NCBI GenBank assembly: GCA_003978565.1 | Contig: QNZC01000070.1 | Span: 1-45,294, forward strand | Direction: 5' to 3' | DNA length: 45,294 nucleotides | Source: Persephonella sp. | GTDB taxonomy: Bacteria; Aquificota; Aquificia; Aquificales; Hydrogenothermaceae | In this document: positions 1 through 45,294 of the stretch, one piece after another | Numbering within the stretch: the stretch's first letter is position 1 | Layout: each line of letters starts with the position of its first letter | The notes under the pieces: model-generated | Told to the model about the DNA's origin: nothing | What the model saw: only the letters and a program-made list of their open reading frames with translations | The model's database searches: none | Position numbers and translations under genes: made by a program

Positions 1-696
1 TACCATCTTTTTTTTTGCTTGATTTTATTTTTATTTTGTTTATTATTAGATTTACTATCTTATCAAAATAGCTTATTTTCATGTTTCTCTTCATCTCCTT
101 TTTTTCTTTTTATTTTACTTTATTTCTAATGTTTTTAAACACACTTACCCTCTGGTTGGTATTCAGCCCACTATGTGATTTATAAATCAACAGTATCAGA
201 ATTAATTTTTCAATAATCCAAAAATTACTATTTAAAGTTTATTTTACAGCCTTACTTATATCTAAATTTAAAAAAATCTTTTTTCACCTGTAAAGCTGAA
301 TACCAAAAGAAAAATATTATTGAGAATTTTTAAAAGTAGTGTTATTATTAAAATAAGATGTAGAATTGAAAGACTATAACTTATACAACATAGCAACATT
401 ATTGGTTCTTTTTTCCTCTATTTATTGTTTAAACACACTAAATCTTAAAATTTTCTTCTATATTTCATTTTGTAATTTCATATATTGACCCTGTATATTT
501 TCAAAACGATACATTTGTTGAAACTTCTATAAATTTTTCTTTTTTAAGAATAATCTCCCTTATTTATAATTTTTTGTTTTTTCATTTTTTCTCTGTTATT
601 TTCTCTCTATTTTCACACTAACTTGTAGCCATTCGTCTAGTATAGCTTATATTTATTTTTATACTTTTTTCACAAGACATTTCGGAGGTAATAAAG
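1..696. other. AT-rich gene-free region
   Basis: No coding region with a ribosome-binding site and sensible composition is visible on either strand. It is very T-rich on the + strand. A 12-bp inverted repeat (156-167 and 295-306) and a 12-bp direct repeat (134-145 and 428-439) lie within it. The last bases hold the Shine-Dalgarno site for the V4R gene. It could be the decayed remnant of a mobile element or simply an intergenic spacer; nothing decides between these. Confidence 0.6.
156..306. repeat. 12-bp inverted repeat pair bounding about 150 bp
   Basis: TTGGTATTCAGC at 156-167 is the exact reverse complement of GCTGAATACCAA at 295-306. A perfect 12-bp match with mixed base content is unlikely by chance in about 700 bp. 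The arms could be the ends of a small non-autonomous element; no flanking target duplication was identified. Confidence 0.4.
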
Positions 697-1236
697 ATGT
701 CCAATAATAAAATAAAGGGAGTTATAACTCCTGAAGTAATAAACTTCTTAATTAGTCTAATGAGTGGTATTATAGGTGAAAGGGCTGTTAAAGTTGTTTT
801 AGGTAATATTAAAGGGAGTATATCCAAAGATTTAGAAGGAAGAGAGATACTGTTTAGATTTGCCAGTGAACTTCAAAAAACTTTAGGTGTTAAGGGTGCT
901 TTTGCTACAATGAGACAGGTGGGAAGGGATTTAGCAAAATACTTAATGAAACAGTATCCTAGAGATGAATGGGATGAAGTTTTAGAAAATGCTCTAAACG
1001 ATTTCGGTTTTGCTAGAAAGATAGAGAAGAAAAGAGATAGAGCTTATATCTGTAATTGTGTATTTTATGAAATTTTAGAAAAAAATAATTTAGGTCCTAT
1101 AGAACATGCTATATGCTGGGCTGGTTGGGGATTTATAGAAGGATTTATAAAGGAGATGGAAGGTGCAAAATGTATCCAATGGAAAAGTAGAGATTTTGAA
1201 AAAGAGATTTGCAGATTTGATTTTATTAAAGAATAA
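697..1236 (+). CDS. V4R (4-vinyl reductase) domain protein
   Basis: This 179-residue protein has a C-terminal half resembling the V4R domain, a fold that binds small hydrophobic or heme-like ligands and often acts as a sensor. Visible features are Cys119, Cys121, His137, Cys140, a Gly-rich GWGFIEGF segment, Cys159 and Cys172 followed by RFDF; the Cys/His spacing is what suggests V4R. The N-terminal 60 residues form hydrophobic helices, and I see no DNA-binding or catalytic domain. The start is fixed by GGAGGT at about 684-689. It stands alone, separated from the next gene by about 130 bp. The ligand is unknown. The family call is by pattern recognition only. Confidence 0.6.
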   Translation: MSNNKIKGVITPEVINFLISLMSGIIGERAVKVVLGNIKGSISKDLEGREILFRFASELQKTLGVKGAFATMRQVGRDLAKYLMKQYPRDEWDEVLENALNDFGFARKIEKKRDRAYICNCVFYEILEKNNLGPIEHAICWAGWGFIEGFIKEMEGAKCIQWKSRDFEKEICRFDFIKE

Positions 1237-1367
1237 ATTTAATTTTTAATTTTTTTGTTTTTTCTCCAAATATACTCTTTTATAACAGTTAATAAAGTTT
1301 TTATACAAAATGAATTTTTATTAAAATATCTTAAAGAGCTTAATTATGTATAAGGAGATTAGTTTTA

Positions 1368-2753
1368 ATGTTTGACAAAATTGGAAAATCAAAATTTATG
1401 AAATTTGTTCTGTTTATAACAACTTTTGCATTTGTTGGAACAGGTATAGTAGCGATAATACTTTATAAAATCTTCGGTGGAATTTCAGGAGCAGTTGCAA
1501 TTAACGGGAAAGAGATAACATTTGCAGAAATAAACTTTAGAGCTAATCAGATAAGAGCTGGTTTAGAAGCTCAAGGTTTAACTCGAAACACAAAAAGATT
1601 TGAAACGGATATTTTAAGAATGGCAGTTCAACAGGCTATAAATGATGAACTACTTTATCAGGAAGCTGAAAAGGAAAGCATTACAGCAACAGATGAAGAG
1701 GTTAAAAGGTATATATTAGATATGGAGCTATTCAAAAAGGATGGAAAGTTCTCTAAAGAGAAATATGTTCAGTTTCTAAAAAGTTTTAGTATATCACCTC
1801 AAGTATTTGAGGATATTATTAAGAAAAAGCTATCGATTATTCATTTATACAGTATCTTATATCTTGGAGGTTATATAACGGACGAGGAAATTCAAGCTTT
1901 ATCCTTCTTGAGAAATGCTTCCATTTCTGGAAAGATTTTAGTTGTGAATGCTCCTAGTGTAGATATTTCAGAAAAAGAGCTAAAGGAATTTTATGAAAAG
2001 AATAAAGATAAATTTAAAATTAAGGAAGGAGAAAAATTAGTCATATATAGAATAGATATAGATAAGATTGGAAAAGATAATGCTACAAAGAAAGCAAAAG
2101 AAATTTATAAAAATTTAAAGGAAAACAAGCCTATAGAAGACAGTTCAGTTGAAAAATTTTTTGAGGGAATATATAAAAATGATATAAATCTTCCTGAAAC
2201 CATAAAAAAAGAGTTAGAAAAGATAGAAAAGGATAAAAATATACTGTTTGTTAAAACTGATAGAGAGATATATATAGGAAAATATTTAGGAGCTGGATAC
2301 AGCTATAAAAGTTTTGATGAGGTTAAAGATAGTTTAAAAGAAGTAGTTTCACTAAAGAAAAAAGAAAAACTAACTGATGAAATTTATAAAAAGCTCATTA
2401 AAGTATACAAAAACAAAGGATTGGAAGAACTGGCAAATGGATATAATGGAAATATATCCTCTTTTGAAAATAGAAGTATCACCGATTTAGCTTTAAACTA
2501 CTCAATAAATCCAATTCAGTTAGAAAAAACTTTAGCAAAAGGGAAACATATCCTTAAACTTAAGGATAAAGTCATTATTTTAGAAGTAGATAGTTTTAAA
2601 TTCTCATCTGATAAAACTGGTCAGTTAGTTCAAATCAAACCAATAATGGAAGGAATGAGACAAGAGACAGTTTTAAAAATGTATCTAGATAAGTTAAAGA
2701 AAAATTCTGAAATAGAAATAAATCCTGTTTTAAAGGAGAAACTTAAGTTATGA
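1368..2753 (+). CDS. SurA/PpiD-like membrane-anchored peptidyl-prolyl isomerase/chaperone
   Basis: This 461-residue protein has a short cytoplasmic tail, one transmembrane anchor (about residues 10-35) and a SurA-N-like helical domain starting at VAINGKEITFAEIN (about 44-57). That order is the PpiD arrangement: a periplasmic folding factor tethered to the inner membrane. The middle part (about 200-345) fits a parvulin domain in length and position but is poorly conserved, so isomerase activity is uncertain and a pure chaperone is possible. The C-terminal segment is again helical. An AGGAG-type site precedes the ATG. The next gene overlaps its stop by four bases, so the two are probably cotranscribed. 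Confidence 0.75.
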   Translation: MFDKIGKSKFMKFVLFITTFAFVGTGIVAIILYKIFGGISGAVAINGKEITFAEINFRANQIRAGLEAQGLTRNTKRFETDILRMAVQQAINDELLYQEAEKESITATDEEVKRYILDMELFKKDGKFSKEKYVQFLKSFSISPQVFEDIIKKKLSIIHLYSILYLGGYITDEEIQALSFLRNASISGKILVVNAPSVDISEKELKEFYEKNKDKFKIKEGEKLVIYRIDIDKIGKDNATKKAKEIYKNLKENKPIEDSSVEKFFEGIYKNDINLPETIKKELEKIEKDKNILFVKTDREIYIGKYLGAGYSYKSFDEVKDSLKEVVSLKKKEKLTDEIYKKLIKVYKNKGLEELANGYNGNISSFENRSITDLALNYSINPIQLEKTLAKGKHILKLKDKVIILEVDSFKFSSDKTGQLVQIKPIMEGMRQETVLKMYLDKLKKNSEIEINPVLKEKLKL

Positions 2754-3253
2754 AAAAAACTCCCTATTCATATGATTTTCTCTGGTATCAAATAAATTAT
2801 GCTTATGAAAATATAAAGAAAAAAAAATATAGAGAACTTTTAAATAAATTTTTGACAAATGAAGAGGTTAAAACTAAATTTAATAAGGTAATAGAAAAAA
2901 AAGTTAGGAGATACGAGGGAGGGAAACTGGAAAAGACAGCATCAGTTTTATCAATAGCTTTATGTATGTATGACAACTACCCTGAAATAGATATAGATTT
3001 ATTGCTTACTGCAATAATTTTATATAGTTTTAGCAGTTTATATACAAAAAGAGAGTTTTACGAGTATATAAAAGATTATCCGGAGCTAATTCCTTTCCTC
3101 TATAGAAAAAAGAGAAAGAAACCTATACTTGAAGTTTTGTTGTTTGAGGATTTATTAAAGTTAGATGACAAGATAATGAAATATATATTTCAAAGGAGAG
3201 AAAAAGATGATTGGCACAGAAAGGGTGATATATCAGGATGGAAATCACTTTAA
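2750..3253 (+). CDS. Conserved hypothetical protein, function unknown
   Basis: I do not recognise this 167-residue, Lys/Tyr-rich basic protein. It has no signal peptide and no clear membrane segment; the central stretch (about 66-98) looks like two packed amphipathic helices, loosely like an HD-type helical bundle but without an HD pair. It starts by a four-base ATGA overlap with the PpiD-like gene. Its last 47 bases overlap the start of the ODP-like gene in another frame. Such tight coupling on both sides suggests one transcript and makes a spurious gene unlikely. Confidence 0.6.
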   Translation: MKKTPYSYDFLWYQINYAYENIKKKKYRELLNKFLTNEEVKTKFNKVIEKKVRRYEGGKLEKTASVLSIALCMYDNYPEIDIDLLLTAIILYSFSSLYTKREFYEYIKDYPELIPFLYRKKRKKPILEVLLFEDLLKLDDKIMKYIFQRREKDDWHRKGDISGWKSL

Positions 3254-3983
3254 TATTCTTTTAGAAGATTTTGGACATGGAGAGATGGTTCAGGCAAATG
3301 TCCATATGATTATTGATAATGGGGAAGGAATAATATTAGATCCGGGAGGACATAAAGTTTTTAAACATCTTTTAACTGAAGTTGGTTCATTAATAGGTTT
3401 AAATAACCTTAAATATATTTTTCTTTCACATCAGGATCCAGATATAGTTGCGGCAATAAATGGTTGGTTAATGACAACAAATGCTACAGCCATTGCACCT
3501 AAACTATGGCTTAGATTTATACCTCACTTTGGAGTAGATAGATTTGTTATTCACAGAATTAAAGGAATAAAGGACACAGGTGGAACTATAAAACTTGGAA
3601 AAAATAAACTATATATAATCCCAGCACATTTTATACATTCTCCGGGAAATTTTCAAATTTATGACCCGGTATCAAAAACACTCTATTCAGGAGATTTAGG
3701 TGTTTCTTTAGGACAGGATTATATGTATGTGAAGGATTTTGATAGACATATTAAGTATATGGAAGTTTTCCATAGAAGATATATTCCTTGCAATAAGGTT
3801 TTGAAGACATGGGTCAAAATGGTTAGAAAGTTAGATATAGAAACCATCGCTCCTCAACACGGAGCTATAATGAAAGGTAAAGATATTGTTAATAGATTTT
3901 TAGATTGGATTGAAGATTTAGAATGTGGTTTAGATATAATGGAACCTATATATGAAATAAACGATAAAGAATTGGAGTTGTAA
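3207..3983 (+). CDS. ODP-type di-iron oxygen-binding metallo-beta-lactamase-fold protein
   Basis: This 258-residue MBL-fold protein resembles ODP/FprA-type flavodiiron cores without a flavodoxin domain. Metal-ligand positions are visible: HQDPD (His75, Asp77, Asp79), His144 in HSPGN, Asp163 in SGDLG and His218 in QHG. The SHQDPD form is characteristic of the oxygen-binding di-iron proteins first tied to chemotaxis sensing of O2, and differs from the HxHxDH of hydrolases. The start is supported by AGGAG before ATG 3207 and lies inside the preceding gene. No chemotaxis gene is nearby, so here it may sense or scavenge O2. It immediately precedes rsmH. Confidence 0.75.
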   Translation: MIGTERVIYQDGNHFNILLEDFGHGEMVQANVHMIIDNGEGIILDPGGHKVFKHLLTEVGSLIGLNNLKYIFLSHQDPDIVAAINGWLMTTNATAIAPKLWLRFIPHFGVDRFVIHRIKGIKDTGGTIKLGKNKLYIIPAHFIHSPGNFQIYDPVSKTLYSGDLGVSLGQDYMYVKDFDRHIKYMEVFHRRYIPCNKVLKTWVKMVRKLDIETIAPQHGAIMKGKDIVNRFLDWIEDLECGLDIMEPIYEINDKELEL

Positions 3984-3984
3984 A

Positions 3985-4875
3985 CTGAAGTTAGAACATT
4001 ATTCTGTTTTGCACAGGGAAGTTTTAAAATTCTTTAAAGAGAATATAGGTGATGGAATAGTTGTAGATGCCACCGTAGGAGGTGGTGGTCATTCTAATAT
4101 CCTTTTGGAAAATATCCCAGATATTTATATAGTTGGAATTGATAAAGATGATTTTGCGTTAGAAAGGGCAGAAGAAAAACTAAAGAAATTTAAAGGAAGA
4201 TATAAACTTATAAAAAGTCCATTTAAAGATATTGATAAAGTCCTAAAAGAGCTGAACATTTCTAAAATTTCAGGTTTTCTCTTTGATTTTGGAGTTTCTA
4301 TGTTCCAGTTAAAGCATCACAGAGGTTTTTCATTCCAGAGGGAAGAACCACTAGATATGAGAATGGATACTTCTCAAGAGTTAACCGCTTACTATGTTGT
4401 AAATTATTATCCTTTAGAAAAATTAGAAAAAATATTAAAAGAGTATGGAGAAGAGAGATTTTATAAAAAAATTGCAAAAAGTATAGTTGAAAGAAGAAAA
4501 AAGAAAAAGATTGAAACTACAAAAGAGTTAGCAGATTTAGTTTTTAAACTATATCCTAAACCTTTAAGATATAAAAAAATACATCCTGCAACTAAAACCT
4601 TTCAAGCTATAAGAATAGAGGTTAATAGTGAATTAGATGAAATTAAAGAAGCTTTACCAAAGGCTATAAATCTATTGGAAAACGGTGGGATAATTCAAGC
4701 TATATCTTTTCATTCATTAGAGGATAGAATTGTAAAAAATATCTTCAAAGAAGGAAAAAAATTAAAGAAACTGGAAATTTTGACGAAAAAGCCTATAATA
4801 CCTACAGAAAAGGAAATATTAAAAAATCCTGCATCTAGAAGTGCAAAATTAAGGGTAGGTAAGAGGTTAAATTAA
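3985..4875 (+). CDS. rsmH: 16S rRNA (cytosine-1402-N4)-methyltransferase RsmH
   Basis: RsmH (MraW) N4-methylates C1402 of 16S rRNA using S-adenosylmethionine. Seen: the SAM-binding motif DATVGGGGHS, then FDFGVS and a C-terminal SRSAKLRV. The best start is unusual. The first standard initiator in frame (TTG 4009) would delete the conserved N-terminal HYSVL-type segment, whereas CTG 3985 has GGAG at 3974-3977, seven bases upstream, and restores KLEHYSVLHREV. From CTG the protein is 296 residues, normal for the family. The GGAG lies within the end of the ODP gene, so the two are coupled. ftsL follows directly, as in the dcw cluster. Confidence 0.93.
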   Translation: MKLEHYSVLHREVLKFFKENIGDGIVVDATVGGGGHSNILLENIPDIYIVGIDKDDFALERAEEKLKKFKGRYKLIKSPFKDIDKVLKELNISKISGFLFDFGVSMFQLKHHRGFSFQREEPLDMRMDTSQELTAYYVVNYYPLEKLEKILKEYGEERFYKKIAKSIVERRKKKKIETTKELADLVFKLYPKPLRYKKIHPATKTFQAIRIEVNSELDEIKEALPKAINLLENGGIIQAISFHSLEDRIVKNIFKEGKKLKKLEILTKKPIIPTEKEILKNPASRSAKLRVGKRLN

Positions 4876-5190
4876 ATGATGGTAAGAATTAAAGAAAGAC
4901 TTTTTGAAATAAAATTAGAAATTAAACTTTTTCTTAGATTTTTACCTCTATCTGTAATCTTACTTGTTATGGGTGGATTTTTAATAATTTACAATACCCA
5001 TTATATAAAGGTTGATAACGAGATAATTAGAACCAGTCAGAATATTCTCACTATTCAGGAAAGTATACTTAATTTAAAAAAAGAGAAGAGTAAGCTTATT
5101 TCACCTAAAAATATTGAGAGCAGAGCAAAAGAAGAACTAAATATGGTAAATGTAAATTTAGAAAAAGTTAGATTTCTAGTTAATGAATGA
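4876..5190 (+). CDS. ftsL: FtsL-like cell division protein
   Basis: This 104-residue bitopic membrane protein has a cytoplasmic basic tail, one transmembrane helix (about 20-40) and a heptad-rich extracytoplasmic helix ending in NIESRAKEELNMV, which resembles the C-terminal FtsL motif. FtsL acts with FtsB/FtsQ to activate FtsWI at the septum. Sequence conservation in this family is low; the call rests on topology, size and position between rsmH and ftsI, the canonical dcw order. It begins right after the rsmH stop and overlaps ftsI by eight bases. ATG 4879 is an equally possible start. Confidence 0.8.
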   Translation: MMVRIKERLFEIKLEIKLFLRFLPLSVILLVMGGFLIIYNTHYIKVDNEIIRTSQNILTIQESILNLKKEKSKLISPKNIESRAKEELNMVNVNLEKVRFLVNE

Positions 5191-6877
5191 AAGTAGAGTA
5201 ATATTCGTATCTTTTCTATTTATCATAGGATTTCTTATTGTTATCTTCCGTCTAATAGATTTACAGACAAGGGATAAAGAAATATTAGAGGAGCTTATAA
5301 AAAGACAGTATATAAGGGAAGAAAAGGTTATACTTCCAAGAGGAACTATATATGACAGTAATGAAAATATTCTTGCTATAAGCATACCTAAATTAACTAT
5401 ATTTGCAATTCCAAAATATATAAAAAATAAAGAAAAAGTTTCAGAGGAACTCTCAAAAATCTTAAAAATTTCTAAAGCAACTATTCTAAGAAAATTAAAA
5501 AGACATAAAGGTTATGTTGTCATATCTGATAATGTTGATAAGTCCTTAAAGAAAGAAATTGAAGCTCTTAGATATAGATTAAAAGAGTGGAATATAGGTA
5601 TATTAGATAACTCAAAAAGATTTTATCCTTTTAATGAGCTTGGAGGTTCAACTATAGGTTTTGTAAATAAAATAACAGGTAGAGGTGCAGAAGGTTTAGA
5701 GTATAAGTATAACAGCATATTAGGTGGGGGACTAAAGAAAATAAGATTTATAGCTGATGCTACAGGGAAACCTTTACATATTATAGATACTTTAGACAAT
5801 ATATCCCAAGGTAAAGATATAGTTCTAACAATTGACAGTAATATTCAATATATAGCTGAAGAAGTTTTAAATAAGTATGTAAAACTTAGAAAACCCAAAG
5901 GAGCTTTAATACTGATTGTTGACCCTAATACAGGTGATATAGTAGCTAATGCTACATATCCAAATTATAACCCTAACAAATATTGGAAATACAAAATAAG
6001 GAAAAATATAACCTTTCAAAATGCCTATGAACCCGGCTCTTTAGCAAAGCCTTTTGTTCTAGCAAAAGCCATAGAAAGCAGAAATATAGATTTGGAAAAA
6101 AAATACTTTTGTGAGTGGGGAAAAATAAAGATAGATAACGTTAAGATTAAAGACCATACGCCATTTGGTGAGCTAACTGTAAGGGATATTATTGTTTATT
6201 CTTCTAATGTTGGAATTATCAAAATTGCTTTAGAGGAAAATCCTAAAGAGTTATACGACTTATTTTTCAAACTTGGATTTGGTAAATCTACAGGAACGTT
6301 TCCCGGTGAAGCTTCTGGAAAATTAAGACGGGAGTATCAACCTGTAAATGTAGCATATCTGTCCATAGGACAATCTTGGACAGCTTCTCCTATCCAGATA
6401 GCTATGGCTTACAGCTCTATCGCAAATGGTGGATTACTTTTAAAACCTAGAATACTAAAAAAAGTTATTGATAAAGAAACAGGAAAAATTGAAGAATTGA
6501 AACCTGTAGTTATAAGAAGAGTATTTAAAAAGGAAACTACAGATATTTTAAAGGGTATTCTTCTGGATGTTGTAGAAAAGGGAACAGCAAAAAGGGGTAA
6601 ATTAAGATTTTACACTGTAGCAGGTAAAACTGGAACAGCACAAAAGTATGATAAGGAGCTAAAAAGATTATCAACTGAGAAGTATTACACTTGGTTTGCA
6701 GGTTTTTTCCCTGTAATAAAACCTAAATATACTATTGTTATACTCTTTGATGAGCCACAGAAGTTATATGAAGAAGAAAAAATTGGTGGTGGTTCCGTAT
6801 CTGCACCTATCTTAAAAGATTTAGTTGACAGAATAATGTTTTACAAAAAAATAAAACCGGATAAGGGTAGTGATTGA
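5183..6877 (+). CDS. ftsI: Septal peptidoglycan transpeptidase FtsI / class B penicillin-binding protein
   Basis: This 564-residue class B PBP has an N-terminal membrane anchor (about 8-24), a dimerisation/pedestal domain and a C-terminal transpeptidase domain. Catalytic motifs are all present: SLAK with nucleophile Ser286 and Lys289, SSN (340-342) and KTG (482-484). It cross-links septal peptidoglycan in complex with FtsW. Length and the position after rsmH-ftsL favour FtsI over the elongation PBP2 (MrdA). No PASTA domain follows. It overlaps ftsL by eight bases. The rest of the dcw cluster (murE, murF, mraY, ftsW) does not follow; rimM comes next after 65 bp. Confidence 0.92.
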   Translation: MNESRVIFVSFLFIIGFLIVIFRLIDLQTRDKEILEELIKRQYIREEKVILPRGTIYDSNENILAISIPKLTIFAIPKYIKNKEKVSEELSKILKISKATILRKLKRHKGYVVISDNVDKSLKKEIEALRYRLKEWNIGILDNSKRFYPFNELGGSTIGFVNKITGRGAEGLEYKYNSILGGGLKKIRFIADATGKPLHIIDTLDNISQGKDIVLTIDSNIQYIAEEVLNKYVKLRKPKGALILIVDPNTGDIVANATYPNYNPNKYWKYKIRKNITFQNAYEPGSLAKPFVLAKAIESRNIDLEKKYFCEWGKIKIDNVKIKDHTPFGELTVRDIIVYSSNVGIIKIALEENPKELYDLFFKLGFGKSTGTFPGEASGKLRREYQPVNVAYLSIGQSWTASPIQIAMAYSSIANGGLLLKPRILKKVIDKETGKIEELKPVVIRRVFKKETTDILKGILLDVVEKGTAKRGKLRFYTVAGKTGTAQKYDKELKRLSTEKYYTWFAGFFPVIKPKYTIVILFDEPQKLYEEEKIGGGSVSAPILKDLVDRIMFYKKIKPDKGSD

Positions 6878-6942
6878 AATTTTTTAAATAATTTAAAATA
6901 TTTTTTATAAAGTTTTTTACATTAAATGAAGAGGAAGGACAA

Positions 6943-7452
6943 ATGGAAGATAATAAAAAAGATATGGTTATTGTTGGTAAGCTTCACAAAACACATGGGG
7001 TAAGAGGAGATTTAAAGGTTGAGGTTTATCCTCCAAATTTTAAGATGCCAGAGAGAATTTATATAAAAGACAAAGAGGGAAATTTTAGAACTCTAAATGT
7101 TTTAGCTTATTCAAAAAGAAAAGGATTAATAAAATTCAAAGGATATGAGGATTTAGATAAAGCTAAAGAACTTAAACATAAATACTTTTACATAGAAAAA
7201 ACAAAACTGCCAAAGTTGAAAGAGGATGAGTTTTATGTGTATCAGTTAATAGATAAAGAGGTGATTTTTAATGGAAATTATATTGGGAAAGTTATAGAGG
7301 TAGATGACAGATTATCTATAGCATATTTAATAATTAAATGTGCAGATGAAAAAGTTAGACATTTACCTTTTATAAGTGAATTTATAAAAAAGATAGATGA
7401 GGAAAAAAATATAATAGAAGTTGATTTACCTCAAGGTTGGTTAACACTTTAA
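6943..7452 (+). CDS. rimM: Ribosome maturation factor RimM
   Basis: RimM assists 30S assembly, acting on the 16S rRNA head with ribosomal protein S19. The 169-residue protein shows the N-terminal RimM barrel signature GKLHKTHGVRGDLKV and a C-terminal PRC-barrel half (about 90-169) ending in VDLPQGWL, typical of the family. A GGAAGG site lies just upstream of ATG 6943. RimM is usually with rpsP, trmD and rplS; none of these is beside it, so the usual operon has been broken up, as is common in Aquificota. Confidence 0.95.
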   Translation: MEDNKKDMVIVGKLHKTHGVRGDLKVEVYPPNFKMPERIYIKDKEGNFRTLNVLAYSKRKGLIKFKGYEDLDKAKELKHKYFYIEKTKLPKLKEDEFYVYQLIDKEVIFNGNYIGKVIEVDDRLSIAYLIIKCADEKVRHLPFISEFIKKIDEEKNIIEVDLPQGWLTL

Positions 7453-7534
7453 TCTGATTTTTAACATTGTTTAAAATTTTCATTATATTTATATTTAACT
7501 TTAGGAGTTTTCTAAATTCTTTTCTGAGGTTTGG

Positions 7535-9187
7535 ATGGGAATAAGCTCAGAAACGATAGAGGAAGTGTATAGAACCGCAAATGTTTATGATGTTATTTCA
7601 GACTATTTATCACTAAAGAGAAGTGGTTCAAATTATTTGACTTTATGTCCATTCCATACAGAGAAAACACCTTCCTTTGTAGTTTCTCCTGCAAAAAATA
7701 TATGGAAATGTTTTGGATGTGGTAAAGCTGGAGATAGTATTAAGTTTTTGATGGAATATAAAGGCTTGTCTTTCAGTGAAGCTGTAGTTGAGATAGCCAA
7801 TAAATATGGAATAACCGTAAAGTATATTGGAGACACGAAAGAAGACTTAGAAAAGAAGAATTTATTTTCTGTAATACAAAAAGTTGCAGATTTTTATAGG
7901 GAAAATCTGAAAAAATTTAAGGAAGCAAAGAGTTATTTAAAGGAAAGAAATATCTTTTCATCAACGGTAGAAACATTTTTCATTGGATATTCCCCATACG
8001 ATATACAGAAACTAATAAAATTTATGGAAAGTCAAGGAATTACTATAGATGAGTTAAAAAAAGTTGGAGTTTTAGTTCAATCATTAGACGGAGAAATTAA
8101 AGATAGATTTAAAGGTAGAGTAATATTCCCTATAAAAGACCATTTAGGTAGAATTGTTGCTTTCGGTGGAAGAATTATATCTCCAAATATTTCACCAAAA
8201 TCACCGAAATATCTAAACTCCCCTGAAACAAAGATTTACAATAAAAGTAAAGTTTTATACGGTTTTTTTGAAGCTAAAGATTACTTAAGAGAGAAGAAGT
8301 ATGGGATTATAGTTGAGGGATATTTTGACTTACTGTCAATGTATCAGATAGGTTTTAAAAATATTGTGGCAACTTTAGGAACCTCTCTTACCGAGTATCA
8401 TGCAAAACTTTTAAAAAAGTTTGTGAACAAAGTTATTTTGATGTTTGACAATGATAAGGCAGGAAAGGAAGCAGTTATAAGAGCAAGTAAATTATTGTTA
8501 TCACAGGATATAGATGTTTACTATTCACCTCTAACTGAAAAAGACCCTGATGATTTAGCTAAAAAGGGAATTAAAGAGGTAGAAAATCAGTTAAATAAAT
8601 CTAAAGATATATTTGAATTCTTACTTGAAACTTTAAAGGAAAAGAATGATATTAAAGAAAAGCAAAAAATTACGAAAATTTATTTGGAACTTGCTTCACA
8701 CATACCAGATAAAACAAAAATAGGTTTCTTGATAGATAGATTATCTAAAGAAACAGGGATAAATAAAAGGTATCTGGAAATATCTTCAAAAGTTTCAAAT
8801 AAAAATAGATTTAAAGATAAGCAGAAACTTGAGTTAGACAAAAATTTATCTCACAATGAGATTTTAGTTTTAAAGGCTTTGTTAGAAAACAGAGATGAAG
8901 TGTTGACAAAGTTTAAATATTTTGATAAAATAGAAAGCTCCGAATATTTTAAAAGCTTACTATTCAGTATATTAAACGGGCAAACTGAAGAAGAGATATT
9001 CAACAAAATTTTATCATATGAAGTTTCAACAAATCCAGAGATAGCATTGGAAATATTACAGAGGATGTATGAACGCTGGAAAGAGAAAGAGATAGAACTT
9101 GAATTAATCTACAATAATAAAAAAGAAGAAGAAAGAGCTATAGAGTTAATAAACAGGTTAATACAAGAAAAACAAAAAATAAAGTAA
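7535..9187 (+). CDS. dnaG: DNA primase
   Basis: DnaG makes RNA primers for replication. Seen in order in 550 residues: the CHC2 zinc-binding domain (Cys38, His41, Cys59, Cys62), the catalytic core with FKGRVIFPI, the TOPRIM domain with acidic IVEGYFD and MFDNDKAGKEA motifs, and a shorter C-terminal helicase-interaction region. The length is slightly below the 580-600 typical of proteobacteria, with a reduced C-terminus. The ATG has GAGG about six bases upstream. rpoD follows 33 bp later, reproducing the dnaG-rpoD part of the macromolecular synthesis operon without rpsU. Confidence 0.96.
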   Translation: MGISSETIEEVYRTANVYDVISDYLSLKRSGSNYLTLCPFHTEKTPSFVVSPAKNIWKCFGCGKAGDSIKFLMEYKGLSFSEAVVEIANKYGITVKYIGDTKEDLEKKNLFSVIQKVADFYRENLKKFKEAKSYLKERNIFSSTVETFFIGYSPYDIQKLIKFMESQGITIDELKKVGVLVQSLDGEIKDRFKGRVIFPIKDHLGRIVAFGGRIISPNISPKSPKYLNSPETKIYNKSKVLYGFFEAKDYLREKKYGIIVEGYFDLLSMYQIGFKNIVATLGTSLTEYHAKLLKKFVNKVILMFDNDKAGKEAVIRASKLLLSQDIDVYYSPLTEKDPDDLAKKGIKEVENQLNKSKDIFEFLLETLKEKNDIKEKQKITKIYLELASHIPDKTKIGFLIDRLSKETGINKRYLEISSKVSNKNRFKDKQKLELDKNLSHNEILVLKALLENRDEVLTKFKYFDKIESSEYFKSLLFSILNGQTEEEIFNKILSYEVSTNPEIALEILQRMYERWKEKEIELELIYNNKKEEERAIELINRLIQEKQKIK

Positions 9188-9220
9188 AAATAAAAAAATT
9201 CCTATAAGGAGGAATAATTT

Positions 9221-10963
9221 ATGCTTCACGAAAAGGACGAAGTTAGAAAATTAATTATGCTAGCTAAAGACAAAGGATACATTACTTACAAAGAGCTAGA
9301 AGAGGTTTTAGACGAAGAAACTCTTATGTCAGAAGAGGAATTGGATAAACTTATAGACTATCTAAACGAGTTAAATATTGAGGTAATGGATAATGATAAA
9401 GTATTGGATGAGGATAGTTTAGAGGGAGAGCAATTCTTAGGAATGGATTTATCTGATGATGTATGGAGTAAAACAGATGACCCTGTAAAACTTTATCTAA
9501 AGGAAATGGGAAAAATACCTCTTTTAACTAGAGAAGAGGAAATAAGATTATCTATGGAAATAGAAAGGGGAAGGAAAAAAGTATTTAGAGGTCTATTAAG
9601 AACATCTTTCTTAGCTGAAAGATTACTTGATGAGTGGGCAAGAATAACTGAAGGAAAAATGAAAGTAAGAGACCTTATAAATCTAGATAATGATATGAAT
9701 GAATTTGATGATGATGATAGTGTTAATGAAAACGACACTTTAGACCCTATAACAAAAGAGTTTATCCAGAAGGGATTAAAACTTGCAATTATGTATAGAG
9801 AGTTAAAGGATTTAGAGCAAGAGATGGTAAATAATCCAGATAATTTAGAGATAAAAAAGGAGTTTTTAAGAAAACATGCAAAGTTAAATAGATTTATAAA
9901 AAGTTTAAATATTAGATTTACAAAGTTAGATAAGATTGCAGATGAGCTTAAAGAACTGTATATGAAACTCAAGAGAAAGGAAAAAGATTTAGCTAAAAGA
10001 ATTAAGAGATTACAAAAGATAGACCCTGATATAAACAAACTTCTCTACGGTGAGATAGATGATGAGCTTCTAAGAAAGATTGAGGAAAGTGGATTATCAT
10101 ACGGAAGATTTGAGATATTAAAAACAGAGATTTTAAAATTACAGGAAGAAATAAAAGAGTTAAGGGAAGAAATTGGAACAGTTCCAACAGAGTTTGAACA
10201 TGTTATGAAGATTATTCAAGAGGGAAGAAGGGAAGTAAACGAAACTAAACAGAAAATTGTCCAATCAAACTTAAGGTTGGTTGTATCTATTGCAAAGAAA
10301 TATACAAATAGGGGACTACAGTTTTTAGATTTAATTCAAGAAGGAAACATTGGTTTAATGAAAGCGGTAGATAAATTTGATTATAAAAAGGGATACAAAT
10401 TTTCCACTTATGCTACTTGGTGGATTAGACAGGCTATAACTAGAGCTATTGCAGACCAGGCAAGAACTATAAGAATACCTGTTCATATGATAGAAACTAT
10501 TAACAAGCTGATAAGAGTGTCTAGAGCTATGGTTCAAGAGTTAGGAAGGGAGCCAACTCCTGAAGAAATAGCTAAGAAGGTTGGTATGCCAGCAGAGAAA
10601 GTTAGAAAAATCTTGAGAACATCTCAAGAACCTATATCTTTAGAAACTCCTATAGGAGATGATGATGAGACACACTTAGGGGACTTTATAGAAGATAAAT
10701 CTGTTGTATCTCCTGAAGAACATGTTTTAAGACAGTCTTTAAGACAACAGTTAGAAGAGATATTAAAGACTTTATCTCCAAGGGAGGAACAGGTTCTAAG
10801 ATACAGATTTGGGTTAGTTGATGATACAGAATATACATTAGAGCAAGTTGGAAAGATGTTTGGAGTAACTAGAGAGAGAATAAGACAGATTGAAGCTAAA
10901 GCTTTAAGAAAATTAAGACATCCTCACAGAGCTAAATATTTAAGACCTTTCTGTGAGGACTAA
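9221..10963 (+). CDS. rpoD: RNA polymerase primary sigma factor RpoD (sigma-70)
   Basis: This housekeeping sigma factor directs core RNA polymerase to -10/-35 promoters. The 580-residue protein has region 1.1 at the N-terminus, [17 protein letters not shown] (region 1.2), a long non-conserved charged segment (about 170-330), regions 2.1-2.4 including [19 protein letters not shown], region 3, and the region 4 helix-turn-helix ending [21 protein letters not shown] strong AGGAGG site sits before the ATG. It is last in the + strand group; a T-rich spacer of 90 bp separates it from the convergent glnD. Confidence 0.97.
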
Positions 10964-11053
10964 TTTTTATTCTTTATTCTTTTTTCTTTTTTTAGATTTT
11001 ATAACTTGACTATTCATAAATAAAAAATCAAGAGTATAAAACCTTTAAAACTT

Positions 11054-13660
11054 TTAATTTTCCTCAGTTAAAACCTTTAAAAGGTCTTTTTTTACATCTT
11101 CTAATAACTTTTTATCTTCTAATTTTTGTTGGTCATAAGTTCTAACGTAAAATGCATCTCTAACCCTTTCTCCCTGAGTTGAGACTTTAGCTATATGTGG
11201 GAAAAGCTTATACTTACTGAACACTTTATAAATATCAAATAGTAAACCTATCCTGTCTTCACCTGATATATCAAATATTGTATATCTGTCAGAGCTTTTA
11301 TTATCAATTTTTACAAAGGTAGGCGGTGGTAAAACATTAGGTTTATATCTATTGCCATTTTTTCTTTTTTCTAAATCCTCAATTGTAATATTGCCTTCCA
11401 GATAATTAAGAAATAATTCTTTAAATCTATCAAATCTATGTTTATCAATTGCATCTAAAGAGTTTGTGGATACTAACAAATCAACTACAGTGATACCATC
11501 TTTTCTTCTATATGAATATACGGAGAGTATATTTATCTTCATATAACTTAAAATACCGGTAATTGCTAAAAGTGGATTTTTAACATTTTTATCAACAACT
11601 ACTATAATTTCAGAGGCTCCAACTCCATATTTCTCCTTGAAATAAAACTGAGGTTTTCCTGTTTTAAATAGTTTCTCTTCCATCTCTAAATGTTTTATCA
11701 TATCCTCTAAAGGTGTAGAGATTATATAAACATCCCTTAGTCTTTTTAAATGGAATTTTGCCCTTTCCTCACCAAATAGAGAGCTTAATCTTTCAAATAA
11801 TAATTTTTTCTTCTCCTCAAGTTTTCTTTTTTCTAACTCTTCAATAGATATATCATTTTCCAATACTTCAAGGGTTTTATTGTATAGCTCCCAAAGTAGT
11901 AAGTTTTTCCAATCGTTCCATACACCGGGACCAACTGCATTAGCATCGCACCAAGTTAAAACTGTTAACATCTTGAGAAGCTCTTTATTTTTTATAATAT
12001 CTGCAAACTCTTTTATAACTTTAGGGTCATTTAAATTTCTTCTCTGAGAGATTTTAGCCATATCTAAATGATGTCTAACCAAAAAGCTAACAATTTCAGC
12101 ATCTCTTTTAGAGTATCCAAATCTTAAAAGAATATCTTTAGCCATCTTAGAACCTAGAACCGAATGGTCTGTTTTATGTCCCTTTCCTATATCGTGTAAA
12201 AACACTGCCCAGATTAATAAATCCTTTCTATCTATATCTCTATAGAGCTCATAAATAGCCTTTTTTTGTTGACTATCAGCCTTTAGAAGACTTTCTAACA
12301 TTTCAACAGACTTTATAGCATGTTCATCAGTTGTATATTTGTGATAAGCATCATACTGGAAATGACCCCGTTGATAACCAAACTCTGGTATAAGAGTATC
12401 TATAACATAGAACTCCTGCATTTTCCTTATAGTTTTTGGTAAATGGTTAACATCACTAAAAATCTGTCTAACAATCCTTTGAACATCAGGATTTTCTCTA
12501 TTTTTTAATAGTTTCAATTCGTTTTTTCTGATTAAATACTCTAGCCTAGGTGAGAAATCTAGATTAAACTCTTTGTAGTAGAGAAATGCTCTAACTGTGT
12601 TGGCTATATTTTTTAGAAATCTGTTTTTATCAACAACATCTAACTCGTATCTGCTCCTGATAAACACATTATCTAAAGGTTCATAAAGTTGCGATTTTGT
12701 ATTTTTACCAACTATAGATTTTAAAATCCTTTTAGTTATTGTATTTATTGATTTTGCATAAAGATAGTAAAGTCTCATTAATTTCTCTACACTTTCCCTT
12801 ATCTCCTGTTGATTTGCTGTGTCTTTTAGATAACCTAAATTTTTAACTATCTCCTCTTGGAGAGGTCTAACTAAAACATCACATCTTTTATTACATATTA
12901 GATGCATTTCGTTTCTAATTCTTAAAAGGAAATCGTAGGCTTTCATTAATTCTTTGTATTCTTCCTCTAGGATAATGTTTTTTTCTACAAAGTATTTGTA
13001 GTTAGGAACATCATCTAAAACCTTTGCTATCCAGTAAACTTCGTGAAAATCTCTTAATCCTCCCTCCCCCTCTTTTATATGTGGCTCCATCATATATATA
13101 GAAGAACCTGTCCTTTCATAACGGAGTTTTCTTGCCTTTAAAGTTGCATCAATGTAATCATCTTTTCTCTTTTTTATTAACTTTTTGAACTGATTTATCA
13201 GCTCTTGATACAGGGCTTTATTTCCATATAGATACCTCCCCTGTAGTAGAGATGTAGCCACAGTTAAATCATCTTGAGATAGATTAATAAATGTTTTTAT
13301 ATCTCTAACTGAAAAACCTACATCTACCTTGAGGCTTAAAAGGGCATAGTAAAACTTTTCAATTCCTTCCTTTAATTCCTCAATATTATCTGTTTTTACA
13401 ACTAACGATATATCTATATCAGATTTAAAACATAACTCTCTCCTTCCATAACCACCTAAGACTATTATAGATATGTTATCTAACTGGTTTTGAAAGGATA
13501 GCTCTGCAAGATTTTTTATAGTTTTATCAGTCAGATTTGCAAGTTCTTTAACTATATCTAATCCACCGGCACCAGCTCTATGTTTTTCAGCTAACTTTTT
13601 TTTCTCCTCAAAAAATTTATTTATTATTTCATCTACATTTAAAACTACTTTTTTACTCAT
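11054..13660 (-). CDS. glnD: [Protein-PII] uridylyltransferase/uridylyl-removing enzyme
   Basis: GlnD adds and removes UMP on PII proteins in response to glutamine, linking nitrogen status to glutamine synthetase and transcription. Domains seen in 868 residues: nucleotidyltransferase with GG at 69-70, GRRE and the catalytic acidic pair Asp81/Asp83; a helical linker; an HD domain with HDIGKG (UMP removal); and two C-terminal ACT domains, the last with DISGEDRIGLLFDI, which sense glutamine. All key motifs are intact. No glnB or glnA is in this window. It is downstream of the M23 gene on the same strand with a gap of about 80 bp. Confidence 0.95.
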   Translation of the reverse strand: MSKKVVLNVDEIINKFFEEKKKLAEKHRAGAGGLDIVKELANLTDKTIKNLAELSFQNQLDNISIIVLGGYGRRELCFKSDIDISLVVKTDNIEELKEGIEKFYYALLSLKVDVGFSVRDIKTFINLSQDDLTVATSLLQGRYLYGNKALYQELINQFKKLIKKRKDDYIDATLKARKLRYERTGSSIYMMEPHIKEGEGGLRDFHEVYWIAKVLDDVPNYKYFVEKNIILEEEYKELMKAYDFLLRIRNEMHLICNKRCDVLVRPLQEEIVKNLGYLKDTANQQEIRESVEKLMRLYYLYAKSINTITKRILKSIVGKNTKSQLYEPLDNVFIRSRYELDVVDKNRFLKNIANTVRAFLYYKEFNLDFSPRLEYLIRKNELKLLKNRENPDVQRIVRQIFSDVNHLPKTIRKMQEFYVIDTLIPEFGYQRGHFQYDAYHKYTTDEHAIKSVEMLESLLKADSQQKKAIYELYRDIDRKDLLIWAVFLHDIGKGHKTDHSVLGSKMAKDILLRFGYSKRDAEIVSFLVRHHLDMAKISQRRNLNDPKVIKEFADIIKNKELLKMLTVLTWCDANAVGPGVWNDWKNLLLWELYNKTLEVLENDISIEELEKRKLEEKKKLLFERLSSLFGEERAKFHLKRLRDVYIISTPLEDMIKHLEMEEKLFKTGKPQFYFKEKYGVGASEIIVVVDKNVKNPLLAITGILSYMKINILSVYSYRRKDGITVVDLLVSTNSLDAIDKHRFDRFKELFLNYLEGNITIEDLEKRKNGNRYKPNVLPPPTFVKIDNKSSDRYTIFDISGEDRIGLLFDIYKVFSKYKLFPHIAKVSTQGERVRDAFYVRTYDQQKLEDKKLLEDVKKDLLKVLTEEN

Positions 13661-13739
13661 TTCACTGTCTCCAAAGAATTATTAAACGACCCAGATATTA
13701 GAAGTTTTAGAAGATGATTTATTGAATGGAAAATTTCAT

Positions 13740-15077
13740 TTAACCTTCTCCGTAAATTCCTTTTAGCTCGTTATACTTGTCAAAAAATCGAGTTTTTAAC
13801 CATTTCCTATCTAACCATTCTATAGGATGGACTTCTAATCCTTGAATTAAAACACCAAAATGTAAGTGGTCTCCTAAAGCTAATCCTGTTGTATCTGTAT
13901 GAGCTATTATCTGTCCTCTCTTTACAGTCTCTCCTTTCTTTACCTTAAAATCTAATAGGTGGGAGTATAATGTATAAACACCTAATCCATGTTCTATAAT
14001 TATAGAATTTCCGTATATACCTAAAAATCCAGTAAATACTACAACTCCATCTTCAGCCGCTGGGACTTCTGCATTTTTTATAGATGCTATATCCATACCT
14101 TTGTGATAGGCGTCCCCTCCTTCTATTATCTTTCCTTTGTATTTATACTTTCTGTAGTCTGCAAAACCTCCTAAAACTGCGGCTCTTTTCATTACCGTAA
14201 ATCTATCTTTAAATTGAGGCTTTAATATAACAATATTTCTCGTTATAGAATGTATTTTTTTCTCATTTTCCTTTCTCATTTTTACATTAACATACTTAAA
14301 CATTTCTACTTCATCTGGAAACTTTTTATTACCGGCTAGAATTCTAATTTTTCTCATAAGCTTTTCAGAAACTTTGATTAAAGATTTCCTATATCTTTTA
14401 AGTTTAAATCTGTATGGGATTTTAACTGTTGTGATATTTCCAGCTTTATCTTCTGCAGAAACAAATATTTCTTTTTTTGTTTCCCAGTAGTAAGGATAGG
14501 GAAAGACACAGGTATAAACAGATTTATTTTTAAAAACACCTGATAAACAGTTGAATTTTAAATTTTCCATTTGGATATAGAGCTTTTCTACATCATCAGA
14601 AACTTTAAAAAATGCAAAGGCTGTTCCTCCATTCATTATGTATCTCTGTGAATAAAGGGTGGTTATCTCTGGAGGTTCAGGGTCAACTATGAATTTAAAA
14701 GGTTTAACAGTTTTATTTTCAAACAATCCTCTATCTGAAGCTGAAATAATAAGGTCTACTTCACCTTTTTTCAGTTTGTATTTATCAGTATCAATATCAA
14801 CTTTAATTTCTTTTTCTTTTACACCTTTAGGAATATCAAATTTTTTTACAAACTTGTTTTCTCCATCTTGAACTATATAGATTGCAATTTCTTTTAAACC
14901 AGAGTTATCATCTGAAATTTTAAACTCTAAACTGTATTTTTTACCTATTATCTTTCTTAAGTTTTGGGTTTTAACTGATATTTCTGGTTCTCCAAAATCT
15001 ATAATACCTTTCAGGTAGAGATAAATCCCCCCAACTATCATAGTTAAAATAACAAAAAGAATAAATTTGTCTCTCAA
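13740..15077 (-). CDS. M23-family peptidoglycan metallopeptidase, membrane-anchored
   Basis: This 445-residue protein has an N-terminal transmembrane anchor (about 5-22), two Ig-like or bacterial beta-sandwich regions (about 30-130 and 135-225), a linker and a C-terminal LytM/M23 domain. Zinc ligands are present: His325 and Asp329 (HKGMD) and the HLH motif (404-406), with YSHL between. It is therefore probably an active endopeptidase cleaving cross-links in periplasmic peptidoglycan rather than a degenerate EnvC-type activator. The beta-sandwich domains may position it on the wall. It sits between glnD and leuA on the same strand with no functional link to either. Confidence 0.87.
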   Translation of the reverse strand: MRDKFILFVILTMIVGGIYLYLKGIIDFGEPEISVKTQNLRKIIGKKYSLEFKISDDNSGLKEIAIYIVQDGENKFVKKFDIPKGVKEKEIKVDIDTDKYKLKKGEVDLIISASDRGLFENKTVKPFKFIVDPEPPEITTLYSQRYIMNGGTAFAFFKVSDDVEKLYIQMENLKFNCLSGVFKNKSVYTCVFPYPYYWETKKEIFVSAEDKAGNITTVKIPYRFKLKRYRKSLIKVSEKLMRKIRILAGNKKFPDEVEMFKYVNVKMRKENEKKIHSITRNIVILKPQFKDRFTVMKRAAVLGGFADYRKYKYKGKIIEGGDAYHKGMDIASIKNAEVPAAEDGVVVFTGFLGIYGNSIIIEHGLGVYTLYSHLLDFKVKKGETVKRGQIIAHTDTTGLALGDHLHFGVLIQGLEVHPIEWLDRKWLKTRFFDKYNELKGIYGEG

Positions 15078-15104
15078 CTGTTTTCCCTCTTTTTATAGTT
15101 ATTT

Positions 15105-16661
15105 TTATATACTCTCTGATATATTTTTTTTCGTCAAAGATACATATTTACTATAAGCATTCAAGAATGCTTTTATACTAGCCTCTACTATATCTATTGA
15201 CCAACCTTTTCCAACTACTTCATAACCTTCAAAATCTATCGTAAGTTTAGCCTCTCCAATTGCATCTTTACCATAAGTTATAGCTCTAACATTAAACTCT
15301 TTAAGTTTAAATCTATCTTCTATATTAAGTGCTTTACCTAATGCTTTCAATGTGCAATCTATTGGACCACCTCCAAGAACTGTGTAAGGGGATGTTTCAA
15401 CTTCTTCAACTTTAAGTTTTACAGTTGCAGTAGGTATTACTGTATTACCTGTTAAAACATGGAAGTATGAAAGTTGGGCTAATTTCTGATTAGTGCTAAG
15501 CTCATCAAGAACTAATGCCTCTATATCCTCATTAAATACCTGTTTTTTCTTATCTGCTAAATCTTTAAACTTTACAAAAAGTTTTTCTATCTGCTCGTCA
15601 GAAAGGTTATAACCTAACTCCTCAACTTTAGTTTTGAATGCGTGTCTTCCTGAATGTTTACCTAAGACTAGATTACTTCCACTTTTTATCTCTAATCCAA
15701 TATCTTCCGGTCTCATTATTTCATAAGTTTCTCTATGTGCCAATACTCCGTGTTGATGTATTCCAGCTTCATGGGCAAAAGCATTATCTCCAACTATAGC
15801 CTTATTAGGCTGGACAAAACTACCTGTTATCTGACAGAGTAATCTGCTACTTGGATAAATTTCCTTTGTATTTATAGTTGTGTAAACTTCGTTAAAGTAA
15901 TCATGTCTAACTTTTAAAGCCATTACTACCTCTTCCATTGCCGCATTTCCAGCCCTTTCACCTATTCCGTTAACAGTTGCATGAACCTGTCTAGCTCCCT
16001 TTTTAATTGCCGATAGTGAGTTAGCTACAGCTAAACCTAAATCATTATGACAGTGAACTGATATAATAGCCTTGTCTATATTTGGAACGTTGTTTTTTAT
16101 ATCTTCTATTAACTGTCCGAACTCTTCAGGTATAGCATACCCTACAGTATCAGGAACATTGATAGTTTTAGCTCCAGCATCAATTACAGCTTCAAAAATT
16201 TTAAAAAGGAAATCTCTATCTGACCTGAAAGCATCTTCAGCTGAAAACTCAACATCATCAGTAAACTTTCTAGCAAATTTTACAGCTTTAACAGCCCTTT
16301 CTAAAACTTCATCAGGAGACATTTTTAGTTTATATTTCATATGAATTGGAGATGTTGCTATAAATGTATGTATTCTCTTTCTTTCTGCAGGTTCTAAAGC
16401 TTTACCTGCTTTCTCTATATCATTCTCTAACGCCCTTGCAAGTGAGCATATAGTTGAATTTTTTACGACTTTTGCAACCTCATTTATAGCTTCAAAATCT
16501 CCTATAGATGCCGCCGCAAATCCAGCCTCTATTATATCAACTCCTAATTTTTCTAGCTGTAAAGCCATTCTAACTTTTTCTTCTTTTGTCATAGAAAAAC
16601 CGGGAGCCTGTTCACCGTCTCTAAGAGTTGTATCAAATATAAAGACCTTTTCCTTCTCCAT
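15105..16661 (-). CDS. leuA: 2-isopropylmalate synthase
   Basis: LeuA condenses acetyl-CoA with 2-oxoisovalerate, the first committed step of leucine synthesis. The 518-residue protein has the HMGL-like TIM barrel with FDTTLRDGEQAPG at the N-terminus, the HCHNDLGLAVANS metal-binding motif, and the C-terminal LeuA dimer/allosteric domain (from about 390) that binds leucine. Length and the full regulatory domain favour LeuA over citramalate or homocitrate synthase, although citramalate synthase activity cannot be excluded by reading. It is probably first in the leuA-M23-glnD group; the ATG is preceded by a GGAGA-type site. Confidence 0.93.
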   Translation of the reverse strand: MEKEKVFIFDTTLRDGEQAPGFSMTKEEKVRMALQLEKLGVDIIEAGFAAASIGDFEAINEVAKVVKNSTICSLARALENDIEKAGKALEPAERKRIHTFIATSPIHMKYKLKMSPDEVLERAVKAVKFARKFTDDVEFSAEDAFRSDRDFLFKIFEAVIDAGAKTINVPDTVGYAIPEEFGQLIEDIKNNVPNIDKAIISVHCHNDLGLAVANSLSAIKKGARQVHATVNGIGERAGNAAMEEVVMALKVRHDYFNEVYTTINTKEIYPSSRLLCQITGSFVQPNKAIVGDNAFAHEAGIHQHGVLAHRETYEIMRPEDIGLEIKSGSNLVLGKHSGRHAFKTKVEELGYNLSDEQIEKLFVKFKDLADKKKQVFNEDIEALVLDELSTNQKLAQLSYFHVLTGNTVIPTATVKLKVEEVETSPYTVLGGGPIDCTLKALGKALNIEDRFKLKEFNVRAITYGKDAIGEAKLTIDFEGYEVVGKGWSIDIVEASIKAFLNAYSKYVSLTKKNISESI

Positions 16662-16670
16662 TATCTATCT

Positions 16671-16697
16671 CCTTATTAATAATTATTCTTATTAAGG
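16671..16697. promoter_or_regulatory. AT-rich imperfect palindrome upstream of leuA
   Basis: CCTTATTAA and TTATTAAGG-type half-sites form an imperfect 27-bp dyad immediately upstream of the leuA start and within its Shine-Dalgarno area. It could be an operator for leuA or for the divergent DUF2892 gene. It is rich in A+T, so chance symmetry is quite possible and no regulator is assigned. Confidence 0.2.
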
Positions 16698-16917
16698 TTA
16701 AACATATAAAAATAATGTAAAAATTTTATCATTAAAAAATATGATAAAAGAAATATAAGCTAATCCTTAATTTCAATAATAAAGGTGGTTTTTTTATTAA
16801 ATCTATAGAGCCACAGCTTATAATAATGTTATGTTTTCTAACATTGAAAATTAGAGTTTTAATATATTAAATTAATTTTAGCAATTACAAAAAGAAATTG
16901 AAATAGGAGTTTTAAAG

Positions 16918-17121
16918 ATGTCAAAAACTGCTGTTAGAGCCCAAAGATTTGTTATGGGGACAATGTTGTTGGTTGCATTACTGTTTTTCTTACTGGATAT
17001 AAAAACTGTAAGTTTATTTATTATAGGCTTTATGATATTTATGCTTTATCTATCAGCATTTACTGGATTTTGCCCTTCAGATGCAATATTTGAAAAATTA
17101 TTTGGAGATAAGAAAAAGTAA
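16918..17121 (+). CDS. DUF2892 (YgaP-type) small inner membrane protein
   Basis: This 67-residue protein has two hydrophobic helices (about 11-30 and 33-48) and the characteristic SAFTGFCPSDAIF segment, the Cys-Pro motif of DUF2892 membrane proteins. Members occur alone or fused to rhodanese domains (YgaP) and are linked to sulfur metabolism, but their role is not settled. AGGAG at about 16904 precedes the ATG. It reads into the SbcD gene five bases downstream and is transcribed divergently from leuA. Confidence 0.85.
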   Translation: MSKTAVRAQRFVMGTMLLVALLFFLLDIKTVSLFIIGFMIFMLYLSAFTGFCPSDAIFEKLFGDKKK

Positions 17122-17126
17122 AAATT

Positions 17127-18299
17127 ATGAAGTTTTTACACATTAGTGATACCCATTTAGGTTATAGACAGTATGGACTTTTAGAAAGGGAACAGGATTT
17201 TTTAGAGGTTTTTAATGAAGCTGTAGATATAGCAATAGATGAAAATGTTGATTTTATTATTCATACAGGGGATTTTTTTCACACTTCCAGACCTTCCAAT
17301 AAGACTATAATAGACAGTCTAAATATATTAAATAGGTTAAACGACGCTAATATTCCTATATTCTGTATTCCCGGAAATCACGATAGAGGAAATAGTGTAA
17401 AGGATAAATCTCCATTAGAGATACTCAACAACTTTGGTTTAAAGCTTATAAATGTTGGTGTTGAGGAGTTTAACGGAATAGATATAGCAGGTTTAAAGTA
17501 TATTCCTAAAACTGCTGTAAGAAAATTAGGTCGTTTGAGAGATGCTTTAGAAAGTCTTCTAGAAAATACAAAAAACAGTTATAAAATTCTTATGTTGCAT
17601 CAGGAATTCTCTCCATACTTCCCAGATAGTAATCTATTACTAAATGAGGAAATTCCAAAAGATTTTAACTATGTAGGTATAGGACATTATCATATTGCTG
17701 AAGAACCAATAAAAAGAGAAAACAACTCTTTTATAGTTCATATAGGTTCAACAGAATTTACCGCTTACAATAAAAGTGAAGAAGAAAGAAAAAAAATTGT
17801 TGCCATTGTTGAGATTAGTAATGTTAATACAGAAATAAGATACAGAGAGCTATCTAAAGCAAGAAAGTTTATTTATGGAACTTTAAATGATGAAAATTTA
17901 GAGGAAAAGCTAAATGATATTCTTATAAATATTGAAGAGATTTTAGATAAAACCGAAAAAAAACCAATAGTTGTTTTAAAGGGAGATTTTAGAAAATTAG
18001 AACAATCTGATGTTTTAAAATTGTTAAACGAGAAAAATTTAGTTAAAGACAATCCTAATATTCTTTATGTAAAACATTCCTTTAACTCCTTTAAAGAAGA
18101 TATAGTTATAAATAACACAGCAGTAAAATCTGAAGATGAAATTATAAGAGATACTTTAGCAGAGTATCTTAAAGAAGATAAAGATTTATACAGTAAAGTA
18201 TTCGAATTAATCACTACATTTAAAACTTTTGAAGATTTTGATTTAGTAAAATCATATATTAAGGAAAATCCAGATATTTTTGAAGATTTACTGAAGTAG
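17127..18299 (+). CDS. sbcD: DNA repair exonuclease SbcD/Mre11
   Basis: This 390-residue calcineurin-like phosphoesterase of the SbcD/Mre11 family makes the nuclease subunit that processes double-strand ends and hairpins. All five phosphoesterase motifs are seen: SDTHLGYRQYG near the N-terminus, GDFFHTSRPS, GNHDRGN, LHQEFSP and GHYHIAEE. The C-terminal part is the variable capping region. The partner ATPase SbcC/Rad50 is not adjacent, although the two are usually an operon; it must be elsewhere or absent. It is preceded by the DUF2892 gene and followed 12 bp later by the HIT gene. Confidence 0.9.
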   Translation: MKFLHISDTHLGYRQYGLLEREQDFLEVFNEAVDIAIDENVDFIIHTGDFFHTSRPSNKTIIDSLNILNRLNDANIPIFCIPGNHDRGNSVKDKSPLEILNNFGLKLINVGVEEFNGIDIAGLKYIPKTAVRKLGRLRDALESLLENTKNSYKILMLHQEFSPYFPDSNLLLNEEIPKDFNYVGIGHYHIAEEPIKRENNSFIVHIGSTEFTAYNKSEEERKKIVAIVEISNVNTEIRYRELSKARKFIYGTLNDENLEEKLNDILINIEEILDKTEKKPIVVLKGDFRKLEQSDVLKLLNEKNLVKDNPNILYVKHSFNSFKEDIVINNTAVKSEDEIIRDTLAEYLKEDKDLYSKVFELITTFKTFEDFDLVKSYIKENPDIFEDLLK

Positions 18300-18311
18300 G
18301 GGGATTTTATA

Positions 18312-18815
18312 TTGAGGAAACTTTACTCACCTTGGAGAAGTAAGTATATAGAAACTTATGATAAGATTGAAGGCTGTTTTTTGTGTGATGCTTACAAATC
18401 AAATAATGATGAAGAAAAACTAGTTTTATATAGGGGAAAAAAGGCTTTTGTAATTATGAATTTATTTCCATACAATGCTGGACATGTAATGGTCTGTCCA
18501 AATGAACATATAGGAGATTTTACAGAGTTAGATAAAGAAACCCTATTTGAAATATCAGTTCTCTCTCAGATGATGGTAGAAGCAATAAAATTAGCATTAA
18601 ATCCTGACGGTTTTAATATGGGTTATAATTTAGGGAGAGTTTCAGGGGCAGGTTTGGAAAGTCATATCCATAACCACATAGTCCCAAGATGGAATGGAGA
18701 TACAAACTTTATGCCTACAATAGCTGAAGTTAAAGTTATCTCCCAAGATTTAAAGGATATATATATAAAAATTAAAAATGCTATAGAGAAGGTAAAAGAC
18801 AGATATGTTAAGTAA
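18312..18815 (+). CDS. HIT-family hydrolase (Ap4A phosphorylase-like)
   Basis: This 167-residue histidine-triad protein hydrolyses or phosphorolyses nucleotide phosphates such as Ap4A or nucleoside phosphoramidates. Seen: an N-terminal PWRSKYIE, Cys-x2-Cys (CFLC), the core ending MVCPN and the triad HIHNHIVPRW. The start is TTG at 18312 with GGGGGA about nine bases upstream; no ATG in frame would keep the PWRSKY segment. Substrate is not determined by sequence. It overlaps the LapA-like gene by 11 bases. Confidence 0.9.
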   Translation: MRKLYSPWRSKYIETYDKIEGCFLCDAYKSNNDEEKLVLYRGKKAFVIMNLFPYNAGHVMVCPNEHIGDFTELDKETLFEISVLSQMMVEAIKLALNPDGFNMGYNLGRVSGAGLESHIHNHIVPRWNGDTNFMPTIAEVKVISQDLKDIYIKIKNAIEKVKDRYVK

Positions 18816-19185
18816 AATAAGACTTATATTTTGGTTAATAGCAATTCTTATTATTGCTTATTTTGTATCTATAAACTCTGAACCTAGAATTTCTATCACG
18901 CTCTTTCCAAATATAAAAACTCAACCTTTGCCTTTATCTCTTATAATTGTTGGGAGTTTAATTTTAGGAACTATACTAATTCTAATAATAGCAATTACAG
19001 ACTGGATAGTTTTTTATATAGAAAAATCTAAACTAAAGAAAAAAATAAAAAGTTTAGAGAGAGATTTAAATGATTTAAAAAATGAGTTAGAAAGATGTAG
19101 TAAAGATTTAGAAGATTGTAAAAATAAGGATAAATCTATATCTGAAAAACCAAAAATTAATCAGAATGTAAATAATCAAAAATAA
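18805..19185 (+). CDS. LapA-family (DUF1049) membrane protein
   Basis: This 126-residue protein has two transmembrane helices (about 5-23 and 45-68) followed by a cytoplasmic coiled coil (about 72-115) of Lys/Glu/Leu heptads. That layout is the DUF1049/LapA pattern; in E. coli LapA works with LapB in regulating lipopolysaccharide synthesis. No lapB is adjacent, so the role here is inferred only from the fold. It overlaps the HIT gene by 11 bases, and its 3' end overlaps the convergent engB 3' end by 29 bases. Confidence 0.75.
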   Translation: MLSKIRLIFWLIAILIIAYFVSINSEPRISITLFPNIKTQPLPLSLIIVGSLILGTILILIIAITDWIVFYIEKSKLKKKIKSLERDLNDLKNELERCSKDLEDCKNKDKSISEKPKINQNVNNQK

Positions 19186-19747
19186 ATTTTGTTAATTCTT
19201 CTATTCCTATTTTTTCCTTTGAAGATGTTAAAAATATTGGAACTCCCTTTTCTAAATTTAAAGTTTCCCTTATTACTTTTTTCGCTTTAGCCTTTTCACT
19301 CTGATTTAGTTTATCAAGTTTAGTTCCAACAACTATGAAAGGAATTCCCAAAGCCTCTAACCATTCCTTCATCATAATATCAAGCTGTGTAGGTTTATGC
19401 CTACTGTCAACAAGCAATACTACAAGTTGCAGGTTTTCTCTAGTATGAAAGTATCTTCCTATCATTCTTCTCCATTTTTCCCTTTCAACCTTTGAAACTT
19501 TGGCAAAACCGTATCCCGGTAAATCAACAAAGTAAGTGTTATCATTTACTAAGAAAAAGTTTATTAACCTAGTTTTTCCCGGTGAAGATGAAACTTTAGC
19601 AATATCTCTGCCTAGAATAGCATTAATTATAGATGATTTACCAACATTTGAACGGCCAACTACTGCTACTTCAGGATATAAAGGAGGAGGATAATCCTCC
19701 GGTTTTACTGCACTTTTTAAAAATTTAACTTTTTTAACTAACGGCAT
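19157..19747 (-). CDS. engB: Ribosome biogenesis GTP-binding protein EngB/YsxC
   Basis: EngB is a TRAFAC-class GTPase needed for late 50S subunit assembly. The 196-residue protein shows all G motifs: GRSNVGKSS (G1), a G2 threonine in [16 protein letters not shown] (G3), GTKLDKL (G4) and TSS (G5). It is last in the clpP-clpX-engB group and its start overlaps the clpX end by 14 bases, implying translational coupling. Its 3' end overlaps that of the convergent LapA-like gene. Confidence 0.95.
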
Positions 19748-20996
19748 CCTTCTCCTTTTCTTCGTTTTTTTCTTCCGTTAATATAATTGGCTTCTTCTTT
19801 TTTAAAACAACATCCTTATCAATAATCACCTTCTTAACATTTTTCATAGATGGTATCTCATACATTACATCTGCCATTATCTCTTCAACAATAGCTCTCA
19901 ATCCTCTAGCTCCGGTTTTTCTCTTTATAGCTTCTCTTGAAATTTCTCTTAAAGCTTCCTCTGTAAACTCAAGCTCAACACCATCCATAGCTAGAAGTTT
20001 TTTATACTGTTTGATTAGAGCATTTTTAGGTTCAGTTAGGACTTTAACTAAAGCTTCTTCGTCTAACTCTTCCAATGTTGCTACAACTGGTATTCTTCCA
20101 ACAAATTCTGGAATTAATCCATACTTTATTAAATCTTCCACTTGAACTTTAGAAAGAATATCCTTTTCTTCCTCTTTAGTCTTTATATCTGCCTCAAACC
20201 CTATGGATTTTTTACCTAATCTCTGTCTTATAATATCATCAAGTCCTACAAACGCACCACCGAGAATGAATAATATATTTGATGTATCTATCTGTATAAA
20301 TTCTTGATGTGGATGTTTTCTACCACCTTGAGGTGGGATATTTGCAATTGTCCCTTCTAGTATCTTTAGTAATGCCTGTTGAACTCCTTCACCTGAAACA
20401 TCTCTGGTTATAGATGGGTTTTCTCCACTTTTTTTAGCTATCTTGTCTATCTCATCTATATAAACTATTCCCTTTTCAGCTTTTTCTACATCGTAGTCTG
20501 CCGCCTGAACTAATCTGACGAGGATACTTTCAACATCTTCACCAACGTATCCAGCCTCAGTTATATTTGTGGCATCAGCTATTGCAAAGGGAACATTTAA
20601 TATCTTTGCTAAAGTTCTTGCTAATAATGTTTTCCCTGAACCTGTAGGACCAATTAAAAGGATATTACTTTTTTCTAATTCTACATCATCATCAAAATTT
20701 AAACCTTTTTCTTTAGCTAAAATTCTCTTGTAATGATTGTAAACAGCTACAGAAAGAAGTTTTTTAGCCCTTTCCTGTCCTATAACATACTCATCTAACA
20801 TTCTTTTTATCTCTGTAGGTTTAGGTAGTTCCTTTAAGTCTTTATCTTCTCTAAAACTTTCTTCTAACTCAGATTTTACTATCTGATAACAGTTATTAAC
20901 ACAGTTTTCACAAACATAAAGATTATTTGGAAGCTCCAGTAATAGTTTACTTTCTTTTTCTGATTTACCACATATAAAACATTTATGAGTAGCCAA
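19734..20996 (-). CDS. clpX: ATP-dependent Clp protease ATP-binding subunit ClpX
   Basis: ClpX is the AAA+ unfoldase that feeds substrates into ClpP. The 420-residue protein has an N-terminal C4 zinc-binding domain (CFIC...CENC), Walker A GPTGSGKT, Walker [11 protein letters not shown], the sensor/arginine region and the IGF-type loop seen here as IGFEAD, which docks on ClpP. It lies 14 bp after clpP, the standard pair. The C-terminal tail is Lys/Glu-rich. Confidence 0.97.
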
Positions 20997-21010
20997 CCCT
21001 ATTACCTCTT

Positions 21011-21631
21011 TTAATTTCTTTTTTCTATCACTTTATCAATTAGTCCGTATTCTACAGCTTCATACGCTGACATAAAATAATCTCTCTCAGTATCCTGTTC
21101 TATTTTCTCTATAGGTTGTCCTGTATGCTCTGCTAATTTTTCATTTAAGTATTTTTTCAATCTTAAAATCTCTTTAGCGTGTATCTCTATATCTGTAGCC
21201 TGTCCCTGAAATCCTCCAAGTGGTTGGTGTATCATTATTCTTGAGCTTGGTAAAGCATATCTCTTTCCCTTTGTTCCTGCGGATAGTAGGAAAGCTCCCA
21301 TTGAAGCTGCCTGTCCCATACATATTGTAACAACATCAGGTTTAATATACTTCATAGTGTCATATATAGCTAATCCTGCTGTAACAACTCCACCAGGAGA
21401 GTTTATATACATATAAATATCTTTTTCAGGGTCTTCAGCTTCTAAGAATAATAACTGAGCAACTATAAGGTTTGCGATATGGTCATCTATAGGAAAACCT
21501 AAAAGTATTATTCTATCCTTTAAAAGTCTTGAATATATATCATATGCCCTTTCACCTCTAGGTGTCTGCTCTATAACAATAGGAACTAATTGATTAACAA
21601 TTTTTTCTATATCCATTAAATTTTCCTCCAA
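21011..21631 (-). CDS. clpP: ATP-dependent Clp protease proteolytic subunit ClpP
   Basis: ClpP is the serine peptidase chamber of ClpXP. The 206-residue protein has the catalytic Ser in GQAASMGAF, His in MIHQPLG and the Asp in the ERDYFMS region. A GGAGG site precedes the first ATG; Met6 is a possible alternative start, but it lies further from the site. It is first in the clpP-clpX-engB group, so the 120-bp gap to the divergent AAA-ATPase gene should hold its promoter. The usual upstream tig gene is absent. Confidence 0.96.
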
Positions 21632-21647
21632 ATTTTTTTACTTTATA

Positions 21648-21675
21648 ATTGATTAATAAATCATTATAAATCAAT
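21648..21675. promoter_or_regulatory. Inverted repeat in the clpP upstream region
   Basis: ATTGATT (21648-21654) and AATCAAT (21669-21675) are exact inverted 7-bp arms in the intergenic region between divergent clpP and the AAA-ATPase gene. A TATAAT-like hexamer on the - strand lies between the arms, but no well-spaced -35 is visible. It may be an operator for clpXP; the low sequence complexity weakens this. Confidence 0.25.
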
Positions 21676-21751
21676 ATGAAGTTGAAAACATAAGATAGCT
21701 AATAGAAAGATAATAATAAACAAATTCCTTATAAGAAGAGGTAAGGTAAAA

Positions 21752-23285
21752 ATGAAGAAACTACCGATAGGAATACAGACATTTAGAGAGATAAGAGAAA
21801 ATAATTATATATATATAGACAAAACAAAGGAAGCATTGAATTTAATTAACAATTATAAATATGTTTTCCTCTCTAGACCCCGTAGATTTGGAAAATCTTT
21901 GTTTTTAGACACTTTAAGAGAAATTTTTAAAGGAAATAAAGAACTATTCAAAGGCTTGTATATCTACGATAAATATGACTTTAAACCTCACCCTGTCATT
22001 AAAATCAGCTGGGCTGGTGATTTTAAAACTTTAGAGAGCACTAAAGAAGTAGCATTAAACGTATTTAGAGAAAATCAAGAAAGTTTAGAAATAGAATGTC
22101 AGAATAAAGAAACACCTTCTGTCTGCTTTAGAGAGCTTATTAGAAAATCTTATAATAAATATAAAGAAAAGGTTGTAATTTTGATAGATGAATATGATAA
22201 GCCAATATTAGATAATTTAGAGAGAGAAAATCTAGATGTAGCAAAACAGAATAGGGAATTTTTAAGGGGATTATACACAGTAATAAAGGACAGTGATGAG
22301 TATATCAGATTTGCCTTTTTAACAGGTGTAAGTAGGTTTTCCAAAGTTTCAATATTTAGTGGTTTAAATAATCTAGTAGATATATCGTTAAATCCGAGGT
22401 TTTCAGAAATATGTGGATTTACCCATGAAAATTTAGAGATTGATTTTAGGGAGTTTTTTGAAGGAGTAGATTTAGAGGAAATTAGGAAATGGTATAATGG
22501 CTATAACTTTTTAGGGAAAAATAAACTATATAATCCATTTGATATTTTGTTATTCATAGATAGTGGATATACATTTAGCAATTACTGGTTTCAGACAGGA
22601 ACACCTAGCTTTTTAGTAAAACTGTTAAAGGATAGAGGATACAATTTATTAGAATTTGAGAATATGGAGGTAAATGAGAGTATACTAAACAGCTTTGATA
22701 TAGAGGATATAGAAATAGAAACAATAATGTTTCAAGCTGGTTATTTGACTATTAGGGAAATAAAACAAATAGGTGTAAGGAAGAAGTATATTTTAAATTA
22801 TCCAAATTTAGAAGTTAGAATAAGTTTTAATGATTATTTATTAACTTATTTATCAAAATATATCTCTATCAAAGAAAAAAAACCAAGATAATCTATATTT
22901 AGTTTTAGAAAAAGCACAACTGAATGAATTAGAAAAAGTGTTAACAAGCGTATACGCATCTGTGCCATATCATTATTTTGTGAATAGCAAGATTAATGAG
23001 TATGAGAGTTATTATGCGGTAGTGTTATATATGTATTTAGCTGGAACAGGTATAGATGTGATAGTTGAAGATAACACGAGTAAAGGAAGGATAGATTTAG
23101 TAGCGATAGTGTTAGATAAAGTGTATATATTTGAGTTAAAACTGAATGGAGAAGCGATAGAACAGATAAAGGAAAAAAGATATTATGAGAAGTATCTAAA
23201 CTATCCAGAAGTATATATCATCGGATTAGAGTTTGATAAAGAAGATAAAAATATTAAAAAAGTTAACTGGAAAAAAATTAAATAA
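21752..23285 (+). pseudogene. DUF1703-type AAA ATPase/PD-(D/E)XK nuclease-like gene, frameshifted
   Basis: Two reading frames together encode one protein. 21752-22891 carries an N-terminal LPIGIQTFREIRENNYIYIDKT motif, Walker A-like RRFGKS (44-49) and LIDEYDKP (Walker B). The next frame, open through the segment ending at 23285, carries the C-terminal nuclease-like domain with GRIDLVA and FELKL (D...ExK). They are joined at an A8 run (22875-22882): removing one A gives a continuous SIKEKNQDNLYLVLEKAQL. The family is frequent in many copies in bacteroidetes and thermophiles, with unproven function (mobile-element or defence-related nuclease). As written the product is truncated before the nuclease domain. 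Sequencing error, true decay or slippage rescue are all possible. Confidence 0.8.
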
Positions 23286-23427
23286 ACCATTAGATTGCAT
23301 TGAATATTTAGTTAGAAATAGATTGAGATTACTAACTCTTCAACAGAATACTTTTCCCAGTTTTTAATTTAAATTTTTTGCTTTATTTTATAAAATAATT
23401 ACTTTAGTTTATTAGGATTGATAAGCT

Positions 23428-24159
23428 ATGAAAACTTTAGAAATTTTTGTTTTATCTTTATTTTTTATTAGTTTTTTATATGCTCAAGAGTTTATATTTA
23501 GTGTTGATGGAAAAGTAATACCGTCTAATCTTATTTCAAAGAATAGTATAGGTGATATTAATCTTAAGGATGAGCTGAAGGATATTAGTGAGGAAGAGGA
23601 AGAAAAACTTGATAACAAGTTGTTGAAATCTAATACATTTAGGATTTTGTTTGTTGGGGATAGTATGGTTGAAGCTATAAAGGGACCATCTAGAAATATA
23701 TGTAATGAAAAAAGATTTGAATGTGATTACCTATTTAAAAGGGGTTTAAGAACCGATGCTTGGATACATAACGGTTGGTATAGTGTAAGTCTAATTTTAA
23801 AGATAGCTGACTTTAAGCCAAATATTATAGTTATATCCTCTGGAACAAATGATATTTATAATAGAGAAACTCCTAATCAAATTTATAAAGACTTTATGAA
23901 TATCGTTAGATTGATAGATGATGTTTCTAAAAATATTGATATATCTCCAAAGATTGTTATAGTTGCCCCTCCAATTCCAAATGATAAAAATCTTAATAGA
24001 GTTTTAAAGGAAAGATTTTCTAATATGAAAAATATATTTGTGATACAGTCAAAAAATCTTCACCTAAAACTCTGGGATGGAATACATCCCAATGCAAACA
24101 GTAGCAAAATTTGGGCAAAAAAGATAATAAATTTTATAGAAAAGGTTAGTAAAAACTGA
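23428..24159 (+). CDS. Exported SGNH/GDSL-type hydrolase, putative O-acetyl transfer/esterase partner
   Basis: This 243-residue protein has a signal peptide (about 1-20, ending FLYAQ) and an SGNH-hydrolase domain: GDSM with Ser79, SGTND with Asn141, and the Asp217-x2-His220 pair (DGIH). SGNH proteins of this type act in the periplasm on acetyl groups of polysaccharides, for instance AlgJ/AlgX or PatB-like proteins beside an MBOAT. It is first of three genes ending in an MBOAT acyltransferase, spaced by only 2 bp from the next gene. The Shine-Dalgarno site is weak. Substrate unknown. Confidence 0.8.
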   Translation: MKTLEIFVLSLFFISFLYAQEFIFSVDGKVIPSNLISKNSIGDINLKDELKDISEEEEEKLDNKLLKSNTFRILFVGDSMVEAIKGPSRNICNEKRFECDYLFKRGLRTDAWIHNGWYSVSLILKIADFKPNIIVISSGTNDIYNRETPNQIYKDFMNIVRLIDDVSKNIDISPKIVIVAPPIPNDKNLNRVLKERFSNMKNIFVIQSKNLHLKLWDGIHPNANSSKIWAKKIINFIEKVSKN

Positions 24160-24161
24160 AA

Positions 24162-24974
24162 ATGATAAATAAGAGACAGTTTGTCATACTTATCTTACTG
24201 CTCTTACTTCCTTGGTTAAATGTCCTTTACTCTCTATATGCAGATAATTCCTCAATATCAGATATTATTCCGACAAATAAATGTGTTGAGTTAGTTAAAA
24301 TCAAATATAATAAAGAAAAACTTTTTGCTAAAAAAACTAACCCCTCTATAAAGATTATAGAGAATGATATTCCAAAGGTAGAAGAAAAGGAAGGAGAAAA
24401 AGAAGAAAGTATTCCAGCAGAAAAGGTAGAAAAAAATAATCTAAAGGAGAAGAAACCTTTAAAAAAGCTTCTTATAGTTGGTGATTCTTTAGGAGAAGGG
24501 TTATACCTCGCCTATTATAAAAAGATAAAGAGAGAAAAAAGATGTTTAAAAGTTAAATTTTTTGTTAAACATTCAACTACAACTAGAAACTGGATGAGAA
24601 ATGAGAGATTTTTAAAAGAGTTAGCTTCTAAAAAGTATGATACAGTTCTAGTTGTTTTGGGAGCAAACGAGTTCGCCACTGACAAAGCTAGTCTTTACTA
24701 CAATATAAACAAATTCTTAATTAAACTAAAAAAAGTTAATCCTGATATACAGATTTTTTGGGTAGTTCCACCTGTTCCCAACAAAAACTTAAGAAAGTAT
24801 GTTGAAGAGTGTTTAGGTGAAAATTACACTATAGCTATAGATGACTTTTTAAAAGAAATACCACTTTCCAGAGATAATATTCATCCAGACATAAAGAGGG
24901 AAGGATACACAAAACTTTGGCATATAGTTTTAAATAAATTGACGGAGTATAGGGAGATAAATTGCCTGAAGTAA
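24162..24974 (+). CDS. Membrane-anchored SGNH hydrolase, second of a pair
   Basis: This 270-residue protein has an N-terminal transmembrane anchor (about 6-25), a Lys/Glu-rich linker (about 70-100) and an SGNH domain with GDSL (Ser109), LGANE (Asn169) and DNIHP (Asp238, His241). It resembles the preceding protein in architecture and spacing but is clearly divergent, so the two may handle different steps, such as acetyl transfer and esterase, or form a pair. It overlaps the MBOAT gene by 13 bases, implying coupled translation. The extracytoplasmic side is inferred from the anchor. Confidence 0.8.
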   Translation: MINKRQFVILILLLLLPWLNVLYSLYADNSSISDIIPTNKCVELVKIKYNKEKLFAKKTNPSIKIIENDIPKVEEKEGEKEESIPAEKVEKNNLKEKKPLKKLLIVGDSLGEGLYLAYYKKIKREKRCLKVKFFVKHSTTTRNWMRNERFLKELASKKYDTVLVVLGANEFATDKASLYYNINKFLIKLKKVNPDIQIFWVVPPVPNKNLRKYVEECLGENYTIAIDDFLKEIPLSRDNIHPDIKREGYTKLWHIVLNKLTEYREINCLK

Positions 24975-26389
24975 TTGATAGTTGTTTACAACATTTAAAA
25001 ATAGGATACTTTCTATTTTTATTAATTTTACCATTACTATTTATAACAAGTTTTTTAGTTTCTAAGATTAATCTTAAGGCATATAAGATTTATCAACTGT
25101 TAATAGGAATTATTTATTATTTCCTTCTATTAGAGGGAAAGTTAAAACCTTTTATTCTGTTTATTCTCTTAATTTTAATGAACATAATAATTCTGTATAT
25201 ACTTAAGTTTAGTAAACATAAGAACATATACTTTTTAAAATTTAAAGCTGATAAATTCTTCTTTATACTGGCAATATTTTTAAATCTACTACCTCTAATC
25301 TTTATGAAAGATTACATAGCATTAATAAAGTTTGAACCTAACTATTTTATACAGATAATAGGCTTATCTTACTTTGTCTTAAACTCAATTTCTATGTTTG
25401 TTGATTATTATGAAGATAAATTTGAAGAATTTTCTATTTTAGATATAGCTGTTTACTCTATATACTTTCCAAAAATATTTGCAGGTCCCTTAGTCAGATT
25501 TAAAGATTTTATAGATGAGCTTAACAATAACTATAAAAATAAAAGTTTTTCAACTTTAAACTTTGGCTTATTCTTAATCAGTATTGGAATTGTAAAAAAG
25601 TGGCTAGCAGATTATATATTTCAGTATGCTTCAAGTGTAATTAACAATCCTTTAGGATATTCAGGAGAACAGTTATTTATAACCATATATATATACACAC
25701 TTTATATATTTTTAGACTTTTCAGGATATACAGACATAGCTAGGGGAACATCTTCAATTATGGGGATAAATTTACCGGAAAACTTTAGGTCTCCATATCT
25801 TGCAAAAAATTTAAGGGACTTTTGGAGAAGATGGCATATCACACTTTATGAGTGGATTAGAGATTATATCTACATTAAGCTTTTAGGTGGAAATAGAAAG
25901 GGAACAGTTAGAACTTATATAAATATACTTATAGCCTTTACTTTAAGCGGAATTTGGCACGGAAACTATATTAATTATGTAATTTGGGGATTTTTTCACG
26001 GACTAGGAGTTATTTTAAGTAGATTTTATAAAGGAAAAAGTCTTATAGAGGTTATTACTGGTTGGTTTATCACATTTAATACAGTGGCTACTCTGTGGAT
26101 TATATTTGCTATCACAGACTTAAATAAAATAATCCTTTACTTTCAAAACCTTATTCTAAATTTTAGTTTTAAAGGGATAGGAGCGTTTATTGTAGGTAGA
26201 TACGATATAGTTATCGTTATGCTTATAGGTTATACAATTGCATTTACAGATTGGAAAGTAAAAGATGTAATATCAAATTTAGAAGATGAAAAAGTATTTG
26301 TAATTTTTAACTTTGCAATGTATATATTCGCTTTAATACTACTGAACAACAAAGTAGCAGTTTCTCCATTCCTGTATGAAAGCTTTTAG
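24962..26389 (+). CDS. MBOAT-family O-acyltransferase (AlgI/DltB-like)
   Basis: This 475-residue polytopic membrane protein has about ten hydrophobic segments and the MBOAT signature: FRSPYLAKNLRDFWRRWHITL (His292) and SGIWHG with the catalytic His333. These enzymes move an acyl group, usually acetyl, across the inner membrane to a periplasmic acceptor such as an SGNH protein, as in alginate or peptidoglycan O-acetylation and teichoic acid D-alanylation. The two SGNH genes just upstream support an O-acetylation system. The start is TTG 24962 with GGAG about eight bases upstream. It lies about 100 bp before nuoH. Confidence 0.88.
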   Translation: MPEVIDSCLQHLKIGYFLFLLILPLLFITSFLVSKINLKAYKIYQLLIGIIYYFLLLEGKLKPFILFILLILMNIIILYILKFSKHKNIYFLKFKADKFFFILAIFLNLLPLIFMKDYIALIKFEPNYFIQIIGLSYFVLNSISMFVDYYEDKFEEFSILDIAVYSIYFPKIFAGPLVRFKDFIDELNNNYKNKSFSTLNFGLFLISIGIVKKWLADYIFQYASSVINNPLGYSGEQLFITIYIYTLYIFLDFSGYTDIARGTSSIMGINLPENFRSPYLAKNLRDFWRRWHITLYEWIRDYIYIKLLGGNRKGTVRTYINILIAFTLSGIWHGNYINYVIWGFFHGLGVILSRFYKGKSLIEVITGWFITFNTVATLWIIFAITDLNKIILYFQNLILNFSFKGIGAFIVGRYDIVIVMLIGYTIAFTDWKVKDVISNLEDEKVFVIFNFAMYIFALILLNNKVAVSPFLYESF

Positions 26390-26503
26390 GTTTAGGTCTT
26401 TTCAAACACTGTTTTATTTTTTTTGCAGTTATGATAATATTTTTAAAATCTAAATCATTATAAATATAAAGAGTTTCTTACAAAGCCATAAGTGGAGGAA
26501 GTA

Positions 26504-27514
26504 ATGGAGCTACTAGGGGTTATTGTTGGAATATCGATTAAAGCATTAATTTTTATAATCGGAATGTTTCTAGGAGCTGCATATCTAACGTGGATAGAAA
26601 GAAAATTCGCGGGACATATACAACAGAGGCCGGGACCTTTACATGTTGGTTATCACGGTTTACTACAACCTATAGCAGATGCTTTAAAAGTTTTAACTAA
26701 AGAAGATTTGGTTCCTGACGGTGTTGATAAGTTTTTATTTTATCTAGCATCTTTAATGGCTTTCGTTCCTGCAATAATGATATTGGCAGTAGTTCCATTT
26801 GGAGAAGGGTTTAATTTATTTGGATTTGAAATAAAACCATACATAACAGATTTAAATATAGCATTAATATTAGCTTTAGCCTTTGGAAGTATATCAATAT
26901 ATGGAGTTATATTCGCAGGTTGGGCTTCAAACTCAAAATATCCAATGATTGGTGGATTAAGAAAGGCGGCAGTTCTAATTGGTTATGAAGTTGCTTTAGG
27001 TTTTGCTATGGTAGGTCCTGTAATGCAGGCAGGTTCTTTCTCATTAAAAGAGATAGTAGAAGCCCAATCTTCATATTGGTTTATAATCCCCAATATTTTA
27101 GGTTTTGTTGTTATTCTGTTTGCAATATTGGCAGAAACAGGTAGAACACCTTTTGACGTTCAGGAAGCTGAAGCAGAATTAGTATCAGGTTATAATACAG
27201 AATATACGGCAATGAAGTTTGGACTATTTCCACTTGCAGAATGGTATGTAGCTACCTTTGTTTTAAGTGCAATTACTGTAATTCTATTTTTCGGAGGATG
27301 GCAACCGTTTCCACTTTTAGGTTGGTTACCTATACCCTCAATAGTTTGGTTTTTCATAAAAGTGTTTGCATTATTTATGTTCTTCCTGTGGGTTCACTGG
27401 ACATTACCAAGATACAGAGTTGACCAGATTACAGAGTTGGCTTGGAAAATAATGTTACCTCTAGCTTTGGCAAATATCTTTATAGTTGCATTATGGGTTA
27501 TAGTGATAGGCTAA
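26504..27514 (+). CDS. nuoH: NADH-quinone oxidoreductase subunit H
   Basis: NuoH is the membrane subunit of complex I that lines the quinone cavity. About eight transmembrane helices are seen in 336 residues, plus the family motifs YLTWIERKFAGHIQQRPGP near the N-terminus and AETGRTPFDVQEAEAELVSGYN. The ATG at 26504 is chosen because GGAGG lies just before it at about 26494-26498; an in-frame GTG at 26492 would place that site inside the gene. It is first of a six-gene nuo block with gaps of 12 bp or less. Confidence 0.96.
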   Translation: MELLGVIVGISIKALIFIIGMFLGAAYLTWIERKFAGHIQQRPGPLHVGYHGLLQPIADALKVLTKEDLVPDGVDKFLFYLASLMAFVPAIMILAVVPFGEGFNLFGFEIKPYITDLNIALILALAFGSISIYGVIFAGWASNSKYPMIGGLRKAAVLIGYEVALGFAMVGPVMQAGSFSLKEIVEAQSSYWFIIPNILGFVVILFAILAETGRTPFDVQEAEAELVSGYNTEYTAMKFGLFPLAEWYVATFVLSAITVILFFGGWQPFPLLGWLPIPSIVWFFIKVFALFMFFLWVHWTLPRYRVDQITELAWKIMLPLALANIFIVALWVIVIG

Positions 27515-27518
27515 AGAA

Positions 27519-28130
27519 ATGGCTGTAAAGGTTAAATATCTAGAAAGACCTCATCTTACGAATAAGGAAAGGATATTTTTTATAGATTTTATAAATGGAA
27601 TGAAGATTACTATTAAAAACTTTTTCAGAAAAACCATTACGACAGCATACCCTTATGAAAAGTTAACACCACCTAAAAGATTTAGAGGAACACATGGGCA
27701 TAGAGTTAAAGATGGTAAAGAACCACCTTCTTTTAAAGTTTTAGAAAAATTTTTAGAGATAAATGAAGGAGAGAGCCGTTGTGTCGCCTGTTATATGTGT
27801 CAACAGGCTTGCCCTGTTCCTGAATTGTTCAAAATAGAAGCAGAGCAACTACCTAACGGTAAGAAAAGATTAAAAAGATTTGATATGAACTTACTGAACT
27901 GTATGTATTGTGGATTATGCACCGAAGCCTGTCCTGTAGACTGTATAATTATGACAGATGAGTATGAAACTGCATCTTATACAAGGGCAAATTGTGTAAT
28001 TCATTTAGATGATATGGTAGAAAGGGCAAAAGATTACGATAGAAGAAGGTATAACGAACCTGATAGAATTTGGATAGATGATACTGAAAGAAGTAAATTA
28101 TGGGGGCAGATTAAATGGAGCAACAATTGA
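27519..28130 (+). CDS. nuoI: NADH-quinone oxidoreductase subunit I (2x[4Fe-4S])
   Basis: NuoI carries clusters N6a and N6b that pass electrons to N2. The 203-residue protein has two canonical cysteine sets, CVACYMCQQACP and CMYCGLCTEACP, on a soluble ferredoxin-like domain, with an N-terminal amphipathic stretch. It follows nuoH by four bases and overlaps nuoJ by 16 bases. The peripheral-arm genes nuoA-G are not in this window, so they are encoded elsewhere. Confidence 0.96.
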   Translation: MAVKVKYLERPHLTNKERIFFIDFINGMKITIKNFFRKTITTAYPYEKLTPPKRFRGTHGHRVKDGKEPPSFKVLEKFLEINEGESRCVACYMCQQACPVPELFKIEAEQLPNGKKRLKRFDMNLLNCMYCGLCTEACPVDCIIMTDEYETASYTRANCVIHLDDMVERAKDYDRRRYNEPDRIWIDDTERSKLWGQIKWSNN

Positions 28131-28651
28131 CAGTATGGGCATTTTACACATTTTCAGCTTTAGCTGTTTTATCAGCCTTTGGTGTAGTGTTCTTTAAAAA
28201 TATCATTTATGCAGTTTTATCTTTAATATCCACATTAATTATGGTTTCAGGTCTATTCTTTGCAATGGGTGCTGAGCTTATAGGTGGTTTACAGATACTA
28301 ATCTATGCAGTAGCTATAGTTGTATTCTATGTTTTAGTAATATCTACAGTTCCTGAGTTTAAAGGGAATTCAGTTGACCCAGCATATATGTTAGTTTCAT
28401 TACCTATCGGTTTTATTCTATTTTTAGAGTTGGCTTATGTTTCCATTTATGGAGCATGGCAGTCTAATGTTGGACTGTTTACAAATGAAGTAGTAAAAGA
28501 GGTTGGAAATATAAAGGCAGTTTCTACACTACTGTTTACTAAGTATCTATTCCCATTTGAAGTTGCATCATTAATCTTACTGGTTGCTATGATAGGAGCA
28601 ATAGTTATAGGAAGAAAAAGCCATGTTATAGACGAAGAGGAGGCAAAATAA
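28115..28651 (+). CDS. nuoJ: NADH-quinone oxidoreductase subunit J
   Basis: NuoJ is a five-helix membrane subunit of the proton-pumping arm. The 178-residue protein shows conserved IYAVLSLI and GGLQILIYAVAIVVFYVLVI segments. Length is typical of the family. It overlaps nuoI by 16 bases and ends one base before nuoK. Confidence 0.93.
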   Translation: MEQQLTVWAFYTFSALAVLSAFGVVFFKNIIYAVLSLISTLIMVSGLFFAMGAELIGGLQILIYAVAIVVFYVLVISTVPEFKGNSVDPAYMLVSLPIGFILFLELAYVSIYGAWQSNVGLFTNEVVKEVGNIKAVSTLLFTKYLFPFEVASLILLVAMIGAIVIGRKSHVIDEEEAK

Positions 28652-28652
28652 G

Positions 28653-28955
28653 ATGATACCTTACGAATACTATGTGGCATTAAGCGGTTTATTAATGGTT
28701 TTAGGGTTGGTTGGTATCATAGTTAGAAGAAATCTTATAGCTATGCTTCTCTCAACAGAATTAATGTTGAATGCGGTAAATATAGCCTTCGTTGCTTTTG
28801 ATATGAAGGTTGGAGATGTAAGCGGTCAGGTATTTGTGTTCTTTATCTTAACTATAGCGGCGGCTGAAGCAGCAGTAGGATTAGGTTTAATAATGGCTAT
28901 TTACAGATTGAAAAAAGATGTTAACACAAACACAATTACAGAATTAAAACTATAA
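28653..28955 (+). CDS. nuoK: NADH-quinone oxidoreductase subunit K
   Basis: NuoK is a small three-helix subunit of the complex I membrane arm. The 100-residue protein carries conserved glutamates in STELMLNAVNIAFVAF and in AAAEAAVGLGLIMAIYR, both used in proton translocation. Length matches the family. It is placed between nuoJ and nuoL in the standard order. Confidence 0.96.
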   Translation: MIPYEYYVALSGLLMVLGLVGIIVRRNLIAMLLSTELMLNAVNIAFVAFDMKVGDVSGQVFVFFILTIAAAEAAVGLGLIMAIYRLKKDVNTNTITELKL

Positions 28956-28968
28956 GAAGAGGAGAGCT

Positions 28969-30915
28969 ATGGAGTATTTATGGATTATTCCATTTTCACC
29001 ACTGATAGCATTCATCATAATAGGCTTATTTGGATATAAGTTTTTAAGGGAGCCTTTAGCAGGTATAGTTGCAGTCATAGGTGTTGCTATATCTGCAATA
29101 GCATCAGTTATAGGATTTATAAATGTAGCACAAACTCAAGGACACTACGATTTAAAATTATTTACTTGGATGCCTTTAGGGGATTATGAAATATCAGTTA
29201 GTATCCTTTGGGACCCGTTATCTGCTTTAATGACCTGTGTAGTTACAGTAATATCTACATTTATCTTTATATTTGCTACAGGTTATATGAGAGGGGAACC
29301 TTCCTATCCTAGATTTTTTGCTTATCTATCATTATTTGTCTTTATGATGTTAATGCTCACATTATCTGATAACCTTGTTCAACTGTTCTTTGGATGGGAA
29401 GGTGTTGGTTTAGCATCGTATTTATTAATTGGTTTCTATCATCATAAAAACTCTGCGGCAGATGCGGCTTTTGAATCATTTATAACTAACAGGGTTGGGG
29501 ATTGGTTATTCTTAACTGGAGTTTTATTGGCATTTGTAACTTTCGGAACGTTAGATTATCTAGATATGTTCAACAAAATTCCAGAAGTTGATTTCTGGAT
29601 AATTACAGCTATAGCTCTACTCCTATTCGGTGGAGCGGTAGGTAAATCAGCTCAGCTAGGTTTACATATATGGTTGCCTAACGCAATGGAAGGTCCTACT
29701 CCAGTTTCAGCGTTAATTCACGCTGCTACTATGGTTGCGGCTGGGGTTTATATGGTAGCTAGGTTGATGCCAATATTTGCTTCTTCAGATATAGCTCTGA
29801 ATGTGGTGTTATTATTCGGAACAGCTTCAGCATTTGTTGCAGCAACAATTGGATTGGTTCAAAACGATATAAAGAGAGTTATCGCTTACTCTACAATGTC
29901 TCAGCTTGGTTATATGTTTGCCGCTGAAGGATTAGGATTATTTGGTGAGGGAATGTTCCATTTAGCTTCTCACGCAGTATTTAAAGCTCTCCTTTTCTTA
30001 TCAGCTGGTAGTGTTTTAATAGGAGTTCACCATATACTAAACATTCAAAAATTAGGACAGTTAAGAAAATATATGCCTATTACTGCATTTACATTCCTAA
30101 TAGGTGCTTTAGCATTATCAGGAATACCTCCTTTTGCAGGATTTTTCTCCAAAGATGCAATAATAGAAGGTGCATATGAGATAAATAAATTAGTCTGGTT
30201 CTTCCTCTGGGGTGGTGCATTCTTAACAGCATTCTACACATTCAGACTTTACTTCCTTGTGTTTGAAAATGGGGATAGACTTGACCCACATGTTAAAAAG
30301 CATGTTCACGAAAGTCCGATAAATATGACAATTCCATTGATTGTGTTGGCTACAGGTGCAGTTGTTTTAGGTTTCTTCCAAAGCTTCTTTAGAGACTTCT
30401 TAAAGCCATCTTTAGACCCTAATCATATGGCTTTCTTATCAGAGGAAACAAGGCTTGTTGTTGAAGAGGGATTAGCTAGAGCTCATCATGTCCATATTGC
30501 AGAAAATGCATTCCACTTCTTAATACACTCTTTAACTTCACCATTGGGATTACTTGCTCTATTTACAGCTATAGGTGGTATATTCTTAGCATTCCTAGCA
30601 TACCAAGTAAAAGTTATAGATGTTAAACAGATAACAAGAGACTTTAAACCTATATATCTGTTCCTCTATAACAGATGGTATTTTGACTTTATATACTATG
30701 CGATATTTGTATATGGATACTACAAGTTCTCTAAAATCCTTTGGTGGATTGGTGATAAGTTCATAATTGATGGTATAGTTGATGGTTCTGCTAAAGTATC
30801 AGTTGGAACAGGTGGAGTTTTAAGACTTTTACAATCAGGAAGAATAAACACTTATGTTTTACAGTTGGCAGTTGGAATAATGATATTTTTAGGAATATTC
30901 TTACTCTTTATTTAG
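28969..30915 (+). CDS. nuoL: NADH-quinone oxidoreductase subunit L
   Basis: NuoL is the distal antiporter-like subunit of complex I. The 648-residue protein shows FFGWEGVGLASYLLIGFYHHK, LHIWLPNAMEGPTPVSALIHAATMV and the long lateral helix with C-terminal membrane anchor (the last 60 residues). Key glutamate and lysine positions in GWEGVG and the lysine-containing helices are kept. The GGAG site lies just upstream of ATG 28969. The next gene, nuoM, begins 11 bp downstream. Confidence 0.96.
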   Translation: MEYLWIIPFSPLIAFIIIGLFGYKFLREPLAGIVAVIGVAISAIASVIGFINVAQTQGHYDLKLFTWMPLGDYEISVSILWDPLSALMTCVVTVISTFIFIFATGYMRGEPSYPRFFAYLSLFVFMMLMLTLSDNLVQLFFGWEGVGLASYLLIGFYHHKNSAADAAFESFITNRVGDWLFLTGVLLAFVTFGTLDYLDMFNKIPEVDFWIITAIALLLFGGAVGKSAQLGLHIWLPNAMEGPTPVSALIHAATMVAAGVYMVARLMPIFASSDIALNVVLLFGTASAFVAATIGLVQNDIKRVIAYSTMSQLGYMFAAEGLGLFGEGMFHLASHAVFKALLFLSAGSVLIGVHHILNIQKLGQLRKYMPITAFTFLIGALALSGIPPFAGFFSKDAIIEGAYEINKLVWFFLWGGAFLTAFYTFRLYFLVFENGDRLDPHVKKHVHESPINMTIPLIVLATGAVVLGFFQSFFRDFLKPSLDPNHMAFLSEETRLVVEEGLARAHHVHIAENAFHFLIHSLTSPLGLLALFTAIGGIFLAFLAYQVKVIDVKQITRDFKPIYLFLYNRWYFDFIYYAIFVYGYYKFSKILWWIGDKFIIDGIVDGSAKVSVGTGGVLRLLQSGRINTYVLQLAVGIMIFLGIFLLFI

Positions 30916-30926
30916 GGGGCTGAAAG

Positions 30927-32447
30927 ATGGTAGATGTGTTAAATCCAGTGTTTATGGAGGCAAGCTTTCCGGTAATAACAACAAGTGTAATACTGCCTTT
31001 AATAGCGGCTTTAATTGTTTTAGTATCTCCTGAAAAATTAGCTAAACCTGTAAGTATTATCTTTTCAGGTATAGTCTTTTTAATAACAACATATATGTTA
31101 TTTGCTTACGACCCTTCAGGTTATAAAATTCAATTTTATGAAAAATATGAATGGATACCTGCTTTAGGTGTAAATTACGAGGTTGGAGTTGATGCTTTAA
31201 GCTTAACTATGGTTTGGCTTACAGGATTAGCTTTCTTTATCTCATTTATATGGTCTGTAAACATAAAAAAGAGAATTAAGGAATACTTTATAGCTTTCCT
31301 AGTTTTAGAAGCAGCTTGTATAGGGGTTTTTGTGGCTTGGGATTTAGTATGGTTTTATATATTCTGGGAAGCAATGCTTATACCTATGTTCCTTATAATA
31401 GGTATTTGGGGATATGCTGAAAGAATATATGCGGCTACAAAGTTCTTTATATATACTTTCTTTGGTTCTCTCTTTTTACTAATCGGTGTAATTGGAATGT
31501 ATATATACCAGTTCTTCAATTATGATGTTTTATCTACAAGCTACTTTGATTTAGTAAAAATAAATCTTCCATACAATTTAGAATTAATATTCTTCCTTCT
31601 TTTAGCTCTTGGATTTGCTATTAAGGTGCCTATGTGGCCGTTCCACACTTGGTTGCCTGCGGCTCACGTTCAAGCTCCAACTGCTGGGTCAGTAATACTT
31701 GCGGCAGTTCTGTTAAAAATGGGAACTTATGGTTTTGTTAGATTTTCTTTACCTTGGTTCCCGGAAGCATCAAAATACTTTGCACCTGTTTTATTTGCAT
31801 TAGGGGTTATAGCTATTATTTACACTGCAATGATGGCTATAGCTCAAACACATATTAAGAGAATAATTGCTTACTCTTCAGTTTCACATATGGGTTTCGT
31901 GACTATTGGAACCTTTGCATTAAATATGGAAGGAATAAATGGTTCTATCATAACTATGATTTCACACGGTTTTACTTCAGCAGCATTATTCTTAGCGGCA
32001 GGATACATATATGAAAGAATTCATTCATATGAGCTTAAAGATTTAGGTGGACTTGCTAGATTTATGCCTGTCTTCGCAACATTATTTATGATTTCAGCGA
32101 TGGCATCTGCAGGTTTACCAGGATTATCAGGTTTTGTAGGTGAGTTTTTATGTTTACTTGGAACATTTAAAGTTAGCATTTTAACTGCTGTTTTAGCAGG
32201 TTTAAGCTTAATCGTTGGAGCTGGTTATACTTTATGGCTCTATCACAAAACAATGTTTAAAGAAAGTTTACTTTCTGCAGAGAGAATAGAAAAATGGGAA
32301 AAATTAAAAGATATGAATACAACTGAACTTTTATCATTTGTTCCACTTGTTATAATGATGTTCGTTTTAGGAATATATCCTACTTGGTGGATAAAACTAA
32401 TAGAAAATACTTCAGCGGCTATACTGTCTAAGTTTGTAGGAATGTAG
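30927..32447 (+). CDS. nuoM: NADH-quinone oxidoreductase subunit M
   Basis: NuoM is a second antiporter-like subunit of the complex I arm. The 506-residue protein shows WEAMLIPMFLIIGIWG, FAIKVPMWPFHTWLPAAHVQAPTAGSV and a KRIIAYSSVSHMGF segment, all hallmarks of NuoM. It is the last gene of the block; no nuoN follows, and 263 bp separate it from pyk. The GC content rises slightly, as in other membrane genes here. Confidence 0.96.
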   Translation: MVDVLNPVFMEASFPVITTSVILPLIAALIVLVSPEKLAKPVSIIFSGIVFLITTYMLFAYDPSGYKIQFYEKYEWIPALGVNYEVGVDALSLTMVWLTGLAFFISFIWSVNIKKRIKEYFIAFLVLEAACIGVFVAWDLVWFYIFWEAMLIPMFLIIGIWGYAERIYAATKFFIYTFFGSLFLLIGVIGMYIYQFFNYDVLSTSYFDLVKINLPYNLELIFFLLLALGFAIKVPMWPFHTWLPAAHVQAPTAGSVILAAVLLKMGTYGFVRFSLPWFPEASKYFAPVLFALGVIAIIYTAMMAIAQTHIKRIIAYSSVSHMGFVTIGTFALNMEGINGSIITMISHGFTSAALFLAAGYIYERIHSYELKDLGGLARFMPVFATLFMISAMASAGLPGLSGFVGEFLCLLGTFKVSILTAVLAGLSLIVGAGYTLWLYHKTMFKESLLSAERIEKWEKLKDMNTTELLSFVPLVIMMFVLGIYPTWWIKLIENTSAAILSKFVGM

Positions 32448-32680
32448 TTTTTCTCTTTCCCCTTTTAAATTTTTTTATTTTATTAATCTATAAATCTTTT
32501 TTAGTTTATTCAAAGCTTAAATAATCTTTTATCAATAAACCCTTCCACTAATTTTATATCTTCATAGATTAAAAAATCAGACTTTAATTTCCAGACAAAT
32601 TTCCCTTTTAAAAATATAATCTTTAAATTTAATCTAAGCTAAAATCCTTTTAACTTAATAAAAACTTTACATATATACTT

Positions 32681-32686
32681 TATAAT
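32681..32686 (+). promoter_or_regulatory. Candidate -10 element for pyk
   Basis: A perfect TATAAT lies about 25 bases before the pyk start, just upstream of its AGGAGG site. A matching -35 at 16-18 bases is poor, so this is weak support for a promoter in the nuoM-pyk gap. Confidence 0.25.
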
Positions 32687-32710
32687 TTATTAAAAAGGGA
32701 GGAGTAAGTA

Positions 32711-34156
32711 ATGGAACAAAAAAAGACAAAAATTGTGGCTACACTGGGACCAGCTACGGACAAAGAGGAAATAATTAAAGAGCTAATAATAAATGGAGTT
32801 GATGTATTTAGGCTCAATTTCTCACATGGAGACCATAAAACACATAAAGAAAATATACAGAAAATTAGGAAGGTTTCTGAAGAAGTAGGTAAACCAGTAG
32901 CTATTCTACAGGATTTATCAGGACCTAAAATAAGATTAGGTTTAGTTGAAGAACCTATCTATGTCCATTATGGGGATAAAATTGTTTTAACAAAGGAAGA
33001 AGTTGTCGGTAATAAAGAAGATAAAGTATTGAGCCTAAACTATCCGGAGGTTTTAGACCAGTTAAAAGTAGGAGATTTAATATACATAGCTGATGGATTA
33101 ATTAGACTTGAAGTTATAGAAAAAAATTATGATGGAATTGTTGCGAAGGTTATTGTAGGTGGAGTTATCTCTTCAAGGAAGGGAGTTAATTTCCCAAGTG
33201 CAAAGATAAATATATCATCTATAACTGAAAAGGATATAAAAGATATAAAATTTGCTGTAGATAATGAGATAGATATTATAGCTTTATCATTTGTAAAAAC
33301 TGCAGAGGATATAAAAAGAGCTAAAGAAATAATAAAAGATTTTGGAGGAGACCAGCCCTTATTTGCCAAAATAGAAAAACATGAGGCTATTGAGAATATA
33401 GATGAAATTATTGCCAATGGGGATGGTATTATGGTAGCCCGTGGAGATTTAGGAGTTGAAATAGATATAGAAAAAGTTCCTATTATTCAAAAGGAAATTA
33501 TAAATAAATGTAATACTGCAGGTAAGCCTGTAATAACAGCAACACAGATGTTAACTTCTATGATTTCATCTCCTAGACCAACAAGAGCTGAAGTTTCAGA
33601 CATAGCTAATGCAGTCTTAGATGGAACAGATGCGGTAATGCTTTCTGATGAAACAACTGTTGGGAAGTATCCTATAGAAGCTATAAAAGTAATGAGAAAG
33701 ACTATTTTAGAGGCAGAAAAAGTTTATTCCTATCATAGGAGATATGATGTTTTAGGTGATAGAACATTGTCAATAGCTTATTCAAGTAGTGAACTGTCAG
33801 AAAAGATAGAAGCAAGTGCAATTGCCACATTTACAAAAAGTGGAAAAACAGCTAGGAATGTTTCTAAATTCCGTCCAAAAGCTCCAATATTAGCTATAAC
33901 ACATGATATAAAAACTTTAAGAAGATTAAATATAGTTTGGGGAGTTATACCTTATATGGTAATAGAGGACGAATTCTTATCAGATAAACTTTTATGTAGA
34001 TTTGTAAATAAGGCATATGCAAAAGATTTTGATAAGGATAAAGATTGTATAGTGGCATTAGTTGGATTTGTAGGTGGTATAACTGGCTCAACAAGTATAA
34101 TAAGAGTGTTAGGAAGTGATGATATTAACTTTATGTTATCTGCCGATTGCAAATAA
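32711..34156 (+). CDS. pyk: Pyruvate kinase
   Basis: Pyruvate kinase converts phosphoenolpyruvate and ADP to pyruvate and ATP. The 481-residue protein shows KTKIVATLGPAT at the N-terminus, the substrate/metal motif FAKIEKHEAIENIDEI with the catalytic lysine, VARGDLGVE and TATQML. The C-terminal domain (about 350-480) is present. In an autotroph it serves the connection from PEP to pyruvate. A strong AGGAGG site precedes ATG 32711. The 263-bp upstream gap separates it from the nuo block. Confidence 0.96.
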   Translation: MEQKKTKIVATLGPATDKEEIIKELIINGVDVFRLNFSHGDHKTHKENIQKIRKVSEEVGKPVAILQDLSGPKIRLGLVEEPIYVHYGDKIVLTKEEVVGNKEDKVLSLNYPEVLDQLKVGDLIYIADGLIRLEVIEKNYDGIVAKVIVGGVISSRKGVNFPSAKINISSITEKDIKDIKFAVDNEIDIIALSFVKTAEDIKRAKEIIKDFGGDQPLFAKIEKHEAIENIDEIIANGDGIMVARGDLGVEIDIEKVPIIQKEIINKCNTAGKPVITATQMLTSMISSPRPTRAEVSDIANAVLDGTDAVMLSDETTVGKYPIEAIKVMRKTILEAEKVYSYHRRYDVLGDRTLSIAYSSSELSEKIEASAIATFTKSGKTARNVSKFRPKAPILAITHDIKTLRRLNIVWGVIPYMVIEDEFLSDKLLCRFVNKAYAKDFDKDKDCIVALVGFVGGITGSTSIIRVLGSDDINFMLSADCK

Positions 34157-34242
34157 TTTTATATGAGTATATTCAATGAATTTAGCTATTCTTTAGGATT
34201 AAACTTATATCTAGAAATTATAAGGAATATAAAGAGGAAAAG

Positions 34243-35322
34243 ATGGCTAATATATCCTTTAATTTTTCTAACTGCACCCATATTTATTTTAAAGACAGTT
34301 CATGTAAACTTTGTGTAGATATATGCCCTATAGAAAACACAGTTATTTCTGAAGATTATAAAATTATTTTTAATCCTGAAAACTGTGTTAGTTGTGGTGG
34401 TTGTTCCAATGTCTGTCCAACAGGAGCATTTAATCTGAATAGTTATTCTATTTCTGATTTGATTAACAAAAAATTAAGCTCCGATGAAGATTTTATAAGT
34501 TGTAAAAGAGACTTACCCTGTCTAATAGCATTAAATCCACAAGACTTAATAACATTAGTTTTAAAACTTGAAAAAGATATAACTTTAGACATAGGACATT
34601 GTAAAGAATGTTTTATAGGAAAGCTAAAAGATAAGATATTAGAAATTGTTAATGAGGCTAACTACTTTTTAAAGAGTTTAGGAATTGAAAATATAATAAA
34701 AGTTGAAGAATTAAATATTCCTGAAAAGAAAGAAGATAAAAATAAGAGAAGAGATTTTCTTAAAAGGTTTGGAAAGTTAGGGGCAGGTTTAGTTTTTTGG
34801 GCTGCAGTTCCAAATATCGTTAAAGATGAAGAGGAAAAGGAGGAAAAACAAAAAAATATTGTTGAAGAGAAGATTTTACCTGATAAGAGAATAAACTTAC
34901 TTAATACATTAAAGGAAAAAGAGTTAGATTTAGAAAACAGATATATAGAAGTTGGTAAGATAAGTTTTACTTCTGATAAATGGATAGATTTTCAAAAATG
35001 CACTAACTGTTCTGTATGTTATAAAGTCTGTCCAACTGGAGCCTTAAAGGGAGTTGATGGTGGATTAAAAATACAGTTTGAACCATCCTTGTGTGTAAAA
35101 TGTAGAGTTTGCCATGAGGTATGTCCTGAAGACTGTTTATATCTAGAAGATAGATTAAATCTTAAAGATTTTGTTTATGGAAGGAAAATTCTAGCGGAAC
35201 ATATAATGATACAGTGTGAAGAATGTTTAATACCATTCTCTTACAAGGGAGACACAACTATCTGTCCCAGATGTAGAGAGCTTGAAGATGAAATAAGAGA
35301 GTTATTTCGAATGGAAAAGTAA
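34243..35322 (+). CDS. Polyferredoxin-like 4Fe-4S protein with internal twin-arginine motif
   Basis: This 359-residue protein has two ferredoxin modules. The N-terminal one has Cys21-x2-Cys24-x3-Cys28 and Cys48-x2-Cys51-x2-Cys54-x3-Cys58; more cysteines follow at 87, 93, 120 and 123. The C-terminal one has CTNCSVCYKVCP (253-263) and CVKCRVCHEVCP (284-294), then a possible rubredoxin-like CEEC...CPRC pair (325-344). Between them, NKRRDFLKRFGKLGAGL (168-183) followed by a hydrophobic stretch looks like a Tat signal, normally N-terminal. The organisation suggests an electron carrier fusion with a membrane-tethered or exported half. No matching oxidoreductase subunit is adjacent except the FAD protein downstream. 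Function unknown. Confidence 0.75.
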   Translation: MANISFNFSNCTHIYFKDSSCKLCVDICPIENTVISEDYKIIFNPENCVSCGGCSNVCPTGAFNLNSYSISDLINKKLSSDEDFISCKRDLPCLIALNPQDLITLVLKLEKDITLDIGHCKECFIGKLKDKILEIVNEANYFLKSLGIENIIKVEELNIPEKKEDKNKRRDFLKRFGKLGAGLVFWAAVPNIVKDEEEKEEKQKNIVEEKILPDKRINLLNTLKEKELDLENRYIEVGKISFTSDKWIDFQKCTNCSVCYKVCPTGALKGVDGGLKIQFEPSLCVKCRVCHEVCPEDCLYLEDRLNLKDFVYGRKILAEHIMIQCEECLIPFSYKGDTTICPRCRELEDEIRELFRMEK

Positions 35323-35355
35323 AATTTCATAATAAGTTTTCTTGGGAGACAAAGT

Positions 35356-36798
35356 ATGAAAGTAGTAATTATAGGAGGAGGTTTAGGTGGATTAATGGCG
35401 GGAGCCTTACTATCTAAAGAAGGATTTAAAGTCCTTCTGTTGGAGCAACATTCAATAGTTGGAGGCTGTGCCACAGTTTTTAAAAGGGGAAGTTTCAACT
35501 TTGAGGTTTCACTTCACGAAATAGATGGAGTTTTTTCCAATCCTATTTTAGTTGAAGCTTTTGAGTATTTAGATGTTTACAAAAACATTGAATTCATTAA
35601 AATTCCAAATTTTTTTGAAGTTAAATTTAAAGATGATACTTTTTTAATGCCTAACAATCTAGAAGAGGTTAAGTATAAACTTACAAAAAAGTTTCCTGAA
35701 GAGAAGAAAGGTATAGAAAGATATTTTAATATTATAGATAAAATATATGTGGAATTTTCCAGATTACTAAAATCCAGCAAAATAAATTGGATATTTTTTC
35801 CTATAAAATTTACAAATATAACAATTTTCAAGGGAAAAACAGTTTCAGATGTTTTTGACAAACTTTTTAAGTCAGAAAAACTGAAGATAATTCTTAATTC
35901 AAATTTAGGATATTATAACGATAGTGTAGAAAACTTATCATTTTTACTACATGCAGTTGCTCAAAACTCATACTACAAATACGGAGGATACTATATAAAA
36001 GGTGGTAGTTATTCGTTAAGTAATTATCTAGCTACTGTTATAAAATCCAACGGTGGAAAGGTTTTTACAAGGGCTACTGTTATAAAGTGTGAGAAAGATA
36101 AAGTTATATTTAAAATAGGTAGAAATATATACTCTGAATATACAGATTTATTCGTATCTAACTTATCTCCAGAGGATACATACAAACTTTTTAATATTGA
36201 TTATAGAGGAAGAAAAGAGCTATCTTTGTCCCTTTTAACCATCTATATAGGATTTAAAGAAAGCTTAAAGAAACTGTATGGCAAAAGGGCATATTCTACA
36301 TTCTTTCTAGAAAATGTGGAAAATTATAAAAATTTTTTTGATGAAGATATTTTTAAAAGAAGTTTTGTTTTCGTTGATTATTCTCAAATAAATTCTGGTT
36401 TAACATCAAAGGATAAATCAGTTGGCACAATAACGACTGTAGATTATATAGATAGCTGGAAAAACCTAAATAGAAAAGAGTATATAGATAGAAAGAAGGA
36501 AGTTTCTAAAAAGTTTATAGAGAGATTGGAAAAATACTATCCTAATATTACTAACTACATTGAGCTAGTTGAAGTTGGAACACCTAAAACTATAGAGAAA
36601 TATATAAAAACACCAAAAGGTGTGGTATACGGCTATAAACCAACTCCAAAACAGTTTTTTAAGGAACCAGAAGTTAAATCTAAACTGGTTGATAATTTAT
36701 ACTTTGTAGGTCAATGGGTGATTTCCGGAGGTTTTTCTCCATCCATAATGAGCGGTATTTTAGCATTTAAGAAGATAAAATCTGAAAAAATCCACTAA
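35356..36798 (+). CDS. FAD-dependent oxidoreductase of the CrtI/carotenoid isomerase-like group
   Basis: This 480-residue protein has an N-terminal dinucleotide-binding motif GGGLGGLMAGALL with Glu in LLLEQH, and a C-terminal FVGQWVISGGFSPSIMSG that closes the FAD site. The overall layout matches phytoene desaturase/retinol saturase/CrtISO-type proteins. The substrate is unclear: carotenoid desaturation, isomerisation or other polyene chemistry are possible, and no crtB or crtY is nearby. A GGGAG site precedes the start 33 bp after the ferredoxin gene, so the two may be cotranscribed and exchange electrons. Confidence 0.75.
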   Translation: MKVVIIGGGLGGLMAGALLSKEGFKVLLLEQHSIVGGCATVFKRGSFNFEVSLHEIDGVFSNPILVEAFEYLDVYKNIEFIKIPNFFEVKFKDDTFLMPNNLEEVKYKLTKKFPEEKKGIERYFNIIDKIYVEFSRLLKSSKINWIFFPIKFTNITIFKGKTVSDVFDKLFKSEKLKIILNSNLGYYNDSVENLSFLLHAVAQNSYYKYGGYYIKGGSYSLSNYLATVIKSNGGKVFTRATVIKCEKDKVIFKIGRNIYSEYTDLFVSNLSPEDTYKLFNIDYRGRKELSLSLLTIYIGFKESLKKLYGKRAYSTFFLENVENYKNFFDEDIFKRSFVFVDYSQINSGLTSKDKSVGTITTVDYIDSWKNLNRKEYIDRKKEVSKKFIERLEKYYPNITNYIELVEVGTPKTIEKYIKTPKGVVYGYKPTPKQFFKEPEVKSKLVDNLYFVGQWVISGGFSPSIMSGILAFKKIKSEKIH

Positions 36799-36846
36799 AC
36801 AACTGTTATAATTTACACAAACTATAATTTTTTTATGGAGAATAAA

Positions 36847-38046
36847 TTGAAAGTATCTATTGTGATAACTGGAACTGAATTTACTTATGGGATAAAGGAA
36901 GAAAAAAACAGTAGATATATAGCTAGGAAATGTTTAGAAAAAGGTTTAGATGTTAACGGTATAGGAATAGTAGGAGATAATTTATACAACATTCAATATT
37001 ATTTAAAGATGGCTTTAGACAAATCGGATATAGTTATTTTATCCGGTGGATTGGGAGCTACAACAGACGATAAAAGCAGGGAAGCTATTTCTGAAGCGAT
37101 AGGAGTTCCTCTAATATATCATAAGGAATGGTTAGAAAAATTAAAAAAATACTATAGAGAACAGGAAAGGGAAATAACTGATGAACTAAAAAGTATGGCA
37201 AAAATTCCATATGGAGCTGTTATTATTGAAAATCCTGTAGGAAGGGCAGTAGGTTTTATAAAGGTTTTAGATGATGTGAATAAAGTTATTATAGCTTTAC
37301 CCGGTGTTCCTTCTGAAATGAAACCGATGTTAGATATAGCCTTTTCAAAACTTGGTTTAAAGGAAGATAAGAGAAAAATATTAATTATTAGAACATTTGG
37401 TTTAACAGAAACTGAAGTAGATAAAACTTTAAAGGATAGTTATATAAATGATTACACTTTAAATTCATCTCCTAAAGGAGTTGATATATTTATTACAGAT
37501 AATATGGAAGAAAATTTAAAACTTAAGGAAAAGCTCTTAAAGAAAACTTTAGGAAAGTATATATATGCCCTTGATGATACTGAAATGGAAGAGGTTGTTG
37601 GCAGATTACTAAAGGAAAATAATTTAAAGATTTCTACAGCTGAATCATCTACAGGTGGATTAATAGCATCAAGAATTATAAATGTTCCCGGTTCCTCTGA
37701 ATATATGGAAGGGGGCATAATTGCATACTCTAATGAAATAAAAGAAAAAATACTAAATGTAAAAAGAGAAACATTAGAAAAGTTTGGAGCTGTAAGTGAA
37801 GAAACTGCAATGGAGATGGTTTTAGGAGTTCAAAAGTTATTCTCTACAGATATAGCTATAAGTGATACAGGAATAGCAGGTCCAACTGGGGAGACACAAA
37901 CAAAGCCTTTAGGTTTACATTATATAGGTTTTTACAATAGAGGAAATTTAAAGATACATAAGGTTATATATAAAAATGAAAGAAATAATACTAGACTATT
38001 TATATCTCAGTATGCATTAAATTTAGTTAGACTGGCTCTATTATAA
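36847..38046 (+). CDS. cinA: CinA-family protein (NMN deamidase/ADP-ribose pyrophosphatase-like)
   Basis: CinA proteins recycle pyridine nucleotides: the C-terminal domain deamidates nicotinamide mononucleotide, and the N-terminal MoeA-like domain (COG1058) acts on nucleoside diphosphates. The 399-residue protein shows SGGLGATTDD, PGVPSEM, and in the C-terminal half TAESSTGG (catalytic Ser) and DTGIAGPTG. The start is taken as TTG 36847, since GGAG (36837-36840) lies six bases upstream and the family begins MKxxII; ATG 36835 would put that site inside the gene. It converges with petC. Confidence 0.93.
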   Translation: MKVSIVITGTEFTYGIKEEKNSRYIARKCLEKGLDVNGIGIVGDNLYNIQYYLKMALDKSDIVILSGGLGATTDDKSREAISEAIGVPLIYHKEWLEKLKKYYREQEREITDELKSMAKIPYGAVIIENPVGRAVGFIKVLDDVNKVIIALPGVPSEMKPMLDIAFSKLGLKEDKRKILIIRTFGLTETEVDKTLKDSYINDYTLNSSPKGVDIFITDNMEENLKLKEKLLKKTLGKYIYALDDTEMEEVVGRLLKENNLKISTAESSTGGLIASRIINVPGSSEYMEGGIIAYSNEIKEKILNVKRETLEKFGAVSEETAMEMVLGVQKLFSTDIAISDTGIAGPTGETQTKPLGLHYIGFYNRGNLKIHKVIYKNERNNTRLFISQYALNLVRLALL

Positions 38047-38179
38047 ATTTCAATTATTTCCTACTCTATATTATTACTGAATTTATAGAAGATTATAGAT
38101 TAGAATAAAGCTTTTCTAAAATTCTAGATATTTAAAGAAGATTAAAAATAAAAAAAAGGAAAAGGAAAGAGGAAGTTAA

Positions 38180-39037
38180 TTAGTGGATATTCTTCCATAT
38201 TTTTTTCTTCCAAGCAAAAGTTAAACCTACCATTACAGCTAAATAAGCTAAAACAAGTAAACCAACTTTCTGTCTTTGTTCTTTGTGAGGGTCAGATATT
38301 TCATCTAAATAAGCTAAAGCTTTTTCTTGAGCTTCTTGGCTTAAACCAACTCTAGGCATTCCAGTTCCCGGTATGATTGCTTGAGGTTTATTTATAAATG
38401 CATCTAGATATTCTTCTCCTTTTGCCTTGTAGATAACAGATAAATCTGGAGGAACTTTTCCTAAATACTTCTTCATAGTATCAGCTGGAGAAACTGCACT
38501 AATCTTTTGATATTTGATAGAGTGGCATCTTACACAACCTTCTTTAACAACATCTTCACCTGTAATGTTCTTTTTAGCTATAGATTTTAGATAAGCTACT
38601 ATATCCATTATCTGTTGGTCATTTAATCCTAAAGCAGGCATAGAGAATTTAGGATTTTCTGTAGCTTTTTGAGGATTTTTTAAGAAGTTGTATAGATACT
38701 TTTCATCTAATATTCCCCCTATGTTAGATAAATCTGGAGGAACTACTCCAAATGATTGAGCTGCCGCTTGAGAAGGCATAGGAGCATTTATTCCTTCTTT
38801 CTTTAAACTATGGCAGGATACACAGAAAGCTTTTACTGTTTCTTTTCCAGCTTCAGCATTCCCCTTTACACCTGATGGTAAAGGGTCTAAATCGGAAAAT
38901 TTAAAATCTGGAAGATTATACTTCTTTATGGCCTCTTCAACATGTTTATGCATTATACTGTGAGCCAATGGTTCTATCCCCCAATAACCAATAAGAACTA
39001 ATACCACTATTATTGCTAATATTTTCAACTCTTTCAT
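38180..39037 (-). CDS. petC: Cytochrome bc1 complex, diheme cytochrome c subunit
   Basis: This is the cytochrome c partner of the bc1 complex, passing electrons from the Rieske centre to soluble carriers. The 285-residue protein has an N-terminal transmembrane segment (about 6-20), two c-type heme sites CVSCH (72-76) and CVRCH (168-172), likely Met ligands at 133 and 227, and a C-terminal anchor (about 258-276). Classical c1 has one heme; a tandem c4-like diheme form is typical of Campylobacterota and Aquificota. It is last in petA-petB-petC, seven bases after petB. Confidence 0.92.
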   Translation of the reverse strand: MKELKILAIIVVLVLIGYWGIEPLAHSIMHKHVEEAIKKYNLPDFKFSDLDPLPSGVKGNAEAGKETVKAFCVSCHSLKKEGINAPMPSQAAAQSFGVVPPDLSNIGGILDEKYLYNFLKNPQKATENPKFSMPALGLNDQQIMDIVAYLKSIAKKNITGEDVVKEGCVRCHSIKYQKISAVSPADTMKKYLGKVPPDLSVIYKAKGEEYLDAFINKPQAIIPGTGMPRVGLSQEAQEKALAYLDEISDPHKEQRQKVGLLVLAYLAVMVGLTFAWKKKIWKNIH

Positions 39038-39043
39038 CTTCCT

Positions 39044-40240
39044 CTACCTCCCAGTCCTTTCAACTTGACTTTTTTCTATTTTGGAAATTATTGGCAGTGC
39101 TATAAAGAATAAGAAGAATACTATACTACCTACAAATCCCAACCATGCATACAATCCTGTTGGAGGTAATTTACCAAGTATTGTTAAGAATAGGAAATCT
39201 GCTATGAATATCCAGAAAGCTATTTTATATAAAGGTCTACGTTTACCACTAACTATAGGAGATGTATCTAACCAAGGCATAAATAGGATTATAAACATTG
39301 ATGCAACAAATGCTATTAATCCTAAATTTTGACTAAAGAAGAAACCTCTTAAAACTTCGTAGAATGCTAAAAAATACCATTCAGGATATATGTGTGGTGG
39401 AGTTTGTAAATAGTCAGCAGGTTGGAAGTTAATTGGGTCCATTGCAAAGCTATAGTTGAAGAATACTAAATAGAAGAAGAATAGTAAGAATACTGACATT
39501 ACAAAATATTCTTTTGCCATAAATACAGGCCAGAAAGGAATACCCTTAACTTTCTTCTCTTCTTTAGTCATAGGGATACCATCTTCATTGTTAGAACCTA
39601 CAATTCTAACTGCGTATAGGTGAACAGCGGTAACCACTATTAGTAGTAATGGTAAAAATACTACATGTAACGCGAAAAATCTTGTTAATGTTGCATCTGC
39701 AACGATATAGTTCCCTCTAATCCATATAACTAAGTCAGGTCCTATAAATGGTATCTTTTCAAATAGTGTTGTAATTGTTTGTGCCGCCCAGTAAGACATC
39801 TGTCCCCAAGGTAATAGATAACCTGTGAAAGCAGTTGCCGACATAAGAACGAATAGTAAAAATCCAGTTATCCAAACTACTTCCCTTGGAGCTTTGTAAG
39901 AACCGTAATACATTCCTCTAGCAATGTGTATAAATAAGACTAAGAACATTATTGATGCTGCCACTGCGTGTGTATGTCTGAAAACCCAACCAAAAGCAAC
40001 ATCCATCATTATAGTTTTGTTAACACTGTCAAAAGCTAATTCTGCATCTGGTTTGTAATACATCAATAGGAATATTCCACTAACGACAAGGATTGCAAAA
40101 ACTAGCATTGTTAAAACACCAAAACTCCATAGGAAGTTTATATTCTTTGGGAGATAGTATTCGGACATCATAATACGCCATAAAGCATCAACTGCTAATC
40201 TCCTATCTAACCAATTCATAAATCCACCTTTTTTCTCCAT
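39044..40240 (-). CDS. petB: Cytochrome bc1 complex, cytochrome b
   Basis: Cytochrome b holds hemes bL and bH and the two quinone sites. The 398-residue protein has about eight to nine transmembrane helices; the heme-ligating His pairs are in FRHTHAVAASIMFLVLFIH and ALHVVFLPLLLIVVTAVH, and the Qo site signature PEWYFLAFYEVLRG is present. As a full-length fused form it is the bc1 type and not the split b6f type. It lies 18 bases after petA. Confidence 0.95.
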   Translation of the reverse strand: MEKKGGFMNWLDRRLAVDALWRIMMSEYYLPKNINFLWSFGVLTMLVFAILVVSGIFLLMYYKPDAELAFDSVNKTIMMDVAFGWVFRHTHAVAASIMFLVLFIHIARGMYYGSYKAPREVVWITGFLLFVLMSATAFTGYLLPWGQMSYWAAQTITTLFEKIPFIGPDLVIWIRGNYIVADATLTRFFALHVVFLPLLLIVVTAVHLYAVRIVGSNNEDGIPMTKEEKKVKGIPFWPVFMAKEYFVMSVFLLFFFYLVFFNYSFAMDPINFQPADYLQTPPHIYPEWYFLAFYEVLRGFFFSQNLGLIAFVASMFIILFMPWLDTSPIVSGKRRPLYKIAFWIFIADFLFLTILGKLPPTGLYAWLGFVGSIVFFLFFIALPIISKIEKSQVERTGR

Positions 40241-40258
40241 TCTTCCTTTCCTCCTTTA

Positions 40259-40756
40259 TTAACCTTGTCCTATTAATTTTTTATATTCTGGACCTTCTTC
40301 ACCGATTACTATAGTTTTACCTTCCAGTTTAAAAGGTGGTATGTCCAATGGTCTTGGAGGTGGTCCAAATATGTTTACACCGCAAGCGTTATACTCTCCT
40401 CCATGGCAAGGACAGTGCCATATCTTTTTATCAGCTTCCCAGTTTGGAATACATCCCAGGTGTGTGCATATTCCAAGAACGACAGTGTATTCACCGGCAA
40501 TAGTTCTATTATCACACTTTTCCATATCTGAGGTTTTTCTTAAAACGAAAACAGGTTTACCTCTCCAAGATACAACTTTCAGTTCACCCGGTTTAACCTT
40601 AGATAAATCAAATTTTGTGGTTGCTTGAGCTTTTACCTCCGGTAAAGGCTCCCAAGTTTTATACATTGCATACAACACACCTACTGCACCTACAGCTGCC
40701 CATCCTCCCATTGCATAAAGGAGGAAGTCCCTTCTACTCATTTTGTTATCTGCCAT
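40259..40756 (-). CDS. petA: Cytochrome bc1 complex, Rieske iron-sulfur protein
   Basis: The Rieske subunit carries the [2Fe-2S] centre that takes the first electron from quinol. The 165-residue protein has a Tat signal with SRRDFL at the N-terminus followed by a transmembrane anchor (about 13-28), then the two ligand boxes CTHLGCIP and CPCHGG, and GPPPRPL at the C-terminal side. The strong AGGTT/GGAGG site precedes the ATG. It is the first gene of the pet operon; a 100-bp gap to the upstream rlmB suggests a separate promoter. Confidence 0.96.
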   Translation of the reverse strand: MADNKMSRRDFLLYAMGGWAAVGAVGVLYAMYKTWEPLPEVKAQATTKFDLSKVKPGELKVVSWRGKPVFVLRKTSDMEKCDNRTIAGEYTVVLGICTHLGCIPNWEADKKIWHCPCHGGEYNACGVNIFGPPPRPLDIPPFKLEGKTIVIGEEGPEYKKLIGQG

Positions 40757-40856
40757 TTCCTAACCTCCAAACTTTATAGTTTTTAATAATAGTAAGTATA
40801 ATCTAACTAACTGATTAAAACCATATTAATTTAAAATAATTTTCGTTATTTATTAT

Positions 40857-41597
40857 CTAATAGTTAAATTTTTGTTTTACTATCTCCCATAACGCTATGG
40901 CACCTGCTGAAGATACATTTAAAGAGGTTATTTTACCTTTCATTGGGATTGTTGCAATAATGTCAGAAGTTTCTAAAACTGACTTTGAAACTCCCTTTCC
41001 CTCTGAACCTAAAACCACAGCTAAAGGAAAAGGATATTTTAGTTTATGGATAGGTTTTCCTCCTTTCTCTACAGATACCACCCAACCTCCACTTTTTTTA
41101 AATTTGTTTAAAAACTGTTTTAAACTTCCAACTTTTGCTATTGGTAAATGGAAAACTGCCCCTGTTGAAGCCTTAACAACAACTTCATTTATAGGTGAGC
41201 TCCTTTCTCTGGGAATTACAACTCCGTTAATTCCTAATACTTCAGCTGTTCTGATAAGATTTCCAACATTTTGAGGGTCTGTTATATGGTCTAATATTAA
41301 TAAGATACCTTCAGATGATATTATCTCTTCAATTAATCTATTTTCATCAATATACTTTACTGGACTTAATAGGGCTACAACTCCCTGAGTTTTCTTCGTT
41401 TTAGCTAATTCCTCTACTTTTTTTCTTGGAACCCGTTGAACTTTTATTCTTTTCTTTTCAGCTAACTTAATAAGCTCTCTGGGAAGATGTGTATCATGGG
41501 CTATTAATATTTTTTCTAAACTTCTATTAGATTTTAAAGCCTCTATTATAGGATTTCTTCCCCATATAATAAAAGTATTTTCTTCCTTTTTCTCCAT
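40857..41597 (-). CDS. rlmB: TrmH-family 23S rRNA (guanosine-2'-O-)-methyltransferase RlmB-like
   Basis: This 246-residue SpoU/TrmH-class protein methylates the ribose 2'-O of rRNA or tRNA guanosine. Seen: an N-terminal substrate-binding domain with GRNPIIEAL (the RlmB hallmark), NLIRTAEVLG (motif 1), VLGSEGKGVS (motif 2) and SLNVSSAGAIALWE (motif 3), which form the trefoil knot with SAM. The substrate-binding domain favours RlmB over TrmH. It is upstream of petABC on the same strand with no functional link. Confidence 0.92.
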   Translation of the reverse strand: MEKKEENTFIIWGRNPIIEALKSNRSLEKILIAHDTHLPRELIKLAEKKRIKVQRVPRKKVEELAKTKKTQGVVALLSPVKYIDENRLIEEIISSEGILLILDHITDPQNVGNLIRTAEVLGINGVVIPRERSSPINEVVVKASTGAVFHLPIAKVGSLKQFLNKFKKSGGWVVSVEKGGKPIHKLKYPFPLAVVLGSEGKGVSKSVLETSDIIATIPMKGKITSLNVSSAGAIALWEIVKQKFNY

Positions 41598-41707
41598 TAT
41601 CTTTTATCTATCATTAATGTTAAGAAAATGATAAAAAAACTTTTTTATTTAAGCAATAGTTTTATAATTTTTTTATTTAAACATATTTTTAAAAGGAGTG
41701 TTGTGAG

Positions 41708-41884
41708 ATGTTAAATTTAGGAATAAAGACACTGGGGTTTCTGTTTAAAGCTGGTTTTAAAGCTAGTGGAAAAACATTAAAAATATTAGGTTTTTTTGGA
41801 AAGGTTCTATTTATAATATTCTTAGGAGCTTTAGCATTAGGGTTAGATGCTAACAGAGAAAATTTAAAGGATTTAGAGGGATAA
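41708..41884 (+). CDS. Small hydrophobic protein, unknown function
   Basis: This 58-residue gene has ATG 41708 preceded by GGAG (41695-41698) at good spacing and a TAA four bases before the next gene. The protein has a basic amphipathic N-terminus and a hydrophobic stretch (about 26-46), so probably a single membrane helix, and an acidic tail. Tight spacing with 41889 suggests one transcript. I do not recognise a family. Confidence 0.55.
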   Translation: MLNLGIKTLGFLFKAGFKASGKTLKILGFFGKVLFIIFLGALALGLDANRENLKDLEG

Positions 41885-41888
41885 AGAG

Positions 41889-42101
41889 ATGAAGGATATA
41901 GATTTAAAAACAACAATACAGACTGTTTTGAGGAAGTATCCATTCACACAGAAATTTTTCCATTCAAAGAATATGTATTGTAATATTTGTGCCTGTAAGA
42001 AACATGAAACGTTATATATGGCGGCTGTAAACTACGGACATAACCCTGAAAAATTTTTAGAGGAACTGAAAGATTTTATAGGTAAACTACACACCGACTA
42101 A
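41889..42101 (+). CDS. DUF1858-like small protein, 3' end within the IS element
   Basis: This 70-residue protein resembles DUF1858 proteins: a short helical N-terminus, a CNICACKKHETL segment (the position of the C-x2-C-type motif with ETL) and an HGxxP-like NYGHNPEKFLEELKDFI. Some members are found with hybrid-cluster or redox proteins, but a function is not established. The last four or so residues (LHTD) and the stop codon come from the right-end hairpin of the IS200/IS605 remnant, so the natural C-terminus was probably replaced by the insertion. SD GGGATAAAGAG lies upstream. Confidence 0.65.
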   Translation: MKDIDLKTTIQTVLRKYPFTQKFFHSKNMYCNICACKKHETLYMAAVNYGHNPEKFLEELKDFIGKLHTD

Positions 42102-42109
42102 AGTCGGTG
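42092..42109 (-). repeat. Right-end hairpin of the IS element
   Basis: CACCGAC (42092-42098) and GTCGGTG (42103-42109) form a 7-bp perfect stem with loop TAAA. Subterminal hairpins of this size are the recognition sites of Y1 transposases at IS200/IS605 ends. Confidence 0.75.
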
Positions 42110-42170
42110 GCTTCTCAGGTAGGGTGCTACTTTGATATAGTCTTATCCCTGATAGGTGGTCACCTAAAGT

Positions 42171-42210
42171 GTGTTTTAAATCCTTTTTAAACTTTTTTGA
42201 TTTAAAACAC
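42171..42210. repeat. Perfect 12-bp inverted repeat, 16-base loop
   Basis: GTGTTTTAAATC (42171-42182) and GATTTAAAACAC (42199-42210) are exact inverted copies immediately 3' of the truncated tnpB frame. They would fold into a long AT-rich hairpin with T-rich flanks. It may be an omega-RNA stem, a terminator or the scar of the deletion that removed the tnpB 3' end. Confidence 0.7.
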
Positions 42211-42211
42211 A

Positions 42212-43266
42212 TCAGCAAGTATAGCTCTCATCTACAAGCACAGTTCTTATCCCATATTCACTTGCTTTATATTCTATCTGTTTTGATACTCTACCGTGTG
42301 GTAGTAAACTTAACATCTGGTCTACTATGCTTGATAGCTTACTTTCTTTGTTCTTGCTCTCTTGGAGCTTTCCTATTACTATGGTTGAAACATTATATTT
42401 CTTTGCAAGCTCTACTATTGGATTTGAAATCTTATGGCAAAAGTCTCTTATTAGGTTGTTTATCTTTTTTTGTATCCTATGGAGTATTTTGTCTACTCTA
42501 CTTGTTGACAGCCCCTTTGTTTAACAGATTATCTCTCTTCTTTTGCCATTTTGCTAGTTTCTTTAGGTATTTCCTTAATATTGACTGTATCCCTTTTCCA
42601 TCTACTATCTTTTTCTATCACAATCGTTGCAAAGTTTGATACTCCGTAGTCTATTGCTAATGCTTTATCTGTTTTTGGTTTAGGCTCTTCTATTTCTTTT
42701 TCGTATACTATGTTTAGTCTGTAAGTAATGTTTCCATATGCTTTGTATGGTGAAATTTGTATGTTTAGTATGTTTAACTGACTTAAGTCTAATCCTGTTT
42801 CTAGTGTAAGGTAGTTTATGTCTATGTTGTGTTTATCTTTCAAATGCTGTTTTAAATCTTTTGATATGGATAGTCTTATAGTATTTCCTTCTATCTTAAA
42901 TCCTGTTTTATCGTATATTACTGGTCTGTGTGGTAGTGATTTTTTGTTGTATTTTGGTGGCTTTACTGGTGATGGATATTTTTCTGTATTTTGCAGATAC
43001 TTAAAAAAGTTTTGCCAAGCTCTTGATAGCTCATCTAATATAATTTGTGCTGTTCTACTTTGTAAAGATTTTTTATGTATTGAGGTGTCTTTTAATTTAT
43101 TGTATAGGTCAAACTTATTTGGTTTAGCCAGTTTGTTTTTTATAAGGTAGTTAGCTTCATTCCAAAGCCGTCCTGCGTGATAGGTTAAATAGCCTAATAC
43201 TATTTGTGTTGTTTCATCTATATTGTTTAACTCTATTCTTAAGCTTCTTTTTACTTTCCTTGACAT
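42212..43266 (-). pseudogene. tnpB: tnpB remnant (IS200/IS605 OrfB, RNA-guided nuclease family)
   Basis: The first frame (43266-42529) holds 245 residues with the TnpB N-terminal domain and RuvC-I motif ALAIDYGVSN (Asp206). It ends at a TAA after KMAKEER. The rest continues in another frame, with KINNLIRDFCHK, TIVIGKL and LVDESYTC, then TGA at 42212, exactly where the C-terminal zinc ribbon (Cys pairs) should begin. The RuvC-II position reads IVIGKL with Gly in place of the usual acid, as in some subgroups that use the DES acid instead. Frameshift plus truncation indicate loss of function. Confidence 0.85.
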
Positions 43267-43293
43267 TCCTGTTCGCCTTTCGGCTCACTTAAT

Positions 43294-43499
43294 TTAAAAA
43301 TTGTCAATATACCTTTTGATTATATCTGCTGATACATTGCCTGCAGTTCCTTTAATCTTTCTTCAATTTTACCTTTTAGGACAGATTTTCTATATTTTGG
43401 TATCCAAACTATATGGTAAGCTGTTTGCCATTTTGAGTGCTTATTACTTTTTATTTCAACTATATTATTATGGTATGGTAAACTAACGAAAAAAAGCAA
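43294..43499 (-). pseudogene. tnpA: tnpA remnant (Y1 HUH transposase) with internal deletion
   Basis: On the - strand the N-terminus (about YHIVWIPKYRKSVL and the following KIEERLKEL) is recognisable, and a second frame ends AGNVSADIIKRYIDNF, the typical TnpA C-terminus. About 75 residues between them are missing, including the HUH histidines and the catalytic tyrosine, and the two parts are in different frames (junction near 43337-43349). A TTG start at 43499-43497 is possible. It cannot encode an active transposase. Confidence 0.8.
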
Positions 43500-43540
43500 A
43501 CCTTTTAAGTTAAAACGGAAAAGAAACGCTAAAAGAATTT

Positions 43541-43554
43541 ACGGCTTACGCCGT
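43541..43554 (-). repeat. Left-end hairpin of the IS element
   Basis: ACGGC and GCCGT with a TTAC loop form a 5-bp GC-rich stem in an AT-rich context, close to the tnpA start, as expected for the left end of an IS200/IS605 element. Confidence 0.6.
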
Positions 43555-43905
43555 TTCGCCTGTATCTATTTTCTAAAGAAAATGGTTTTAGGTGAAAAAA
43601 TTTTTCTATAAATCTTCTTTCCTCATTTTATCTACGTATTCAATGCCTGTTTCCTTTAACTCTTTTAAAGCTCCTGCGGTAGAAAGAACCTTTTCTATTT
43701 TTTTTCTTTTGATATATTCTGATAAAGCCTCTTTTACTATTTCACTAAAATTATTGGAAATGCTTTTTGCTTCTTTATATAACTCTTCTGGTAAAGATAT
43801 AGTTTTCTTAACCACTGCCATTGTAATACCTATTTATATTAATTACTTATTATGTCAAATGATAACCCATATAACCTATCTTGTTAATAAGGTGTTTCGC
43901 CTGTA
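43553..43905 (+). repeat. 12-bp direct repeat flanking the antitoxin gene
   Basis: GTTTCGCCTGTA occurs at 43553-43564, at the IS left end, and again at 43894-43905, on the far side of the antitoxin gene. The copies are in the same orientation and enclose about 330 bp. The second may be a relic of another IS end or of an imprecise rearrangement. Confidence 0.5.
43606..43821 (-). CDS. Ribbon-helix-helix antitoxin-like protein (orphan)
   Basis: This 71-residue protein begins VVKKTISLPEELYKEAK, a MetJ/Arc-type beta strand and helix typical of CopG/VapB antitoxins, followed by a second helix and an acidic/basic C-terminal tail that would bind the toxin. Antitoxins normally precede their toxin gene directly, but here the stop is followed on the - strand by the left end of the IS remnant and no toxin-like reading frame. 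It may have lost its partner through the insertion, or it may be a solitary repressor. Confidence 0.75.
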   Translation of the reverse strand: MAVVKKTISLPEELYKEAKSISNNFSEIVKEALSEYIKRKKIEKVLSTAGALKELKETGIEYVDKMRKEDL

Positions 43906-43943
43906 AATGTTTAATTTCCACAATTACTATTAAAATATTTATA

Positions 43944-43974
43944 AATAATATTCAAAATAATTTGAAGTATTATT
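43944..43974. promoter_or_regulatory. Inverted repeat upstream of the UDG-like gene
   Basis: AATAATATTCAAA (43944-43956) and TTTGAAGTATTATT (43961-43974) are near-perfect inverted arms with one bulge, ending about 24 bases before the gene start. It is a candidate operator, or a terminator for upstream transcription. Low sequence complexity limits confidence. Confidence 0.35.
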
Positions 43975-43997
43975 GAATAATGTGGAGGGGAATAAAA

Positions 43998-44738
43998 ATG
44001 AAACAAGAAATCCTTAAACTTTATGAAAAGGAAGGTTTATTTAAAAACAGAATATGTCTTGAATGTAGAAAGAGTGGTAAAGAAAAAAATTACTATCCTT
44101 TAGGATTTTGGCAAGTAGGAAAACTTTTTGATAGGGAAAAAATAAGGATAATTTTTGCAGGAAAACCTCATAGAGGAAATTTAGATAGCAAAATAATTAA
44201 AGAAGAAAACTTTTTAGTAGCAGATGTTAACCAGATAGCAAATGATTTGTTCTTTAATAAGAACTGGCCTTATTGGTCATATACAAAAGAGATATTAAAG
44301 AAAGTATATAACACTGATGACAAAGGTGCATGGGACAGATTAGCTTTTACAAATGTTATAAAATGCAGTTTAGAGAGAAATGAACGCAATGATAATACAC
44401 CTGACTATTTAAAACAATTTTGTTTGAAAGAATTCGGTATATTTTGGAAAGAAATACTATTATTAAAGCCAACCCATGTTGTTCTTTATTTGGGAAAACA
44501 TTATGATGAATATATAAATAATGAAACTATAAAATCTTTTATACCTGCAGAAAAAATAGATGAAATAACTTCTAATGATTACTACATTCAGGTTGGTAAA
44601 AAAATATGTTGGTGGTGGCATAGAATTATTTACTTGTCAAATAAAGAAATAAATATATTAAGAGTGTGCCATCCAGAAAGGAAGAAAAAAGTAGATTTTA
44701 CAAATGAAATAGTAAAATGGATTAATAAAACTTCATAA
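43998..44738 (+). CDS. Uracil-DNA glycosylase superfamily-like protein with a probable [4Fe-4S] cluster
   Basis: The 246-residue protein looks like a UDG-superfamily member. Cys20-x2-Cys23, Cys123 and Cys142 match the spacing of the four cluster cysteines of family 4 UDGs. TNVIKC (118-123) and VLYLGKH fit the core strands, and VCHPER (223-228) sits where the catalytic-loop HP motif occurs. The first active-site motif is AGKPHRG (54-60) instead of GExPG, so substrate or chemistry may differ from uracil excision. ATG 43998 is chosen for the GGAGG site at 43984-43988; an ATG at 43980 would contain it. The Nmad2-like gene follows 11 bp later. Confidence 0.6.
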   Translation: MKQEILKLYEKEGLFKNRICLECRKSGKEKNYYPLGFWQVGKLFDREKIRIIFAGKPHRGNLDSKIIKEENFLVADVNQIANDLFFNKNWPYWSYTKEILKKVYNTDDKGAWDRLAFTNVIKCSLERNERNDNTPDYLKQFCLKEFGIFWKEILLLKPTHVVLYLGKHYDEYINNETIKSFIPAEKIDEITSNDYYIQVGKKICWWWHRIIYLSNKEINILRVCHPERKKKVDFTNEIVKWINKTS

Positions 44739-44749
44739 TAGAGGAGGGA

Positions 44750-45294
44750 ATGATGGCAAAGTATTTATTTTATAGGATGACTCATGACTCTGGATTTGCA
44801 CCAAATCCGTTTTGGGGATATTTGACTTTAGTAGCATGTGCTCCTAACCATTCTGACCAAGCAAAAGGTTTGAAGGTGGGAGACTGGATAATAGGAGTTG
44901 AAGCTAAATCATTAGCAGAATGTAGGAAAAGGGTAGGACTTAATTCTGATGTGGAACAATCTTTAATTTATGTAGCAAAAATTGATGAGATACTTGGACT
45001 AGATGAATACTTTAAAGATAAAAGATTTGAGAATAAAAAAGTTAATAAAAAAGTGATGATTATAGAGAAAGAAGGGGAGACAATGTTTATTATATTGAAG
45101 ATGGAAAATAGAAATGGTTAAGAGGCCATGATCATGAACCAGATGAATTGCGTAAGCTACCAGATGAAGAAGTTTTTTTTAAAACAGAAGATTTAAAAAA
45201 TTTTTTAAAAGATGAGGACGCTAAAAGAAAATATGGGGTTATTTTACAGGATTTAAAAGGTAATAGAGTGTATATTTCAAAAGAATTCTTATAT
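44750..45294 (+). pseudogene. Nmad2-like (nucleotide modification associated) protein, frameshifted and partial
   Basis: The first frame (44750-45121) begins with a GFAPNPFWGYLTLVACAP segment, VGDWIIGVEAKS and DEYFKDKRF, which resemble the Nmad2 domain, predicted to act in DNA base modification systems. Around 45074-45078 (GGGGA) the frame changes by one base: the alternative frame reads GDNVYYIEDGK, then a TAG (45109-45111) in place of a likely Trp codon, then KWLRGHDHEPDE and further to the window edge. A base loss and a nonsense change together suggest decay. The gene is coupled to the UDG-like gene by SD GGAGG at 44743-44747. Confidence 0.6.

Follow-up and report, generated by a model that had tools for sequence, protein, structure and literature searches.

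The window analysed in this study, a stretch of 45,294 nt, corresponds to contig 1 in the incomplete draft assembly of a thermophilic Persephonella sp. (69% complete, 88 contigs), and the end of the window is the end of the contig. Two forward-strand genes lie near this end. Gene A (43998..44738) encodes a protein of 246 amino acids and is preceded, 7 nt 5' of its ATG, by the ribosome-binding sequence GGAGGGG (43984..43990, forward strand); by profile-profile match to the family-4 uracil-DNA glycosylases (UDGs), its product reads as a divergent family-4-like protein of the UDG superfamily with four cysteines of the Fe-S type. Gene B starts 11 nt past the stop of gene A and has its own GAGGAGGG. 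The accessory neighbours reported for this pair in the initial annotation were both found upstream on the reverse strand, namely an orphan CcdA-like antitoxin gene (43606-43821; PF07362, E 1.8e-6), with no toxin gene adjoining, and a truncated remnant of an IS605 OrfB-like transposase (42529-43266).

The product of gene B, previously described as resembling Nmad2, is a genuine Nmad2 by profile (PF18753, E 3.7e-23, 82.5 bits at a cut-off of 26.1), and it does not hold a complete Nmad2 domain in one open frame. In a frame comparison with an unbroken Nmad2 from a Desulfurobacteriaceae genome, the intact-frame part of gene B (44750..45121, forward strand; 48% identity over 121 columns) was found to represent the N-terminal half of the domain, in a frame that runs from 44753 to a stop at 45121. 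The remainder was recovered in a shifted frame (45073..45294, forward strand; tblastn, 50% identity over 74 aa), where it is cut by the contig end. The frameshift lies near 45075, and the second half carries an in-frame TAG at 45109-45111. Since these lesions are near the end of a draft contig, they could in part be errors of sequencing or assembly. Another draft genome carries a close Nmad2 relative (L021:2311-3206) whose frame also looks broken. The search of Nmad2 against solved structures gave no match. The claim of a two-gene unit holds for gene A, which is complete, and fails for gene B, the disruption and truncation of which had been missed; because of this damage to gene B, a working two-gene cassette in the Persephonella genome is doubtful.

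The protein of gene A gave no direct match in Pfam, PHROGs, NCBIfam, PADLOC or the PDB sequences, and the match to the UDG profile PF03167 expected from its UDG-like description was not obtained for the window protein. One relative, that of L102, scored below the PF03167 threshold (18.1 bits, cut-off 24.3; E 0.0029). In the comparison of profiles by hhalign, the gene-A family matched an alignment of 15 family-4 UDG sequences with a probability of 83-88% (E ~3e-6 to 9e-6), as against a probability of <1% for each of five other protein families. Single UDG sequences scored above all 260 decoy proteins in 13 of 15 cases with profile A8 and in 11 of 15 with profile A11. The cysteines, NxxKC, a P-T-H-V strand and HP are shared with the family-4 UDGs in the same order.

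For structure prediction, an AlphaFold model built from members of the gene-A family only (pLDDT 82.7, pTM 0.87) was used, and a model from two sequences (pLDDT 37.5) was set aside. In the Foldseek search of a viral library, the top three matches of the family model (probability 1.00, 0.95 and 0.75) were long proteins of phages, of which two bear the name DNA polymerase, and named UDGs followed further down the list. With a family-4 UDG as the query, UDG-like segments were recovered from DNA polymerases of phages, including Rhizobium phages. The UDG-like domains of phage family-A DNA polymerases are thus the best viral-library likeness of gene A, which differs from them in standing alone, without a polymerase. 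The PDB search was less favourable: no UDG was present among the top 50 structure matches, and no UDG reached E <= 0.001 in either the PDB or the viral structure library. For the UDG fold, the viral library points to UDG-bearing proteins, and the top 50 of the PDB do not. The origin of gene A in the UDG superfamily, with Fe-S cysteines, is supported by the remote-homology evidence from both profile comparison and structure search, and we consider gene A very probably a member of this superfamily, called remote because no solved UDG is among its top 50 PDB matches.

Four cysteines of gene A, C20, C23, C123 and C142, occupy the family-4 order (CxxC ... KC ... C) and are conserved in the gene-A family, confirming the ligand-like placement recognized earlier; they are predicted to be the ligands of a 4Fe-4S cluster. 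On the forward strand, the codons of C20-x-x-C23, kept across the family, lie at 44055..44066, NVIKC (N119 to C123), which aligns with the family-4 NxxKC and includes the third cluster cysteine, at 44352..44366, and C142, the fourth predicted ligand by family alignment, at 44421..44423. N119, aligned with the family-4 Asn before KC, is the proposed base-holding residue. The proposed base-stacking residue is Y92 within WPYW (residues 90-93; 44265..44276, forward strand), of which WxYW is invariant in close family members. In the register proposed here, Y92 would stand at the F of family-4 RPFVG, near the residues that stack the base in S. tokodaii UDG (F55) and in Brig1 (Y121) (PMC11078745). 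H225-P226 (CHPERK; 44670..44675, forward strand) is at the HPS position of UDG motif B, and HP is kept in the close family; the rest of the family-4 motif B, HPS[SA][LV][LV]R, is not matched, as gene A continues HPERKKK. N119 and H225 appear to take the places of N91 and H178 of UdgX, which hold uracil, while E52 of that enzyme activates the nucleophile (PMC10359453).

A departure from family 4 is seen in motif A, where GE[A/G]PG with its catalytic Glu, the residue that activates the attacking water or histidine, is absent and gene A has, as first noticed in the initial annotation, AGKPHRG (residues 54-60; 44157..44177, forward strand). The Glu is replaced by Lys (K56) in all close family members, in which R59 is also kept (GK..R[GN], with the variants GKPHRG, GKNARG, GKAARG and GKNARN among the relatives); the distant L127 has neither. 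Together with HPERKKK, the long WPYWSYT segment and the lack of a PF03167 match, this sets gene A apart from the family-4 UDGs, with which it shares the four ordered cysteines, NxxKC, HP near the C-terminus and its best profile-profile match. Because the motif-A Glu is lost, ordinary uracil excision by gene A is unlikely, although recognition of a base may persist; that K56 and R59 are conserved hints at a positive role for them, perhaps in chemistry. By analogy with UdgX, another family-4-like relative in which motif A is altered and a new chemistry has arisen close to it (PMC10359453), changes near motif A may bring new chemistry; UdgX differs, however, in keeping the motif-A Glu and in having the R-loop KRRIH with its nucleophilic His, which is absent from gene A.

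Single-sequence searches with gene A over GTDB contigs, plasmids and phages gave no match, nor did a scan of viral contigs with two degenerate DNA patterns. Relatives were gathered stepwise, from genomes G105 and G418, eight viral contigs, genomes G946 and G1183, the distant G1444 and a Polaromonas plasmid. The G105 relative is 63% identical, and its contig stops inside the gene; the plasmid relative is cysteine-poor and more distant than the G1444 copy. Members of the gene-A family were present in 2 of 136 genomes in the search of its own phylum, in 1 of 349 in the phylum draw of the Eubacterium-type genome G170, from which the G418 relative came, and, around G418, in 2 of 295 genomes of the order and 3 of 186 of the class (one of the three being a 34-position fragment). 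None was found in 346 genomes of a Bacteroidales-type draw, and a Polaromonas-type draw of 190 genomes gave one weak match. The gene-A family is rare and scattered.

The phage copies (L104:9983-10678, L103 and L105-L110) are each a lone gene on the reversed strand inside a tail operon, the flanking genes reading as tape-measure and tail-assembly genes. A reversed lone gene in a phage tail operon is a typical site of accessory cargo. Two predicted phage contigs from one source genome (2511231106) each carry a gene-A relative. The G418 relative (L102) overlaps through TAATG with a gene for a 594-aa protein bearing an RNRNLIIH (RxxxxxH) motif; the name HEPN was considered for this partner and dropped, the motif being the only indication and Pfam giving no convincing family. 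The G946 relative (L125:7252-7923, reverse strand), split by a TAA stop, is downstream of genes for a macro-domain protein and a WYL regulator, and the distant G1444 relative adjoins type I restriction genes and an integrase. The L126 relative is solitary, and L126 and L004 are among the members that are solitary or in unclear surroundings. PADLOC gave no match for the family members tested. The surroundings of the relatives appear to be of defence or mobile type, none of them being proof.

As a test of the proposed cassette, 51 Nmad2 loci were collected by profile. A gene-A relative was found near none of the 51 and nowhere in 36 of the genomes with such loci, and Nmad2 adjoins none of the gene-A relatives found elsewhere; recurrence of the pair, a check proposed in the initial annotation, was not found. 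Because the partner is broken and the pair does not recur, the cassette reading is weakened. At most of the Nmad2 loci, an Nmad3-type gene directly adjoins Nmad2 or is fused to it. Fusions of Nmad2 with an Nmad3-type domain occur in both orders at L033:7266-8597 and L051:7971-9902 (Pfam-confirmed for L033 only). A search for Nmad3 as the missing partner in the phylum of the window gave no match, an empty answer that is not proof of absence. Two same-class genomes carry an intact lone Nmad2 among core genes, beside a chorismate-synthase-like gene (L010:7688-8437 and L011:7745-8512).

Plasmid Nmad2 operons contain a ThsB-like TIR gene, plus either MazG_C with a UDG or a 5-hmdU kinase; in L013, L015 and L019 the order TIR-Nmad2-MazG_C-UDG was found, with a non-Fe-S UDG. 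These operons, including those with HMUDK, resemble the Persephonella locus in bringing Nmad2 together with a UDG-superfamily gene, but the plasmid UDG matches PF03167, lacks the Fe-S cysteines and shows no match to gene A, and no TIR or MazG_C gene is present beside gene A in the window. The combination of UDG and Nmad2 does recur, but with a UDG of another kind. A relationship of gene A to the plasmid UDGs beside Nmad2 was rejected (probability <1% in profile comparison), as were two UDG-like candidates within 5 kb of Nmad2 (L046:5104-5832 and L070:7017-8180), which stood out within the decoy set but were noise against the family-4 profile. Nmad, MazG-C and UDG are among the domains of predicted, not yet validated defence systems listed in a 2026 study (PMC13092281).

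A precedent is given by Brig1, which belongs to the UDG superfamily, is found in defence loci and targets a modified base of phage DNA, excising alpha-glucosyl-hmC and protecting against T-even phages (PMC11078745). Gene A shares with the anti-phage DNA glycosylases Brig1 and Brig3 (PMC11078745, PMC13160076) an aromatic Tyr at the stacking place of Brig1, and differs from Brig1 at the base-reading place, Glu147 there being Asn in gene A (by the family-4 alignment and the published residue map). Our preferred reading, with a probability of about 50%, is that gene A encodes a defence-type glycosylase or reader of modified bases, accompanied in the Persephonella genome by a damaged Nmad2. Both defence and catalysis are a best guess from context and motif reasoning. 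The family would consist of rare, mobile UDG-superfamily proteins related to the family-4 (Fe-S) UDGs, in which a pyrimidine-type base of modified or otherwise foreign phage DNA is flipped into a pocket of Y92, N119 and H225. The base might then be cut off by a lysine-based chemistry in place of the glutamate-water one, or it might only be recognised and a signal passed to a partner, presumably Nmad2 in Persephonella sp. and other genes in other genomes. Its role would lie in defence against phages or in inter-phage exclusion rather than in housekeeping repair.

That gene A is not a housekeeping gene is indicated by the canonical family-4 UDG that the host carries elsewhere (G000:C14). An ordinary repair glycosylase with no connection to phages, acting on an unusual lesion such as bases deaminated in a thermophile, would agree with the UDG relationship and the Fe-S cysteines, but it is improbable given the presence of gene A in 2 of the 136 genomes searched in the phylum, as compared with 128 of 136 for the canonical UDG, and the copies in phage tail operons and accessory contexts. 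Still less credible is a three-layer alpha/beta/alpha protein that carries a cysteine cluster and has no relationship to UDGs. The PDB fold search, which returned gephyrin E-domain and MoaB-like alpha/beta proteins and no UDG in its top 50, points that way; these matches are nevertheless weak (E 0.07 or worse, TM mostly ~0.3 by query length), the family-4 order is matched by the cysteines, by NxxKC, by the P-T-H-V strand and by HP, the profile comparison beats the decoys, and the viral library leads to UDG-bearing polymerases and named UDGs.

Two further readings deserve more weight, each of them still unlikely to be the right one. A catalytically dead reader would use its UDG-like fold to bind a base, modified or abasic, and so control an effector encoded by a partner, with no excision. 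This would account for the change of the motif-A Glu to Lys in every close member alongside the retention of the base-holding Asn and His, and for the variety of partners (Nmad2, the 594-aa RxxxxxH protein and the macro-domain protein), yet the conservation of K56 and R59 speaks for a positive role, and the solitary phage copies are without an evident partner. Alternatively, the locus may be the decayed leftover of a mobile defence island that no longer works, even if gene A itself is intact, as the frameshift and TAG in Nmad2 and the IS605 OrfB remnant and orphan antitoxin gene alongside would suggest; against this, the reading frame of gene A is complete, its ribosome-binding site is good and a relative shares 63% identity with it, and the Nmad2 lesions may partly be artefacts of the draft contig end.

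We tentatively suggest, as a rather speculative extension, a new Fe-S UDG-like clade of phage conflict, with Lys for the motif-A Glu, which would act either by lysine-based cutting or covalent trapping of modified bases, or as a base reader switching interchangeable partners (Nmad2, the RxxxxxH protein or the macro-domain protein). The demonstration that DNA glycosylases can protect bacteria from phages whose bases are modified is recent (Brig1, PMC11078745). If the preferred reading is true, the group of anti-phage glycosylases would be widened by a family with a UDG base pocket and Fe-S cysteines and, in its close members, a changed catalytic residue, and a testable case would be at hand for what the Nmad2 domain does in modified-base systems. 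The gene-A family may thus have a little-known part in conflicts in which modified or foreign DNA is at stake.
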